In this document: positions 1-54,189 of the stretch, one piece after another
Numbering within the stretch: the first letter of the stretch is position 1
Layout of the letters: each line of letters opens with the position of its first letter
NCBI GenBank assembly: GCA_944387775.1
Contig: CALXGE010000003.1
Coordinates: forward strand, 1 to 54,189
Direction of reading: 5' to 3'
Length of the DNA: 54,189 bases
From: an uncultured Oscillospiraceae bacterium
GTDB lineage: Bacteria; Bacillota; Clostridia; Oscillospirales; Oscillospiraceae
Program-made: the position numbers and the translations under genes
Notes under the pieces: generated by a model
The model's database searches: none
What the model was told of the DNA's origin: nothing
Seen by the model: the letters and a program-made list of their open reading frames with translations, nothing else

Positions 1-576
1 CTCTGCATCGAGTGGGGCGTCAAGCGGGGCGTCTTCTCCAACGAAGCTGGCCTTGGTTCCGCGCCTATCGCCCACGCCGCCTCCTCCGAGTCCAACCCCG
101 TCAAGCAGGGCCTCTACGGCATCTTCGAGGTGTTCATGGACACCATCGTCATCTGCTCCCTGTCCGGTCTTACCATCCTGGTGGCTCTCACCGAGGAGCA
201 GCTCAACTACGGCGTCTCCGGTACCACCGCTTTGAACTCCCAGGCACTGGGCACAGTATTCGGTACCAAGATCGGCGCGCTGCTCATCGCTGTCGGTCTG
301 GGCCTGTTCGCTCTGTCCACGGTCCTCAGCTGGGGCCTCTACGGCACCCGCTGCTGGGAGTATATCCTGGGCACCAAGGCCATCAAGCCCTACCAGGTGA
401 TTTTCACCCTGGTAGTTCTGGTGGGCGCCACCATGGATCTGGGCCTGGCCTGGGACATCGCCGATACCCTGAACGGCCTCATGGCTATTCCCAACCTCAT
501 TGGCGTCTTTGCTCTTTCCGGCGTGGTGTTCAAGACCACAAAGGACTACTTTGATAAGGAAAAGCTTCTTAAATAA
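1..576 (+). CDS. Sodium:alanine (AGCS family) symporter, C-terminal part
   Basis: The gene enters from the left edge, so only the last 191 residues are present and the start is missing. AGCS proteins are membrane symporters that import alanine or glycine with Na+. The visible part opens with GVKRGVFSNEAGLGSAP, which matches the conserved family signature RGxFSNEAGxGS. Several hydrophobic helices follow: one around the TIVICSLSGLTILVAL stretch, a pair at IGALLIAVGLGLFAL and VIFTLVVLVGATMDLGL, and a last one near the C-terminus. It ends with a charged tail and a TAA. Substrate is inferred from the family; alanine versus glycine cannot be decided here. Confidence 0.9.
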   Translation, partial: LCIEWGVKRGVFSNEAGLGSAPIAHAASSESNPVKQGLYGIFEVFMDTIVICSLSGLTILVALTEEQLNYGVSGTTALNSQALGTVFGTKIGALLIAVGLGLFALSTVLSWGLYGTRCWEYILGTKAIKPYQVIFTLVVLVGATMDLGLAWDIADTLNGLMAIPNLIGVFALSGVVFKTTKDYFDKEKLLK

Positions 577-685
577 GTCTCCATACTACTCCTCTTTGCG
601 GCAGGGGGCACAGTGCCTGCTGTGTCCTCTGTCCCGCAAGGGAGGCACATCGACAAAGCAGACCATTCTCCTCTGCGTGAAATGA

Positions 686-928
686 TCAGCCTTGCGAACA
701 ATCCCCCTCGAATATGGAAAACAGCGCATCCAATGCCTTCAGCCGGATGACAGTGCCGTCTTCCATTTCCAAGCGCCAAAAGCCCCCGTTGTCCTCTGAC
801 AGCGGCGCCGAGGTAAGCTGATGGGTGACAGGGGAGAAGAGTACGCCCCACCAAGCAGGAGTCGTATAGAGCAGCATGGCCAGAAGCCCGGCTGTCAGTG
901 AGATCAACAATTTATTTCGAAATTTCAT
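686..928 (-). CDS. Small hypothetical exported or membrane-anchored protein
   Basis: An 80-residue protein I do not recognise. It begins MKFRNKLLISLTAGLLAMLL, a basic start followed by a hydrophobic helix that looks like a signal peptide or N-terminal anchor. The rest is a short polar domain (about residues 35-80) with no cysteine pair or known motif before the terminal FEGDCSQG. It lies downstream of ispE on the same strand but is separated from it by a strong hairpin, so it may have its own transcript or receive only read-through. The function is unknown. Confidence 0.5.
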   Translation of the reverse strand: MKFRNKLLISLTAGLLAMLLYTTPAWWGVLFSPVTHQLTSAPLSEDNGGFWRLEMEDGTVIRLKALDALFSIFEGDCSQG

Positions 929-930
929 AA

Positions 931-975
931 AAATACCGTCCTTACTGGGATTTGTCTCCAGTATGGACGGTATTT
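931..975 (-). terminator. Hairpin terminator after ispE
   Basis: An inverted repeat pairs 931-941 (AAATACCGTCC) with 965-975, extended by 943-948 with 958-963, around a 9-base loop. The outer arms end in A/T runs, so it can act in the minus direction as the ispE terminator. Confidence 0.75.
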
Positions 976-982
976 CTCTGTT

Positions 983-1849
983 TCAAACCATTTTCCCTAC
1001 AGGGCGGCACAAAAATGTCTGCGGGAAAGTAGGAAGCAGCTGTTCTCTTGCCTCCTCGGCGGCAGCTCTCTCCGCAAATATGCCGAATACCGTGGGGCCG
1101 CTGCCGGACATGGAAGCTGCCATGGCACCGCAGTCCAGAAGGGAGCGTTTGATCTCAAACACCTGGGCATACTTCCTGGGCAGCACATCTTCAAACACAT
1201 TGTAGAGCCGGTGGGCGATTCCCGCCAGGTCCCCGGCAGCAAGGGCGGAGAGCATACCGGTGGTGTCCGGATGGCAGCGGAGCCGGCGAAGGTGGACCTG
1301 AGCAAACAGCTCCGGCGTAGAAACAGGAAAAGCGGGTTTGCAAACCACAAAATAGCAGGGGGGAAGGGACGGCAAATCCGTCAGGCGCTCGCCTCGCCCC
1401 TCCGCCAAAGCGGTGCCGCCCCGGACGCAGTAGGGGACATCACTGCCTACCAAGGCCGCGATCTGCTCCAGCTTCTCCTGTGGAAGCTCAGGATAATACT
1501 CTCGCCGCAGGATCCGCAGTACCGCAGCCCCGTCGCTGCTGCCGCCTGCCATGCCCGCGCATACAGGAATCTCCTTTTCCAGACTCAGGGAAAAACCCGG
1601 GCAGGGAAGCCCCGTATTTTCAAAAAAACGCAGAATCGCCTTGGCCGCGATATTGGTCTCATCACAGGGAAGGAAGCGGCAGCTGCTGGCTACACGAATC
1701 CCAGGTGTGTCCTCCTCCTGCAAGGTGACCGTATCCTTCAGGTCAATGGACTGCATGACCATCCGCAGGTCGTGGTACCCGTCAGGCCGCTTGCCCAGAA
1801 TGTCCAATGTCAGATTCAGTTTTGCCCAGGCGGGCTCAGTGTGGATCAT
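983..1849 (-). CDS. ispE: 4-diphosphocytidyl-2-C-methyl-D-erythritol kinase
   Basis: IspE phosphorylates CDP-methylerythritol with ATP in the cytoplasmic MEP pathway to isopentenyl diphosphate. The 288-residue length is normal for the family. The N-terminus AWAKLNLTLDILGKRPDGYH carries the conserved Lys/Asn and the DGYH substrate-binding motif. The GHMP-kinase ATP loop appears at about residues 93-110 as PVCAGMAGGSSDGAAVL, and a C-terminal GHMP motif is SMSGSGPTVFG. It sits 12 bases downstream of a zinc-ribbon gene and was probably co-transcribed with it. With dxs at 22.3 kb it shows that the organism uses the MEP route. Confidence 0.96.
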   Translation of the reverse strand: MIHTEPAWAKLNLTLDILGKRPDGYHDLRMVMQSIDLKDTVTLQEEDTPGIRVASSCRFLPCDETNIAAKAILRFFENTGLPCPGFSLSLEKEIPVCAGMAGGSSDGAAVLRILRREYYPELPQEKLEQIAALVGSDVPYCVRGGTALAEGRGERLTDLPSLPPCYFVVCKPAFPVSTPELFAQVHLRRLRCHPDTTGMLSALAAGDLAGIAHRLYNVFEDVLPRKYAQVFEIKRSLLDCGAMAASMSGSGPTVFGIFAERAAAEEAREQLLPTFPQTFLCRPVGKMV

Positions 1850-1861
1850 ATATCTCTCTCC

Positions 1862-2158
1862 TCAGTACACATGCCTGCAGAAGGGGCACTTGGGATAGTC
1901 AAAGTCGTGGCTGCGGCCGCAGTGGGGACAGGTGGTCTGGGGCAAGTCATCCGCTTCGCCGTCCTCTGCCGAGAAGAATTCCAACCGTCCGCAGCTTTTG
2001 CAGCACCAGACCTCCACACGCATGGCTCCGGCCCATATGTTGGGCCAGTCTCCCAGCAGAACGCTGGTCTTTCCCAGCTGAATATTCTCCGTGAACGCAT
2101 GGGCCATCTCACCGCCGCAGCGCAGACAGGCCATGGGCCTGTTTTTTCTGTTCTCCAT
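1862..2158 (-). CDS. Small zinc-ribbon protein
   Basis: A 98-residue soluble protein with four CxxC knuckles: CLRC near residue 12, CKSC near residue 53, and CPHC and CPFC in the last 25 residues. The spacing suggests two zinc ribbons, one split around the middle of the protein and one at the C-terminus. It resembles the many uncharacterised zinc-ribbon proteins of Clostridia that may bind nucleic acid or protein, but no specific function can be assigned. It is 12 bases upstream of ispE on the same strand. Confidence 0.7.
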   Translation of the reverse strand: MENRKNRPMACLRCGGEMAHAFTENIQLGKTSVLLGDWPNIWAGAMRVEVWCCKSCGRLEFFSAEDGEADDLPQTTCPHCGRSHDFDYPKCPFCRHVY

Positions 2159-2189
2159 CCGCAGTATTCCTCATTTCCTGGTGTAAAAG

Positions 2190-2221
2190 ACTATCCCCGG
2201 GGAATATTCCCCGGGGATAGT
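2190..2221 (-). terminator. Perfect 32-bp palindrome, probable terminator
   Basis: A perfect inverted repeat centred between 2205 and 2206, built on CTATCCCCGGGGAATA and its complement. Reading the minus strand it is followed by TCTTTTAC, a modest T tract. It lies between the DUF1015 gene and the zinc-ribbon gene and probably ends the former's transcript. Confidence 0.6.
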
Positions 2222-2292
2222 GTAGCACATTTTGTCGTTTTTGACCAGACATCTGTCAGGTAAAACGGAGTTTTGCCTCAAAGTTCTTTTTG

Positions 2293-2317
2293 CTTCTTTT
2301 CTTTCAAGAAAAAGAAG
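2293..2317. terminator. Purine/pyrimidine hairpin downstream of the DUF1015 gene
   Basis: CTTCTTTTCTT at 2293-2303 can pair with AAGAAAAAGAAG at 2306-2317. It lies 16 bases past the DUF1015 stop codon, between that gene and the perfect palindrome at 2190-2221. There is no clean T tract in the minus direction, so its role as a terminator is uncertain. Confidence 0.35.
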
Positions 2318-2333
2318 AGAAAACAGCAGAGTC

Positions 2334-3614
2334 TTACCGGATCTTCCGACCCTCCACATAGTATCGTTTATCCTCGGCGTGGCCCATGGAGAAGGTCTTG
2401 CGGGGCAGGACGCCGTCGGCGATGACGGTCTTGAAGAGCTGATCCTTGCCCATAGCGGGGAGCTTGAAGCCGATGTTGCCGGGCTTGGATCCCAGCTCGT
2501 CGGTGATGGCATCGCCGTGGATGTAGTCCACCTCACCGCCGTGCTCCTTCAGATAGGCGTCCAGGAAGTTCTGGAGGGTGCCCACCGCCAGCTGTACCTT
2601 GGGGTTGGGAACAGTGATGCAGCCCTTGCCGCCGCTCCAGGTATAGGCGATGGTGTGGCCCTCGCCCTCGCCCTCGTGGGCGCCGGGGTAGTAGGCCTTG
2701 AAGGCCTCCAGCAGAGCCTGGGGCTCCACGCCGAATACCACCCGGTGAATAGCCTCGAACTTCAGAGCGTCATCGTGGAGGTTCTCGATCTCCACCAGGG
2801 CGTACCGGGCGGGGAGGTCTGCCCACTGGTCCTGAGGCGTCACCTTTTTCAGGTTCTCATAGCAGGTCTTGGCCGTAGCCAAGGAGTGGTTGCCGTCGCC
2901 CACAGCGAAGAGGAGTGGAGCCACGCCCTTGAGACCGTACTTCTGCTCCATGGCCTCGGTGGTGGAGAGAGCCGTCAGAGCGTCTGCCAGGGCGTTCTTC
3001 TGATCCTCGCTGAGGAGCCACCCCTTCAGATGGCCACCCTTCATCATGAGCTCAAAGTCGTATACCGGCTCCATCTGAGCGGCAGCGGCGGTAATGGGCT
3101 CGATGCAGGTCTTGTCGGGATCGTCAATAAGGAGCATCACATGGGGCAGCTCGATGGGTGCGTCCTTCCGGACCCGGACACGGGGCGGAATGCGCTCCAG
3201 AACGGTGCCCTCAGTGGCACGGATCAGGGAGCCGGAGCCAGGGGTATAGTCATACTGCTCCAGATCCACCGCCGCCACCAGACCGTGGCGGATCTCACCG
3301 TCAGACTGGGAGCGCTCAATGTAAATGATGGCATCCTGGTAGGTCTTGAAGATATCCCGGGCCAGATAGTCGTCCATGGCACGGTTGATATTGGCGATGT
3401 GCTCCTCCACGTTGGGATCGTTGAGTTTGCTCTCCGGCAGGATCAGCCGCAGGGTGGAGGGGGCATCCCCGGCAATGCGGTCCACCTCATCCCAGTACTC
3501 CGGCTGGGAGGTGAACTGGTCGCAGGCCACCACGGCCCAGCGGCTCATATCGCAGTCCCGGGGCAGCAGGATGTCTGCGGGCTTCATACCCAGCTTCTCA
3601 AATTTTGCATTCAT
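2334..3614 (-). CDS. DUF1015 family protein
   Basis: A 426-residue soluble protein of the DUF1015 family, which is widespread in Clostridia and has no established function. Recognisable family features are the N-terminal PADILLPRDCDMSRWAVVACDQFTSQPEYW stretch, the central ERSQSDGEIRHGLVAAVDLEQYDY region and FAVGDGNHSLATAK. The start at 3614 (MNAKFEKLG) is chosen because GGAGG lies 9 bases upstream; the frame is open a further 22 codons but without a ribosome binding site. It is 66 bases downstream of apgM on the same strand, and the pair probably forms an operon ended by the hairpins at 2190-2317. Confidence 0.85.
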   Translation of the reverse strand: MNAKFEKLGMKPADILLPRDCDMSRWAVVACDQFTSQPEYWDEVDRIAGDAPSTLRLILPESKLNDPNVEEHIANINRAMDDYLARDIFKTYQDAIIYIERSQSDGEIRHGLVAAVDLEQYDYTPGSGSLIRATEGTVLERIPPRVRVRKDAPIELPHVMLLIDDPDKTCIEPITAAAAQMEPVYDFELMMKGGHLKGWLLSEDQKNALADALTALSTTEAMEQKYGLKGVAPLLFAVGDGNHSLATAKTCYENLKKVTPQDQWADLPARYALVEIENLHDDALKFEAIHRVVFGVEPQALLEAFKAYYPGAHEGEGEGHTIAYTWSGGKGCITVPNPKVQLAVGTLQNFLDAYLKEHGGEVDYIHGDAITDELGSKPGNIGFKLPAMGKDQLFKTVIADGVLPRKTFSMGHAEDKRYYVEGRKIR

Positions 3615-3680
3615 GTCGTTTTTCCTCCGTAAATTGATATCAGCAAGGCCGGATTTCTCCCTTCCGACCGGGCTTTTCAT

Positions 3681-4922
3681 TTATTTATGTTCTCCCTGCT
3701 CAAAGAGCATACTGAGAAGGCAATCGCCACATTCCAGATGCGGCCCGGTTTCTCCGTTCTCCTCATCGTAGGCACCGCCACGGTGCGTATCCACCCGGCT
3801 GTCGTAGATGAGGTAGGGGACAGGGTCGCCGTCGTGCCCCCGGGTGGCGGTAAGGGTCTTATGGTCGCTGAGGAGCAGCACCCGGTAATCCTCTCCGGCA
3901 GCATCCAGCCGCTCCAGCAGGGGCTTTACCAGGCGGCTGTCCAGCCACTCAATGGCCTGGATCTTTCCCGGCAGATCGCCGTTATGGGTACACTCATCCG
4001 GGGCCTCCAGGTGGAGGCAGACAAAGTCGTACTCCCGAAGCTTCTGCCACGTAGCCTCCAGCTTGCCCTCAAAATTGGTGTCCAGTTCACCGGTGGCACC
4101 CTCTACCTCCACCATCTCAAGACCACGCAGAACACCAATGCCGTGGCAGAGGGGGACAGCGCTGACTACCGCACCACCGTAGCCATACTGCTTCTGAAAG
4201 CTTGGCAGCTGCACGGCGGTACCCTGGGCCCAAAACCATACGCCATTGGCGGGGAGCTTTCCCTCCTGGCGGCGCTTCTCCGTCACAGGATGGTGGTCCA
4301 GTACCTGGTTGGCCAGACGCATCAGATCGGCAAAAACCTTGGCCCTGTCATTGCCCGCCGGGAGGTAGGCTCCTGCTTCCTCACCCAGATGGTCATGGGG
4401 CGGGAAGAACTGAATGCCGGTGATGTCGCTCTCGTGCTGCACCGCCAGCTGCCGGAAGGCAGGGAAGGGGTGAATGGTGATCCTGGCCTCTGCCAGGGCC
4501 CGGGAGAATTCCGGGTCAGAGAGGAGGGCGTCCACCGTCTCCAGGGCGGAGGGACCGTCAATCGAGCCCGCACTGTGGGAGAGGATCTTCCGCTTCTCCA
4601 GAGGAAGATCTCCGTCCTCCAGGGTCACCAGATTACAGCGGAAGGCAGCATCCCCGGGCTGCATCGTAATACCGGAGGCAGCGGCCTCCATGGGGGAGCG
4701 GCCCGTAAAATAGCGGCGGGGATCGCAGCCGAAAATCGAGAGGATGGCTGTTTCACTCCCAGGGGGCAGGGGATTCGGGCAGTTGATAACACTGCCCACC
4801 ATGCCGTGGGCCGCCAGATAATCAATTGTGGGGATATGGGCGACCTGAAGAGGCGTTTTCCCGCCCAGTTGGGCTACGGGATTGTCCGCCATGCCGTCTC
4901 CAATCACTAACAAGTATTTCAC
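3681..4922 (-). CDS. apgM: Cofactor-independent phosphoglycerate mutase (archaeal type)
   Basis: Interconverts 3- and 2-phosphoglycerate in glycolysis and gluconeogenesis in the cytoplasm. The 413-residue protein belongs to the alkaline-phosphatase superfamily. Metal-binding Asp lies in VIGDGMADNP (residues 6-15), the phosphorylated Ser in PGSETAILSIFGCDP (Ser56), and a C-terminal metal site in LLLSDHKTLTATRGHDGDPVPY. These are the ApgM hallmarks rather than those of the longer GpmI. The start is GTG at 4922 with GGAGG just upstream. A promoter with exact 17-base spacing lies at 4952-4980. Some members of this family act in threonine or phosphonate metabolism, so the name is family-level. Confidence 0.9.
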   Translation of the reverse strand: MKYLLVIGDGMADNPVAQLGGKTPLQVAHIPTIDYLAAHGMVGSVINCPNPLPPGSETAILSIFGCDPRRYFTGRSPMEAAASGITMQPGDAAFRCNLVTLEDGDLPLEKRKILSHSAGSIDGPSALETVDALLSDPEFSRALAEARITIHPFPAFRQLAVQHESDITGIQFFPPHDHLGEEAGAYLPAGNDRAKVFADLMRLANQVLDHHPVTEKRRQEGKLPANGVWFWAQGTAVQLPSFQKQYGYGGAVVSAVPLCHGIGVLRGLEMVEVEGATGELDTNFEGKLEATWQKLREYDFVCLHLEAPDECTHNGDLPGKIQAIEWLDSRLVKPLLERLDAAGEDYRVLLLSDHKTLTATRGHDGDPVPYLIYDSRVDTHRGGAYDEENGETGPHLECGDCLLSMLFEQGEHK

Positions 4923-4951
4923 ACCAAGCCTCCAAAAGGTTACTCTAACTC

Positions 4952-4980
4952 ATTATACAAATTCAATCGTCATTTTTCAA
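4952..4980 (-). promoter_or_regulatory. Sigma-A promoter for apgM
   Basis: On the minus strand, TTGAAA (4980-4975) and TATAAT (4957-4952) are separated by exactly 17 bases. The transcript would start near 4945, about 20 bases before the GTG start. Confidence 0.75.
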
Positions 4981-5127
4981 TCGTAAAGTAGCCGGTCAGC
5001 CTGACTTTTCTGTGTACTGCTCCGTGACGCGCCGGGCCAAAACGCATAACATACGTAAAACAGGACAAACTACGGCTGAAAGCCGGATATTTTAAGGCTT
5101 TTGAAAAGGAAGGGAGGTAAACAAAGG

Positions 5128-5340
5128 ATGATTTGGGATCGGATCGCGCTGGCGCTGGTGATTATCGGCGCGTTGAACTGGGGTGCCATCGGCCTGTTTG
5201 GATTCGACCTGGTGGCATTCATCTGCGGCGGGCAGATGGCCGTCCTCTCCCGTGTGATCTACACGGTGGTGGGCATCGCAGGACTGTGGTGCGTGTCTCT
5301 GCTGTTCCGCGAAAATGTCACCGGCGAGGCAACTGCCTGA
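5128..5340 (+). CDS. DUF378 small membrane protein
   Basis: A 70-residue protein with two transmembrane helices, matching the DUF378 family (YuzA-like): WDRIALALVIIGALNWGAIGLFGFDLVAFI, then VLSRVIYTVVGIAGLWCVSLL. The INW/LNWG motif at the end of helix 1 is characteristic. ATG at 5128 is preferred because GGGAGGT lies 9 bases upstream; an in-frame TTG at 5101 lies before that site. Function in the membrane is unknown. It stands alone and ends in a bidirectional terminator shared with the convergent HAD gene. Confidence 0.85.
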   Translation: MIWDRIALALVIIGALNWGAIGLFGFDLVAFICGGQMAVLSRVIYTVVGIAGLWCVSLLFRENVTGEATA

Positions 5341-5356
5341 TTGTACTGCCGGGTAT

Positions 5357-5394
5357 AAAAATTCTGCCCATTGGAAACAGTGGGCAGAATTTTT
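5357..5394. terminator. Bidirectional terminator
   Basis: Perfect 14-bp stem, 5357-5370 with 5381-5394 (core TTCTGCCCA/TGGGCAGAA), with A tract on one side and T tract on the other. It separates the convergent DUF378 and HAD genes. Confidence 0.9.
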
Positions 5395-5457
5395 CATCAT
5401 CAGGCTCTTTTTCATGGGTGCCGTCCTCCGCCGGTTTATTTGGCCCGTCTTGCGCTC

Positions 5458-6081
5458 TCACAGCAGATCCTCAAAGCTTCCAATATACTGATCGCACAGT
5501 TCCAGCATATCAACCTTGCTTTCCTGGAAGAAGGGATCGTATACGCCCACCACCGTCATGCCGGCGGCTTTGGCGGCCTTGCAGGCGGATAGGGAGTCGT
5601 CAAACAGCACACATTCCCGGGGAGAGACACCCAGCAGATCCGCCACATGTTTGAAAATGGCTGGGGAACGCTTGTCCTCGCCCAGTTTCTGGGCGTAGAT
5701 CACCTGCTCGAAGTATTCCCCCAGTCCGTGGGTTTCCATGGCAGCTTGACAGTGTTCCGGCACGCAGGCAGTGAACACCGCCATGCGGTGTCCGGCACTG
5801 CGGCAACGGTCCAGGTATTCCCGGACCCCCGGCTTTAGTGGCACGTGGTGATACTGGCCAGCCGCCAGTTCCATCCACTCGGCAATGATCTCCTCACAGG
5901 ACTCACTGAGCCCCAGGTACTCCTTTGTAAATACGGCGCAATTTTGCAAAATCGTATGGGCCACGCCTTCGTAGTACTCCTTGGTGTAGGGGGCGCCCCG
6001 TCGGGCCAGAAAGGTCTTGTCTACCTCCACCCAGACGCCGTTAGAGTCAATGAGGGTGCCGTCCAGATCAAAAATCAGCAT
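5458..6081 (-). CDS. HAD-family hydrolase (phosphoglycolate/beta-PGM-like)
   Basis: A 207-residue HAD phosphatase. Motif I is FDLDGTLIDS at residues 3-12 with the two catalytic Asp residues. Motif II Thr lies in MAVFTAC, Lys (motif III) in KLGEDKRSP, and motif IV in VLFDDSLSACKAAKAAGM. A helical cap domain occupies about residues 15-85, as in subfamily IA enzymes acting on small phosphorylated metabolites. The substrate cannot be read from the sequence. It lies 23 bases downstream of the 3-methyladenine glycosylase gene on the same strand and is likely co-transcribed with it. Confidence 0.88.
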   Translation of the reverse strand: MLIFDLDGTLIDSNGVWVEVDKTFLARRGAPYTKEYYEGVAHTILQNCAVFTKEYLGLSESCEEIIAEWMELAAGQYHHVPLKPGVREYLDRCRSAGHRMAVFTACVPEHCQAAMETHGLGEYFEQVIYAQKLGEDKRSPAIFKHVADLLGVSPRECVLFDDSLSACKAAKAAGMTVVGVYDPFFQESKVDMLELCDQYIGSFEDLL

Positions 6082-6104
6082 AACAGTATGGTCTCCTGTA
6101 AAAA

Positions 6105-6719
6105 TCAGTGTTCCAGCCAGAAGCGCCAGGGAAAGTCCACAGCTTCCTGGGCGTAGTCGATGCCAATGCGCTTGCCGGTATGGAAGGGAAGCGTCACCGG
6201 CCGCTCCGGCAGGGACAGCTCCGGCAAAGCGTCGGTCACATATAAGGCATCATCAGCCGGAGGCAAGTTATTCAAGGCTCTGTCAATGTTTAATGCTTTA
6301 CAGAGCTTTCCCGGTCCATTGGACAAGGAGCGCCGCTGAACAGAAGTCAGTCTATTGTATGGCACCCCAAAACGCAGCATGGCAGCGGTATCCTGGCCGT
6401 AGACGATCTCTCCGCCCCGAATAAGGACAGCGGCGGCAACGCCCTCCGCCTCGGTGACAAGGTTGAGGCAATGATACATTCCGTAGATCATGTAGACATA
6501 CACCGTACCCGGAGCGGCGTAGAGGGTCCGGGTACGCTCCGTCATCTTCCCGCCATAGGCGTGGCAGGCCTTGTCTATTGCTCCCACATAGGCCTCTGCC
6601 TCTGTGATGCGGCAGACAATGATATCTTGTCCTAATTGTCGCACCAAATACCGGCCTAAGAGATCCTGGGCTGTTTCTACCGTATCCCGGAGAAAAAAAC
6701 CGCTGCTTAGTCTTGCCAT
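6105..6719 (-). CDS. DNA-3-methyladenine glycosylase (AAG/MPG family)
   Basis: Removes alkylated purines such as 3-methyladenine from DNA to start base excision repair. The 204-residue length fits the family. Visible motifs are FFLRDTVETAQDLLGRYLV at the N-terminus, ITEAEAYVG with the catalytic Glu, DKACHAYGGKMTERT, and the DNA-intercalating region YVYMIYGMYHCLNLVT. C-terminal LSNGPGKLCKAL is the conserved substrate-pocket motif. ATG at 6719 follows AAAGAGGTGAG; the open frame continues 72 codons upstream but without supporting signals. It is divergent from the EamA gene at 6787. Confidence 0.92.
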   Translation of the reverse strand: MARLSSGFFLRDTVETAQDLLGRYLVRQLGQDIIVCRITEAEAYVGAIDKACHAYGGKMTERTRTLYAAPGTVYVYMIYGMYHCLNLVTEAEGVAAAVLIRGGEIVYGQDTAAMLRFGVPYNRLTSVQRRSLSNGPGKLCKALNIDRALNNLPPADDALYVTDALPELSLPERPVTLPFHTGKRIGIDYAQEAVDFPWRFWLEH

Positions 6720-6786
6720 TTTCTCACCTCTTTGGTAGTATTCTATCATTGCGCTGCGATTTTGACAATGACGAAGGTGAGGATCC

Positions 6787-7692
6787 ATGAAAGGAAATAT
6801 CATGAGGAAGACGGCAAAGCCCATGCTCTTTGCTGCGGCTTTTATCTGGGGCAGTTCTTTTTTCATTATGAAAAATGCTCTGGACGCCATTCCGGTACAA
6901 TACCTGCTGGCTATCCGCTTTACGATGGGTGCCATACTGCTGGCACTGATCTGCTGGAAGCGGTGGAAAAATATGAAAGCAAACTATCTGTGGCGAGGGG
7001 CCATCATCGGCGGGTGCCTGTACCTCGCCTATTCCATCCAGACCTACGGCCTTGCTCTGACCACACCGTCAAAAAATGCTTTTCTGACGGCGGTATACTG
7101 CGTTCTGGTGCCCTTTTTATACTGGATGCTGGCCGGCGTCCGGCCTGATCGATATAATATTTTGGCAGCTCTCCTGTCTGTGACGGGGGTGGGATTGGTG
7201 TCCCTCAGCGGAGATCTTACCGTAAACTTGGGGGACGCGCTAACGCTGCTGTGTGCGGTTTTCTATGCCGCTCACATCGTGGCAGTGGCTAAGGTGTCGC
7301 CGTGGAAGGATATCTACCTTCTCACTGTATTTCAGTTTGCCTTTGCCGCCCTATATGCCTGGATAGGTGGTATGCTGACGGAGACATTCCCTGTCCATGC
7401 CCTGGCGGATCCCAATGTCATTTTGCCGCTGTGCTATCTGGGTGTCATGGCCACCACAGTGGCCCTTCTCTTCCAGAATGTGGGACAAGTCAACTCCGAT
7501 CCCGCCTCGGCGTCGGTGATCCTGTCCCTGGAGTCGGTGTTTGGCGTTCTTTGCTCGGTCCTCTTTGCCGATGATACCGTCAGTCTCCGGATGGCCGCAG
7601 GCTTTGTTTTGATTTTCGTGGCGGTTGTGTGCAGCGAGACCAAGTTCGCTTTTCTGCGTGGGAAAGCTGCTGTATCGGAGAAAAAGATCTGA
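6787..7692 (+). CDS. EamA/DMT-family transporter
   Basis: A 301-residue integral membrane protein with about ten helices and two internally related halves, as in the drug/metabolite transporter superfamily. The first EamA repeat starts PMLFAAAFIWGSSFFIMKNAL and includes AIRFTMGAILLALI; the second includes GDALTLLCAVFYAAHIVAVAKV and ends with ASASVILSLESVFGVLCSVLF followed by GFVLIFVAVV. Substrate is unknown; family members export amino acids or metabolites. ATG at 6787 follows AAGGTGAGG, and an alternative ATG at 6802 has AAAGGA 6 bases upstream. Codon use matches neighbours. Confidence 0.9.
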   Translation: MKGNIMRKTAKPMLFAAAFIWGSSFFIMKNALDAIPVQYLLAIRFTMGAILLALICWKRWKNMKANYLWRGAIIGGCLYLAYSIQTYGLALTTPSKNAFLTAVYCVLVPFLYWMLAGVRPDRYNILAALLSVTGVGLVSLSGDLTVNLGDALTLLCAVFYAAHIVAVAKVSPWKDIYLLTVFQFAFAALYAWIGGMLTETFPVHALADPNVILPLCYLGVMATTVALLFQNVGQVNSDPASASVILSLESVFGVLCSVLFADDTVSLRMAAGFVLIFVAVVCSETKFAFLRGKAAVSEKKI

Positions 7693-7775
7693 CAGGTATT
7701 GACAGAACCTCTCCGAGCCGATACGCACATTTCTCTGCCGGTTTACAAATTCTTAAAGAAATCAGCGGTATAATC

Positions 7776-7784
7776 TGGTATACT
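7776..7784 (+). promoter_or_regulatory. Possible extended -10 promoter for the GT4 gene
   Basis: TGGTATACT is an extended -10 element (TGnTATACT); a TATAAT lies at 7769-7774. No good -35 is visible at the usual distance, so this is tentative. Confidence 0.35.
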
Positions 7785-7851
7785 GATATCAAATTTTGAA
7801 GGTTTTTTAGGAGATTCTGAGACAAGCTGCTAAGGGAACAGGAGAGATGCT

Positions 7852-9153
7852 ATGACAAAAGAAAAGCTTTCCGTTTGCCTGTTGAACGATTCCTTTCCCC
7901 CCGTGATTGACGGCGTGGCCAACGCCGTGCTCAACTATGCCCGGATTATTCAAGAGGGGCTTGGCAGCACGGTAGTGGGTGTGCCCGACTACCCAGGGGT
8001 CACAGACTCATATTCCTTTCCCGTGGTGCGCTATCCCAGCTTCGATACCACCAAGCTGGTGGGATATCGGGCGGGGTATCCCTTCAGCCCCAGGGCTTTG
8101 GACGCCCTGGCGGAATTTGCCCCGGACATCATCCACTCTCACTGCCCGGTGATGTCCACCGTAATGGCCAGAGCTCTGCGGGAGCGGCTGGATATCCCGG
8201 TGGTATTCACCTATCATACCAAATTTGACATTGATATTCGGCGAGCCATCTCCGGTCATCTGCTTCAGCAGACGGCTATCCGGCTGCTGGTAGACAATAT
8301 TTCCGCCTGCGACGAGGTGTGGGTAGTGAGCAGGGGGGCAGGAGAAAATCTCCGGAGCCTTGGCTATGCAGGAGACTACATCGTAATGGAAAACGGTGTG
8401 GACTTTCCCCGGGGACCAGTTTCCCAGGAAAAATGCGAGGCCCTGCGCCAGGAGCTGGCCCTGCCGCCGGAGGTACCCGTGTATCTCTTTGTGGGCCGGA
8501 TGATGTGGTACAAAGGTATCCGCATCATTCTGGATGCACTGGCAGCTCTGCGTCGCTCCGGGCAGGATTTCCGGATGCTGCTGGTGGGAGATGGTATGGA
8601 GCGCCAGGAAATGGAACAATTGGTAAAGGAATTGCGTCTGGATGATGTGTGTATCTTCACTGGCGCAATTCGGGACCGGGAGAAACTGAGAACCTATTTT
8701 TCTCTCAGTGACCTCTTTTTGTTTCCCTCCACCTTTGATACCAACGGCATTGTCGTCCGGGAGGCTGCCGCCTGCGGCACTGCCAGTGTGCTGGTCCGGG
8801 ACTCCTGCGCGGCGGAGGACGTGACAGAAGATGGCAACGCGCTGCTCATCGAGGAGAACGCTGCCTCTCTGAAAGCCCTGCTGGAGCAGGTGGGTACGAA
8901 TCGCACGGCCCTGAGAGATCTGGGCCAGCGGGCTCTGGAGCAGCTGTACCTCTCATGGGAAGACAGTGTAACCCGGGCCTACGCCCGGTACGGTACCGTT
9001 CTGGATCATTACCGGCGTGGCCTCAGCGGCCGAAGCATAGAGTGGACCGACGAGCTCTACAATCTGCTGGACGATTTGCGGCGCAATATTGAGGCGGCGC
9101 GGAATTTTAAGGAAACCAGTCGCCGGAAGCTGCAGGAACGGCTGCGGCGATAG
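7852..9153 (+). CDS. Glycosyltransferase family 4 (group 1)
   Basis: A 433-residue GT-B glycosyltransferase. The N-terminal acceptor domain has LLNDSFPPVIDGVANAVLNYARII and HSHCPVMSTVMARAL, typical of GT4 enzymes of the diacylglycerol glucosyltransferase/mannosyltransferase type. The donor domain has VYLFVGRMMWYKGIRIILDAL, GDGMERQEMEQLVKEL and the E-x7-E region FDTNGIVVREAAACGT. The C-terminal 40 residues are strongly charged and may associate with the membrane surface. It probably makes a membrane glycolipid or other envelope glycan, which is inference. It precedes a WecG/TagA-type glycosyltransferase on the same strand. Confidence 0.88.
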   Translation: MTKEKLSVCLLNDSFPPVIDGVANAVLNYARIIQEGLGSTVVGVPDYPGVTDSYSFPVVRYPSFDTTKLVGYRAGYPFSPRALDALAEFAPDIIHSHCPVMSTVMARALRERLDIPVVFTYHTKFDIDIRRAISGHLLQQTAIRLLVDNISACDEVWVVSRGAGENLRSLGYAGDYIVMENGVDFPRGPVSQEKCEALRQELALPPEVPVYLFVGRMMWYKGIRIILDALAALRRSGQDFRMLLVGDGMERQEMEQLVKELRLDDVCIFTGAIRDREKLRTYFSLSDLFLFPSTFDTNGIVVREAAACGTASVLVRDSCAAEDVTEDGNALLIEENAASLKALLEQVGTNRTALRDLGQRALEQLYLSWEDSVTRAYARYGTVLDHYRRGLSGRSIEWTDELYNLLDDLRRNIEAARNFKETSRRKLQERLRR

Positions 9154-9173
9154 ACATATAGCGGCTTTCCGCA

Positions 9174-9202
9174 TGGACAAGCTTGGTAAACTGTGCTATA
9201 CT
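9174..9202 (+). promoter_or_regulatory. Promoter for the WecG-like gene and tmk
   Basis: TGGACA (9174-9179), 17 bases, TATACT (9197-9202). The start codon follows about 40 bases later. Confidence 0.65.
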
Positions 9203-9244
9203 GCATAGGATACTGGAGTGATAGCCGAAAAAGGAGAAATAGAC

Positions 9245-9967
9245 ATGAGAATCAATGTACTGGGCGTGGGCTTTGATAACGTAACCATGGAGCAGGCGGT
9301 AGCCGAGGGCGTGCGCCTGATGAACACGGACGGCGCCCATTACGTTGTAACGCCCAATCCGGAGATCGTGGAAACCTGCCGGGAGGACAGCGAGGCCATG
9401 GAGGCCGTGCAGAAGGCAGATTTGGTCATTGCCGACGGCATCGGTGTGGTCTACGGGGCAAAAATGCTCGGCACGCCCCTGAAAGGCAGAGTTCCGGGGG
9501 TGGAGTTCGCCCAGCATTTGATGGCCCGTATGGCGGAGAGCGGTAAGACGCTTTTCCTTCTGGGCGCCAAGCCCGGTATTGCAGAGTTGGCCGCCGAGAA
9601 GCTGCAGGCAGCCTATCCCGGCCTCATCATTGCTGGTACCCATGACGGCTATTTTAAAGATGACGCACCCGTGCTGGCGGAAATCCGGGAAAGCGGGGCC
9701 GATGTGGTCTTCGTGTGCCTGGGAGCGCCCAAGCAGGAAAAGTGGATGCTTCATAATGGCAGTGATACCGGTGCTCACCTGTTGGTGGGGCTGGGCGGCT
9801 GCTTGGATGTGTTCTCGGGAACCGTCCAGCGGGCGCCGGAGGCGTTCCAGAAGCTGGGCCTTGAGTGGTTTTATCGGCTGCTTAAAAATCCCAGCCGGAT
9901 CGGACGCATGATGCGCCTGCCCCTGTTTCTTGTCCATGTTGCCGGAGAGAAGAGGGATCAGAAATGA
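9245..9967 (+). CDS. WecG/TagA/CpsF family glycosyltransferase
   Basis: A 240-residue GT26 enzyme. Family members transfer N-acetylmannosamine(uronic acid) to an undecaprenyl-linked GlcNAc in teichoic-acid or polysaccharide linkage-unit synthesis at the inner face of the membrane. Recognised by the N-terminal INVLGVGFDNVTMEQAV, VVTPNPEIVETCRED, ADLVIADGIGVVYGAKML (with the conserved Asp) and FVCLGAPKQEKWM. ATG at 9245 has AAGGAG 9 bases upstream; the frame is open nine codons further with no signal. The stop overlaps the start of tmk (ATGA), indicating translational coupling. Confidence 0.9.
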   Translation: MRINVLGVGFDNVTMEQAVAEGVRLMNTDGAHYVVTPNPEIVETCREDSEAMEAVQKADLVIADGIGVVYGAKMLGTPLKGRVPGVEFAQHLMARMAESGKTLFLLGAKPGIAELAAEKLQAAYPGLIIAGTHDGYFKDDAPVLAEIRESGADVVFVCLGAPKQEKWMLHNGSDTGAHLLVGLGGCLDVFSGTVQRAPEAFQKLGLEWFYRLLKNPSRIGRMMRLPLFLVHVAGEKRDQK

Positions 9968-10635
9968 AGGGAAAACTGATTGTTTTTGAGGGTACCGACG
10001 GTTCCGGTAAGGCTACTCAGGCCCATATGATGGCCCAGCGGCTTAAGGCAGAGGGGGTATCCTTCCGGGAGATTGACTTTCCTCGCTACGGTAACCCGTT
10101 TGCCGAGCCTGCCCGGCTCTATCTGGCTGGTGTACTGGGAGATCGCCCCGGCGATGTGAATGCCTACGCCGCCTCTACGCTTTTTGCGGTGGACCGGTTT
10201 GCTTCCTACAAGGAGGACTGGGGTAAAGACTACGAAAACGGTGCGGTCATTCTGGCCAATCGGTATACCACCTCCAACGCCGTCCATCAAGCCTCCAAGC
10301 TGGGGCCGGAGGAGCGGGAGGAATATGTGACATGGCTCTTTGACCTGGAGTACCGGCGACTTGGTCTTCCCGAGCCGGATCTGGTGATTTATCTGGACAT
10401 GCCCACGGCTCTCTCCGAGAGTATGCTCCGACACCGGGAGGCAGCCACAGGTACCACGGCGGATATCCATGAGCGGGACGACGACTACCTTCGCCGGTGC
10501 CGTCTCTGCGCCCGGGAGATTGCGGAGAGCCAGGGATGGTGTTCCATTTCCTGTGCCGCAAAAGGTCGGGTGCGCACGGTGGAGGATATCCACCAGGAGG
10601 CCTGGGCCCTTGTAGAGAAATTGCTGTCCCACTAA
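9964..10635 (+). CDS. tmk: Divergent thymidylate (dTMP) kinase
   Basis: Thymidylate kinases convert dTMP to dTDP. The 223-residue protein has the overall family plan: P-loop FEGTDGSGKATQ (residues 8-19), DFPRYGNPF substrate loop, ILANRYTTSNAVHQASKL near residue 100, and a LID/adenine region late in the protein. Two signature positions differ: the P-loop ends in GKA instead of GK[ST], and the usual DR[YF] is NRY. The related reading is a nucleotide kinase of the same fold. It overlaps the WecG-like gene by four bases, so the two are translated together. The family call is firm, while exact substrate is less certain. Confidence 0.8.
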   Translation: MKGKLIVFEGTDGSGKATQAHMMAQRLKAEGVSFREIDFPRYGNPFAEPARLYLAGVLGDRPGDVNAYAASTLFAVDRFASYKEDWGKDYENGAVILANRYTTSNAVHQASKLGPEEREEYVTWLFDLEYRRLGLPEPDLVIYLDMPTALSESMLRHREAATGTTADIHERDDDYLRRCRLCAREIAESQGWCSISCAAKGRVRTVEDIHQEAWALVEKLLSH

Positions 10636-10664
10636 GATGCCTGTCCGATATTCGGACAAGAAAC

Positions 10665-10686
10665 ATGGGGCGCAAAAGCGCCCCAT
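10665..10686 (+). terminator. Hairpin after tmk
   Basis: ATGGGGCGC/GCGCCCCAT with an AAAA loop; a smaller hairpin (TGTCCGA/TCGGACA) lies at 10642-10658. Neither has a T tract, so termination strength is uncertain. Confidence 0.5.
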
Positions 10687-10751
10687 ACTCCGCTGGAAGA
10701 GAGATTGCGAGACACCGGCAGCGGCTTTTTAAGACGCAGCCGGCTCATACC

Positions 10752-10776
10752 CTGCGGAAGGGAAGCCCCTCCGCAG
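10752..10776 (-). terminator. Hairpin after the cysteine-rich gene
   Basis: CTGCGGAAGGG at 10752-10762 pairs with the C-rich arm ending CCGCAG at 10776, 12 bases past the minus-strand stop codon. T tract is absent. Confidence 0.5.
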
Positions 10777-10788
10777 AGTATGTAGGGC

Positions 10789-10998
10789 TCAGCAACAGCA
10801 GCAGTCGTTGTTGCTGCTCCCGCAGCAGGTGCAGGAGTTCCCACAGTTGCAGCCGCAGTTGTTGTTGCAGTTGCAATTGCAGGGATTGCAGGAATTGCTG
10901 CAAGAATTGCAGCAGCTGTTTCCGTTGCCGCCGCAGCACCCCAGCAGGATGATGATCAGGATGATCCACAGGCAGCTGTTATTCCCGTTGTTCCACAT
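10789..10998 (-). CDS. Cysteine/asparagine-rich mini-protein with membrane anchor
   Basis: A 69-residue protein with 20 cysteines and about 18 asparagines. Residues 9-20 (CLWIILIIILLG) form a short hydrophobic helix, and the remaining 48 residues are nearly all Cys, Asn, Ser and Gly in CC, CNC and CxxC patterns. Similar clostridial proteins are annotated as high-cysteine or chorion-like, some with links to spores, and none with a proven role. Candidate roles are a disulfide-cross-linked coat or cortex component or a metal-binding protein; both are inference. ATG at 10998 is preceded by GAGTGAGGTGAAC. It stands alone, opposite to tmk and mltG. Confidence 0.75.
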   Translation of the reverse strand: MWNNGNNSCLWIILIIILLGCCGGNGNSCCNSCSNSCNPCNCNCNNNCGCNCGNSCTCCGSSNNDCCCC

Positions 10999-11111
10999 GT
11001 TTTGTTCACCTCACTCCTTTGTCACTGGCATATCTTATGTGAGAAACGGGCAAAAGGCAGCTTGGCCGAAAAAAATATTTTAGTACCACAAAAAAGGAGG
11101 GGATTTCCCCC

Positions 11112-12383
11112 ATGAGCAACAGAGAGGACCGTTACCATACTACCAGCTGGGACGGGCAGCAGGTCCAGCGTCAGCAGGCATCCTTCGGTGGTTCAAGTCC
11201 CCGGAATCAGCAATCGTCCCGCCCTGCCTCCGGCAGTCAGCAGGCCAGTGGGAAAAAGAAGGCAAAAAAGCGCAAGGCAATGAATCCCATTCTGGGCATT
11301 CTTTTGTGGGTGGTGATCGTGGTTTCCTCTTCCGCCATTTTTGCGGGAGTAGGCTGGATGCTGGCCAACGATCTGTGTGCGTTCAATAAAACGCCCATTG
11401 AGACTTCGGTCGAAATCCCGGAAGAATGGTTCACAGAAACAGAGGTTACCCAGGACGACGGCACTACAAAGACGGTTTCCACCGTGGACATGTCTAAGGT
11501 GGCGGCGGAACTCAAGGAAGAGGGCCTTATCGAGTACCCCTGGTTCTTCCGGCTGTTTTCCGTCTTCTATAAGAGCTCAACAAAGATCAAGCCTGGCACC
11601 TATACACTGAACACGGACATGGACTACATGGCCCTGGTCCGGGAGATGCATACCACCGGCTCTGCGGAGACAGTGGATGTCACCATCCCCGAAGGATACT
11701 CTGTGCAGCAGATCATTGACCTGCTGGCAGAAAAGGGCGTAGGTACCGTGGAGGATCTGACAGAGACCGCCCAGGAGTATGTCTTTGATGATTACCCCTT
11801 CATTGATAATGAGAATCTGGGCAGCATCAGCCGGCTGGAGGGCTATCTCTATCCGGATACCTACAACTTCTATGTAGGCGGAGACGTCTCTTTGGCCTTC
11901 AAGTCCATGCTCAGCAACTTTAATACCAAGGTTTATGCGAACGAGGATCTCTCCGCTCTCTTTGAGAACTCTGACTATACCTTCCAGGAGATTATTACCA
12001 TTGCCTCCCTCATCGAGAAGGAGACCGATGGCACCGACCGTGAGAAGATCTCTTCCGTTATTTACAACCGTCTGGAAAACGCCGGCGAAACCGCCTATTA
12101 CCTCCAGATCGACGCTTCTCTGGTGTATGCCGCAGGCCGTGCCATTACCCAGGAAGATTACGAAACCCTGGACAGCCCCTATAACCTCTACCAGCATACC
12201 GGCCTGCCGCCCACGCCCATTGCCAACCCGGGTCTTGCCTCTATCAAGGCAGCCCTGCAGCCGGCAGATACCGATTATTATTACTATGTGCTCGGCGCAG
12301 ACGGCACACACGTGTTCAGCAGCACACTCAGCGAACATGAAAAGGCCAAGGCCGCAGCCGCCGCGGCAGGCACCACCAACTGA
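11112..12383 (+). CDS. mltG: Endolytic murein transglycosylase MltG
   Basis: MltG is a membrane-anchored lytic transglycosylase that cuts nascent peptidoglycan strands and sets their length. Residues 1-55 are a polar, low-complexity Q/S/K-rich cytoplasmic tail; residues 58-86 form the single transmembrane helix; a LysM-like region follows; and the YceG catalytic domain fills the C-terminal half. The catalytic Glu is in ASLIEKETDGTDREKISSVIYNRL (Glu302), and TGLPPTPIANPGLASIKAALQP is the conserved C-terminal family motif. A very strong GGAGGGGA site precedes the ATG. The U32 gene follows after 14 bases. Confidence 0.94.
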   Translation: MSNREDRYHTTSWDGQQVQRQQASFGGSSPRNQQSSRPASGSQQASGKKKAKKRKAMNPILGILLWVVIVVSSSAIFAGVGWMLANDLCAFNKTPIETSVEIPEEWFTETEVTQDDGTTKTVSTVDMSKVAAELKEEGLIEYPWFFRLFSVFYKSSTKIKPGTYTLNTDMDYMALVREMHTTGSAETVDVTIPEGYSVQQIIDLLAEKGVGTVEDLTETAQEYVFDDYPFIDNENLGSISRLEGYLYPDTYNFYVGGDVSLAFKSMLSNFNTKVYANEDLSALFENSDYTFQEIITIASLIEKETDGTDREKISSVIYNRLENAGETAYYLQIDASLVYAAGRAITQEDYETLDSPYNLYQHTGLPPTPIANPGLASIKAALQPADTDYYYYVLGADGTHVFSSTLSEHEKAKAAAAAAGTTN

Positions 12384-12397
12384 GAGGGTATGTGCGC

Positions 12398-13627
12398 ATG
12401 ATAGAGAGAAAGAAGCCTGAGCTGCTGGCCCCGGCGGGGGATATGGAGCGGCTGCGTATGGCAGTGCTCTACGGGGCTGACGCCGTGTACCTGGCGGGTA
12501 CCTCCTTCGGTATGCGCTCCTTTGCCGGGAATTTTTCCCCGGAAGAGCTGCCTCAGGCAGTGGCCTGGGCCCATGACCACGGTGTCCGGGTCCACGTCAC
12601 CGTGAACACCATGCCCCGGAATAACGAAGTCATCCACCTTCCAGCCTATCTGGAGCAGCTCCAGGAGGCCGGGGTGGACGCCCTGATTATGGCAGACATG
12701 GGAGCCTTTTCCCTTGCGGGAAAGTACGCCCCCAGCTGTGAGCGCCATGTAAGCACACAGGCCAGTGTGGCCAACTACGTCTGTGCCAACGCCTGGTACG
12801 ACCTGGGAGCTAAGCGGGTGATTCTGGCTCGGGAGTTGAGTCTTGGTGAGATTCGGGAGATCCGTGAAAAAGTTCCGGAGGATCTGGAACTGGAGGCATT
12901 CGTCCATGGCGCCATGTGCGTAAGCTACTCCGGGCGATGCTTGCTTTCCAACTACATGACCGGACGGGACAGCAACCGGGGCGCCTGCGCCCAACCCTGC
13001 CGCTATCAGTATTACCTGATGGAGGAGAAGCGGCCGGGCGAATACTTCCCGGTGTTTGAGGACGAGAAGGGCACCTATATCCTGAACTCCCGGGATATGT
13101 GCATGATCGACCATGTGGAAGAGCTGATGGACGCGGGCCTCAGCAGTCTGAAGATCGAGGGCCGGGCCAAGAGCGCCTATTACGCTGCCATTGTTACCGG
13201 CGCGTACCGCCATGTCATTGATGACGTGGCAGCGGGCCGAGCCGTTGATCCTGTATGGCGGGATGAGGTGGAGCATGTGAGCCACCGCCATTATTCCACT
13301 GGCTTTTACTTCGGCCAACCTGGCCAATATACAGAAAATGCCAGATATATTAGGGAATGGCAAGTTGTTGCCCTTGTCACTGATTGCACCCCTGATGGAA
13401 TGGCTACCTTGTCTCTCCGGAACAAATTTACCGCCGGAGATACCCTGGAGCTCGTAGGGCCGGACACAAAGCCCATGACTTTCACAGCTCCAGTGATGGA
13501 AGATGAAGCCGGAGAACCTCTTACGGAGCCGAAAAATCCCCAGATGGTGTTCCGCATGCGGCTGCCCAGGCAGGTGCCCGCTTGGACCATCCTGCGGGCT
13601 GCCCGGGACCTATCCGCCAAATCCTGA
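12398..13627 (+). CDS. Peptidase U32 family protein (tRNA hydroxylation TrhP-like)
   Basis: A 409-residue U32-family protein. Many members, including E. coli TrhP and B. subtilis YrrN/YrrO, act in 5-hydroxyuridine formation at tRNA position 34 rather than as collagenases. Features: ELLAPAGDMERLRMAVLYGADAVYLAG at the N-terminus, the U32 signature EAFVHGAMCVSYSGRCLLS near residue 168, four conserved cysteines including those in GACAQPCRY (probable Fe-S ligands), and LKIEGRAKSAYY. ATG at 12398 is 9 bases from GAGAGGG; GTG at 12392 is in frame but too close. In B. subtilis, mltG and U32 genes are also neighbours, which supports the family assignment. Confidence 0.9.
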   Translation: MIERKKPELLAPAGDMERLRMAVLYGADAVYLAGTSFGMRSFAGNFSPEELPQAVAWAHDHGVRVHVTVNTMPRNNEVIHLPAYLEQLQEAGVDALIMADMGAFSLAGKYAPSCERHVSTQASVANYVCANAWYDLGAKRVILARELSLGEIREIREKVPEDLELEAFVHGAMCVSYSGRCLLSNYMTGRDSNRGACAQPCRYQYYLMEEKRPGEYFPVFEDEKGTYILNSRDMCMIDHVEELMDAGLSSLKIEGRAKSAYYAAIVTGAYRHVIDDVAAGRAVDPVWRDEVEHVSHRHYSTGFYFGQPGQYTENARYIREWQVVALVTDCTPDGMATLSLRNKFTAGDTLELVGPDTKPMTFTAPVMEDEAGEPLTEPKNPQMVFRMRLPRQVPAWTILRAARDLSAKS

Positions 13628-13647
13628 CGCAACTGCACAGCAACCAA

Positions 13648-13680
13648 AGGCCGTCCGATGCTTCCCGCAACGGACGGCCT
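13648..13680 (+). terminator. Terminator after the U32 gene
   Basis: AGGCCGTCCG at 13648-13657 pairs perfectly with 13671-13680 across a 13-base loop. The trailing T tract is weak (GTTAAAG). Confidence 0.65.
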
Positions 13681-13709
13681 GTTAAAGTGTGACAAGGAGG
13701 AAAATGACC

Positions 13710-14162
13710 ATGCGTAGAAAGGACCGGCAGCGGGACGCGGCCTTTGCCTGGTCGGTATTTGATCGGGTGCCTTATGGTGTGCTGTCTCTTCGGGACGGCG
13801 AGGGCGGTTACGGTGTCCCCATCAGTCCCGCCAGAATTGGAGAGAAGGTATATTTTCACTGTGCTTTGGAGGGAAAAAAGCTCTCCTGTATCGCTCAGTG
13901 GCCGGAGGCAACGCTGACAGTGGCGGAAGCCGGTGCCGCAGACTACTTTTCAGTCTGTTTTGCTTCTGCAATTCTTAGGGGCAGGGTCACTGTTGTGGAA
14001 GATGGGGCAGAGAAGCGGGATGCGCTGCTGGCCATCATCCGCCGTTATTGCCCGGATCTCATGGCAGAGGCTGACTTCTATTTGCGGAACCATCTGGCAG
14101 CCACCTGTGTGTGCCGAATGGACGTAGTGGAGATCACAGGAAAGGAGCGACAGAAGGGATGA
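13710..14162 (+). CDS. Pyridoxamine 5'-phosphate oxidase-like flavoprotein
   Basis: A 150-residue protein of the FMN-binding split-barrel (PNPOx-like) family, close to the NimA/5-nitroimidazole-reductase-related group: the pattern is YGVLSLRDGEGGYGVPISPARIGEKVYFHCALEGKKLSCI, where the GYGVP and YFHCALEGKK segments form the FMN site. The second half has SAILRGRVTVVEDGAEKRDALLAIIRRYCP. The substrate is unknown. ATG at 13710 has AAGGAGG 9 bases upstream; ATG at 13704 would be only 3 bases from it. The stop overlaps the next start (ATGA), so the pair is coupled. Confidence 0.82.
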   Translation: MRRKDRQRDAAFAWSVFDRVPYGVLSLRDGEGGYGVPISPARIGEKVYFHCALEGKKLSCIAQWPEATLTVAEAGAADYFSVCFASAILRGRVTVVEDGAEKRDALLAIIRRYCPDLMAEADFYLRNHLAATCVCRMDVVEITGKERQKG

Positions 14163-15232
14163 AAACCATATTTCGCATCCTGCTGATACTCCTGGTACTG
14201 GTGCTGCTGGCGCTGGCTTGCTATGTGGGCTATGTATTTCTGACCTACTATCGAGTGGAGGACAATCTGCCTTTGGAGGTAGAGAAAACCTCCACCGAGA
14301 GTGATCCTGCTGATGTAGGGGAGACCTATCGGCTGGTATCTTACAACATCGGATTTGGTGCCTACAGTGACGATTACAGCTTTTTCATGGATGGCGGCAC
14401 GGAGAGTCGCGCCCGCTCCAAAGAGGCGGTCTATGAGAACGTGGGCGGCGCAATTGCCGCCGCTAAGGAGGCAGAGCCTGACTTCCTGTTTCTGCAGGAG
14501 GTGGACATCGACGGCACTCGCAGCTACCATGTAGACGAGTATGTCTATGCCTGTTCTCTGCTTCCGGAGCTGGGGCAGCGGGTATTTGCTCAGAACTACG
14601 ACAGCCCGTATCTGTTCTGGCCTCTCCTGGAGCCCCATGGCGCCAATCAGGCGGGACAGGCAACCTTCTCCCGCTATGACATTTCCTCCGCTTTGCGGCG
14701 GAGCCTTCCCATTGAGGATGGGTTCATGAAGCTGGTGGATCTGGACCGGTGCTACTCTGTCAGTCGTGTGCCCCTGGAAAATGGCAGGGAACTGGTGCTC
14801 TATAATTTCCATCTCTCCGCCTACACTTCCGATGGTACCATTGCGGAAGAACAGCTGAAGATGCTCTTTGCCGATATGAGCGCTGAATATGCCGCCGGAA
14901 ACTACGCGATCGCCGGTGGGGACTTCAACAAGGACATCCTGGGCAACTCCTCCGAGATCTTCGGCGTATCTGGTGAGGCCTACACCTGGGCCCAGCCCAT
15001 TCCGCCGGAGCTGGTACCGGAAGGACTGACCATTGTGGCTCCCTTCGATGAAGCCGATCCTGTTGCCTCCTGCCGCAACGCGGACCGGCCCTACGGCCCG
15101 GACAACTACCTTGTCACGGTGGACGGCTTCATTGTCTCCGGCAACGTCACAGTCGTGGATGCCCAGGTCATCGACACCGCTTTTCGCTGGAGTGACCACA
15201 ACCCGGTCTATATGGACTTTGTACTGAATTGA
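14159..15232 (+). CDS. Membrane-anchored endonuclease/exonuclease/phosphatase family protein
   Basis: A 357-residue protein with a hydrophobic N-terminal helix (residues 5-27) and an extracytoplasmic EEP domain. Catalytic signatures are RLVSYNIGFG, FLFLQEVDIDG with the metal-binding Glu, LYNFHLSAY, IAGGDFNKDI (the GDFN motif) and the C-terminal FRWSDHNPVYMDF with the SDH motif. EEP enzymes cut phosphodiesters or phosphate esters in nucleic acids, lipids or sugars; the substrate here is unknown, but the exterior location favours nucleic acid or lipid. The start overlaps the preceding stop codon. Confidence 0.87.
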   Translation: MKTIFRILLILLVLVLLALACYVGYVFLTYYRVEDNLPLEVEKTSTESDPADVGETYRLVSYNIGFGAYSDDYSFFMDGGTESRARSKEAVYENVGGAIAAAKEAEPDFLFLQEVDIDGTRSYHVDEYVYACSLLPELGQRVFAQNYDSPYLFWPLLEPHGANQAGQATFSRYDISSALRRSLPIEDGFMKLVDLDRCYSVSRVPLENGRELVLYNFHLSAYTSDGTIAEEQLKMLFADMSAEYAAGNYAIAGGDFNKDILGNSSEIFGVSGEAYTWAQPIPPELVPEGLTIVAPFDEADPVASCRNADRPYGPDNYLVTVDGFIVSGNVTVVDAQVIDTAFRWSDHNPVYMDFVLN

Positions 15233-15249
15233 TATCCGAACAAAACACA

Positions 15250-15299
15250 AAAATCACCCCTGGATTTTCTCAAGAGCAGAAAATTCAGGGGTGATTTTT
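15250..15299 (+). terminator. Strong terminator
   Basis: Long stem with arms around AATCACCCCTG (15252-15262) and CAGGGGTGATTTTT (15286-15299), extended by ATTTTCT/AGAAAAT, ending in a T tract. It closes the PNPOx-EEP operon. Confidence 0.9.
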
Positions 15300-15322
15300 C
15301 GTCCTGTTTCCCCCAACGGGAT

Positions 15323-15355
15323 ATGACGGATTTCTTGATAGGACAGGGCTATAAT
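15323..15355 (+). promoter_or_regulatory. Possible long-spacer promoter for spoIIGA-sigE
   Basis: TATAAT at 15350-15355 has ATGACG at 15323-15328, a 21-base spacer. The B. subtilis spoIIG promoter also has an abnormally long spacer and needs Spo0A. TGACGGA (15324-15330) is one base from the 0A-box core TGNCGAA, and GGACGAA is present on the minus strand near 15298-15304. Tentative. Confidence 0.35.
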
Positions 15356-15401
15356 GGAGGGCAGCCGCCGGCAATCCATAAAGAGGGAAGGGGAGAGGAC
15401 C

Positions 15402-16268
15402 GTGGTGTTGTATTCTGATCTCGCGTTTTTGCTCAATAGCCTCACAGATCTGCTGGCCCTCAGCGCCACAGCAAAGCTGGCGGGCCTGCCTCTCCGCTGG
15501 CGTCGGCTCCTGGGGGCAGCAGCTCTTGGCGGCGTATACGGTGTGCTGTGCTTGCTGCCGAATCTGGCTTTTGCCGGAGGGTTCCTTCCCCAGGCCGTGA
15601 CCGCCATGGCGCTGGTTTGGATCGCCTTCCGGAGAAAAGACACCTTTTTGCGGCAACTGCTGTTATTCTGGCTACTCAGCTGTGCCATGGGAGGCATCAT
15701 CATGGCTCTGACCCAATTTTTACAAAACGGTACAGGACGAGCAATACTGCAAAATCTAAACTGGAAAGTGTTTTTCCTTGCAGGAGGAACTTGCTATTTT
15801 TTGCTGTCAGTAATTTTCCGGGACGGGGCTCGACATGCCATTTCCCAAGAACTCTCTGCCTGCGTGATTGAGCGCGGTGGAAAAAGAATCCGACTCCGGG
15901 CCCTGCTGGACAGTGGGCACACCTTGACAGATCTAGCCACCGGCACGCCGGTGCTGATCGCAGAAGCAGCCTCGCTGGAGGGGTTGTGGGCTCCCGCAGA
16001 AGCGCAGATTCTAAAATCTCTAGGAGAGAAAGGTCCGGTATGGTGCCTTTCGCATCTGGAAGGCCTGGGTAACTTTCGGCTTTTGCCCTACCGTGCGGTG
16101 GGCGTAGACCAGGGGATGCTGCTGTGCTTCACGGCGGACAGCGTTACGGTAGGAAATCGAAATTACGGTCCCACGGCGGTGGCGCTATCGCCTGGAACGG
16201 TATCGTCAGAGGGCGGTTACGCCGCTCTATGGAGCGGAAATGAGGGGAGGACAAACCATGCTGCGTAA
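15402..16268 (+). CDS. spoIIGA: Sporulation sigma-E factor processing peptidase
   Basis: SpoIIGA is a membrane aspartic protease that removes the pro-sequence of sigma-E in the mother cell once SpoIIR signals from the forespore. The 288-residue protein has five N-terminal membrane helices, starting [20 protein letters not shown], and a C-terminal cytoplasmic protease domain with the catalytic motif [18 protein letters not shown] (Asp170). GTG at 15402 is chosen for its ribosome binding site AAGGGGAGAGG; GTG at 15405 is equally possible. The 3' end overlaps sigE by 11 bases, the same arrangement as in B. subtilis. Confidence 0.93.
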
Positions 16269-16983
16269 TTTGTTTCTGCGTGGAAAATACATATTCTACA
16301 GGATCCTACATCGGCTAGGATTGATTTCTCCCGGAAAAATTATGTATATTGGCGGCAGCGACACTCTGCCGCCGCCCCTCCGGAGGGAAGAGGAGGCAGA
16401 GCTTCTGCGACGTCTGGACGAAGGGGAAGAGCAGGTGCGGCAGATCCTCATAGAACGGAACCTGCGCCTGGTTGTTTACATTGCGCGGCGGTTTGAGAAC
16501 ACCGGAATCAACATTGAGGATCTGATCTCCATCGGTACCATTGGTCTGATCAAGGCCATCAGCACCTACAAGAGCGATAAAAATATCAAGCTGGCCACCT
16601 ACGCCAGCCGGTGCATCGAAAACGAGATCCTTATGCACCTGCGAAAAAACGCTTCCCAGCGGACGGAAGTGAGCCTGGATGAGCCGTTGAATACGGACTG
16701 GGACGGCAACGAACTGCTGCTCAGCGATGTACTGGGCACTGACGCGGACACTGTCATGCGTCCTATTGAGGCAGATGTGGACCGGCAGCTTCTGGATGCC
16801 GCCATTGCGAAGCTCTCCCAGCGAGAACAGGAGATCATTGTGCTGCGTTTTGGCCTCCGCGGAAACCGGGAGCAGACACAGAAGGAAGTGGCTGACCGAC
16901 TGGGAATCTCCCAGTCCTACATCTCACGGCTGGAAAAACGGATCATTAACCGCCTACGGCGGGACATTCTTCGTATGAGCTAG
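16258..16983 (+). CDS. sigE: RNA polymerase sporulation sigma factor sigma-E
   Basis: Sigma-E directs early mother-cell gene expression. The 241-residue protein begins with a hydrophobic/basic pro-sequence ([23 protein letters not shown]) that SpoIIGA would cleave. Region 2 has [36 protein letters not shown], and region 4 has a helix-turn-helix ending [23 protein letters not shown] at 16258 has GGGGAGG 7 bases upstream; an in-frame ATG at 16240 lacks a site. In many Firmicutes sigG follows directly; here it does not, and a manganese-responsive mntP unit comes next instead. Confidence 0.96.
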
Positions 16984-17000
16984 AAGAAAAGCGACGGTAC

Positions 17001-17029
17001 TTGACAAAAAAGGCAGGGTATGGTAAAAA
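17001..17029 (+). promoter_or_regulatory. Promoter of the Mn2+ riboswitch-mntP unit
   Basis: TTGACA (17001-17006), 17 bases, TAAAAA (17024-17029) preceded by TGG, an extended -10. The transcript would begin near the P1 helix of the riboswitch. Confidence 0.7.
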
Positions 17030-17035
17030 TAAATG

Positions 17036-17216
17036 ACTCATGAGGGAGTAGTGGCAGAGCATACTCTGCGGCAAGTCAACATACTGGCGCGCTTTCCCCG
17101 AACAACGGGGAGGAGACTGCGCCTGGTTTGCCTTAATGAACGAGACTCATGTATGGCTGCGCGCCGTGCATGGGAAACTGTGGTCAGGCGCGGGCTGCGC
17201 CTGGCCCTTTTTGTTT
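17036..17216 (+). promoter_or_regulatory. yybP-ykoY manganese riboswitch with terminator platform
   Basis: The leader of mntP matches the yybP-ykoY motif, a Mn2+-sensing riboswitch. CATGAG (17039-17044) pairs with CTCATG near 17149 to form P1; GAGGGAGTAG after P1 and AACGAGACTC before its 3' strand correspond to the conserved loops. The expression platform is an intrinsic terminator: 17182-17191 (GGTCAGGCGC) pairs with 17197-17206, followed by CTTTTTGTTT. Established behaviour of the class is that Mn2+ stabilises the aptamer, prevents termination and turns the exporter on. The 72-codon open frame inside this region is not a gene. Confidence 0.88.
17182..17216 (+). terminator. Regulated terminator of the mntP riboswitch
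   Basis: Ten-pair stem with one T-G wobble and a five-base loop (GGGCT), followed by a T-rich tail at 17208-17216. Confidence 0.85.
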
Positions 17217-17269
17217 GGGAACCAAAGAGGACAGGGCGGAAAACTTAAAATGAGGAGATAGAAAAAGGT

Positions 17270-17833
17270 ATGAGCTGGATCGAACTGTTTCTGATCGGCG
17301 TGGGACTGAGTATGGATGCTTTCGCCGTGTCTATCTGCAAGGGATTGAGCATGAAAAAGCTCCGGTGGCGGCAGGGGCTGCTGGTAGGGGTATTTTTCGG
17401 CGGCTTTCAGGCCATGATGCCCCTGATCGGCTGGGCACTGGGCCGCCAGTTTGAAAAGTATATCACCAGCGTGGACCACTGGATCGCCTTCATTCTGTTG
17501 GGTTATATCGGCGGAAAGATGATCTGGGACGGCTTCCACGGGGAGGATGAGACCTGCCCTTCTGGCTTTGACCTCAAAGAGCTGACCATGATGGCGATCG
17601 CCACCAGCATTGACGCTCTGGCGGTAGGCATCACCTTTGCCTTCCTGCAGGTGGACATTCTGCCTGCCGTGAGTCTTATCGGCCTGACTACCTTCACGAT
17701 CTCTCTGGGAGGCGTGTGGATCGGCCATCGCTTTGGCAGCAAGTATAAAGATAAGGCGACCCTTGCCGGCGGAATCATTCTCTGTCTCATTGGCCTTAAG
17801 ATCCTGCTGGAACACCTCGGTATGTTAGGGTAA
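17270..17833 (+). CDS. mntP: Manganese efflux pump
   Basis: MntP exports Mn2+ and prevents manganese toxicity. The 187-residue protein has six predicted helices and both conserved halves: IELFLIGVGLSMDAFAVSICKGLSMKK at the N-terminus and MMAIATSIDALAVGITFAFL after the central loop. The paired Asp residues in SMDAFA and SIDALA are the metal-site hallmarks of the family. GAGGAGATAG lies upstream of the ATG. Control by the manganese riboswitch immediately upstream supports the function independently of homology. Confidence 0.95.
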   Translation: MSWIELFLIGVGLSMDAFAVSICKGLSMKKLRWRQGLLVGVFFGGFQAMMPLIGWALGRQFEKYITSVDHWIAFILLGYIGGKMIWDGFHGEDETCPSGFDLKELTMMAIATSIDALAVGITFAFLQVDILPAVSLIGLTTFTISLGGVWIGHRFGSKYKDKATLAGGIILCLIGLKILLEHLGMLG

Positions 17834-17848
17834 GGAGGCAATTATCAC

Positions 17849-18472
17849 ATGAAGATCTTGCTTACCGCTTTTGATCCATTTGGCGGGGAGAGGATCAACC
17901 CCGCTCAAGAAGTGGCTGCGGCTCTGCCGGAGCGCATTGGCGGGGCGGAGATTGTGAAACTGTGGATTCCCACTGTGTTCGGCAAAGCATCTGAGATGAT
18001 TACAAGAGCCATGGATGAACTGTGGCCAGATGCGGTAATCTCCCTGGGGCAGGCGGGAGGTCGGAAGGCGGTGACGCCGGAGCGGATCGCCATCAACTGG
18101 ATGGACGCCCGGATCCCGGACAACGCCGGTCACCAGCCCAAGGAGCAGTTCATCGAGGCCGGAGGGCCAGACGGCTGCTTCAGCACCTTGCCGGTAGAGG
18201 CCATGGTTGCTGCGATCCGGGAGATCGGCCTTCCGGGAGAGGTATCCCTCTCCGCCGGAACATTTGTCTGCAATGAGGTGATGTACCGGGTGCTGCGCCA
18301 CGCCGCAAGGACCATGCCGGATACCCGCTGTGGCTTCATTCATATCCCCTTCCTACCGGAGCAGGTGCGGGAAAAGCCGGACATGCCCTGCCTCAGTCTG
18401 GAAGACATGGTCCGGGCCTTGACCGCTACTCTGGAGGTAGTGGAGGCTCACCTGGCATCTGAAAAAAGATGA
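17849..18472 (+). CDS. pcp: Pyroglutamyl-peptidase I
   Basis: Cytoplasmic cysteine peptidase that removes N-terminal pyroglutamate from peptides. The 207-residue length is typical. N-terminal ILLTAFDPFGGERINPAQEV is the family opening. The catalytic triad is visible as Glu in TPERIAINW, Cys in GTFVCNEVMY and His in GFIHIPFLPEQ. It starts 15 bases after mntP with AAGGAGG upstream, so it may be read from the manganese-controlled transcript, although no functional link is known. Confidence 0.95.
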   Translation: MKILLTAFDPFGGERINPAQEVAAALPERIGGAEIVKLWIPTVFGKASEMITRAMDELWPDAVISLGQAGGRKAVTPERIAINWMDARIPDNAGHQPKEQFIEAGGPDGCFSTLPVEAMVAAIREIGLPGEVSLSAGTFVCNEVMYRVLRHAARTMPDTRCGFIHIPFLPEQVREKPDMPCLSLEDMVRALTATLEVVEAHLASEKR

Positions 18473-18475
18473 CAA

Positions 18476-18507
18476 AAACGAGCGGTACCAGAAGGTACCG
18501 CTCGTTT
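18476..18507. terminator. Bidirectional terminator
   Basis: Perfect 14-bp stem (AAACGAGCGGTACC and its complement) with an AGAA loop between the convergent pcp and EamA genes. Confidence 0.92.
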
Positions 18508-18523
18508 CACTTAGTGCTAGAGA

Positions 18524-19432
18524 TCAGACATCAAATACGCCCATGATAACGATGCCGATGACCACCAGCAAAATCATGCCATAGTGCTTCCAGGAGAGCT
18601 TTTCCTTAAGGATAACGCGGCTCCACAGTACAGAGGCGGCACAGTAGGCGGAAATAATCGGGGCAGACAACGCCACATGCTCCTGATCCGCGATAGCGTA
18701 GATGTAGGCAAACTGACCGGCAGTCTCGAAGATAGCACCAGTGTATTTGGGAGCCTCCACCTTTGGCAGAAGGTGCTGCTTTTTCACCAGGACCACATAG
18801 ATAAAGCACACCACGCCCGCCAGCAGGAAAGTCAGCTCATAAGCCACGTTGGCGCTGTCCTCGTTGAGGGTTTCCAGCACCCGGCTGTCGGCAAAGGTGC
18901 CCAGGGCATCCAGCAAACAGTACATCACCGGTAAAGCCAGGGCCAGCCAGCTCTTGGCATACTTGTAGTTGGAAGCCTCCTGACGGGCAGCTCTGAGGCC
19001 CTCATCCTCGCGGGCCTCCACCACACCCAGTCCGATCACGCCCACACAGACAAAGACCACTGCCACCAGCTGGGCAGGGTGGATGCTGCCGATACCGTCG
19101 GTGGCAAGACACAGCACCGCCACCAAGGCACCGGATGAGTTACAGATGGGGGAGGAGATAGAAAGCTCAATGTAGCGAAGGCCAATGTAACCCAGAGTCA
19201 TGGAGCCAATGTAGAGAAGGGACACCGGCAGATAGGTCAGAAGGATGCTGAAGTTGATCTCCGTACCACCCACAAAGACCTCGTAGGCAGCGTGAAGGCC
19301 CATAACCACACCCACGGCCATGACCATCTTCAAATGGCTGTACGTATCCTTGGGGTCCCGGCAGCCTATCTTGGAGAACAGATCGGATCCGCTCCAGCAG
19401 AGCAGGGTAATCAGCGCAAGCCAAAACCACAT
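18524..19432 (-). CDS. EamA/DMT-family transporter next to a C-S lyase
   Basis: A 302-residue membrane protein with about ten helices. It opens MWFWLALITLLCWSGSDLFSKIGC, and the second EamA half contains APKYTGAIFETAGQFAYIYAIADQEHVALSAPIISAYCAASVLWSRVILKEKLSWKHYGMI, the conserved end of EamA domains. It lies 39 bases downstream of a methionine gamma-lyase family gene on the same strand. The association suggests movement of a sulfur compound or keto-acid linked to that enzyme, but substrate is inference only. Confidence 0.88.
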   Translation of the reverse strand: MWFWLALITLLCWSGSDLFSKIGCRDPKDTYSHLKMVMAVGVVMGLHAAYEVFVGGTEINFSILLTYLPVSLLYIGSMTLGYIGLRYIELSISSPICNSSGALVAVLCLATDGIGSIHPAQLVAVVFVCVGVIGLGVVEAREDEGLRAARQEASNYKYAKSWLALALPVMYCLLDALGTFADSRVLETLNEDSANVAYELTFLLAGVVCFIYVVLVKKQHLLPKVEAPKYTGAIFETAGQFAYIYAIADQEHVALSAPIISAYCAASVLWSRVILKEKLSWKHYGMILLVVIGIVIMGVFDV

Positions 19433-19471
19433 GATGTATGTTCCTCCTTTCTCTAAGAGGAAGGATCCTGT

Positions 19472-20752
19472 TTATAGGGAGACCAGCCATGCGTCTGCCA
19501 TCTTCTGCAAAGACATCAGAATACCCAGCTTGGCATGCTGCCAGGTGAGGCCGCCCTGGAAGTAAACAGCATAGGGGGGACGGATGGGGCCATCAGCGCT
19601 CAGCTCGATACTGCTGCCCTGGACAAAGGCGCCCGCCGCCATGATGACGGGATCATCGTAGCCGGGCATGTCCCAGGGCTCCGGGGTGGCAAAGCTGTCC
19701 ACCGGAGCTGCAGCCTGGATACCCTTGCAGAAAGCCACCATAGCCTCCCGGCTGCCCAGCTCCACCGCCTGGATAATGTCGCTGCGGACCGCGTCGGCAG
19801 AGGGCACGCACCGGAAGCCCAGCTTCTCATAGAGGTGGGAGGCAAAGACAGCACCCTTCAGGGCTCCGGCAGTGACAGTGGGGGCCAGGAAAAAGCCCTG
19901 GTAGAAGGCCGGGAGAATACCCAGGTTGGCGCCCACCTCCTGGCCCAGGCCAGGGGCGGAGAGGCGGTAGGCGCAGCGGTCCACGCATGTCTTGGTGCCA
20001 CAGATGTAACCGCCGATGGGGGCAAGACCGCCGCCGGGATTCTTGATGAGGCTGCCCACCACCATATCAGCGCCTACGTCGGTGGGTTCAATGGTCTCTA
20101 CAAACTCACCGTAGCAGTTGTCCACCATACAGATCACGTCCGGCTTCACGGACTTACAGAAGGCGATCAGTTCACCAATCTGGGAAACGGTAAAGGAAGG
20201 GCGAGTAGCATAGCCCTTACTGCGCTGGATGGTGATAAGTTTCGTTTTTGAAGTAATGGCGGCACGGATCGCGTCGTAGTCAAAGGAGCCGTCCTCCTTC
20301 AGATCCGCCTGCCGATAGACAACGCCGTACTCCGCCAGGGAGCAGGGGGAAGGGCGAATGCCGATAACCTCCTGTAGGGTGTCATAGGGCAGGCCCACGG
20401 GACTGAGAAGCTCATCTCCAGGGAGAAGGTTAGCACTGAGAGCCACTGTCAGAGCATGGGTACCACAGGTGATCTGAGGACGGACCAGGGCGGCCTCGGT
20501 GTGAAACACCTTGGCATACACCTGCTCCAGCCGCTCACGGCCATCGTCGTTATAGCCATATCCGGTGGTGGCAGCAAAGTGGTTGGCTCCGATCCTGCAA
20601 TCCTGCATAGCCGCCAGGACCTTCGCCTGGTTATATTCTGCCACCGCATCGATCTCCTGGAAACGCTCCTGCAGTCCGGCAGTAATCTGCTCACCAAAAT
20701 TCCATACCTTCTCACTAAGCCCTAATTCACGGTATATCGCAAAGAGATCCAT
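19472..20752 (-). CDS. Methionine gamma-lyase family protein (PLP enzyme, PF06838)
   Basis: A 426-residue PLP-dependent enzyme of the group once called aluminum-resistance proteins. They resemble cystathionine/methionine gamma-lyases, but few have been tested. Features: NHFAATTGYGYNDDGRERLEQVYAKVF, the PLP-phosphate region QITCGTHALTVAL, IQRSKGYATRPSFTV, and GSLIKNPGGGLAPIGGYI containing the likely Schiff-base Lys. Start ATG 20752 has GGAGG upstream; the frame is open 40 codons further but lacks signals. It is divergent from the OLE RNA promoter 134 bases away and co-directional with an EamA transporter. Confidence 0.9.
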   Translation of the reverse strand: MDLFAIYRELGLSEKVWNFGEQITAGLQERFQEIDAVAEYNQAKVLAAMQDCRIGANHFAATTGYGYNDDGRERLEQVYAKVFHTEAALVRPQITCGTHALTVALSANLLPGDELLSPVGLPYDTLQEVIGIRPSPCSLAEYGVVYRQADLKEDGSFDYDAIRAAITSKTKLITIQRSKGYATRPSFTVSQIGELIAFCKSVKPDVICMVDNCYGEFVETIEPTDVGADMVVGSLIKNPGGGLAPIGGYICGTKTCVDRCAYRLSAPGLGQEVGANLGILPAFYQGFFLAPTVTAGALKGAVFASHLYEKLGFRCVPSADAVRSDIIQAVELGSREAMVAFCKGIQAAAPVDSFATPEPWDMPGYDDPVIMAAGAFVQGSSIELSADGPIRPPYAVYFQGGLTWQHAKLGILMSLQKMADAWLVSL

Positions 20753-20885
20753 AAAATGCCTCCAATGATAAAAAATTGCCTGAAAAAGTCTATCATGGAT
20801 GGAGATGGAATGCAAGGGAAACTTATTATGCGCTGTGAAACTATGTAAACAATCTGTAAATATGCAAAACATTTTGCATATTATC

Positions 20886-20914
20886 TTGAATATTCAAACA
20901 AAACATGTTATACT
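20886..20914 (+). promoter_or_regulatory. Promoter of the OLE RNA
   Basis: TTGAAT (20886-20891), exactly 17 bases, TATACT (20909-20914). Transcription would begin near 20921, exactly where the RNA's closing helix begins. Confidence 0.85.
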
Positions 20915-20920
20915 ATATCC

Positions 20921-21569
20921 GCTAGACGACGGCGCAGTATCCTAGTCAGATCTGCCGCTTCTGAAGAAGGGCCTAAAAATCCTTTTAAGGGCACAACTGT
21001 GAAACTCTTGGTGCTTGCTTCTTACGCCCAGTTTGGGGTGGGTGCTGAGAGGAAGCGTGGACCCCCGCGCTTGCGGATCCAGGGCGTTCCCCAATGGCAT
21101 GGGGAAGCCGACCCTGTTTTCGTGGAGACCTGTTTCCGTGCGCAGGCGTACTCCCATTTGTGGTACTTTCGACCTGTGTACGACTCAGGCTGGAACCTGT
21201 ATTGCGGTGCTACCCGGCCTATGAGCCGTGAACGCTGTGTGCAGAGTAGCCTGCCTTGCGTGGGTATGGCGGATAGGGGATCACCCAGACCTCTCCCCGG
21301 CCAGGGAGAGGCTGTGGATCGCTCCTTGAAACCATGGCTGCAAAAGAGGCTAGGAAGCGGTTTGACTGCAGTGGAAAACACCTAGGCTGTCCCATCGGGC
21401 AGAAGAAGGATTGCAGTGCGGACTAAGTGGCAGTCGGGTACCGCGGTGGGCAACGCCGCGGCGAAGCGCTGAAAGGGAAACCACCTGATCGGCAACGAGA
21501 GGCGTGCTTCGGGGAAATCCAACCCGTACCTAAGCCGTAAGATTTACTTTTTCTGCTGCCGCCGTTTAG
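20921..21569 (+). ncRNA. OLE (ornate, large, extremophilic) RNA
   Basis: An approximately 650-base region without a credible reading frame. Its ends pair: CTAGACG-CGGCGCAG near 20922-20936 is complementary, with two small mismatches, to CTGCTGCCGCCGTTTAG at 21553-21569, forming a terminal helix. Internal hairpins include 21290-21297 with 21304-21311 and a CCGCGG pair near 21440-21461. OLE RNAs are about 600 bases, associate with the membrane through OapA and sit next to oapA, dxs, tlyA, nadK, argR and recN. That complete neighbourhood follows here. The assignment rests on size, closing helix, promoter and gene context; I could not run the covariance model. Confidence 0.85.
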
Positions 21570-21583
21570 TGTTTTACCAATTG

Positions 21584-21616
21584 ATATCCGTCCCCCAAAC
21601 GGGGGCGGATATTTTG
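21584..21616 (+). terminator. Terminator after OLE RNA
   Basis: ATATCCG-T-CCCCC pairs with GGGGGCGGATAT (21601-21612) and is followed by TTTT. Probably yields a discrete OLE RNA while allowing some read-through into oapA. Confidence 0.8.
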
Positions 21617-21677
21617 TCCTGACAGGGCATTTCAAGATTTCTGTATATCATTCATAAAGAAAGGCGAGGCGGTATTT

Positions 21678-22301
21678 TTGGACCTGGACCATATAGGGCA
21701 AGAGGACCGAAAGGATAAAGAGAAGAAGCAAGAACCCAGAGAGAAAAAAAGCGAAAAGAAAGAATGGCGCTTCCGCTGGGCGGTACAGGTGTTCTTTATC
21801 TCCGTGGCACTGTCGGCGGTGCTGAGCTTCTGCTCCAGCGAAGCTCTGGAGGGAGCGGAGCTGGGCCTTGCCTTCTGTGTGCTGGCCTTTTTTATTCTGC
21901 TTGGCATCGTATTTGATATCATTGGCGTGGCGGTAACCGCCGCCGATGAGCGGCCCTTTCACTCCATGGCAGCCCGCAAAACGCCGGGAGCCCGGCAGGC
22001 TCTGGCCCTGATTCGCCGGGCCAACAAGGTCTCCAGCTTCTGCAACGATGTTGTGGGCGATATCTGCGGTATCGTCAGCGGCAGTACCGCTGCGGTAATC
22101 GTGCTGCGGGTCCAGGAGGTCCTTCCCGTCCGCACACCCTTGGTAATGGTAGGTGTATCTCTGGGGATCACCGCTCTGGTCTCTGGCCTGACCATCGGCG
22201 GAAAAGCGGTAGGCAAGACCTTTGCTTTGGAGAAGAGCACCGCCGTGCTGCAGCTGGTAGGCCGTATCATGTATGTGTTTTCCAGTCATCGTAAGAGGTG
22301 A
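21678..22301 (+). CDS. oapA: OLE-associated membrane protein A
   Basis: OapA binds OLE RNA and holds it at the membrane; the complex affects tolerance to alcohols, cold and Mg2+ stress in Bacillus halodurans. This 207-residue protein begins with about 33 highly charged residues (Lys/Glu/Arg-rich, plausible RNA contact). Four hydrophobic helices follow near 34-52, 60-83, 120-143 and 153-172. Between helices 2 and 3 is ADERPFHSMAARKTPGARQAL, a polar segment resembling DUF21/CorC-type membrane domains. No ATG fits; TTG at 21678 follows AAGGCGAGGCGG. It ends 5 bases before the dxs start, so the two are coupled. Named from context and topology. Confidence 0.8.
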   Translation: MDLDHIGQEDRKDKEKKQEPREKKSEKKEWRFRWAVQVFFISVALSAVLSFCSSEALEGAELGLAFCVLAFFILLGIVFDIIGVAVTAADERPFHSMAARKTPGARQALALIRRANKVSSFCNDVVGDICGIVSGSTAAVIVLRVQEVLPVRTPLVMVGVSLGITALVSGLTIGGKAVGKTFALEKSTAVLQLVGRIMYVFSSHRKR

Positions 22302-22306
22302 AATAC

Positions 22307-24154
22307 TTGATTCTGGAGCATATTTCGTCCCCAGTGGACGTTAAGAAGTTGGATCGCGCCCAGCTGCCCATCCTTTGTGAGGAACTGCGGCAGTTTCTGG
22401 TGGAGAGTGTCTCGCGGACAGGAGGGCACCTGGCCTCCAACCTGGGGACCGTGGAACTGACGGTAGCGATCCACCGGGTGTTTGACACTGCCCGGGACCG
22501 TCTTGTATTCGATGTAGGGCACCAGTGCTATGTGCATAAGGCGCTTACCGGCCGCAGGGAGCTTTTTTCTACCCTGCGGCAGTTCGGCGGTCTGGGAGGA
22601 TTTCCCCGGCCGGACGAGAGTATCCACGATGCTTTTGTGGCAGGTCATGCCTCTAACAGCGTATCCGTTGCTCTGGGTATGGCCAGGGCCAGAACTCTTT
22701 TGGGAGAGAATTATGCTGTAGCGGCCCTCATTGGCGATGGAGCCCTCACCGGCGGTCTGGCCTACGAGGGGCTCAATGACGCCGGAGACTCCCGGGAGCC
22801 CCTGGTGGTAATTCTCAACGACAACGGCATGTCCATTGACCCCAATGTGGGTGGTATTTCTGCCCACCTCAGCCGACTGCGGCTGCGCCCGGGCTACTTT
22901 GCCTTCAAACGGGGTTACCGAACCCTTCTCAGCCATCTGCCCGGTGGAATGTCTCTCTACCGGTTCAATCACCGGATCAAGACCGCCATCAAAAAAGCCA
23001 TCTATCCCTGTTCTCTCTTTGAGGATATGGGGTTTACCTATCTTGGACCGGTAGACGGCCACAATGTAGAACAGCTGTGCAGCACGCTGTCATGGGCCAA
23101 GGAGATGGACTGCCCGGTGCTGGTCCATGTGCGGACCATAAAAGGCAAAGGATACATTCCCGCGGAACGAAAGCCGGAGCTCTGCCACGGCGTGGCACCT
23201 TTTGATCCACAAGTGGGGATCTCAGAAAGTCCCGGTCAGGATTTTTCTGCCCGTTTTGGCCACATGCTGACAGAGCTGGCCGCCAACAATCCCCGGATCT
23301 GCGCCATCACTGCCGCCATGGGGGAGGGAACAGGCCTATCTGCTTTTGCTCACACCTTCCCTGAGCGCTTTTTTGACGTAGGCATTGCGGAAGGCCATGC
23401 GGTAAGCATGGCTGCTGGTATGGCAAAACAGGGCATGATCCCTGTCTTTGCTGTATACTCCACTTTCCTGCAGAGAAGCTTTGATATGCTGATCCACGAT
23501 GTGGCACTGCAGAAGCTCCACGTCGTGTTGGCGGTTGACCGAGCAGGTCTGGTAGGGGCTGACGGTCCCACGCATCACGGCTGTGAAGACGCTGCTTATC
23601 TTAGCCAGATCCCTGGTATGACTGTTTTGAGCCCCGGTTCCTTTGTTCAGCTGGACAACATGCTGCAGGAGGCCATCCTTATGGACGGGCCTGTAGCAGT
23701 CCGCTATCCCCGAGGTAAGGAAGGCCGTGCCCTGTCTCCCTGGAAAGGGGAGCACGCAGTTGTGCTGCGGGAGGGCTCAGATATCACTCTGGTATCCTAC
23801 GGCGTACTGATCAATGAGCTTTTGGATGCCGCAGAAGCACTGTCGGCGAAGGGTATTTCCGCAGAAGTGATTCAGTATTACCGTATCTCTCCCTTGGATC
23901 CTCACCCGGCACTGGATTCTGTCAAAAAGACCGGTCGGTTGCTGGTATTGGAGGATTGTGTGGAGTGCGGAAGTGTAGGGCAGCGGCTGGCGGCAGCCTT
24001 GTTGCAGGCCGGGATCGCCCCCCGCTCCCTTGTGCTGAAAAATCTAAAAGACCATTTTACTACCCAGGGAACGGTCCCACAGCTCCGAAAAGCGGAGGGC
24101 CTTGACGCTGAGGCGGTAATCAGATCGGTGTGTGAGGTGGTGTGTCATGGGTAA
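22307..24154 (+). CDS. dxs: 1-deoxy-D-xylulose-5-phosphate synthase
   Basis: First enzyme of the MEP isoprenoid pathway, joining pyruvate and glyceraldehyde-3-phosphate with thiamine diphosphate. The 615-residue protein has VGHQCYVHKALTGR with the catalytic-site His, the thiamine-diphosphate motif GDGALTGGLAYEGLNDAG...LNDNGMSI, and the transketolase central domain with VGIAEGHAVSMAAGMA and DRAGLVGADGPTHHG. The start is taken as TTG 22307 (ILEHISSPVDVKKL), matching the usual Dxs N-terminus and lying 6 bases after AAGAGGTG; GTG at 22298 lies inside that site. The enzyme follows oapA, as in other OLE loci. Confidence 0.95.
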   Translation: MILEHISSPVDVKKLDRAQLPILCEELRQFLVESVSRTGGHLASNLGTVELTVAIHRVFDTARDRLVFDVGHQCYVHKALTGRRELFSTLRQFGGLGGFPRPDESIHDAFVAGHASNSVSVALGMARARTLLGENYAVAALIGDGALTGGLAYEGLNDAGDSREPLVVILNDNGMSIDPNVGGISAHLSRLRLRPGYFAFKRGYRTLLSHLPGGMSLYRFNHRIKTAIKKAIYPCSLFEDMGFTYLGPVDGHNVEQLCSTLSWAKEMDCPVLVHVRTIKGKGYIPAERKPELCHGVAPFDPQVGISESPGQDFSARFGHMLTELAANNPRICAITAAMGEGTGLSAFAHTFPERFFDVGIAEGHAVSMAAGMAKQGMIPVFAVYSTFLQRSFDMLIHDVALQKLHVVLAVDRAGLVGADGPTHHGCEDAAYLSQIPGMTVLSPGSFVQLDNMLQEAILMDGPVAVRYPRGKEGRALSPWKGEHAVVLREGSDITLVSYGVLINELLDAAEALSAKGISAEVIQYYRISPLDPHPALDSVKKTGRLLVLEDCVECGSVGQRLAAALLQAGIAPRSLVLKNLKDHFTTQGTVPQLRKAEGLDAEAVIRSVCEVVCHG

Positions 24155-24956
24155 AAAAGTGAGATTAGATGTGCTGTTGGTACAGCGCGCCCTGCAGGAA
24201 AGCCGCCAGAAGGCCCAGGCTACCATCATGAGCGGTCAGGTATTTGTAGACGGCCAAAGAGTGGACAAGCCGGGAGCCCCCGTGGCGGAGGATGCTGAAA
24301 TTGAGGTGAGGGGCGGTCTCCGGTATGTGAGCCGGGGAGGCCTGAAGCTGGAAAAGGCCATGGCTCTGTGGCCCGTCCGGCTGGAGGGTGCAGTTTGTAT
24401 GGATATCGGCGCCTCTACCGGCGGCTTCACCGACTGCATGCTGCAAAATGGCGCTGCCAAGGTCTATGCAGTAGATGTGGGCTATGGACAGCTGGCCTGG
24501 AAGCTCCGCAGTGATCCCCGTGTGGTATGCCTGGAGCGGACCAACGCCCGGTATCTCACCCATCAGGAGATTCCGGAGGAACCTGATTTTTCCTCTGTGG
24601 ATGTAAGCTTTATTTCCCTGAAGCTGATCCTGCCGGCTATTGCCGGCGTATTGCGGGAAGGCGGCCAGGTGGTCTGCCTCATCAAGCCACAGTTTGAAGC
24701 GGGAAAGGAAAAAGTGGGAAAGAAGGGTGTAGTCCGGGACCCCGCCGTCCATCGGGAGGTGCTGGAGCACTTCCTGGAGCATGCAAAGGAAAATAACTTT
24801 ACTGTTATTGATATTACATATTCTCCTATTCGAGGGCCTGAGGGAAATATTGAGTACCTGGGATTTTTGGAGAAAAACTCAGGCCAGGAGGGTACATTTG
24901 ACATTTCGGCACTGGTGGAGGAGTCCCACAGCGCCTTGAAGGAGGGGAACGCATGA
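24147..24956 (+). CDS. tlyA: TlyA-family rRNA 2'-O-methyltransferase
   Basis: TlyA proteins methylate ribose 2'-OH of cytidines in 16S/23S rRNA and affect capreomycin sensitivity; they were formerly called hemolysins. The 269-residue protein has an N-terminal S4 RNA-binding domain (VRLDVLLVQRALQESRQKAQATIMSGQVFVDGQRVDKPG) and a FtsJ-type Rossmann methyltransferase domain with VCMDIGASTGGFTDCMLQNGAAKVYAVDVGYGQL as the SAM site, followed by VDVSFISLKLILP and VCLIKPQFEAGKEKVGKKGVVRD. ATG 24147 overlaps the end of dxs by eight bases, and the gene overlaps nadK by four. Confidence 0.94.
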   Translation: MGKKVRLDVLLVQRALQESRQKAQATIMSGQVFVDGQRVDKPGAPVAEDAEIEVRGGLRYVSRGGLKLEKAMALWPVRLEGAVCMDIGASTGGFTDCMLQNGAAKVYAVDVGYGQLAWKLRSDPRVVCLERTNARYLTHQEIPEEPDFSSVDVSFISLKLILPAIAGVLREGGQVVCLIKPQFEAGKEKVGKKGVVRDPAVHREVLEHFLEHAKENNFTVIDITYSPIRGPEGNIEYLGFLEKNSGQEGTFDISALVEESHSALKEGNA

Positions 24957-25828
24957 AGCGCGTGATCCTGTGCCCCAATCCCTATCGGGACAAGGGCCTT
25001 TCCGCCGCCAAGGAAGCGGATGCGATTCTGCGTCAGATGGGGCTGGAAACTGTGTTCTGCCTGCCTTTCCGACCGGAAGGCGGTGAGCAGCAGTTTGGCG
25101 TAACCTGCAAACCGCTGCAGCAGGAGCTTCGCGGCAGCGATCTCGTCATTGCCTTCGGTGGTGACGGCACCATTCTCCATCTGGCCCGTACTGCCGCCAT
25201 GCGGGGTGTACCTGTGCTGGGCGTAAACCTTGGCAGTCTGGGCTTTATGTCGGATTTGGAACTCAGTGAGCTCCATCTGCTGGAGAATCTGGCCAAGGGA
25301 CGCTTTCACCGGGAAAAGCGAATGATGCTGGATGTGTCTGTCCAGCGTGAGGGACGTGCGGTTTATACCAGCAGCGCTTTGAACGATGCTGTAATCTCCA
25401 AAGGAGCCATGGCCCGTGTGATTCGTCTTCAGGTCATGGCGGGAGATGATCGGCTGGGCGTATTCAGCGGCGACGGCATTGTGGTGGCCACCCCCACCGG
25501 ATCTACCGGCTACTCACTTTCGGCTGGAGGGCCCATCGTAGAACCCACAGCACAGAACTTTGTCATCAGCCCTATCTGTGCTCATACAGTGTTTTCAAGC
25601 TCCTTTGTCCTGTCCGCTGCGGGAACAGTGACCGTCTCTCCCGCAGAGCAAAGCCGCAAGCAGATCTACCTCTCTGTGGATGGTGGGAAGGCCTTTGCCC
25701 TTCGCCAGGGAGACAAGGTGCGGGTATGCCGCTCCCGATATGAAACTGAGCTGCTGCGCCTGACAGACAAGAGCTTATATGAGGTATTGCGAACAAAAAT
25801 GGCAGGAGGAATCGGTAATGAAAAATGA
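24953..25828 (+). CDS. nadK: NAD kinase
   Basis: Phosphorylates NAD to NADP in the cytoplasm. The 291-residue protein contains the kinase signature VIAFGGDGTILHLARTA (GGDGT near residue 70), VLGVNLGSLGFMSDLE, a conserved LNDAVISKG segment, and GDGIVVATPTGSTGYSLSAGGPIV in the C-terminal beta domain. It starts with ATG at 24953 inside the end of tlyA (ATGA overlap) and ends inside argR, so dxs-tlyA-nadK-argR are translationally linked. Confidence 0.96.
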   Translation: MKRVILCPNPYRDKGLSAAKEADAILRQMGLETVFCLPFRPEGGEQQFGVTCKPLQQELRGSDLVIAFGGDGTILHLARTAAMRGVPVLGVNLGSLGFMSDLELSELHLLENLAKGRFHREKRMMLDVSVQREGRAVYTSSALNDAVISKGAMARVIRLQVMAGDDRLGVFSGDGIVVATPTGSTGYSLSAGGPIVEPTAQNFVISPICAHTVFSSSFVLSAAGTVTVSPAEQSRKQIYLSVDGGKAFALRQGDKVRVCRSRYETELLRLTDKSLYEVLRTKMAGGIGNEK

Positions 25829-26270
25829 CCGTCAATCCAGAATCTTGGAGATTATCGAGCGGGAATCCATTGATACGCAGGAGCAGCTCCAGCAGCGTCT
25901 GCAGGAGATGGGGATTACCTGCACCCAGGCTACTATTTCCCGGGACATCAAACAGCTCCATTTGATCAAGGAGCCTATCGGCCAGGGAAAGTACCGCTAT
26001 GCGGTATCTGTACAGCGCAACCGGCTTAATGTGGCGGACAAGCTGCGCACCATTTTCCGGGAGAGCATCATCAGTGTAGACTACGCCCAGAATATTGTTG
26101 TCATCAAAACTATGGCAGGTTTGGCCAACGCTGCCGCCGCCGCTCTGGACAGTATGAGCATTCCCTACATGGTGGGAAGCCTTGCCGGCGACGACACTGC
26201 TATGCTGGTCATGCGGGACACAGAATCCGCCCGCAGCTTTTGTGACGAGATCCACGAGATGCTGAAATAA
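25818..26270 (+). CDS. argR: Arginine repressor ArgR/AhrC
   Basis: Arginine-responsive hexameric DNA-binding regulator of arginine biosynthesis and catabolism. The 150-residue protein has a winged-helix DNA-binding domain (NDRQSRILEIIERESIDTQEQLQQRLQEMGITCTQATISRDIKQL) and the C-terminal arginine-binding/oligomerisation motif GSLAGDDTAML. ATG at 25818 has AGGAGG 8 bases upstream and overlaps the nadK stop. In Bacillus and Clostridia ahrC likewise sits between tlyA/nadK and recN, so the order is ancestral. Confidence 0.96.
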   Translation: MKNDRQSRILEIIERESIDTQEQLQQRLQEMGITCTQATISRDIKQLHLIKEPIGQGKYRYAVSVQRNRLNVADKLRTIFRESIISVDYAQNIVVIKTMAGLANAAAAALDSMSIPYMVGSLAGDDTAMLVMRDTESARSFCDEIHEMLK

Positions 26271-26348
26271 AGCGTAAGTAGTGTTTCCATCATATCTGTA
26301 AAGTAAATTTAATTTCCAGTAGCTATCCGACCGGGAAGGGGTGGTGTT

Positions 26349-28040
26349 ATGCTGCATCTTCTGCATATTGAGAATATTGCCGTTATTGAGGAGGCGGACA
26401 TTGCCTTCAGCTCCGGCTTCAATGCTCTCACCGGTGAGACCGGTGCAGGAAAGAGCATCGTGATTGACGCCATGGGTGCGGTATTGGGACAGCGCACCAG
26501 CCGTGACCTAATCCGCACCGGAGCCGCCAAGGCCTTCGTCAGCGCGGTATTCACCGGTGTGCCTTCTCTCCCGGCTCTGGCAGATTTGTCCCTTGCCCCG
26601 GAAGAAGGGGAGCTGCTCCTCCAACGGGAAATCTACGCTGACGGGAAAAATGCATGCCGGATCAATGGAAAGCCGGTAACAGTAGCCCAGCTTCGGCAGA
26701 TCGGCAACCAGCTTTTGAACATCCATGGCCAGCACGACGGACAGCAGCTTCTGGATGAAGAACAGCATGGTGCATACCTGGACCGCTACGGCCATGTTGA
26801 GGGCTATCTGGTGACCTATGGCGCCTGTTTTGCCGCCATGGAGGAGACGCGGCGGAAAATCCGTTCCCTCCAAATGGATGAGGCAGAGAAGGCCAGAAGG
26901 GTGGACAGCCTCCAGTTCCAGATTAACGAGCTGGAGCGGGCGGATCTGAAGCCCGGGGAGGAGGAGGCTCTTCAGCAACGGCGGATGCTCCTGCGCAACA
27001 GCGAAAAATTTATGTCAGCCATTCAGGGTGCCCTCTGGAGCCTCAGTGGCGGCGATGAGGGCGGCGGTGCGGTATCCCTCCTGCGGGAGGCAGAAGATTC
27101 CCTGGCCGGGGCCCGGGGGCTGGACGAACAGTTCAGTCAGCTTCACCAGCGGCTCACGGCCCTCCACTCTGAGGCCTACGACGTGGCGGAGACTCTGCGG
27201 GATATGGAGTCCGCCTTTGATTTCAGTCCCCAGGAGCTGGATGCTCTGGAAAGCCGGGCGGACCAACTTTATCGGCTGAAAAAGAAGTACGGCTCCACAG
27301 TGGAGGAGATGCTGGAATATCTGGACCAGTGCCGCAGCGAGCTGGATCGTATTACATTTGCGGCAGATACGGTGGAGCGTCTCCAGCGGGAACTGCAGAC
27401 GGAGTATGCCCAGGTCATGAAAGCAGCCCAGCTTCTCTCCGGAGCCCGGAAGGCGGCGGCCAAAGACCTGGAACTACGGGTTCAGGATGAGCTGCGGCAG
27501 CTGGACATGCCTAGAGCCCGCTTCTCTATCTGTTTTGCAGAGAAGGAACCGGCCGCGGATGGCATTGATGAGGTCCGTTTCCTCATGTCCGCTAACATGG
27601 GGGAGGAGCTCAAGCCTATCCAGAAGGTAGCCTCCGGCGGCGAGTTGGCCAGGATCATGCTGGCCCTGAAAAATGTATTGGCAGAGAACGAAACCATCGG
27701 TACCCTGGTATTCGATGAGGTTGATACCGGTGTAAGCGGCCGCGCTGCCCAGAAGGTAGCGGAGAAGCTGGCCCAGGTCAGTCGTGTCAAACAGGTTCTG
27801 TGCGTTACCCACCTGCCTCAGCTGGCAGCAATGGCAGACGTTCACTTCTCAGTCGAAAAAGGAGAACGTGAAGGCCGGACCTACACCAACGTAGAAGAAT
27901 TGGATCGTGAGCAGCGCTGTCGAGAGCTGGCACGCCTTACCGGTGGCGCCCATATTACTGCTGCCATGCTGACAGGGGCAGAGGAGCTGATCGCCAGTGC
28001 AGAGCAATACAAAGCAGCGCTCAACAGTGAAAATAAATAG
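26349..28040 (+). CDS. recN: DNA repair protein RecN
   Basis: SMC-like ATPase that gathers double-strand breaks for recombination. The 563-residue protein has Walker A GETGAGKSIVIDAMGAVLGQR at residues 29-49, IHGQHDGQQLLDEEQH (Q-loop region), central coiled coils at about residues 165-380, the ABC signature SGGELARIMLALK, and Walker B VFDEVDTGVSGRAAQ. Its 5' gap of 78 bases from argR contains no strong terminator, so it may be part of the OLE-dxs-argR operon or have a separate SOS-type promoter, which I could not identify. Confidence 0.96.
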   Translation: MLHLLHIENIAVIEEADIAFSSGFNALTGETGAGKSIVIDAMGAVLGQRTSRDLIRTGAAKAFVSAVFTGVPSLPALADLSLAPEEGELLLQREIYADGKNACRINGKPVTVAQLRQIGNQLLNIHGQHDGQQLLDEEQHGAYLDRYGHVEGYLVTYGACFAAMEETRRKIRSLQMDEAEKARRVDSLQFQINELERADLKPGEEEALQQRRMLLRNSEKFMSAIQGALWSLSGGDEGGGAVSLLREAEDSLAGARGLDEQFSQLHQRLTALHSEAYDVAETLRDMESAFDFSPQELDALESRADQLYRLKKKYGSTVEEMLEYLDQCRSELDRITFAADTVERLQRELQTEYAQVMKAAQLLSGARKAAAKDLELRVQDELRQLDMPRARFSICFAEKEPAADGIDEVRFLMSANMGEELKPIQKVASGGELARIMLALKNVLAENETIGTLVFDEVDTGVSGRAAQKVAEKLAQVSRVKQVLCVTHLPQLAAMADVHFSVEKGEREGRTYTNVEELDREQRCRELARLTGGAHITAAMLTGAEELIASAEQYKAALNSENK

Positions 28041-28095
28041 CTGTAAAGTGTTTTTACTATATAGCAAAACAGCAGCGTAGTGCCAGGAGGCCCCT

Positions 28096-29049
28096 ATGGA
28101 AAACATGGAAAGTCTAAAAAAATATCTGCTGACCATTCACCCGGTGCGTAAGAGCGGACGCCAGAAAGAGGAATTCCGCAAGTGGCTGTCCGGTGAGCTG
28201 CGCCGGTCTGGCTGGCGGTCCCATGAGGAGCATTACGGAAAATTCAACGGCAGCGTCAATGTGATTGCCGGGGATCCTGACAAGGCAACCGTGTTCCTCT
28301 GTGCCCACTACGACACCGCCTCCCGGATGCTGGTACCTAATTTTGTTTCTCCGACCAACGCAGCCGCCCATGTGGTATACCACTTTGTCACGGCCCTGAT
28401 CATGGTGATATTGGCGCTTCTGGTGTCCTTTGCCGTCAGTTTTCCTCTGAACCAACCGGCTCTGATGTTGCCTCTGTTTATTATTCTGGCGGTGGCTCTG
28501 CTGTGGGTGTCCGTCTATGGTCCAGCCAATCAGCAAAATGCCAACAGCAACACCTCCGGCGTCCTGGCCCTGCTGGCTATTGCTAAGGCCCTGACCCACA
28601 ACAAACGGGTTTGTCTTGTATTTTTAGATAACAACGAACGCAATCTGCTGGGTGCCACTGCCTTCCGCAAAAAGCACCTCGGAGCTGCCGCCAGTGCTTT
28701 GTTCATCAACTTCGACTGTGTGGGGGATGGGGAACACCTGCTGCTGATGCCCTCCAAGTACAGCCGCTGGGATGAGGAGCTGCTGTCCGCTCTGAGGGAT
28801 GCGTTCCCGGATGGGGAGACAGTTCATCCCAAGGTTCTGACGCAGGGTCTCATCTACTACCCTTCGGACCACAAGAAATTCAAATTCCATGTGGCGGTGT
28901 GCGCCTGCCACCATTTGGCGGGACTAGGATACTACATTCCTCGGCTGCGGACCAAGCGGGATACCCAGCTATCTCTGGACAATATCACCTGTCTGACGGA
29001 GGGAATCGTTCGGTTCATTCCTCTCTATCTGAACGAAAAAGAGGAGTAA
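28096..29049 (+). CDS. Membrane-associated M28-type metallopeptidase
   Basis: A 317-residue protein with M28 aminopeptidase features interrupted by membrane helices. CAHYDTASR (residues 72-80) provides the first zinc ligands, NSNTSGVLALLAIAKAL corresponds to the bridging Asp/Asn site, and FLDNNERNLLGATAFRK matches the Glu-Glu catalytic region of M28 (here N-N-E). Two hydrophobic helices lie at about residues 96-140. The Asp usually found in the second motif is Asn, so activity needs testing. AGGAGG is 7 bases before the ATG. It stands alone after recN and ends with a strong terminator. Confidence 0.78.
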   Translation: MENMESLKKYLLTIHPVRKSGRQKEEFRKWLSGELRRSGWRSHEEHYGKFNGSVNVIAGDPDKATVFLCAHYDTASRMLVPNFVSPTNAAAHVVYHFVTALIMVILALLVSFAVSFPLNQPALMLPLFIILAVALLWVSVYGPANQQNANSNTSGVLALLAIAKALTHNKRVCLVFLDNNERNLLGATAFRKKHLGAAASALFINFDCVGDGEHLLLMPSKYSRWDEELLSALRDAFPDGETVHPKVLTQGLIYYPSDHKKFKFHVAVCACHHLAGLGYYIPRLRTKRDTQLSLDNITCLTEGIVRFIPLYLNEKEE

Positions 29050-29068
29050 ACCTCATAAATAGGTACAT

Positions 29069-29106
29069 AAACGGGCTCCATCGGATCAAACCGATGGAGC
29101 CCGTTT
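29069..29106. terminator. Bidirectional terminator
   Basis: Perfect 16-bp stem 29069-29084 with 29091-29106 (core GGGCTCCATCGG) and a six-base loop, between convergent genes. Confidence 0.93.
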
Positions 29107-29127
29107 GGGCCTGTGCAGCTTATGTTG

Positions 29128-29733
29128 CTATCTGACAATGCGATGGCGACACATGCCTGTCTTTCCGCACTGAGGGCAGGGGAGCCTGCGCTTGGTGAGG
29201 GTGTGATACCCCTTGATATAGTCAGCCATAGTGGGAACAAAGAGGGCACCGCAGTAGGGACACTCGTAATAGCCTGCCTTTACCTCCAGCACAGCCGCCG
29301 CACCAATACCTGCCACTGCAGTCACAATGGTGAACAGGATCAAAGCGATCCGCACCGCCGTGGGCAGCGGCAGAAACGAGGTGATCACGATCAGCGAGCA
29401 GCAGGCGATGACGGTAATGACGCCGCAAATAATGGAGAGGAGCATCCGCTTTTTATTTTCTTCATTTTCCTTTATCAAATCGACCATATTTTTTTCAGCC
29501 CTTTCCTGGTATTCTGTGTCGGACAACCGTTCTCCCGACAGCAGATCATTAACAGTGATGTGCAGTGCGTCGCACAGCGGCAGCATCAGGGAGACTTCCG
29601 GCAGTCCTTTTCCGCACTCCCATTTGGAGATAGTTTTGTCGCTGACGGAGAGGAGATCCGCCAGCTGACGCTGGGTAAAATTCTGCGTTTTTCTCATCTC
29701 GGCAATAAATCTGCCGATCCGGACCTGGTCCAT
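29128..29733 (-). CDS. Membrane-bound HTH regulator with C-terminal zinc ribbon
   Basis: A 201-residue protein. Residues 1-65 form a Cro/CI-type helix-turn-helix domain (RIGRFIAEMRKTQNFTQRQLADLLSVSDKTISKWECGKGLPEVSLM). A charged linker is followed by two helices (about 95-150), and the end carries CPYC and CPQC knuckles. The layout suggests a membrane-tethered sensor-regulator, perhaps responding to an envelope signal, which is inference. ATG at 29733 follows AAAGGAGG. An extended -10 and an inverted repeat lie upstream, compatible with autoregulation. Confidence 0.8.
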   Translation of the reverse strand: MDQVRIGRFIAEMRKTQNFTQRQLADLLSVSDKTISKWECGKGLPEVSLMLPLCDALHITVNDLLSGERLSDTEYQERAEKNMVDLIKENEENKKRMLLSIICGVITVIACCSLIVITSFLPLPTAVRIALILFTIVTAVAGIGAAAVLEVKAGYYECPYCGALFVPTMADYIKGYHTLTKRRLPCPQCGKTGMCRHRIVR

Positions 29734-29795
29734 GTATGTTCCTCCTTTCTTGCTCACATGGTACTTGAAAAATGCTCTCAAGAACACACACGTAG

Positions 29796-29817
29796 CGTAG
29801 AGCGGCGTATCTCTACG
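29796..29817. repeat. Inverted repeat upstream of the HTH gene, candidate operator
   Basis: CGTAGAG (29796-29802) and CTCTACG (29811-29817) separated by 8 bases, about 65-85 bases upstream of the HTH start codon and downstream of its likely promoter. Confidence 0.45.
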
Positions 29818-29844
29818 AAGCGCAGAGTCGGATTTTATTTATAA

Positions 29845-29853
29845 ATTATAGCA
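29845..29853 (-). promoter_or_regulatory. Extended -10 promoter for the HTH gene
   Basis: On the minus strand TGCTATAAT is a perfect extended -10; no matching -35 is visible. Confidence 0.5.
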
Positions 29854-29885
29854 TAAACCCTATGCAGGAGGAATGGTTTCGCCTA

Positions 29886-29914
29886 TTGACAAACGGTTTT
29901 TTTCCCGATATAAT
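29886..29914 (+). promoter_or_regulatory. Consensus promoter of the T-box operon
   Basis: TTGACA (29886-29891), exactly 17 bases, TATAAT (29909-29914): a perfect sigma-A promoter, with transcription predicted from about 29921. Confidence 0.92.
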
Positions 29915-29920
29915 GCCCCT

Positions 29921-30195
29921 TGACGCAACGATGGGAACCAGTAGCGCCGTTGACCCCTGCCAAGAGAGCCCCTGGCTGGTGAGAAGGGGAGAGGGAGCGG
30001 TGTGAATACCTCCCGGAGCAGCGGACCCAACGGCGGAGAGGATGTTTCCGGCCCAGTAGGCTCCGCCGGGCGCGCCCGATACAGCGCACGGGGTCTCTGT
30101 TGGACTCCATGAGGCCGTGTCCCGTGAGGGCATGGTGAACCAGAGGTGGTACCGCGAGCTTTCGCCCTCTGTCCATTTAGGACAGGGGGCTTTTT
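29921..30195 (+). promoter_or_regulatory. T-box leader, probably tyrosine-specific
   Basis: T-box leaders sense uncharged tRNA and permit transcription when the amino acid is scarce. The conserved T-box AGAGGTGGTACCGCG is at 30142-30156, and the 5' Stem I motif GATGGGAACCAGTAG is near 29931-29945. Opposite its AGTA lies GTGAATACC (30002-30010), placing TAC (Tyr) at 30007-30009 as the specifier. The bulge UGGU fits a tRNA with A73, as in tRNA-Tyr. A terminator follows. The downstream gene order, an EamA transporter then tyrS, independently agrees with tyrosine. Confidence 0.93.
30164..30195 (+). terminator. T-box regulated terminator
   Basis: GCCCTCTGTCC (30164-30174) pairs with GGACAGGGGGC (30180-30190), followed by TTTTT. 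It competes with the T-box antiterminator. Confidence 0.92.
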
Positions 30196-30197
30196 CT

Positions 30198-31082
30198 ATG
30201 GCTGATCAGCACACGGCGACAGAGCGCCGGGGTGTACTGTTCGTATTTCTGGCGGCAGTGCTCTACAGCATCGGTGGCCTGTGCATTAAGGTGATTCCAT
30301 GGAATGGCATGAGTATCAACAGTGCCAGGAATATCATCTCTGTCCTGGTGGTAGGGAGCTACCTTCTGCTCATCCACCACAAGCCCCGCTGGAATCGTTG
30401 GATCGCCCTGGGAGCCATCAGTGTGTGCGGCACCAACGTACTGTTTTCCCTGGCCAACAAGCTGACCACCGCGGCCAACACCATTGTACTCCAGTTCACC
30501 GCCCCTATTTTTGTCATCCTGCTGGCGGCGGTATTCTGGCGGAAGAAGCCGGGTAAGCTGGATCTGGCCGCCTGTGCCCTGGTCCTTCTGGGAGTCCTGT
30601 GTTTCTTTGTGGACAGCCTAGAGATGGGTGGCATGCTGGGCAACGTCCTGGCTCTGTTGTCAGGTCTCAGCTATGCCGGCGTGTTCCTGCTCAATGATCT
30701 GCCGGACAGCGATCCCATTTCCTCTGTATTTTGGGGTGACGCTCTCAGCGTGATCCTGGGATTTCCTTTCCTGCTTCAGGAGACGGAGTTCACTCCCATC
30801 GCTATTACCAGTGTTGTGATCCTGGGCGCTTTCCAGGTGGGCCTTGCCTATATTCTCATGTGCATCGGCCTGAGGACCACACCGGCGGTGACCGCGTCTT
30901 TGATCTCCGGTATTGAGCCGGTGCTGAATCCCTTGCTGGTAGCCCTCTTTTATCAGGAGCCGGTAGGAAACATGGCCCTGGTGGGGGCGGTGATCGTCAT
31001 CGTGTCCGTGGTGGGCTACAACGTACTGCGCAGCCGGAAAACGGCCCCGCAGCCATGCGATCCTCCTGCATCCGGCGTATAA
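30198..31082 (+). CDS. EamA/DMT transporter under tyrosine T-box control
   Basis: A 294-residue membrane protein with about ten helices and two EamA halves (RGVLFVFLAAVLYSIGGLCIKVIP at the start; LGAFQVGLAYILMCIGLRTTPAVTASLISGIEPVLNPLLVALFY in the second). ATG at 30198 lies three bases after the T-box terminator's T tract, and the only purine-rich ribosome binding sequence is the 3' arm of that terminator. Because it is placed between a tyrosine-type T-box and tyrS, it probably imports tyrosine or a related aromatic compound. That role is inferred from regulation, not from homology. Confidence 0.88.
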   Translation: MADQHTATERRGVLFVFLAAVLYSIGGLCIKVIPWNGMSINSARNIISVLVVGSYLLLIHHKPRWNRWIALGAISVCGTNVLFSLANKLTTAANTIVLQFTAPIFVILLAAVFWRKKPGKLDLAACALVLLGVLCFFVDSLEMGGMLGNVLALLSGLSYAGVFLLNDLPDSDPISSVFWGDALSVILGFPFLLQETEFTPIAITSVVILGAFQVGLAYILMCIGLRTTPAVTASLISGIEPVLNPLLVALFYQEPVGNMALVGAVIVIVSVVGYNVLRSRKTAPQPCDPPASGV

Positions 31083-31119
31083 AATAAATCAATAAAACAT
31101 TATTGTAAGGAGAAATATC

Positions 31120-32346
31120 ATGAAACTGTATGATGAGCTGGTAGCCCGGGGCCTGATCGCCCAGGTCACCAACGAGGAAGAGATCCGCACTATGATCAAC
31201 AACGGCAAAGCCACCTTCTACATCGGCTTTGACCCCACGGCAGACAGCCTTCATGTGGGCCACTTCATGGCTCTGTGTCTGATGAAGCGGCTGCAGATGG
31301 CCGGCAACAAGCCTATCGCTCTTATCGGCGGCGGCACCGGCATGGTGGGCGATCCCTCCGGCCGCACCGATATGCGCTCCATGATGACCAAGGAGACCAT
31401 CGCCCACAACTGCGCCTGCTTCAAGAAGCAGATGGAGCGCTTCATTGAGTTCGGCGAGGGCAAGGCCCAGATGGTGAACAACGCCGACTGGCTGATGGAC
31501 CTCAACTACATTGAGCTCCTGCGGGAGGTAGGCGCCTGCTTCAGCGTGAACAATATGCTGCGGGCAGAGTGTTACAAGCAGCGCATGGAGAAGGGCCTGA
31601 GCTTCCTTGAGTTCAACTACATGATCATGCAGTCCTACGACTTCTACTACCTCTTCCAGCACTACGGCTGCAATATGCAGTTCGGCGGCAACGACCAGTG
31701 GAGCAACATGCTGGGCGGTACCGAACTGATCCGCCGGAAGCTGGGGAAGGATGCCCACGCCATGACCATCACCCTGCTGCTCAACAGCGAGGGCAAGAAG
31801 ATGGGCAAGACCGCTGCCGGCGCAGTGTGGCTGGATCCCAACAAGACCTCTCCCTACGACTTCTACCAGTACTGGCGGAACGTGGAGGACGCAGACGTTC
31901 TCAAGTGCATCCGCATGCTGACCTTCCTGCCTCTGGAGCAGATCGATGAGATGGACACCTGGACCGGCAGCCAGCTGAACAAGGCCAAGGAGATCCTGGC
32001 CTTCGAGCTGACCAAGCTGGTCCACGGGGAAGAGGAGGCCCAGAAGGCCCAGGATGCCGCCAAGGCCCTCTTTGCCGGCGGCGGCGACAAGTCCAGCATG
32101 CCCACCACCACTCTCACCGCCGACCAGTTTGAGAATGGCCAGATCGGTGCCATCAGCCTGCTGGTAGCCTGTGGGCTGGCCCCCTCCCGGGGCGAGGCCC
32201 GTCGCCTGATCCAACAGGGCGGCGTAGCGGTCAACGACGAGAAGGTGACGGACATCGATACCCAGTGGCCCCAGGAGGCTTTTGCCGGTGAGGGCGTCAT
32301 CATCAAGAAGGGCAAGAAGGTGTTCCACCGGGCCCTGTTGGGATAA
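31120..32346 (+). CDS. tyrS: Tyrosyl-tRNA synthetase
   Basis: Charges tRNA-Tyr in the cytoplasm. The 408-residue protein has the class I HIGH-type motif as HVGHFM (residues 47-52) after [11 protein letters not shown], the tyrosine-binding region [29 protein letters not shown], and the KMSKS-type loop as KKMGKT. An S4 RNA-binding domain closes the protein ([22 protein letters not shown]). It is 37 bases downstream of the transporter on the same strand, sharing the T-box leader. AAGGAG precedes the ATG. Confidence 0.97.
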
Positions 32347-32366
32347 TAGATATCCTCGCATATGAG

Positions 32367-32406
32367 AAAAACCAGGTGCGCATCCTTGATGCGCACCTGG
32401 TTTTTT
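32367..32406. terminator. Strong bidirectional terminator after tyrS
   Basis: Perfect 18-bp stem, 32367-32384 with 32388-32405, three-base loop and T6 tail; also serves the convergent sdpI gene. Confidence 0.95.
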
Positions 32407-32428
32407 CTGTTCAGGGAAGTATTCGCTT

Positions 32429-33031
32429 TCATCGGCTCACACCTTGAAATTTTCGCAGGTAGAACAAAAGTGACAGTCCGCTGGGAATCCCGATCCAAAG
32501 GAGAATGATCGTGACACTCAGTGCCTTGAAGTTGGAAACAGCGGGGATCCCCGCCAGGTACACCAGGGCAAGAGGGAGGGAGATGTATCCCAAAATCCGG
32601 TGGGCCACGATCCAGGTCTCCTCATCGGTCACAGTCCAGGGCAGCCGCAAACCGGTATGCCGGGTGAAGGGCAGTTTGGGGGACAGATTCCCCAGGAACA
32701 GTATAATGGCCAATATCAGAGCAGCCGCAAAATATTTGTCCGCCGTTTCATTTCTTCCCACGATCCCGGCCTCTGCCAGCATGGCCGCGCCAATGCACAG
32801 CAGCAGTATCAAAACGTCAAAAACGGTGACCAGGCGGAGAGTTTTTATCTTGGGGTTGTCCTGGGATATGCCGCTGAGCTCCCCCAGGTGGCGATAGAGG
32901 ATCAGCACTGCTCCCAGCAGGCAGGCAGCCGACAGGAGCAGGGTCACCAGGTTGCCCTCCCAAATCACCGACAGGACCACCGCCAGCAGAGAGAGGGCAA
33001 GGATCATCCACCGGCTCTTACGGACACTCAT
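32429..33031 (-). CDS. sdpI: SdpI-family membrane protein
   Basis: SdpI is a membrane protein that in B. subtilis gives immunity to the SdpC toxin and also sequesters the repressor SdpR at the membrane. The 200-residue protein has six predicted helices. The DUF1648/SdpI-type C-terminal part is visible in LGNLSPKLPFTRHTGLRLPWTVTDEETWIVAHRILGYI, the characteristic SdpI signature (NxxPKxxxNxxxGxRxPWTxxxxxxWxxxHR). Its start overlaps the end of sdpR by 14 bases, so the two are co-translated. No SdpC-like toxin gene is visible nearby. Confidence 0.92.
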   Translation of the reverse strand: MSVRKSRWMILALSLLAVVLSVIWEGNLVTLLLSAACLLGAVLILYRHLGELSGISQDNPKIKTLRLVTVFDVLILLLCIGAAMLAEAGIVGRNETADKYFAAALILAIILFLGNLSPKLPFTRHTGLRLPWTVTDEETWIVAHRILGYISLPLALVYLAGIPAVSNFKALSVTIILLWIGIPSGLSLLFYLRKFQGVSR

Positions 33032-33305
33032 AAGCTTTCTCCTCTCCGCGGGTCAACAAATCGGTCAGCTGAATATACATCTCCTGCATCACCGAGAGAT
33101 TCAGAGAATAGATGATTTGATTGCCTCTTCGTTCCGCTGTGACGATCTCCGCCTGCTTGAGCACATCCAGATGCCGGGAAACAGAGGGCTGGGAGATAGA
33201 AAATTTCTCCGCGATCTCTCCAGCACTGAGGTTCTGCCACTTCAGCAGCTGAATGATCTCCCGACGGCAGGGATGGGCCAAAGCTTGAAAAAAATCTTCT
33301 CTCAT
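33018..33305 (-). CDS. sdpR: ArsR/SmtB-type autorepressor SdpR
   Basis: A 95-residue winged-helix protein (REDFFQALAHPCRREIIQLLKWQNLSAGEIAEKFSISQPSVSRHLDVLKQAEIVTAERRGNQIIYSL), matching SdpR. In B. subtilis it represses the sdpRI operon until SdpI bound to toxin holds it at the membrane. Recognition helix is about residues 41-56. Lack of clustered cysteines argues against metal sensing. ATG at 33305 follows GGAAGG; an in-frame TTG two codons upstream is less likely. The promoter with twin operator-like repeats lies just upstream. Confidence 0.9.
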   Translation of the reverse strand: MREDFFQALAHPCRREIIQLLKWQNLSAGEIAEKFSISQPSVSRHLDVLKQAEIVTAERRGNQIIYSLNLSVMQEMYIQLTDLLTRGEEKAYECP

Positions 33306-33331
33306 GATCAAATCCTTCCTGTGATATTTTG

Positions 33332-33360
33332 ATTATAGCTAAATTTCTAAATATAGTCAA
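33332..33360 (-). promoter_or_regulatory. Promoter of sdpRI
   Basis: On the minus strand TTGACT (33360-33355) and TATAAT (33337-33332) are 17 bases apart. Confidence 0.88.
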
Positions 33361-33386
33361 TAGCTTTATAGCTAATATTCTAAATA
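33333..33386 (-). repeat. Twin 21-bp direct repeats, candidate SdpR operators
   Basis: 33333-33353 and 33366-33386 are identical at 19 of 21 positions (consensus TTATAGCTAA-NN-TTCTAAATA), spaced 33 bp start to start, about three helical turns. One repeat covers the -10/spacer region, the other sits just upstream of -35. Confidence 0.75.
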
Positions 33387-33399
33387 CTTTATAAATAAG

Positions 33400-33423
33400 G
33401 CGCGCGGCATATCACCGCGCGCT
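33400..33423 (-). terminator. Terminator upstream of the sdpRI promoter
   Basis: GCGCGCGG and CCGCGCGC arms with a seven-base loop, followed on the minus strand by CTTATTTAT. It ends the 73-residue hypothetical gene. Confidence 0.75.
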
Positions 33424-33454
33424 CAGAAAGGTTTAAAGCAGCATCAGGTAGGGA

Positions 33455-33676
33455 TCAGATCTCACTAAATGTATAGCGATGGCGCTGGGCGGCCTCACAG
33501 ACCACTTCGATGATGATGGCGCCGTCCTTCTCCGTCACAGAAAACTCGGCAGACTTATCTCTTTTGAAAATATACCGGACATACTCCTCCGGATTTTCCA
33601 CCTCCTGCTCAATGATCTCGCAGGTATCCGGCGCACATGGGCTGTAAACTTCCTTGACGATTTCATACTTCTTCAT
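33455..33676 (-). CDS. Small hypothetical protein
   Basis: A 73-residue acidic protein I do not recognise: MKKYEIVKEVYSPCAPDTCEIIEQEVENPEEYVRYIFKRDKSAEFSVTEKDGAIIIEVVCE and a short tail. It looks like an alpha/beta fold with three cysteines (two in CAPDTC) and no membrane segment. ATG at 33676 is selected because AGGAGG lies 10 bases upstream; the in-frame ATG at 33685 is immediately adjacent to that site. It ends with a clear terminator and stands alone. Function unknown. Confidence 0.65.
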   Translation of the reverse strand: MKKYEIVKEVYSPCAPDTCEIIEQEVENPEEYVRYIFKRDKSAEFSVTEKDGAIIIEVVCEAAQRHRYTFSEI

Positions 33677-33791
33677 CACATACATGCCTCCTGTCGATCC
33701 GATATAGGGGAAAAGCTATAGTTTTAGTGTATCGCATTTCCCATCGCCGTGCAAGAGTTTCTCCATAGATTTCCTGCTGGGGGGGCCTTTG

Positions 33792-33820
33792 TTGACAAGG
33801 CGCTAAGCCCGTGGTATAAT
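33792..33820 (+). promoter_or_regulatory. Consensus promoter of the ABC-F gene
   Basis: TTGACA (33792-33797), exactly 17 bases, TATAAT (33815-33820). Transcription start near 33827, giving a leader of about 330 bases before the ABC-F start. Confidence 0.93.
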
Positions 33821-33850
33821 CAATCCAATTAAAAGGAAAGGGCTGAAAAA

Positions 33851-33862
33851 ATGCGCAAGTGA
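33851..33862 (+). CDS. Three-codon leader ORF (MRK)
   Basis: ATG CGC AAG TGA encodes Met-Arg-Lys, and AAAGGAAAGGG precedes it at 33832-33842. It lies about 25 bases after the predicted transcription start. Basic residues just after the start Met occur in drug-sensing leader peptides (for example MRL within ErmDL). Its likely role is to present a ribosome to the incoming antibiotic rather than to make a product. This is inference from position and sequence. Confidence 0.55.
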   Translation: MRK

Positions 33863-34084
33863 TCTGATTTTCGTGTTGCAGAGGATATCCGGTGAGACGC
33901 ATGCCGCATAAGCGGGTGGGTCTTGGTTCTGCTGCCGAAAGTCAGAGAGACGCATGGGGGACACAGGCCCTTTTTTGCTGCCGCAGCATGCCTATCCGGA
34001 GTATCCCAGATCACCGACAGGTAGAAAAGACCTTCTTTTCATGGGAATACGGAGGGACTGCATCAGCACTGTGCTTCTCTTGCT

Positions 34085-34116
34085 CTGCTTTCGGTATGAC
34101 CGGAAGCAGATTTTTT
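34085..34116 (+). terminator. Leader terminator of the ABC-F gene
   Basis: CTGCTTTCGGT (34085-34095) pairs with ACCGGAAGCAG (34099-34109), with one wobble and an ATG loop, followed by TTTTTT at 34111-34116. Confidence 0.88.
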
Positions 34117-34154
34117 ATTGCCCGGCAAGTGGCCGGGCAGGGAGGAGGCCCATT

Positions 34155-35714
34155 ATGCTGCTGCAAATCGATCATCTGACACTGACCCACCGACGGGATC
34201 TCAGGACCCTGGCGGAGGATGTATCCTTCGTCCTCCATGAGGGGGATAAGGCCGCCGTCATTGGCGAGGAGGGAAATGGAAAATCCACGCTCCTACAATG
34301 GATCTATGACCCGCAGCAGATTGACAGCTATTGTCAGTACAGCGGGAAATGTACCGCTGAGGGAACCATCGGTTACCTGGCGCAGGAGCTGTCGGCAGAA
34401 GATATGGAAAACAGTATTTATGATTACTGTTCTGCCAGCGAAAATTTCCACGCACTTACCCCTCAGGAGCTGGGGGACATTGCCAGACAGCTCTGCTTTA
34501 ACCTGGAGGAATATTTCAGTGAGCAGCCGGTAGGGAAGCTCTCGGGCGGTGAGAAGCTGAAGCTGCAGCTCAGCCGGCTGCTCTTTGACCGCCCCGGCAT
34601 TCTTTTACTGGACGAACCCTCCAGCGACCTGGATCTTCCCACCCTGAGGTGGCTGGAAAACTTCATCAATAGCTATAAAGGAATTATCCTTTATATATCC
34701 CATGATGAAACGCTTTTAGAGCGAACCGCAAATGTCATTCTCCATCTGGAGCACCCCCGGGAGGGAAAACCGCCCCGGTGCACTGTCATCCGCTCCGGAT
34801 ACCGTGACTATGCGCTCCGCCGGGAATCTTCTATACAAAATCAGACCCGCCAGGCCAAAAAGGAGCGGGAGGAATACGATAAAAAAATGGAGAAATTTCG
34901 CCGGATCCAGCAGAGCGTAGAGCACGCCCAGAATGCCGTCTCGCGGCAGGATCCCGGTACAGGACGGCTTCTGAAGAAGAAGATGCACGCTGTACAGTCC
35001 ATGGGCAAGCGATTCCAGCGGGAAGCCAGTCAGATGACCGCCCTGCCGGAGGTAGAGGAGGAGATCTTCCTCCGGTTCGCACCGGAGGAAACTCCGGCGG
35101 CAGGGAAAGTTATTCTGGATCTGACCCTTCCGGAGCTGCGGGCGGGAAATCATGTCCTGGCCCACAATGTCCGCCTTTTTGTCCGGGGCGGAGAGAAAAT
35201 CGGCATCATCGGCAAGAACGGTGCGGGAAAGACCACCCTGATCCGGCAGCTGGCAGAGCAGCTCCTCCATCGTCGGGATCTGAAGGTAGGCTATATGCCA
35301 CAGAATTACAGCGAGGAGCTTCCCGGGGAGCTGACTCCTGTGGAATACCTGATTCCCTCTGGCAGATCCGAGGAAATCACCCGTGCAAGGACCTTTCTGG
35401 GAAGTATCCGCTTTGCCAAGGAGGAGATGTTCCATGCCATCCAGGAGCTCTCCGGCGGCCAGAAGGCAAAGATGCTGCTCACAAAATTTATGCTGGACGG
35501 TTCAAATGTGCTGATTTTAGATGAACCTACCCGAAACTTTTCTCCATTGTCCGGCCCTCAGGTGCGGCGGGTACTCAGCGGCTTTTCGGGTGTGATTATC
35601 AGCGTATCCCATGACAGAAAATTTCTGTTAGAGGTATGTGACAAGTTATATTCCTTAACAGATGCAGGGCTGATTGCAACGGATAAATCTGCTTTGGAGG
35701 ACGATAGCTTCTAA
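34155..35714 (+). CDS. ABC-F ribosomal protection-type protein
   Basis: ABC-F proteins bind the ribosomal E site and dislodge antibiotics such as lincosamides, pleuromutilins and streptogramin A. The 519-residue protein has two ATPase domains without membrane helices: Walker A GEEGNGKSTLL with LSGGEKLKLQLSRLL, a coiled-coil linker at about residues 225-300 rich in Lys/Arg, then GKNGAGKTTLI with LSGGQKAKMLLTKFML and LDEPTRNFSPLSGPQ. The DEPTRNFSPLS form is typical of the Vga/Lsa-like branch. ATG at 34155 follows GGAGGAGG; the frame is open 67 codons further into the attenuator and is not coding there. Drug spectrum is unknown. Confidence 0.9.
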   Translation: MLLQIDHLTLTHRRDLRTLAEDVSFVLHEGDKAAVIGEEGNGKSTLLQWIYDPQQIDSYCQYSGKCTAEGTIGYLAQELSAEDMENSIYDYCSASENFHALTPQELGDIARQLCFNLEEYFSEQPVGKLSGGEKLKLQLSRLLFDRPGILLLDEPSSDLDLPTLRWLENFINSYKGIILYISHDETLLERTANVILHLEHPREGKPPRCTVIRSGYRDYALRRESSIQNQTRQAKKEREEYDKKMEKFRRIQQSVEHAQNAVSRQDPGTGRLLKKKMHAVQSMGKRFQREASQMTALPEVEEEIFLRFAPEETPAAGKVILDLTLPELRAGNHVLAHNVRLFVRGGEKIGIIGKNGAGKTTLIRQLAEQLLHRRDLKVGYMPQNYSEELPGELTPVEYLIPSGRSEEITRARTFLGSIRFAKEEMFHAIQELSGGQKAKMLLTKFMLDGSNVLILDEPTRNFSPLSGPQVRRVLSGFSGVIISVSHDRKFLLEVCDKLYSLTDAGLIATDKSALEDDSF

Positions 35715-35750
35715 AACGAGAGGGACGGCAATCTGCCGTCCCTCTCGTTT
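35713..35750. terminator. Strong bidirectional terminator
   Basis: Seventeen-bp stem, 35714-35730 with 35734-35750 (core GAGAGGGACGGCA), loop ATC, overlapping the ABC-F stop codon. Confidence 0.93.
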
Positions 35751-35803
35751 CTATGGATCCTATGGATGGTGCAAGACTGTCGTCATACACATCCCATTGT
35801 CCC

Positions 35804-36688
35804 TTAAAGCAGGTCGTAAGCCGACAGCACCTCCCGCAGGCGCTCCCGGTTGGCTTCCTCCATCTCGCACAGCGGCAGCCGGAAAATCTCCCGGCATCTG
35901 CCCATCATGGCCAGAGCTGTCTTCACCGGAATGGGGTTCACTTCCCAGAACAGGGCCTCGCAGAGCCTGCGCAGCTCCTGCTGGATCCTGCTACCGGTGA
36001 CGAAGTCGCCCCGCAGGCAGGCGTGGGTCAGGCGGTGCATGGCCTCCGGCGCCACATTGGCCGCCACGGAGATCACCCCTACGCCGCCCTGGAGCATGAT
36101 GGCGGCAGTTTCGTCGTCATTGCCGGACCATATGTAGAAATCCTCGGGGCACAGCTCCCGGGTCCGCTGAATCAGGGCGAAGTCGCCGCTGGCCTCTTTC
36201 ACACCTGCAATGTTGGGGTGCTCCGCCAGAGCGGCATAGGTCTCCGCCGTGCACTTCACTCCCGTGCGGGAGGGAACGTTATAGAGGATTACCGGCTTTG
36301 TCACCCTGTCGGCAATAGCCTGATAGTGACGCACCAGCCCCCGCTGGGTGGCCTTATTGTAGTAGGGGGTGACCACCAGCACACCATCGACTCCAGCCTC
36401 CACCGCCTCCTTGGACTGTGAAATGGCGCTCTCCGTGCAGTTGGACCCGGTACCGGCGATCACCGGCACCCGACCGCCTACTTTGTCTACCACCGTCTGG
36501 ATGGTTCGAACCCGTTCCATGGGACTCATAGTGGCCGCCTCACCGGTGGTCCCACAGACGATAATGGCGTCCGTCCCGTTTTGTAGTTGAAATTCCAAAA
36601 GATCAGCAAGTGCTGTATAGTCTACTCCGTCATTAGTAAAGGGCGTAATGATGGCCACGCCAGAGCCGGTAAACACAGGCTGCTTCAC
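35804..36688 (-). CDS. dapA: 4-hydroxy-tetrahydrodipicolinate synthase
   Basis: First committed step toward lysine and diaminopimelate, condensing pyruvate with aspartate semialdehyde. The 294-residue TIM-barrel protein has GTTGEAATMSPMERV, the active-site Tyr in VILYNVPSRTG, and the Schiff-base Lys in IAGVKEASGDF. Start GTG at 36688 has GGGGAGGT 6 bases upstream; the usual initiator ATG is absent. It lies 175 bases downstream of a DUF1847 gene and on the same strand as asd, whose product supplies its substrate. Confidence 0.96.
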   Translation of the reverse strand: MKQPVFTGSGVAIITPFTNDGVDYTALADLLEFQLQNGTDAIIVCGTTGEAATMSPMERVRTIQTVVDKVGGRVPVIAGTGSNCTESAISQSKEAVEAGVDGVLVVTPYYNKATQRGLVRHYQAIADRVTKPVILYNVPSRTGVKCTAETYAALAEHPNIAGVKEASGDFALIQRTRELCPEDFYIWSGNDDETAAIMLQGGVGVISVAANVAPEAMHRLTHACLRGDFVTGSRIQQELRRLCEALFWEVNPIPVKTALAMMGRCREIFRLPLCEMEEANRERLREVLSAYDLL

Positions 36689-36863
36689 AAAAGTACCTCC
36701 CCTTCTGGCTTTGCATCCAGTATACATGACTATTTTATGCCATATAATACTTTTTCGTGCCGCGTAGCATGCAAAAGCTGTCCTCTTTTCCAGAGAGGCA
36801 GGATTAGAAGGAAGAGAGGGAGACGGACCGGTCTGCTTAGCTGGCGTCTGCGCAAGGTTCTCG

Positions 36864-37490
36864 TTATTTCAGCAGCTTGCTGTAATAGGACTCCGCGTTG
36901 TAGAGAGCTGCGGCGGGGTTATGCCCCAGGACACGGTCCTTGGTGACAGCAGTAGTGGTGATGGCCTCGGAGTATTTGTAAAAGAGGCTGTCGTGGCCCA
37001 CACACAACCCAACTACTACGTTCAAGTCCGTTTTGGCCTCATTGAGCAGCTTGGCCTGGAGAATCGGGTTGCACATGTTGGGGCCGGTGGAGCAGCAGGC
37101 CTCCGGAATGCCGATGCTGACTTTGGACTGGGCCCCGGCCTTGCAGCTGACGCCGTACACTGCAAAGCCGTTTTTCCGGAAGATCTCCGCCAGGATACGG
37201 CTCTCCCGCAGAAGGCCGATACAGGTGGCAATACCGATTTTTTTCGCTCCGATCTTCCGGGCAAAATCCATGATCTCCTCCACCCGGGTATGCTTGCAGT
37301 AAAACTCGTGTTCTACTTCCGCCGCAGCCACAGCAATACGGTGATTTTCCTCCTCCTGGTAGCAGGCCATAGCGTCATTCAGAATCTTCTGATCCATGTG
37401 GGTGGTCAGGCAGAAGGGGGGATACTCATTCCCCGGCGCCCGACAGCTCTTGGCAGCGCAGTCGATACAGGACATGTCTTCCAGCTTCAT
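36864..37490 (-). CDS. DUF1847 cysteine-rich protein
   Basis: A 208-residue protein of the DUF1847 family, which has no established biochemical role. It has a cysteine-rich N-terminus (MSCIDCAAKSCRAPGNEYPPFC), a conserved central segment KKIGIATCIGLLRESRILAEIFRKNGF, CKAGAQSKVSIGIPE and a late GLCVGHDSLFYKYSEA. About ten cysteines could bind a metal or Fe-S cluster. The start is placed at ATG 37490; ATG 37514 lies further upstream but has no ribosome binding site. It lies between asd and dapA, with a terminator separating it from asd. Confidence 0.82.
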   Translation of the reverse strand: MKLEDMSCIDCAAKSCRAPGNEYPPFCLTTHMDQKILNDAMACYQEEENHRIAVAAAEVEHEFYCKHTRVEEIMDFARKIGAKKIGIATCIGLLRESRILAEIFRKNGFAVYGVSCKAGAQSKVSIGIPEACCSTGPNMCNPILQAKLLNEAKTDLNVVVGLCVGHDSLFYKYSEAITTTAVTKDRVLGHNPAAALYNAESYYSKLLK

Positions 37491-37551
37491 TCGTTTTTCC
37501 AACCCTTCTCTCATCGTATCATTTGCAGGGGACAGAAACCGGCACAGGGAG

Positions 37552-37594
37552 AAAAGCAGCGTATACCGCAGATTTTACGGTATGCGCTGCTTTT
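37552..37594 (-). terminator. Terminator between asd and the DUF1847 gene
   Basis: Seventeen-bp stem, 37552-37568 with 37578-37594 (core GCAGCGTATACCG, one wobble), with A/T tracts on both ends. Confidence 0.88.
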
Positions 37595-37649
37595 GCAGTC
37601 CTCCCGGCACAGCAGTGGTCCATGGTTTCAGCTGTGTCGGAATCGGCTC

Positions 37650-38741
37650 TTATTGGGCGGTGATGTAGCCCTCGGCGCACAGCAGCTCTGCCAGCAGCAC
37701 CGCGCCGCCGGCGGCGCCACGGAGGGTATTGTGGCTCAGGCAGACAAACTTATAGTCGTACTGGGTGTCGGGGCGCAGACGGCCGATGGATACCGCCATG
37801 CCGTTTTCCAGCATGCGGTCCAGCTTGGTCTGAGGCCGATCCGCCTCCTCAAAATAGTGGAGGAACTGCTTGGGGGCGGAGGGGAGATTCAGCTCCTGGG
37901 CCCGGCCGGAGAAAGCGGCCCAGTCGGCCTTGATCTGCTCCATGGTGGGCTTGCAGCCCTCCTTGAAGGACATGAAGCAGGCGGCCATATGGCCGTCGGA
38001 GCAGGCCACGCGGAAGCACTGAGCGGTAATGGAAGGACCGTCCGCCAGCACCAGCTTGCCATCCTCGATGTGGCCCCAGAGCTTCATAGGCTCCTTTTCG
38101 CTCTTCTCCTCCTCGCCGCCGATATAGGGGATACAGTTGTCCACCATCTCCGGCCAGCGCTCAAAGGTCTTGCCCGCACCGGAAATAGCCTGATAGGTGC
38201 ACACCAGAGCCTTGTCGAGGCCGTACTTCAGCAGGGGATGGAGGGCAGGGACGTAGGACTGGAGGGAGCAGTTGGACTTAACTGCCACAAACCCCCGCTT
38301 GGTTCCCAGGCGCTTGCGCTGCTGATCAATGAGGCGGATGTGGTCGGCGTTGATCTCCGGTACCACCATGGGTACATCCTCCGTCCAGCGATGGGCGCTG
38401 TTGTTAGAGACCACAGGGCACTCCAGCTTGGCGTACTTTTCCTCCAGAGCCCGGATGTCCTCCTTCTTCATATCCACGGCACAGAAGACGAAGTCCACCA
38501 TGGCAGCCAACTTCTCCGCGTCCGCCTCGGCGTCCAGAATCACAAGGTCTTTTGCCTCCTGAGGAATGGGAGTAGCCATAGCCCAGCGGGCAGAAACCGC
38601 CTCCTTATAGGTCTTGCCAGCGCTGCGGGCACTGGCGGCCACGGCGGTAAGCTTGAACCAGGGATGCCCCTCCATCAGGGTGACAAAGCGCTGGCCCACC
38701 ATTCCGGTGCATCCGATGATGCCTACACGGTATTGCTGCAT
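37650..38741 (-). CDS. asd: Aspartate-semialdehyde dehydrogenase (archaeal/fungal-type)
   Basis: Reduces aspartyl phosphate to aspartate semialdehyde, feeding lysine, threonine and methionine synthesis. The 363-residue length and the C-terminal sequence place it in the archaeal/fungal subgroup. Visible are the NADP-binding GIIGCTGMVGQRF (residues 7-19), the catalytic Cys in VAVKSNCSLQSYVPAL, and the substrate-binding GAGKTFERWPEM. It has GGAGGT upstream of the ATG. Together with dapA it forms a lysine-branch pair on this strand. Confidence 0.96.
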   Translation of the reverse strand: MQQYRVGIIGCTGMVGQRFVTLMEGHPWFKLTAVAASARSAGKTYKEAVSARWAMATPIPQEAKDLVILDAEADAEKLAAMVDFVFCAVDMKKEDIRALEEKYAKLECPVVSNNSAHRWTEDVPMVVPEINADHIRLIDQQRKRLGTKRGFVAVKSNCSLQSYVPALHPLLKYGLDKALVCTYQAISGAGKTFERWPEMVDNCIPYIGGEEEKSEKEPMKLWGHIEDGKLVLADGPSITAQCFRVACSDGHMAACFMSFKEGCKPTMEQIKADWAAFSGRAQELNLPSAPKQFLHYFEEADRPQTKLDRMLENGMAVSIGRLRPDTQYDYKFVCLSHNTLRGAAGGAVLLAELLCAEGYITAQ

Positions 38742-38812
38742 GTTCTGTACCTCCTAAGCAAATGTGTCCACACAGCGGCGGCGGCAGCGTGGGAAAACTG
38801 TCGAAACGTGGC

Positions 38813-38841
38813 TTGAAAATAAGCCCGCCGCCGTGTATACT
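38813..38841 (+). promoter_or_regulatory. Promoter of the SpoIID-queA-tgt operon
   Basis: TTGAAA (38813-38818), exactly 17 bases, TATACT (38836-38841). Confidence 0.82.
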
Positions 38842-38850
38842 GTAAACTAA

Positions 38851-38872
38851 TGTATGCCTTATGTATGCCTTA
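38851..38872 (+). repeat. Tandem 11-bp repeat in the spoIID leader
   Basis: TGTATGCCTTA occurs twice in direct succession, at the predicted start of the transcript. It could be a regulator site or chance duplication. Confidence 0.6.
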
Positions 38873-38953
38873 GGCAAATGTTTACGATTTGATGTAAGTC
38901 ATACCACAGATTTTTCTCCCTGTCAACCTTGGACATCCCTGTCAGGAGGCCCT

Positions 38954-40660
38954 ATGCACAAGTTTTTTCGCACTTTTTCCCTTTGTTTCTTTCTGGCGGT
39001 CACATTGACTGTTTATGCACACGCAGAGGAGGACACCCTGAAGGTAGGCCTCTACTACGGCAGCAATGCACTCTTCTCCGCCAACCTTCAAAACTATGAA
39101 GGTTCCGGCTACTCCCTGGGCTGGTTCGACGAGACCACCCGGGATTTTCATGAGCTGGGCTGGCTGGACGATGAAAAGATTTCCATGACTGCCGATGGAG
39201 CCATTTATATCAGAGGCGGCACCTATTATTCCAGCTTTCAGGCCAGCGCGGAAGCTGTTATCGGCGGTTACCACGTGGAGCTGGATGAGACCTTCGACTC
39301 CTTTGAGGAGGCAGCCTATGTGGCAGAGCAATTTGACGGTGGTTTCCCGGCCTACGTCAACAACGACTTTGTTGTACGGGTGGACAATTTCCTCACCAGG
39401 GAGGAGGCGGAGGTGGCCGCTGCCACTTACTCTACCTACACCTGGTACAGCATGAACGGCCGGGAGCACAGCTTCTGGGGGACGGCTGCCTCTCCCAGCG
39501 TCACCGGCGTGACGGTGACCGTAACAGGCAGTGATGAGATCCTCTTCGAATTTGACTGCTCTGGGGCCAAGAGCCTGGGTATCTTACCTGACGGCGGAAG
39601 AAAAGACGCTCTCACCTGGTTCAAGGGCTACAAGTGGTATGGTGGCTTCGAGTACCGCCGTGTCACCGGCGGCAATATCAACGTCATCAACGTAGTGGAC
39701 ATCGACGACTATGTCAAAGGTGTGCTGCCCTATGAGATGAGTCCCAGCTGGCCCCTGGAGGCCCTGAAGGCCCAGGCAGTCTGTGCCAGGACCTATGCCC
39801 TTTTGCAAACCAAGCACTACAAGAGCTATAAGTTCGACGTCTGCAACACTACAGATTGCCAGGTGTACCAGGGGGCCAATCTGGCCAGCGATCTCACCGA
39901 CCAGGCCGCCGAGGAGACGGCGGGAATTGCCGCCTTTTACGACGGTGAATATGCGGAGCTCTACTACTACTCCAGCAACGGTGGCGCGTCTGAAAACTCT
40001 GAGAACGTGTGGACCAAGGCTTTGCCTTATCTGACGGGCAAATACGACCCCTATGAGGACGCCGCTTCCATTCCTGGATACAGCTACACCGTGAGCTACA
40101 CTTACGATCAGCTGACGAAGATGCTCCAGAACAAGGGCTACAGCATCGGTCAGATCTCCAGCGTGTATATTTCCGAGACCACCGATGTAGGGAACGTCCG
40201 GGAGATCACCTTCACCGACACCTCCGGTAAGACGCTGAAGGTCACCGGTGAGACCTGCCGTACCATCTTCTATACCACACTGTTCGGAGATACCAAGTCG
40301 GTCAAGAGCATGCGCTTCACCATCAATGGCGGAGGCGGCGGCAGCGGCTACTACCTGGGGAGCGGCTCTGCCAGCGTCCAGGACCTGGAGGGGCTCTACA
40401 CCATCAGCGGAACCGGTGTAATGGAGCAGATTGCCGGGGAGGACCTGTACGTAGCCTCTGCAGACGGAACGGTGCCTCTTTCCGAAGTAGAGAGCGGCGG
40501 GTCCTACAGCGCCGACGGCATCACCATCACCGGTACCGGCTCCGGCCACAATGTGGGTATGAGCCAGTACGGCGCCAAAGTCATGGCGGAGGAAGGCTAT
40601 AGCTACGAGGATATTCTGGACTTCTATTTTACCGGTATCACCCTGGAAAGGATCGGATAA
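38954..40660 (+). CDS. SpoIID/LytB-domain cell wall protein
   Basis: A 568-residue secreted protein. Residues 1-24 form a signal peptide ending VYAHA-EE. Residues 25-180 contain an unassigned N-terminal region with SPOR-like content. The SpoIID domain covers about residues 245-450 ([60 protein letters not shown]), and the end carries [25 protein letters not shown]. SpoIID cuts glycan strands lacking stem peptides. Because this copy is longer than sporulation SpoIID and heads a tRNA-modification operon, it may act in vegetative wall remodelling. ATG 38954 follows AGGAGG. Confidence 0.88.
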
Positions 40661-40665
40661 ACTGC

Positions 40666-41703
40666 GTGAAAACACATGATTTTTACTTTGACCTGCCGGA
40701 GGAGCTGATCGCTCAGACACCGCTGCAGCGGCGGGATGGCTCCCGGCTGCTGGTACTGGACAAGGAGAGCGGTGCCTGGGAACACCGGCACTTCTATGAC
40801 CTGCCGGACCTGCTGCGTCCCGGCGACTGCCTTATCATGAACGACTCCCGGGTATTGCCCGCCCGGCTCCTGGGCAACCGTGTCCACAGCGACGGTACTG
40901 TGGGCGGCGCCTGCGAAGTGCTGCTGCTCATTGACCGTGGGGACAACGTATGGGAGTGCCTGGTCCGCCCGGGGAAGAAGCTGCGCCCCGGGGCGAAGGT
41001 GACCTTCGGGACCGGTGAGCTCACAGCGGAGATCGTAGGCGAGGTGGAAGGCGGCAACCGCCTGGTCCGCTTCCACTACGAGGGGATTTTCCTGGAGGTG
41101 CTGGAGCGCCTGGGCCGGATGCCCCTGCCCCCCTATATCAAGGCGGAGCTCCAGGACCAGGAGCGCTATCAGACCGTTTACTCCCGGGTCAACGGCTCTG
41201 CCGCCGCACCCACCGCCGGGCTCCACTTTACCAAGGAGCTAATGGCAGAGGTGGAGAAGCGGGGCGTATCCATTGGCTTTGTGACCCTCCATGTGGGCCT
41301 TGGCACCTTCCGCCCGGTGAAGGAGGAGGAGATCACCGACCATGATATGCACAGCGAGTACTGCATTATTCCCCAAGAGACGGCGGATCTCATCAACCGC
41401 ACCAAGGCCTCTGGCGGTCGGGTGATCTGTGTGGGCACCACCTCCTGCCGCACTCTGGAGAGCTGGGCAGGGGAGGACGGCCATATGGAGGCTAAGGCGG
41501 GCTGGACCAATATCTTCATCTATCCCGGCTACCGCTTCAAGGTGATGGACGCCCTTATCACCAACTTTCACCTGCCGGAGAGCACCCTTATCATGCTGGT
41601 ATCCGCTCTGGCGGGACGGGAACACATCCTGGCTGCTTACAAAGAGGCGGTGAAGGAGCGCTATCGGTTTTTCTCCTTCGGCGACGCCATGTTTATCCGG
41701 TAG
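40666..41703 (+). CDS. queA: tRNA preQ1(34) S-adenosylmethionine ribosyltransferase-isomerase
   Basis: QueA adds the cyclopentene ring precursor from SAM to preQ1 in tRNA during queuosine synthesis. The 345-residue protein contains [25 protein letters not shown] at the start, [27 protein letters not shown] and VGLGTFRPV, all family markers. It starts with GTG at 40666, five bases after the SpoIID stop codon. Only a weak AAAGGA site lies upstream, so translation may depend on coupling. A small membrane protein gene and tgt follow. Confidence 0.96.
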
Positions 41704-41715
41704 GGAGGTGCCGCT

Positions 41716-41964
41716 ATGCTGTCACTGCTGAAAGGCTATGTAGGGGACGCCGCCGCACCCTTTATCTTTCTGGTACTGTTTCTGGTGATCGGAGGCGGCG
41801 CCCTGTGGCTCACACCCCGGATCGCCCGGTGGCTGGACGAGCGTGACCGGAAGCATCCCGGCTATTTTGACGGGATGCTGGAAGAGGACCCCGCTGCCAA
41901 GAATGCTGCGGAGAAGCAAGAAAAGACCACCGGGGATGATAAGCAGACCCCGGGACAGGAGTAA
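41716..41964 (+). CDS. Small single-span membrane protein between queA and tgt
   Basis: An 82-residue protein with one transmembrane helix (residues 15-33, PFIFLVLFLVIGGGALWLT) and a charged cytoplasmic tail ending in polar residues (DKQTPGQE). I do not recognise the family. GGGAGGT lies 7 bases before the ATG, and its stop codon is three bases before tgt, so it is surely translated within the queuosine operon. Its place suggests a membrane or translocon link rather than tRNA chemistry, but function is unknown. Confidence 0.72.
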   Translation: MLSLLKGYVGDAAAPFIFLVLFLVIGGGALWLTPRIARWLDERDRKHPGYFDGMLEEDPAAKNAAEKQEKTTGDDKQTPGQE

Positions 41965-43101
<1,137 letters not shown>

Positions 43102-43104
43102 GAC

Positions 43105-43133
43105 TTGCCAAATCTGTCCACATTTTGTATAAT
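43105..43133 (+). promoter_or_regulatory. Promoter of yajC
   Basis: TTGCCA (43105-43110), exactly 17 bases, TATAAT (43128-43133), directly after the tgt stop codon. Confidence 0.85.
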
Positions 43134-43168
43134 ACGAGCAGTCTGTTCATTTTGAAGGAGAGTATGAC

Positions 43169-43531
43169 ATGGAACAGTTTTACAGCATTGGTATGATCCT
43201 GGTGATGATTGCCATTTTCTACTTCCTGCTGATCCGTCCTGAGAACAAGCGGAAAAAGCAGGCCGAGGAGATGCGCAACAGCCTGAAGAAGGGTGACCAG
43301 ATCACTACGATCGGCGGTATTGTAGGCAAGATCGTGATGGTGGGCGAAGAGACCATCGTCATCGAGACCAGCGATGATCGGGTCCGCATGGAACTGACCA
43401 AGTGGTCCGTCTCCACCAACAACAGCCAGCAGCCCGTAGATAAGAAGGCTGAAAAGAAAGCCAAGGCTGAGGAAGCTGCCAAGGAGGAGCCTGCCAAGAT
43501 TCCCGAGGGCTCCGACAACGAGGTCAAGTAA
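43169..43531 (+). CDS. yajC: Preprotein translocase subunit YajC
   Basis: Accessory membrane subunit of the Sec translocon. The 120-residue protein has one N-terminal helix (MILVMIAIFYFLLIRPENKRKKQ), the conserved RPxxKRxKxxxxMxxxLKKGDxxxTxGGIxGKI pattern and a charged, Lys/Glu/Ala-rich C-terminal tail of about 30 residues. AAGGAG lies before the ATG. The queA-tgt-yajC order is conserved in Firmicutes. Confidence 0.95.
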   Translation: MEQFYSIGMILVMIAIFYFLLIRPENKRKKQAEEMRNSLKKGDQITTIGGIVGKIVMVGEETIVIETSDDRVRMELTKWSVSTNNSQQPVDKKAEKKAKAEEAAKEEPAKIPEGSDNEVK

Positions 43532-43555
43532 CCTCTGCAAAAGCGCATAAGGACG

Positions 43556-43600
43556 CCTCCCGGAAAATATACTGGATCAGACAGTATATTTTCCGGGAGG
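43556..43600 (+). promoter_or_regulatory. Perfect hairpin enclosing the ribosome binding site of the next gene
   Basis: 43556-43574 and 43582-43600 form a perfect 19-bp stem with a seven-base loop. The 3' arm ends GGGAGG, the ribosome binding site for ATG 43608. There is no T tract directly after it, so it looks like a translational block or RNase III site more than a terminator. Confidence 0.75.
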
Positions 43601-43607
43601 TACTCTT

Positions 43608-44051
43608 ATGTCGAAGGTCGTCATGTCCCTGCCGAAAGGGATGATGAAAAACAGCTTGACAGGAGGCTGCGTAGCCCTGGTGTCCTATGTAATCCTCCAG
43701 CTCCTGTGCGCCCTGCTCATCCACAAGGAGCTGCTGGGGGCGGATGTACTCTATCCCATGGTGTGCGTGGCGGCTGCTGTCGCCTCCTTCCTAGGGTGTG
43801 TGTACAGCGTGCTCACCCGGCAGGAGGGAGCCATACTTACCGTGTCAACCGTAACAGCCGTTTTCCTCATCCTTACCCTGGCGGTAGCTTTGCTCACCAA
43901 TAAGTCGATCGCAGTGGAAAACGGCCTGGTGGGCGTAGGATTGTCCATGGCCGCTGGGGGACTTCTGGCCGCCCTGGTGGGGGCGAATCTTCCCCGAAAG
44001 AGCCGTCAGGCCAAGACTGCCCAGCGCAAAAAAGCCACCCGCCGGAAATAA
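43608..44051 (+). CDS. TIGR04086-like (YrzE) membrane protein
   Basis: A 147-residue protein with four predicted helices: 20-38, 46-66, 74-95 and 102-126. Its Lys/Arg-rich C-terminus (PRKSRQAKTAQRKKATRRK) would be cytoplasmic. It matches the size and topology of TIGR04086 (YrzE) proteins, which also follow yajC in Bacillus, and no function is known. Its ribosome binding site is inside the hairpin at 43556-43600, so translation is probably limited or conditional. Confidence 0.75.
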   Translation: MSKVVMSLPKGMMKNSLTGGCVALVSYVILQLLCALLIHKELLGADVLYPMVCVAAAVASFLGCVYSVLTRQEGAILTVSTVTAVFLILTLAVALLTNKSIAVENGLVGVGLSMAAGGLLAALVGANLPRKSRQAKTAQRKKATRRK

Positions 44052-44075
44052 TGCGGTATATCCGTCCCCGCAAAA

Positions 44076-44113
44076 AAGCCCCGCCGGAGTATCCGGTGGG
44101 GCTTGCTTTTTTC
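44076..44113. terminator. Bidirectional terminator
   Basis: AAGCCCCGCCGGA (44076-44088) pairs with 44092-44104, with A6 on one side and a T6 run on the other, between convergent genes. Confidence 0.9.
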
Positions 44114-44118
44114 TGGTC

Positions 44119-45015
44119 TCAGACTCGGGAGTGGGCCTTGGGATGGGCCTTATGGTAGACATCCTGAAGCTTTTGTTTAACCAGGTGGGAATAAATCTGG
44201 GTGGAGGAGATATCCGCGTGGCCCAGCATCTCCTGGATGGAGCGAAGATCAGCCCCATTCTCCAGCAGATGGGCAGCAAAGGAGTGGCGCAAGGTATGTG
44301 GGGTGATGTCCTTGTCGATCTGTGCCTTCTCCTGGTAGTACTTGATGATCTTCCAGAAACCCTGGCGGCTCATGCGCTCTCCATTCATATTAACGAAGAG
44401 GGCTTGCTCCCGGCTGTCCAACACAATCTGGGGCCGGATATCTTTTATGTAGTCGCTGAGCGCCTTCACCGCTGCAGCATACAATGGGATGATCCGCTCC
44501 CGTCCCCGACTGGAGCAGCGCAGGAAAGCAGCCGGCAGATTCACGTCGTCCAGATCCAGGCTGATGAGCTCACTGACCCGGATGCCGGTGGCATAAAGAA
44601 GCTCCAGCATGGCGTGATCCCGGTAGCCCTTGGCGTCCACACACTGAGGCTGCTCCAGGAATAGCTCCACCTCCTTGCCGGTGAGGATCTGAGGAAATTT
44701 CCGCTCTGTCCGCACAGGGGTGGTGTTCCGGGCGGGGTTGCGCTCCACCACGCCCCGGGAAAGCAAAAAGCTGTAGAAGGATTTCAGGGAGGCAATACAC
44801 CGGGCCACGCTGGCCGGGGATTTTCCCCGTCCAGCCATGTAGGTCATGTACCGCTCCACATGCTCATCCTGGCAGTCGGGAAGCTCCACATGCTCATCCT
44901 CCTGGAGATAACGGGCAAACTGCATCACATCCCGTACATAAGAAGCTACTGTATTGCTGGAGGAATGGCGCTCCTTCTCCAAATAAGCCGTATATCCAGC
45001 GATATAGTTTTCCAC
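44119..45015 (-). CDS. xerD: Tyrosine recombinase XerD
   Basis: XerD resolves chromosome dimers at dif. The 298-residue protein has a SAM-like N-terminal domain (residues 1-90) and a catalytic domain with Arg in ATGIRVSEL, HTLRHSFAAHLL, LGHADISSTQIYSHL (catalytic Tyr). The beta-hairpin catalytic Lys, normally in GKGNKER, is altered here: the segment reads CSSRGRERIIPL, one residue shorter with Arg near the Lys position. Start GTG 45015 follows AAAGGAGG; the frame is open nine codons further. It follows spoIIM, and B. subtilis has spoIIM and xerD in the same neighbourhood. Confidence 0.92.
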   Translation of the reverse strand: MENYIAGYTAYLEKERHSSSNTVASYVRDVMQFARYLQEDEHVELPDCQDEHVERYMTYMAGRGKSPASVARCIASLKSFYSFLLSRGVVERNPARNTTPVRTERKFPQILTGKEVELFLEQPQCVDAKGYRDHAMLELLYATGIRVSELISLDLDDVNLPAAFLRCSSRGRERIIPLYAAAVKALSDYIKDIRPQIVLDSREQALFVNMNGERMSRQGFWKIIKYYQEKAQIDKDITPHTLRHSFAAHLLENGADLRSIQEMLGHADISSTQIYSHLVKQKLQDVYHKAHPKAHSRV

Positions 45016-45038
45016 AGCACATTCCTCCTTTCCCAAAG

Positions 45039-45677
45039 TCAAGCCCCTGTACCTCCCATGGCCAACCGGAACAGGAGGGGAGTCAGAAGCCTTTCACAAA
45101 ATACGCCGACAGTAAGAACAACCACACACAACACAAACAAAATAAAGTACCGGCTCCCGTAGAGAACCGGAGCGGACCGCCTGCCTCGGCCAAATGTGAG
45201 CATCGCCAGCTCCGTAGAGAGGGGCCATGCAGCACCAGCCATGGCAAAAAAGCAGGGGAGTGTAAAAAGCAGGCGTACCAGCAGCGCCCCCACAGCCAGA
45301 AGGACCCCCTGCCGTCCAAAACAGCAGACAAAGCCAGAGACCGTATACATGGTAAGAAAGCCATACAGCCCCGCAAGCGCTGGGATCAGGGCGACGCCTA
45401 CCGAAGCGAAGCCCAGCAGGAACGTCAAAACCGTATACCCAAAATACAGCAGTACGCAGCTTCCCAGTGAGGCAGACACCCCGCCTGCATCATAAACCGC
45501 GCAGTAGTCGGTTAAATAGCCAGTCAGGGCATTCTGCGCGGAGGTATCCCAAGACCGGGCACATAAGTGCCCCGCGAGAGCACCTGCTAGAAAAAATAAC
45601 GCCAAAAGAAGACCGCGGAGCAGGGAAGGATCCGCAGACCTGAGTCGGATAGTCCGCAGCAGGGGACGAGCACGCAT
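45039..45677 (-). CDS. spoIIM: Stage II sporulation protein M
   Basis: SpoIIM is the membrane subunit of the SpoIID-SpoIIM-SpoIIP engulfment machine. The 212-residue protein has five or six hydrophobic helices, beginning near residue 20 (LLRGLLLALFFLAGALAGHL), with the family-typical LLGFASVGVALIPALAGLYGFLTMYTV and a final VLCVVVLTVGVFCERLLTPLLF. GAGGTGA precedes the ATG. xerD follows after 23 bases. It probably requires sigma-E activity, but the promoter found upstream looks sigma-A-like. Confidence 0.85.
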   Translation of the reverse strand: MRARPLLRTIRLRSADPSLLRGLLLALFFLAGALAGHLCARSWDTSAQNALTGYLTDYCAVYDAGGVSASLGSCVLLYFGYTVLTFLLGFASVGVALIPALAGLYGFLTMYTVSGFVCCFGRQGVLLAVGALLVRLLFTLPCFFAMAGAAWPLSTELAMLTFGRGRRSAPVLYGSRYFILFVLCVVVLTVGVFCERLLTPLLFRLAMGGTGA

Positions 45678-45777
45678 AATGCATCACCTCGCCACAGCAT
45701 ATGCGCCGGGGACAAGGTTTAGACGCAGAGTTTTTATGTGTACCTGGTAGCACGCGCAGGGAAAACCGCTCTTTATT

Positions 45778-45806
45778 AATATAGTGCAAAACCCCTGTAA
45801 CCGCAA
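45778..45806 (-). promoter_or_regulatory. Candidate spoIIM promoter
   Basis: On the minus strand TTGCGG (45806-45801) and TATATT (45783-45778) are 17 bases apart. Confidence 0.4.
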
Positions 45807-45840
45807 GGGAAAAAAGGAAATCCCTCCTTTTTTGTAAATT

Positions 45841-45869
45841 ATGACAAATTATTATGTAAATTATATTAT
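45841..45869 (+). promoter_or_regulatory. Candidate metH promoter
   Basis: ATGACA (45841-45846), 17 bases, TATTAT (45864-45869). It would give a 5' leader of about 310 bases. A second weak candidate is TTGACA at 46045-46050 with TATCCA at 46068-46073. Confidence 0.45.
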
Positions 45870-46190
45870 GTAAACTAATTAACCGGAGTAGCTTTATCTT
45901 GGCTCCTGGCGCATATTTTGTACTGGAATATTGCGGGTTTCTACCACATCTTGGGCAATAATGCGGTATACTATTTGTAATCATAAAATAAAGGGATGTT
46001 GTTCTCTCCCCAGAGAGCATTGTTTTTTTGGTCATTTTTATGGATTGACAGCTCAGCTGCCGCTCTGTATCCACCATGCCGGGACAAGTGTTCAACACTT
46101 TCTATTTCCAGAGCCCTTGCTCCGGAAAGATTTGCAATGGAACCAGTGCTATGCTATGATGTCTCCAACACGGAAGAAGAAAGGCGGGAT

Positions 46191-48536
46191 ATGATGATCG
46201 ATCTGACCAGACACCATCTCTTTGACGGGGGTATGGGGACTATGCTCCAGGCAAAAGGACTGGAGGCCGGCCATGCGCCGGAGCTTCTCAACCTGACCGA
46301 TCCCGATATTGTTGTTTCCATTCACGCCGCCTACGCCGACGCAGGAGCGGATATTCTTACCGCCAATACCTTCGGCGCCAGCCGCAGGAAGCTGGGACAG
46401 GATCCCCGGCCCTGTATTACCGCCGGCGTGGCCTTGGCCCGCCAGGCTGCAGAAAAGCAGGACAGGCCGGTCTATGTGGCTTTAGATGTAGGGCCGCTGG
46501 GAGCCCTATTGGAGCCTATGGGTGAACTGTCCTTCGATGACGCCTACGGCCTGTTCGCCGAGGTGATGGATGCCGGTGCCGCCGCCGGTGCAGACCTGAT
46601 CCTCATTGAGACCATGAGCGACCTCAAAGAGGCCAAAGCAGCTCTGCTGGCAGCAAAAGAGCGTACCAGCCTGCCGGTATTCGTGACCATGACCTTCGGG
46701 GAGGACGGGCGCACCTTCCTGGGCACGGACCCTGCCGCCGCTGCGGTGACCCTCACCAGCCTGGGGGCGGATGTAGTCGGCATCAACTGCTCCCTGGGTC
46801 CCCGGGAGCTTCGCCCAGCTCTGCAGAAGATGATTGCTGCCACCCATCTGCCAGTCATGATCCAGCCCAACGCAGGGCTTCCCCGGCTGGAAAATGGACG
46901 GACGGTGTTTGACGTAGGCCCAGAGGAATTTGCCGCCTGTGGGGCGGAGTTCCTCTCCGACGGTGCCGCTATCCTGGGTGGCTGCTGCGGTACCACCCCG
47001 GACCACATCCGCGCCCTCCGCCCCTTGCTGGAAGGACACACACCGCCGGTGCGGGAGCCCGATAGCATGTGCCGCCTGTGCGGCTGGCAGGGCGTGGTCA
47101 CCCTGGGGGAAAACACCATCGCCACCGTCGGGGAACGGATCAATCCCACCGGGCGAAAAAAGCTCCAGGAAGCTCTCCGCTCCGGCAACTACGACTACGC
47201 CGGTGAGCTGGCTATCCAGCAGCAGGAGGAGGGAGCGGACTTCCTGGTGGTGAATGCGGGACTTCCCGACATCGACGAGAAGATAGCCCTCCCCGCCTTA
47301 GTCCAAGCTATCCAGAAAGTGTCGCCCTTGCCCCTGGTCATCGACTGCTCGGATCCGGTGGCCCTGGAAAAAGCTTTGCGGGTATGCAGCGGCCGCCCCA
47401 TCCTCAACTCCGTCAACGGAGAGCTGGAGAGCATGGAGGCTATGCTGCCCCTGGCGGCCAAATACGGCACCGGCCTTATCATCCTGGCCTTGGATGGGCA
47501 GGGTATTTCCGATGACCCCGCCTGCCGGGCGGAGGCGGCGATCCGGGTAGCAGAGGCTGCCGCGGACCTGGGAATCCGGGATGTGTTCATCGACTGCCTT
47601 GCTATGGCGGCGTCGGTAAATCCAGCCAGTGCCATGGCTACGCCAGAGGCCATCCGTCTGGTCCGCAGCGCTGGCTACCGAACCATTCTGGGCGTGTCAA
47701 ACGTCAGTCACGGTCTGCCTCACCGGGACGCCGTAAACTGTGCATATCTCTCGGCCTGTATGGCGGCAGGCCTGAATATTGCTATCGTCAACACATCCTC
47801 TCCCCAGGTCATGGATGCCATCGACGCTGCCCGCCTCCTCCGGGGGGAGGACCCCGGCTGTGCCGCCTACATTGCCCGCCACGGCTCTGCCGTCCCAACG
47901 TCCCCCGCTCCTGCAGAGGCTCAGGCGGACCTGGAACCGCTGATCCTCTCGGGGAAAAAAGGTCTGGTGCCGGAGGCTGTGACAGCTCTCCTCCAATACA
48001 TGCCCCCCCTGGAGGTTATCAATAACCACATTATCCCCGCTCTGGACACTGTGGGAGAACAATACGAAAAAGGAAAACTCTTTCTGCCCCAACTGCTGGC
48101 CGCCGCCGAAGCGGTAAAGGCCGCTTTCTCCATTCTGGACCGGTATCTCCCCCAGGGCGCGGGGGAGAAGGGTACGGTGATCCTGGCCACGGTAAAGGGG
48201 GACATCCACGACATCGGCAAGAACATCGTGAAAATGCTCCTGGAGAACTACGGCTATCACGTGGTGGATCTGGGCCGGGACGTGGCGCCGGAGGCGGTGG
48301 TAGCCGCCGCACTGGAGACAGGAGCGCCTCTGGTAGGTTTGTCTTCCCTCATGACCACCACTGCCCAAAATATTGCCGTCACCATCCAGGCCCTCCGGAC
48401 AGCCGGAGCCACCTGCAAGGTGATGGTAGGCGGCGCGGTGGTAACGGAGGAGTTTGCCCGGCAGATCGGCGCGGACTACTATGTAAAAGACGCGGCGGAG
48501 TCCGCCCGGGTAGCTGGGCTGGTCCTGGGCCGCTGA
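46191..48536 (+). CDS. metH: Short-form cobalamin-dependent methionine synthase (no reactivation domain)
   Basis: Methyl transfer to homocysteine using a corrinoid. The 781-residue protein has three modules: homocysteine methyltransferase (residues 1-290, zinc ligands in GINCSLGP and LGGCCGTTPDHI), a pterin/methyltetrahydrofolate domain (about 315-575, GERINPTGRKKLQEAL), and cobalamin cap and binding domains with the B12-binding motif DIHDIGKNIVKMLLENYGYHVVDLG near residue 672. It ends without the AdoMet-dependent reactivation domain of E. coli MetH, so reactivation must come from elsewhere. ATG 46191 and 46194 are both possible; the frame is open far upstream but unsupported. Confidence 0.92.
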   Translation: MMIDLTRHHLFDGGMGTMLQAKGLEAGHAPELLNLTDPDIVVSIHAAYADAGADILTANTFGASRRKLGQDPRPCITAGVALARQAAEKQDRPVYVALDVGPLGALLEPMGELSFDDAYGLFAEVMDAGAAAGADLILIETMSDLKEAKAALLAAKERTSLPVFVTMTFGEDGRTFLGTDPAAAAVTLTSLGADVVGINCSLGPRELRPALQKMIAATHLPVMIQPNAGLPRLENGRTVFDVGPEEFAACGAEFLSDGAAILGGCCGTTPDHIRALRPLLEGHTPPVREPDSMCRLCGWQGVVTLGENTIATVGERINPTGRKKLQEALRSGNYDYAGELAIQQQEEGADFLVVNAGLPDIDEKIALPALVQAIQKVSPLPLVIDCSDPVALEKALRVCSGRPILNSVNGELESMEAMLPLAAKYGTGLIILALDGQGISDDPACRAEAAIRVAEAAADLGIRDVFIDCLAMAASVNPASAMATPEAIRLVRSAGYRTILGVSNVSHGLPHRDAVNCAYLSACMAAGLNIAIVNTSSPQVMDAIDAARLLRGEDPGCAAYIARHGSAVPTSPAPAEAQADLEPLILSGKKGLVPEAVTALLQYMPPLEVINNHIIPALDTVGEQYEKGKLFLPQLLAAAEAVKAAFSILDRYLPQGAGEKGTVILATVKGDIHDIGKNIVKMLLENYGYHVVDLGRDVAPEAVVAAALETGAPLVGLSSLMTTTAQNIAVTIQALRTAGATCKVMVGGAVVTEEFARQIGADYYVKDAAESARVAGLVLGR

Positions 48537-48557
48537 GGCCATTTTGCGGATTGCTCG

Positions 48558-48586
48558 TTGCCTTTTTCCCAAACAGATGTTAGAAT
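48558..48586 (+). promoter_or_regulatory. Promoter of the ruv cluster
   Basis: TTGCCT (48558-48563), 17 bases, TAGAAT (48581-48586), shortly before ruvC. Confidence 0.65.
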
Positions 48587-48629
48587 AAAGCCTGACAGGA
48601 AAGCGCAAAGCAGGAAAGGGGAGAGAGGT

Positions 48630-49151
48630 ATGCGGGTACTGGGTATTGATCCCGGGGTGGCCACCATCGGCTTCGGGCTGGTGGAGGTGGACCGCAGCCA
48701 TCAGACTCTTCTGCGCTACGGGGTCATCACCACCCCTGCAGGACTGCCCCTGTCCCGCCGTCTCCTCCAGATCTCCGAGGATATGGAGGAATTGCTCCGG
48801 CAGTTCAAGCCCCAGGAAATGGCGGTGGAGGAGCTGTTCTTCACCAAGAATATCACCACCGGTATCGCCGTGGCCCACGGCCGAGGGGTAATTCTTCTGG
48901 CGGCGGAGCAGGCGGGGGTACCGGTATATGAGTACACCCCTATGCAGGTCAAGCAGGCAGTGGCAGGCTACGGCGGCGCCGACAAGCGGCAGGTCATGCT
49001 GATGACCCAGCGGCTTTTGAAGATGAAGGAGATTCCCCGGCCCGATGACGCCGCCGACGCTCTGGCCCTGGCCATTTGCCACGGTCGGGCCGCTACCTCA
49101 CTGCTAAACACGGAGCGGGTCTTTGACCCCAAGAGATACGACACAAGGTAA
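48630..49151 (+). CDS. ruvC: Holliday junction resolvase RuvC
   Basis: Endonuclease that resolves four-way recombination junctions bound by RuvAB. The 173-residue protein has the RNase H-like catalytic acidic residues: Asp7 in VLGIDPGVATIGFG, Glu in MAVEELFFTKN, and the pair in RPDDAADALALAICH. ATG at 48630 follows AAGGGGAGAGAGG; the upstream open frame is not supported. It leads the ruvC-ruvA-ruvB cluster. Confidence 0.96.
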   Translation: MRVLGIDPGVATIGFGLVEVDRSHQTLLRYGVITTPAGLPLSRRLLQISEDMEELLRQFKPQEMAVEELFFTKNITTGIAVAHGRGVILLAAEQAGVPVYEYTPMQVKQAVAGYGGADKRQVMLMTQRLLKMKEIPRPDDAADALALAICHGRAATSLLNTERVFDPKRYDTR

Positions 49152-49155
49152 GAGT

Positions 49156-49587
49156 ATGAGAACCGTTATCAAACCGCCCTATTCCGATCCGCCCTATAGC
49201 CTCCATGACGCTTATGTTGTGGCCCTAGCAGCGAAGGGGGATACACTGCACCTAGTAACTCAGTACGGCTATGTATGCACCACAGAGCCCTATGGCCAGG
49301 TGGAGGGGGATATAGAGATCACCGGGGTGGACTGGGAGAGTTCCTATGTCTATCTTATGGAATATACCGATGTCCTCTGCGGCAATTGCGGCAGCTTTAC
49401 CGGCCGGAAAATGGCCCTCCCCGCTTTCTTGCAGGAGTTTCCATCCTTCTCCTTGGACATTATGGATGAGAGCTATGGGTACTGTCAGGCGAATCTGACG
49501 GGGTTTCTAAACCTCAACGACCGCCTCCTGGAGTTCCGCCTGGAGCTGTATTATACCGGTGCGTTTCAATATATTTTGAAGGAGTAA
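49156..49587 (+). CDS. Hypothetical protein between ruvC and ruvA
   Basis: A 143-residue soluble protein I do not recognise. It is rich in aromatic residues and beta-strand-like segments: MRTVIKPPYSDPPYSLHDAYVVALAAKGDTLHL, then TQYGYVCTTEPYGQVEGDIEITGVDWESSYVYLMEY, and a Cys pair in CGNCGSFTGRKM. The two cysteines (CxxC-like) are too few for a ribbon alone. It starts four bases after ruvC, with AAGGTAAGAG upstream, so it is part of the operon. The role is unknown. Confidence 0.6.
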   Translation: MRTVIKPPYSDPPYSLHDAYVVALAAKGDTLHLVTQYGYVCTTEPYGQVEGDIEITGVDWESSYVYLMEYTDVLCGNCGSFTGRKMALPAFLQEFPSFSLDIMDESYGYCQANLTGFLNLNDRLLEFRLELYYTGAFQYILKE

Positions 49588-49620
49588 AAGCCGTCTTCCA
49601 AGGCGGATGAGGAAGAGACC

Positions 49621-50226
49621 ATGTTTTACTACATAAGCGGCACGGTGGCCCATATGGAGCCCTACCTGGCCGTTATTGACTGCGGCGGGGTGGGCTACGC
49701 CTGCCGCACCACTACCTACACCCTGGCCAGCCTGAAAAAAGGAGAACCCGGGAAGCTCTATACTTACCTCAACGTCCGTGAGGACGCCATGGAGCTCTAC
49801 GGCTTTGCCACCCAGGAGGAGCTGAATCTTTTCCAGCAGTTGATCTCTGTCAGCGGCGTGGGGCCCAAGGCGGCCCTCAGCATTCTCTCCGCCTCCACCC
49901 CCGCCAACCTCGCCCTCAGTATCATTACCGGGGATGAGAAGGCCCTCACCTGCGCTCAGGGCATTGGAAAGAAGATTGCCCAGCGGGTGATTCTGGAGCT
50001 AAAGGACAAGCTCAGCAAGGGCCAGGCCCTCTCCGCTGGCGGTGGAACTCTCCCCGGCGCTGCGGTCACCATTATCCCCGACAACAAGCTCTCCGAGGCC
50101 TCTGCCGCCCTGGCAGTGCTGGGCTACTCACAGAGCGAGATCAATATTGCCCTTAAGGACGTCGACCTTACGGAGCCTTTGGAACAGATCATCCGTCAGG
50201 CTCTCAAGAAAATGGTAAAATCATAA
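49621..50226 (+). CDS. ruvA: Holliday junction branch migration protein RuvA
   Basis: Binds four-way junctions and loads the RuvB motor. The 201-residue protein has the N-terminal OB fold (MFYYISGTVAHMEPYLAVIDCGGVGYACRTTTYT), two helix-hairpin-helix motifs (ISVSGVGPKAALSILS; CAQGIGKKIAQRVILELKDKL) and the flexible linker leading to domain III (ASAALAVLGYSQSEINIALK), which contacts RuvB. GATGAGGAAGAG lies upstream of the ATG. Confidence 0.97.
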   Translation: MFYYISGTVAHMEPYLAVIDCGGVGYACRTTTYTLASLKKGEPGKLYTYLNVREDAMELYGFATQEELNLFQQLISVSGVGPKAALSILSASTPANLALSIITGDEKALTCAQGIGKKIAQRVILELKDKLSKGQALSAGGGTLPGAAVTIIPDNKLSEASAALAVLGYSQSEINIALKDVDLTEPLEQIIRQALKKMVKS

Positions 50227-50262
50227 ACAGGCCGAAACACCGCCGAAAGGAAGGGGACTACT

Positions 50263-50589
50263 ATGGCTAAGCTGGAACGGCAGATCCATGGAGATTTTGA
50301 CACTGTTCTGGGCCAGATCCACCAGGCCGTAATTGACTCCGGCGTCTCCGCCGACTTTGAGGACGGCAGCGAATGGTCCTCCAACGGCGTGCGCTGCGCT
50401 GTTCGGGTATACGAGCGCTACAGCGCCATCGGCGGCAACCGGGTGAGCATGAACGTGACCCTGGTGGGGGAGGGAGACCATCTGTTCCTCTCCGCCATCA
50501 CCTCTGGCGGCAGCCAGGCCATGTTCTTCAAGATCAACACCTGGGGGGAGGACGCCTTTCTGGACTGCCTGCGGGACTTGAATCTTTAG
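50263..50589 (+). CDS. DUF6054-like small protein
   Basis: A 108-residue soluble protein resembling the DUF6054 family of Clostridia. Its segments LERQIHGDFDTVLGQIHQAVIDSGVSADFEDGSEW, RCAVRVYERYSAIGGNRVSMNVTLVGEGDHLFLSAITSGGSQAMFFKINTWGEDAFLD suggest an alpha/beta, heat-shock-cognate-like fold. There is no catalytic motif. AAAGGAAGGGG precedes the ATG strongly. It is inserted between ruvA and ruvB and probably co-transcribed. Function unknown; the family name is from memory of the pattern. Confidence 0.65.
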   Translation: MAKLERQIHGDFDTVLGQIHQAVIDSGVSADFEDGSEWSSNGVRCAVRVYERYSAIGGNRVSMNVTLVGEGDHLFLSAITSGGSQAMFFKINTWGEDAFLDCLRDLNL

Positions 50590-50604
50590 AACAAGAGAAA
50601 CATT

Positions 50605-50775
50605 ATGGAATACGAAAATCGTAAAACAACAAAAACCATTGTAAAATCTGGGATTACCTTTGGTACCTGTCTCGCCATGGTGATCTCATACACAAATTGG
50701 CACTCAGTATTCTGGGCCATTGTTCATGGCCTCATGAGCTGGGCCTATGTGATCTACTACATCATCCGCTATTAA
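50605..50775 (+). CDS. Tiny membrane protein between the DUF6054-like gene and ruvB
   Basis: A 56-residue protein (MEYENRKTTKTIVKSGITFGTCLAMV, then SYTNWHSVFWAIVHGLMSWAYVIYYIIRY). A basic N-terminus precedes two hydrophobic stretches (residues 17-27 and 33-55), which look like one re-entrant and one spanning helix. Aromatic-rich small proteins of this type occur in many Firmicutes with no function known. The ribosome binding site is weak (AAGAGA), and translation may depend on coupling to the preceding gene 15 bases away. Coding is supported by the clean frame and membrane pattern only. Confidence 0.55.
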   Translation: MEYENRKTTKTIVKSGITFGTCLAMVISYTNWHSVFWAIVHGLMSWAYVIYYIIRY

Positions 50776-50811
50776 TAGTTGGTGGCGGGCGAAAAGGGGA
50801 GAGAAGGACCT

Positions 50812-51870
50812 TTGAGTATTGATTTTTCCGGTAACGACGTATACATGGAGGAGGAGCCCTCCCTGGTGACCACCACCCTGACGGCGGCGGACGAGGGGGA
50901 GTACTCCCTGCGGCCCAAGACCCTGAAGGAGTACATCGGTCAGGAGAAGGCTAAAGGCAACCTGGAGGTATTTATCCAGGCGGCCAAGATGCGCCATGAG
51001 CCGCTGGACCATGTGTTGCTCCACGGCCCTCCGGGTCTGGGCAAGACCACCCTCAGCGGCATCATTGCCAACGAGATGGGCGTCAACGTCCGCATCACCT
51101 CCGGCCCCGCTATTGAGAAGGCCGGAGATTTGGCGGCCCTCCTTACCAACTTAAACGAAAATGATATCCTCTTTGTGGACGAGATCCACCGCCTCAACCA
51201 CTCGGTGGAGGAGGTGCTCTATCCCGCCATGGAGGACTTCGCCATTGACATCATCATCGGCAAGGGTCCCTCTGCCAACTCCATCCGGCTGGACCTGCCG
51301 AAGTTCACCCTCATCGGAGCCACCACCCGTGCCGGGCAGCTCTCTGCGCCTCTCCGGGACCGCTTCGGCGTGACGCTGCGGCTGGAGCTCTACACCCCCG
51401 AGGAGCTGGCGCTGATCGTTACCCGGTCCGCCGGAATCCTGGAGGCCCCCATTGAGCCCGACGGTGCCATGGAGATCGCCCGGCGCAGCCGTGGCACGCC
51501 CCGGATTGCCAATCGGATGCTCCGTCGGGTCCGGGATTTCGCCCAGGTGAAGGCTGACGGCGTCATCACAAGGGAAGTAGCCGACGCAGCCCTCACCGCC
51601 CTGGAGGTGGATTACCTGGGGCTGGACAACATTGACCGCCGGATGCTCTCCGCTATCATTCAGTATTACGGCGGCGGACCGGTGGGCCTTGAAACCCTGG
51701 CGGCCACCATCAACGAGGAATCGGTAACTCTGGAGGACGTATACGAACCCTACCTTATGCAGATTGGCTTTCTCACCCGGACTCCCCGAGGCCGGTGCGT
51801 CACTCACAAGGCCTATGAGCATCTGGGGCTCAGTATCCCCGGCGGCGCCATGGACCAGCTGAGCCTGTAA
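50812..51870 (+). CDS. ruvB: Holliday junction branch migration helicase RuvB
   Basis: AAA+ motor that drives branch migration. The 352-residue protein has [26 protein letters not shown], Walker [16 protein letters not shown], Walker [12 protein letters not shown], sensor 1 [13 protein letters not shown], arginine finger in RDRFGV, and the C-terminal winged helix [21 protein letters not shown] with [13 protein letters not shown] at 50812 is taken as the start because GAGAAGGA precedes it and ATG 50845 has no site; the exact start is uncertain. Confidence 0.96.
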
Positions 51871-51874
51871 GATC

Positions 51875-52609
51875 ATGATCTATGCTGACAGAGTGTTTCT
51901 TCGCCGGGAGCTGCCTGAGAGCAGCTATCTGAACGTTCTCCCGGCGGTAAACTGGCTGAAGGACCACCGTCTGATGCTGGATTCCCCGGTAACCTTTCTG
52001 GTAGGGGAAAACGGCAGCGGAAAATCCACTCTGCTGGAAGCCATCGCCGTAGCCTGCGGCTTCAACGCCGAGGGCGGCACCCGGAATTTTTCCTTCTCCA
52101 CCCGGGCTACTCACTCAGAGTTGGGGGAGTATATCACCGTGGCCCGGCGGCGCTATCCCCGGGACGGCTTTTTTCTCCGAGCGGAAAGCTTCTACAATGT
52201 AGCCACCAACATCGATGAGATGGATGAAGACTTTTCTTACGGCCCCAAGGTTATCGAAAGCTACGGCGGAGTATCCCTACACCATCAGTCCCACGGTGAG
52301 AGCTTCCTCGCTCTAGTGCAGAACCGATTCGGTGGAAACGGGCTATACCTTCTGGACGAACCGGAAGCGGCGCTGTCGCCCACCCGGCAGCTGACATTGC
52401 TGGGGGAGATGCACCAACTGGCAGAGCGGGACTCTCAGTTCATTGTGGCTACCCATTCGCCCATTCTGATGGCCTATCCCGGGGCTAGAATCTACCAGCT
52501 CAGCGAGGACGGCATAGAGCCAGTGCAGTACCAGGAAACTGAGCACTACCAGCTCACAAGGCGTTTTCTGGAGGACCCAGAGCGGATGCTCCGGTACCTG
52601 TTTTCTTAG
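51875..52609 (+). CDS. Predicted AAA/SMC-type ATPase
   Basis: A 244-residue ATPase of the COG3910-like group: Walker A FLVGENGSGKSTLLEAIAVACG (residues 42-63), a middle variable part (NFSFSTRATHSELGEYITVARR), ABC-like signature region SHGESFLALV, and Walker B LYLLDEPEAALSPTRQ with the H-loop VATHSPILMAYP. It has no DNA-binding or membrane segment and no coiled coil. Related proteins are single-domain ABC-like ATPases of unclear function. It starts four bases after ruvB and is followed by a zincin-like gene. Confidence 0.85.
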   Translation: MIYADRVFLRRELPESSYLNVLPAVNWLKDHRLMLDSPVTFLVGENGSGKSTLLEAIAVACGFNAEGGTRNFSFSTRATHSELGEYITVARRRYPRDGFFLRAESFYNVATNIDEMDEDFSYGPKVIESYGGVSLHHQSHGESFLALVQNRFGGNGLYLLDEPEAALSPTRQLTLLGEMHQLAERDSQFIVATHSPILMAYPGARIYQLSEDGIEPVQYQETEHYQLTRRFLEDPERMLRYLFS

Positions 52610-52659
52610 GATGAAGAGACGTAGTTCGGACCACTTCAATATTATTCTGAGGAAAGCCT

Positions 52660-53193
52660 ATGCTGGATATAGAAGTATATTTTGAGCGGTACTGTAAGGA
52701 ACACGACCTGGAAATCGCCCTCTCCTGGGAGATGCCGGAAGGATATGAAACAGCTTTTGGATCTTTTGACCCGACCCGCCGAACCCTCTTCCTGAATAAG
52801 TCTCTGCTGCGGACTGCTCCGGAGGAGGAGGCTTTGTTTTATCTCTATCATGAACTTCGCCATGCCCTTCAATATCTTCGCCCGGAGCTGTTTGACCAGC
52901 AGGTCCAAACAAGCCGCTTTTATGTCGTCCTGTATAATGGGGTATGTTACAAGCTGGTAGATAACACCTGGAAGATGTGCGTGCTGACTGGAGATACGGA
53001 ATATTTCAAAGCCGCCTATTTATCGCTGCCATATGAACTGGATGCAAACGTCTATGCCTATCAGGCGGTCAGGGAGATCATTGGCAATACGACGGCACTG
53101 CGGGAGCTGGCTTCTGCGTGGACGCCAGCTAACCCACTCCCCGCAGAGGAACTCGAGCGGCTGTTCTGTCTGATTGACAAAAGTATTGATTAA
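52660..53193 (+). CDS. ImmA/IrrE-like zinc metallopeptidase
   Basis: A 177-residue protein with the zincin motif HELRHALQ (HExxH) at residues 64-71 and a downstream ELDANVYAYQAVREI, which supplies the third-ligand Glu in the same way as the ExEAN motif of ImmA/IrrE peptidases. It has no signal peptide, so it would act in the cytoplasm. ImmA/IrrE proteins often cleave repressors after DNA damage, and its position after ruvB and an ATPase makes that possible but unproven. No partner HTH gene lies adjacent. Confidence 0.72.
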   Translation: MLDIEVYFERYCKEHDLEIALSWEMPEGYETAFGSFDPTRRTLFLNKSLLRTAPEEEALFYLYHELRHALQYLRPELFDQQVQTSRFYVVLYNGVCYKLVDNTWKMCVLTGDTEYFKAAYLSLPYELDANVYAYQAVREIIGNTTALRELASAWTPANPLPAEELERLFCLIDKSID

Positions 53194-53272
53194 AGAAAGC
53201 GGACAGGGTTATTTTTCCTCTGATCTGCTTGCCATTTAGTAATAAAAAGTCTGTAAATAAAGGAGAACCACT

Positions 53273-54189
53273 ATGGGCAAACTATTTGGAACGGACGGGA
53301 TCCGTGGTATTGTAGGAGAGAACCTGACAGCAGAGCTGGCCTTTCGCGTAGGCCAGGCCGTAACCATGGTGCTCAAGGAGAAGAAGGGGAGTGCACCCCT
53401 CATCACCATCGGTATGGACACCCGTATCTCCTCCGACATGCTGGAGAGCGCTCTGATCTCCGGCATCACCTCTGTAGGCGGCGACGTGATGCCCCTGGGC
53501 GTGATCCCCACCCCCGCTGTAGCTTACCTCACGGTAAAAGTCGAGGCGGACGCCGGTGTGGTGATCTCCGCCAGCCACAACCCCTTTGAGCACAACGGCA
53601 TCAAGGTCTTCAACGGCCAGGGCTACAAGCTCTCCGACGTCCTGGAGGAGCAGGTGGAGCAGAAGATCCTCTCCGGTGATCCCATGCCTATCGAGAAGGG
53701 CAGCGGCATCGGCAAGCGGATCCACGGCATGAAGAACCTGAAGTATGAGTACATCAAGCATCTGCAGAGCACTGTCACTGATGATCTGGCCGGCCTTCGG
53801 ATCCTGGTGGACTGCGCCAACGGCGCCGCCGCTGCCACCGCCCCGGATCTCTTTTCCAGCTTTGAGATTGAAGCGGATTTCATCCATCGCAAGCCCAACG
53901 GCGTCAATATCAATGACCACTGCGGCTCTACCCATCTGGACAGTCTGGCCGCCATGGTCACCGCCGGAGGCTACGATCTGGGTGTGGCCTTTGACGGCGA
54001 TGCCGACCGCTGCCTGATGATTGACGAGAAGGGGAACCTCATCGACGGCGACAAAACCATGGCGGTCTGTGGTCTCCACATGCGGGATGAGGGCACCCTC
54101 ACCGGGCGTGCTATCGTGGGTACGGTCATGAGCAATCTGGGCCTCCACGAATTTTGCAACAAGAACAACATCCGCCTCATCTGCACCCC
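53273..54189 (+). CDS. glmM: Phosphoglucosamine mutase (partial, runs off the window)
   Basis: GlmM converts glucosamine-6-phosphate to glucosamine-1-phosphate for UDP-GlcNAc and peptidoglycan synthesis. The first 305 residues are present: KLFGTDGIRGIVGE at the N-terminus, the phospho-Ser loop GVVISASHNPFEHNGIKVF (Ser at about 102), and the Mg2+ loop GVAFDGDADRCLMID. The frame remains open to the right edge, so the sugar-specificity and phosphate-binding domains are not visible. AAAGGAG lies 6 bases before the ATG. Confidence 0.96.
   Translation, partial: MGKLFGTDGIRGIVGENLTAELAFRVGQAVTMVLKEKKGSAPLITIGMDTRISSDMLESALISGITSVGGDVMPLGVIPTPAVAYLTVKVEADAGVVISASHNPFEHNGIKVFNGQGYKLSDVLEEQVEQKILSGDPMPIEKGSGIGKRIHGMKNLKYEYIKHLQSTVTDDLAGLRILVDCANGAAAATAPDLFSSFEIEADFIHRKPNGVNINDHCGSTHLDSLAAMVTAGGYDLGVAFDGDADRCLMIDEKGNLIDGDKTMAVCGLHMRDEGTLTGRAIVGTVMSNLGLHEFCNKNNIRLICT

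Follow-up and report, generated by a model that had tools for sequence, protein, structure and literature searches.

The window, by which is meant the whole 54,189-nucleotide stretch of Oscillospiraceae DNA that was analysed, carries a genuine OLE RNA at positions 20913-21578 with the gene of its partner OapA next to it; in this RNA, and in many of its relatives within the family, the UUAAGR sequence of the junction between P5 and P6 (J5/6) is replaced by a hairpin whose two strands covary. OLE is a large bacterial RNA that acts at the cell membrane and is still unexplained; to our knowledge, it ranks among the largest of the conserved RNAs whose biochemical function has yet to be found. The explanation favoured here, held with good though not complete confidence, is that of an ole-oapA locus in which an OLE RNA of 650 bases would be made from its own promoter, would close its ends in a long helix and would stop at an intrinsic terminator, and in which the hairpin-type RNA is held in one of two alternative kink-turns. 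In this branch, the stable hairpin takes the place of UUAAGR and P6 has probably gained a three-pair base, so that the RNA is probably fixed in the fold made of P6 and kink-turn 1b (J4a/5 with J6/7), and has probably lost the alternative kink-turn 1a (J4a/5 with J5/6) induced by OapC or bS21. By analogy with Halalkalibacterium halodurans, OLE and the CNNM-like OapA would form a ribonucleoprotein of the membrane, with a tuning role in the responses to divalent ions and to stress.

Regarding the identity of the RNA, an Rfam 15 scan of the window returned one match above threshold, OLE (RF01071), which covered all 616 positions of the model with 415.9 bits and an E-value of 7.9e-119, the gathering score being 50; the same covariance search found 0 matches in 14 control genomes. 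The proposal that this noncoding region of about 650 bases is OLE is thereby confirmed. Compared with the RF01071 OLE of H. halodurans, Clostridium acetobutylicum and C. botulinum, the window RNA has the same full length, stems, A-rich P4 loop, L5 and L6 loops, L9.3 GGCC, P13, terminal helix and adjacent oapA, whereas it differs in three points: the J5/6 hairpin in place of UUAAGR, a P6 base that is probably three pairs longer, and a free position 84. The loops that make the contacts of the published dimer (A-rich P4, L5, L6 and L9.3 GGCC) are conserved, as read in the sequence and in the Rfam alignment. The L5 loop reads CGCCCAG in 53 family sequences, whose parsing was itself anchored on it, and is one C shorter in L215 (genome G181) and L222 (G112).

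That this copy is a decaying or non-functional remnant is very improbable: its J5/6 is unusual and its score is below the 504.8 bits of the best plain-type relative, but the whole model aligns, the loops are intact, oapA is open, promoter and terminator are there, and the hairpin itself is under pairing constraint. Less credible still is a translated region; a frame of 128 aa does run from 20999 to 21385, but the hairpin differs in length between relatives by increments indivisible by three, and the conservation is accounted for by RNA structure.

Features of the ole-oapA locus, in window positions
Feature	Position	Strand	Basis
Probable sigma-70-type promoter, TTGAAT-17-TATACT, TG before the -10	20886..20914	+	9/12 consensus positions
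OLE RNA (RF01071), full length	20913..21578	+	Rfam match, model 1-616
Terminal helix, 5' strand	20922..20933	+	pairs with 21558-21569
P4 loop CCTAAAAATCC, A-rich	20972..20982	+	sequence; A-A bridge of published dimer (PMC12286853, available text)
J4a/5 kink-turn strand, N84 C85, 3-nt bulge, G89 A90 A91 (A C TGT GAA)	20996..21003	+	mapping
L5 loop GCCCA	21026..21030	+	sequence; intermolecular contact of published dimer (PMC12286853, PMC12265935, available text)
Extra J5/6 hairpin AAGCGUGG-ACCC-CCGCGCUU, replaces UUAAGR	21053..21072	+	Rfam insertion; -11.4 kcal/mol; covariation
P6 extension, 5' strand GCG (probable)	21073..21075	+	third pair covaries
L6 loop AATGGCAT	21093..21100	+	sequence; pairs with the other monomer's L5 in published dimer (PMC12265935, available text)
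P6 extension, 3' strand CGT (probable)	21121..21123	+	pairs with 21073-21075
J6/7 GGAGACC, other strand of kink-turn 1b	21124..21130	+	sequence comparison
L9.3 GGCC palindrome	21299..21302	+	sequence; self-kissing loop of published dimer (PMC12286853, available text)
P12.2/P13 region (approximate)	21460..21512	+	aligned to Rfam model; published OapB site (PMC12265935, available text)
Terminal helix, 3' strand	21558..21569	+	pairs with 20922-20933
Intrinsic terminator	21583..21615	+	13-pair stem 21583-21613, -22.2 kcal/mol; TTTT 21612-21615
oapA, 207 aa, TTG start	21678..22301	+	identity to relatives beside OLE; weak CNNM match; fold
dxs, GTG start overlapping oapA stop	22298..24154	+	Pfam
tlyA	from 24132		Pfam name
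nadK	from 24953		Pfam name
argR	25779-26270		Pfam; same gene row as OLE
recN	from 26349		Pfam name

The ends of the transcript are predicted from the signals around the match. The original prediction had called the promoter exact; a promoter is probably there, and a box of the form TTGnnn-(15-18)-TAnnnT lies at the OLE 5' end in 16 of 19 relatives (28 loci were taken, 20 had a 5' end that could be read, and the window, one of the 20, is not counted), but with three of the 12 consensus positions unmatched the adjective does not hold. Promoter-like sites numbered 4 in 3 kb, with 1.7 expected. As for the helix said to join the two ends, 11 of 12 pairs form in the window, as counted by eye, and the relatives keep it: over 19 family sequences, window included, the eight pairs nearest the GGC/GCC base (arms chosen by eye, G176 left out) formed on average 6.63 times out of 8, against 5.93 with shuffled 3' arms, and 0 of 2000 shuffles reached the observed pairing; some of the family sequences seem to need a bulge. 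The terminator, also foreseen, is borne out by its long and stable stem; its TTTT is partly within that stem, and the pattern scan, which also gave a shorter stem, is by itself no evidence (2 sites, 2.7 expected in shuffles).

The reading frame 21678-22301 is supported as OapA by its relatives beside OLE, a weak CNNM similarity and its fold. Identity to 22 relatives from named records was 39-79%, the most distant being that of the Paenibacillus locus L167, where OLE was also parsed. The CNNM match in Pfam (E 2.4e-4) is below the Pfam cut-off, and no CBS or CorC/HlyC domain appeared at E 0.1; the AlphaFold model (mean pLDDT 80.9) has long helices at 21-57, 62-88, 115-148 and 154-185, which makes the earlier description as a four-helix protein roughly right, and its first four Foldseek ranks are CNNM/CorC proteins (E 0.009 to 0.16), with matches to MtCorB and CorC. 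A family profile gave E 4.4e-85, a value that is partly circular because the protein of the window is among the rows from which the profile was built. With respect to MpfA and the other CNNM proteins, OapA shares a weak sequence match and a weak fold match to MtCorB/CorC (best E 0.009), but differs in having no CBS or CorC/HlyC match at the threshold above. The genome of the window has, in addition, a separate full MpfA-type CNNM protein of 416 aa (G000:C2:8940-9467, L034).

Downstream, dxs, tlyA, nadK, argR and recN were all named by Pfam, as anticipated, and a scan of 20 relatives, in which each gene was represented by one motif, showed the order oapA, dxs, tlyA, nadK, recN again beside OLE, apart from gaps due to a failing motif or contig; the locus thus has the published OLE-oapA neighbourhood that had been claimed for it. 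A figure legend in the available text of PMC12054373 mentions unpublished evidence of ArgR binding. On the other side of OLE, a divergent gene of the Met_gamma_lyase family occupies 19472-20872 on the minus strand, and is probably also present in G086, while the gene upstream of OLE resembles ispA in several of the other relatives. A gene for the manganese exporter MntP lies at 17270-17833, 3.7 kb upstream of OLE; a functional link was rejected, as mntP was near OLE in the window only, that is in 1 of 21 loci scanned with one motif. In a member of the same genus (G029), a 786-aa lipoprotein frame (L078:10594-12954), resembling by eye an extracellular solute-binding protein, separates OLE from oapA; in the other family genomes of this comparison, the two lie close together.

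The genome of the window (2,175,188 bases in 151 contigs, 84% complete) belongs to an Oscillospiraceae host near Oscillibacter. Within named records, the OapA proteins nearest to its own come from Oscillospiraceae; the 80 relatives among the matches listed include Oscillibacter, Dysosmobacter, Papillibacter, Sporobacter and Agathobaculum. OLE was present in 56 of 200 sampled Oscillospiraceae genomes, this one included, and in 151 of 391 genomes sampled from the class; a GTDB survey, in its available text, counts 2,822 hits in Bacillota and reports OLE in uncultured gut clades (PMC11332333). The original prediction had held a copy in a gut-type host to be noteworthy, and with such frequencies it is no surprise. 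OapA occurred in 57 of the same 200 genomes, namely all those with OLE and, in addition, G185, where the contig stops 163 bases upstream of the OapA match; the 144 genomes that gave no OLE match gave, save G185, no OapA match either, so that the pair seems to have been gained or lost together within the family. In the same survey, OapA accompanies OLE with few exceptions; OapB is present in about 60% and OapC in about 45% (PMC11332333, available text). The OLE copy of G184 was considered as a broken one and this was dropped, since it sits at a contig end.

Turning to J5/6, the Rfam alignment of the window OLE has a 19-base insertion between P5 and P6, which is the hairpin. Among the 56 family copies, 39 are of this hairpin type, window included, and 17 are of the plain type, which has the UUAAGR of the Rfam consensus. 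Among cultured relatives, Oscillibacter sp. ER4 has the hairpin and Papillibacter cinnamivorans lacks it. Of 65 unique hairpin-type sequences, 64 have a stem of four or more pairs in the same register, its first four pairs being imposed by the search; an unconstrained search for J5/6 stems was discarded as a control, because the segments are GC-rich (56 of 65 reach six pairs, but so do 44% of shuffles). The pairing was then assessed on 28 hairpin-type segments, hand-chosen for diversity, with shuffles that leave the relatedness among the sequences in place. In these, paired cells make up 93.2%, compared with 76.9% after shuffling and 25.0-42.2% with slid partners, double-change cells number 38 against 11.9, and the covariation score is 0.584 against 0.270; for each of the three measures, 0 of 500 shuffles were as high. 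Further pair types were also in excess (14 against 10.8, with 4 of 500 shuffles as high), whereas the number of pairs with a double change was unremarkable (5 against 3.8, 114 of 500 as high). RNAalifold on hairpin-type segments returned the same helix unprompted.

Next to the hairpin, the three bases that follow it can pair with the three that precede GGAGACC. The first two of these pairs were imposed by the search pattern and the third served as the test: it is standard in 63 of 64 sequences, with A always facing T and in 0 of 11 cases C (Fisher p 2.2e-6), and this covariation suggests that P6 is probably three pairs longer at its base in the hairpin type.

No J5/6 hairpin was found in other families of the class, that is in 0 of the 56 OLE RNAs parsed from a sample of 70 loci (30 best scoring and 40 taken for long spans or new families; 14 unparsed). 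Their J5/6 reads UUAAGG in 51 and UUAAGA in one, and GUAAGG, GUAAAGA or a shortened form in four; one of the parsed comparison loci, that of G316, belongs to the same order. As far as this sample shows, the hairpin type would be derived. A single origin was considered and set aside, since the OapA tree needs four changes of type, at least three of them on well supported branches, and these may reflect origin, loss or transfer of the locus. Three relatives, L096 (G105), L223 (G111) and L139, have apical insertions of about 80 to 160 bases in the hairpin, and the acceptance of such large loops suggests an exposed site for a purification or imaging tag.

As for the meaning of this replacement, it must be read against two published kink-turns, reported here from the available text of each source. 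In H. halodurans, OapC binds a kink-turn made of J4a/5 and J5/6, in which C85 is essential and pairs with G144, and a construct of nucleotides 83-96 plus 136-147 is enough for binding (PMC9723947); in the cryo-EM structure of C. acetobutylicum OLE, a protein-free kink-turn is formed by J4a/5 with J6/7 (PMC12286853). The two are named 1a and 1b, respectively, covariation is reported for both, and they are regarded as real alternatives (PMC12054373); which of them OapC recognises is disputed (J4a/5 with J5/6 in PMC9723947, J4a/5 with J6/7 in PMC12286853). H. halodurans numbering was inferred for the family by mapping the consensus AUCGAUGAAG to A83-U84-C85-3 nt-GAA, and by this mapping UUAAGR would be one strand of the OapC kink-turn 1a. 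In the window, C85 would correspond to C20997 and its J6/7 partner to G21127. The window RNA has no UUAAGR in J5/6, the hairpin being in its place, and this bears on the OapC switch and not on membership of OLE.

The strands were compared in 101 plain and 71 hairpin sequences (L003, L167, L213 and L334 counted as plain; five of the 56 family loci unparsed). In separate counts, nearly all plain-type sequences (92 of 94) have a standard second outer pair of 1a, 84-145, while the hairpin type has it in 21 of 64, for which shuffles give 22.4. C85 and G89-A90-A91, on the contrary, occur throughout the hairpin type (71 of 71), the search pattern having imposed neither, and J6/7 is GGAGAC or GGAGGC in 70 of 71, a count that is partly imposed by the parsing pattern; the J6/7 row of L150, of the hairpin type, is a mis-hit, and a stricter J6/7 pattern failed in 3 of 53 family sequences, which read GGAGGC. 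With UUAAGR replaced while C85, GAA and the J6/7 strand are kept, kink-turn 1a is probably beyond the reach of hairpin-type RNAs and 1b could still form in them, and this retention alongside the loss of 84-145 is what would be expected if 1b must be kept. It should be noted that 1b seems weakened too, since a pair between position 84 and its 1b partner is possible in only 32 of 71 sequences of the hairpin type, compared with 98 of 101 plain ones, so that the C85-G pair alone is universal; in over half of the hairpin type, a single pair next to the bulge is left in 1b.

The same data bear on whether the hairpin could be a neutral ornament that melts when OapC or bS21 binds, its AAG strand still making 1a and the switch remaining intact. 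Most hairpin-type sequences do keep A-G or A-A-G at the 5' base of the hairpin, as possible A143 and G144, and P6 melts likewise in H. halodurans OLE on protein binding (PMC9723947, available text). Such a reading is nevertheless rather improbable, given that standard pairs at 84-145 do not exceed the shuffle level, that the hairpin, at -11.4 kcal/mol, is kept by compensatory changes, and that P6 seems to have gained pairs that 1a would need opened.

Regarding the protein partners, neither oapB nor oapC (ybxF) was found in the genome of the window, in which no L7Ae protein was detected at all; at 84% completeness, it also misses rpsL and L24 (its one good KOW hit has the size of NusG), which flank these genes in relatives, so that the two absences say nothing on its true content. 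The three other members of the genus that were sampled (G029, G122 and G184) all encode OapB and OapC. In a congener, the ORF just before infA, which is presumably preceded by map, matches the solved OapB 7k9b with E 2.2e-5, and an OapB-like protein is encoded by 37 of 38 OLE genomes that are at least 90% complete. L7Ae-type proteins are of two kinds by their neighbours: YbxF, before rpsL and fusA, which is the published OapC, and YlxQ, before infB.

OapC was called from L7Ae hits (E 0.1 or better) according to the genes around them, and a diverged copy may have escaped. On this basis, it is encoded by 16 of the 17 plain-type genomes and 12 of the 39 hairpin-type genomes (Fisher p 1.8e-5), or by 13 of 13 and 11 of 25, respectively, when completeness is at least 90% (p 8.5e-4). 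These raw counts look strong, but on the OapA tree, with 42 rows counted, they go back to just two changes of OapC, and the independent-pairs test gives no significance (median p 1); the tie between OapC and RNA type, which is therefore unproven, would be suggestive only. Both changes were read from that tree as losses within the hairpin type, the tree itself being blind to gain versus loss, and, if the link is real, one order of events would be the loss of 1a first and that of OapC later. OapC is also found in genomes without OLE (PMC11332333, available text), so its retention is weak evidence of binding.

Hairpin-type genomes without OapC keep C85 and GAA, 14 of them being at least 90% complete, and position 84 has lost dependable pairing with both of its partners, as would be seen if C85, GAA and GGAGAC were kept for tertiary or dimer contacts, in an OLE devoid of any OapC site. 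This is considered unlikely, though it deserves more weight than a melting hairpin: the kink-turn between J4a/5 and J6/7 forms free of protein in C. acetobutylicum (PMC12286853, available text), and the L7Ae paralogue YlxQ, encoded by 21 of 28 OLE genomes without OapC, could bind it.

With respect to what was known, the ole-oapA locus is of a known kind. OLE variants 1 (TANB77) and 2 (RF39), described by Fernando and Breaker in 2024, are also derived and from uncultured gut Bacillota, but in them P7-P9, and in some cases the OapB site too, are lost or shortened, whereas the window RNA keeps both and alters J5/6 (PMC11332333, available text). By the 390-bit threshold of that work, set on its own model, the window OLE would count as full length if the scores are comparable. 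The words hairpin and insertion are absent from the main text of PMC11332333 in its available form; the available texts of PMC12054373, PMC9723947, PMC12265935 and PMC12286853 describe no J5/6 hairpin where they use either word, those mentions concerning P5/P6, constructs, strains, membrane insertion or general terms. Literature searches that joined OLE with kink-turn 1b, with Oscillospiraceae or with Oscillibacter brought up no additional OLE paper among the matches listed. As far as these texts go, the J5/6 hairpin form is undescribed, though a published consensus drawing could show it.

In conclusion, the window RNA has the parts known to be needed for the OLE particle, with its OapC region wired differently; a role in alcohol, cold or metal stress in this host, as first proposed, may apply and is carried over from H. 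halodurans. For the family, it is conceivable, though somewhat short of an even chance, that a large branch of gut Oscillospiraceae has removed the OapC switch and made kink-turn 1b permanent, that some of its lineages then dropped OapC, and that YlxQ or the bare RNA took over. If true, these genomes would form a natural series that separates the two disputed kink-turns without the need for a mutant. In any case, a branch in which J5/6 is naturally replaced makes 1a versus 1b directly testable, and bears on which of the two folds is essential.
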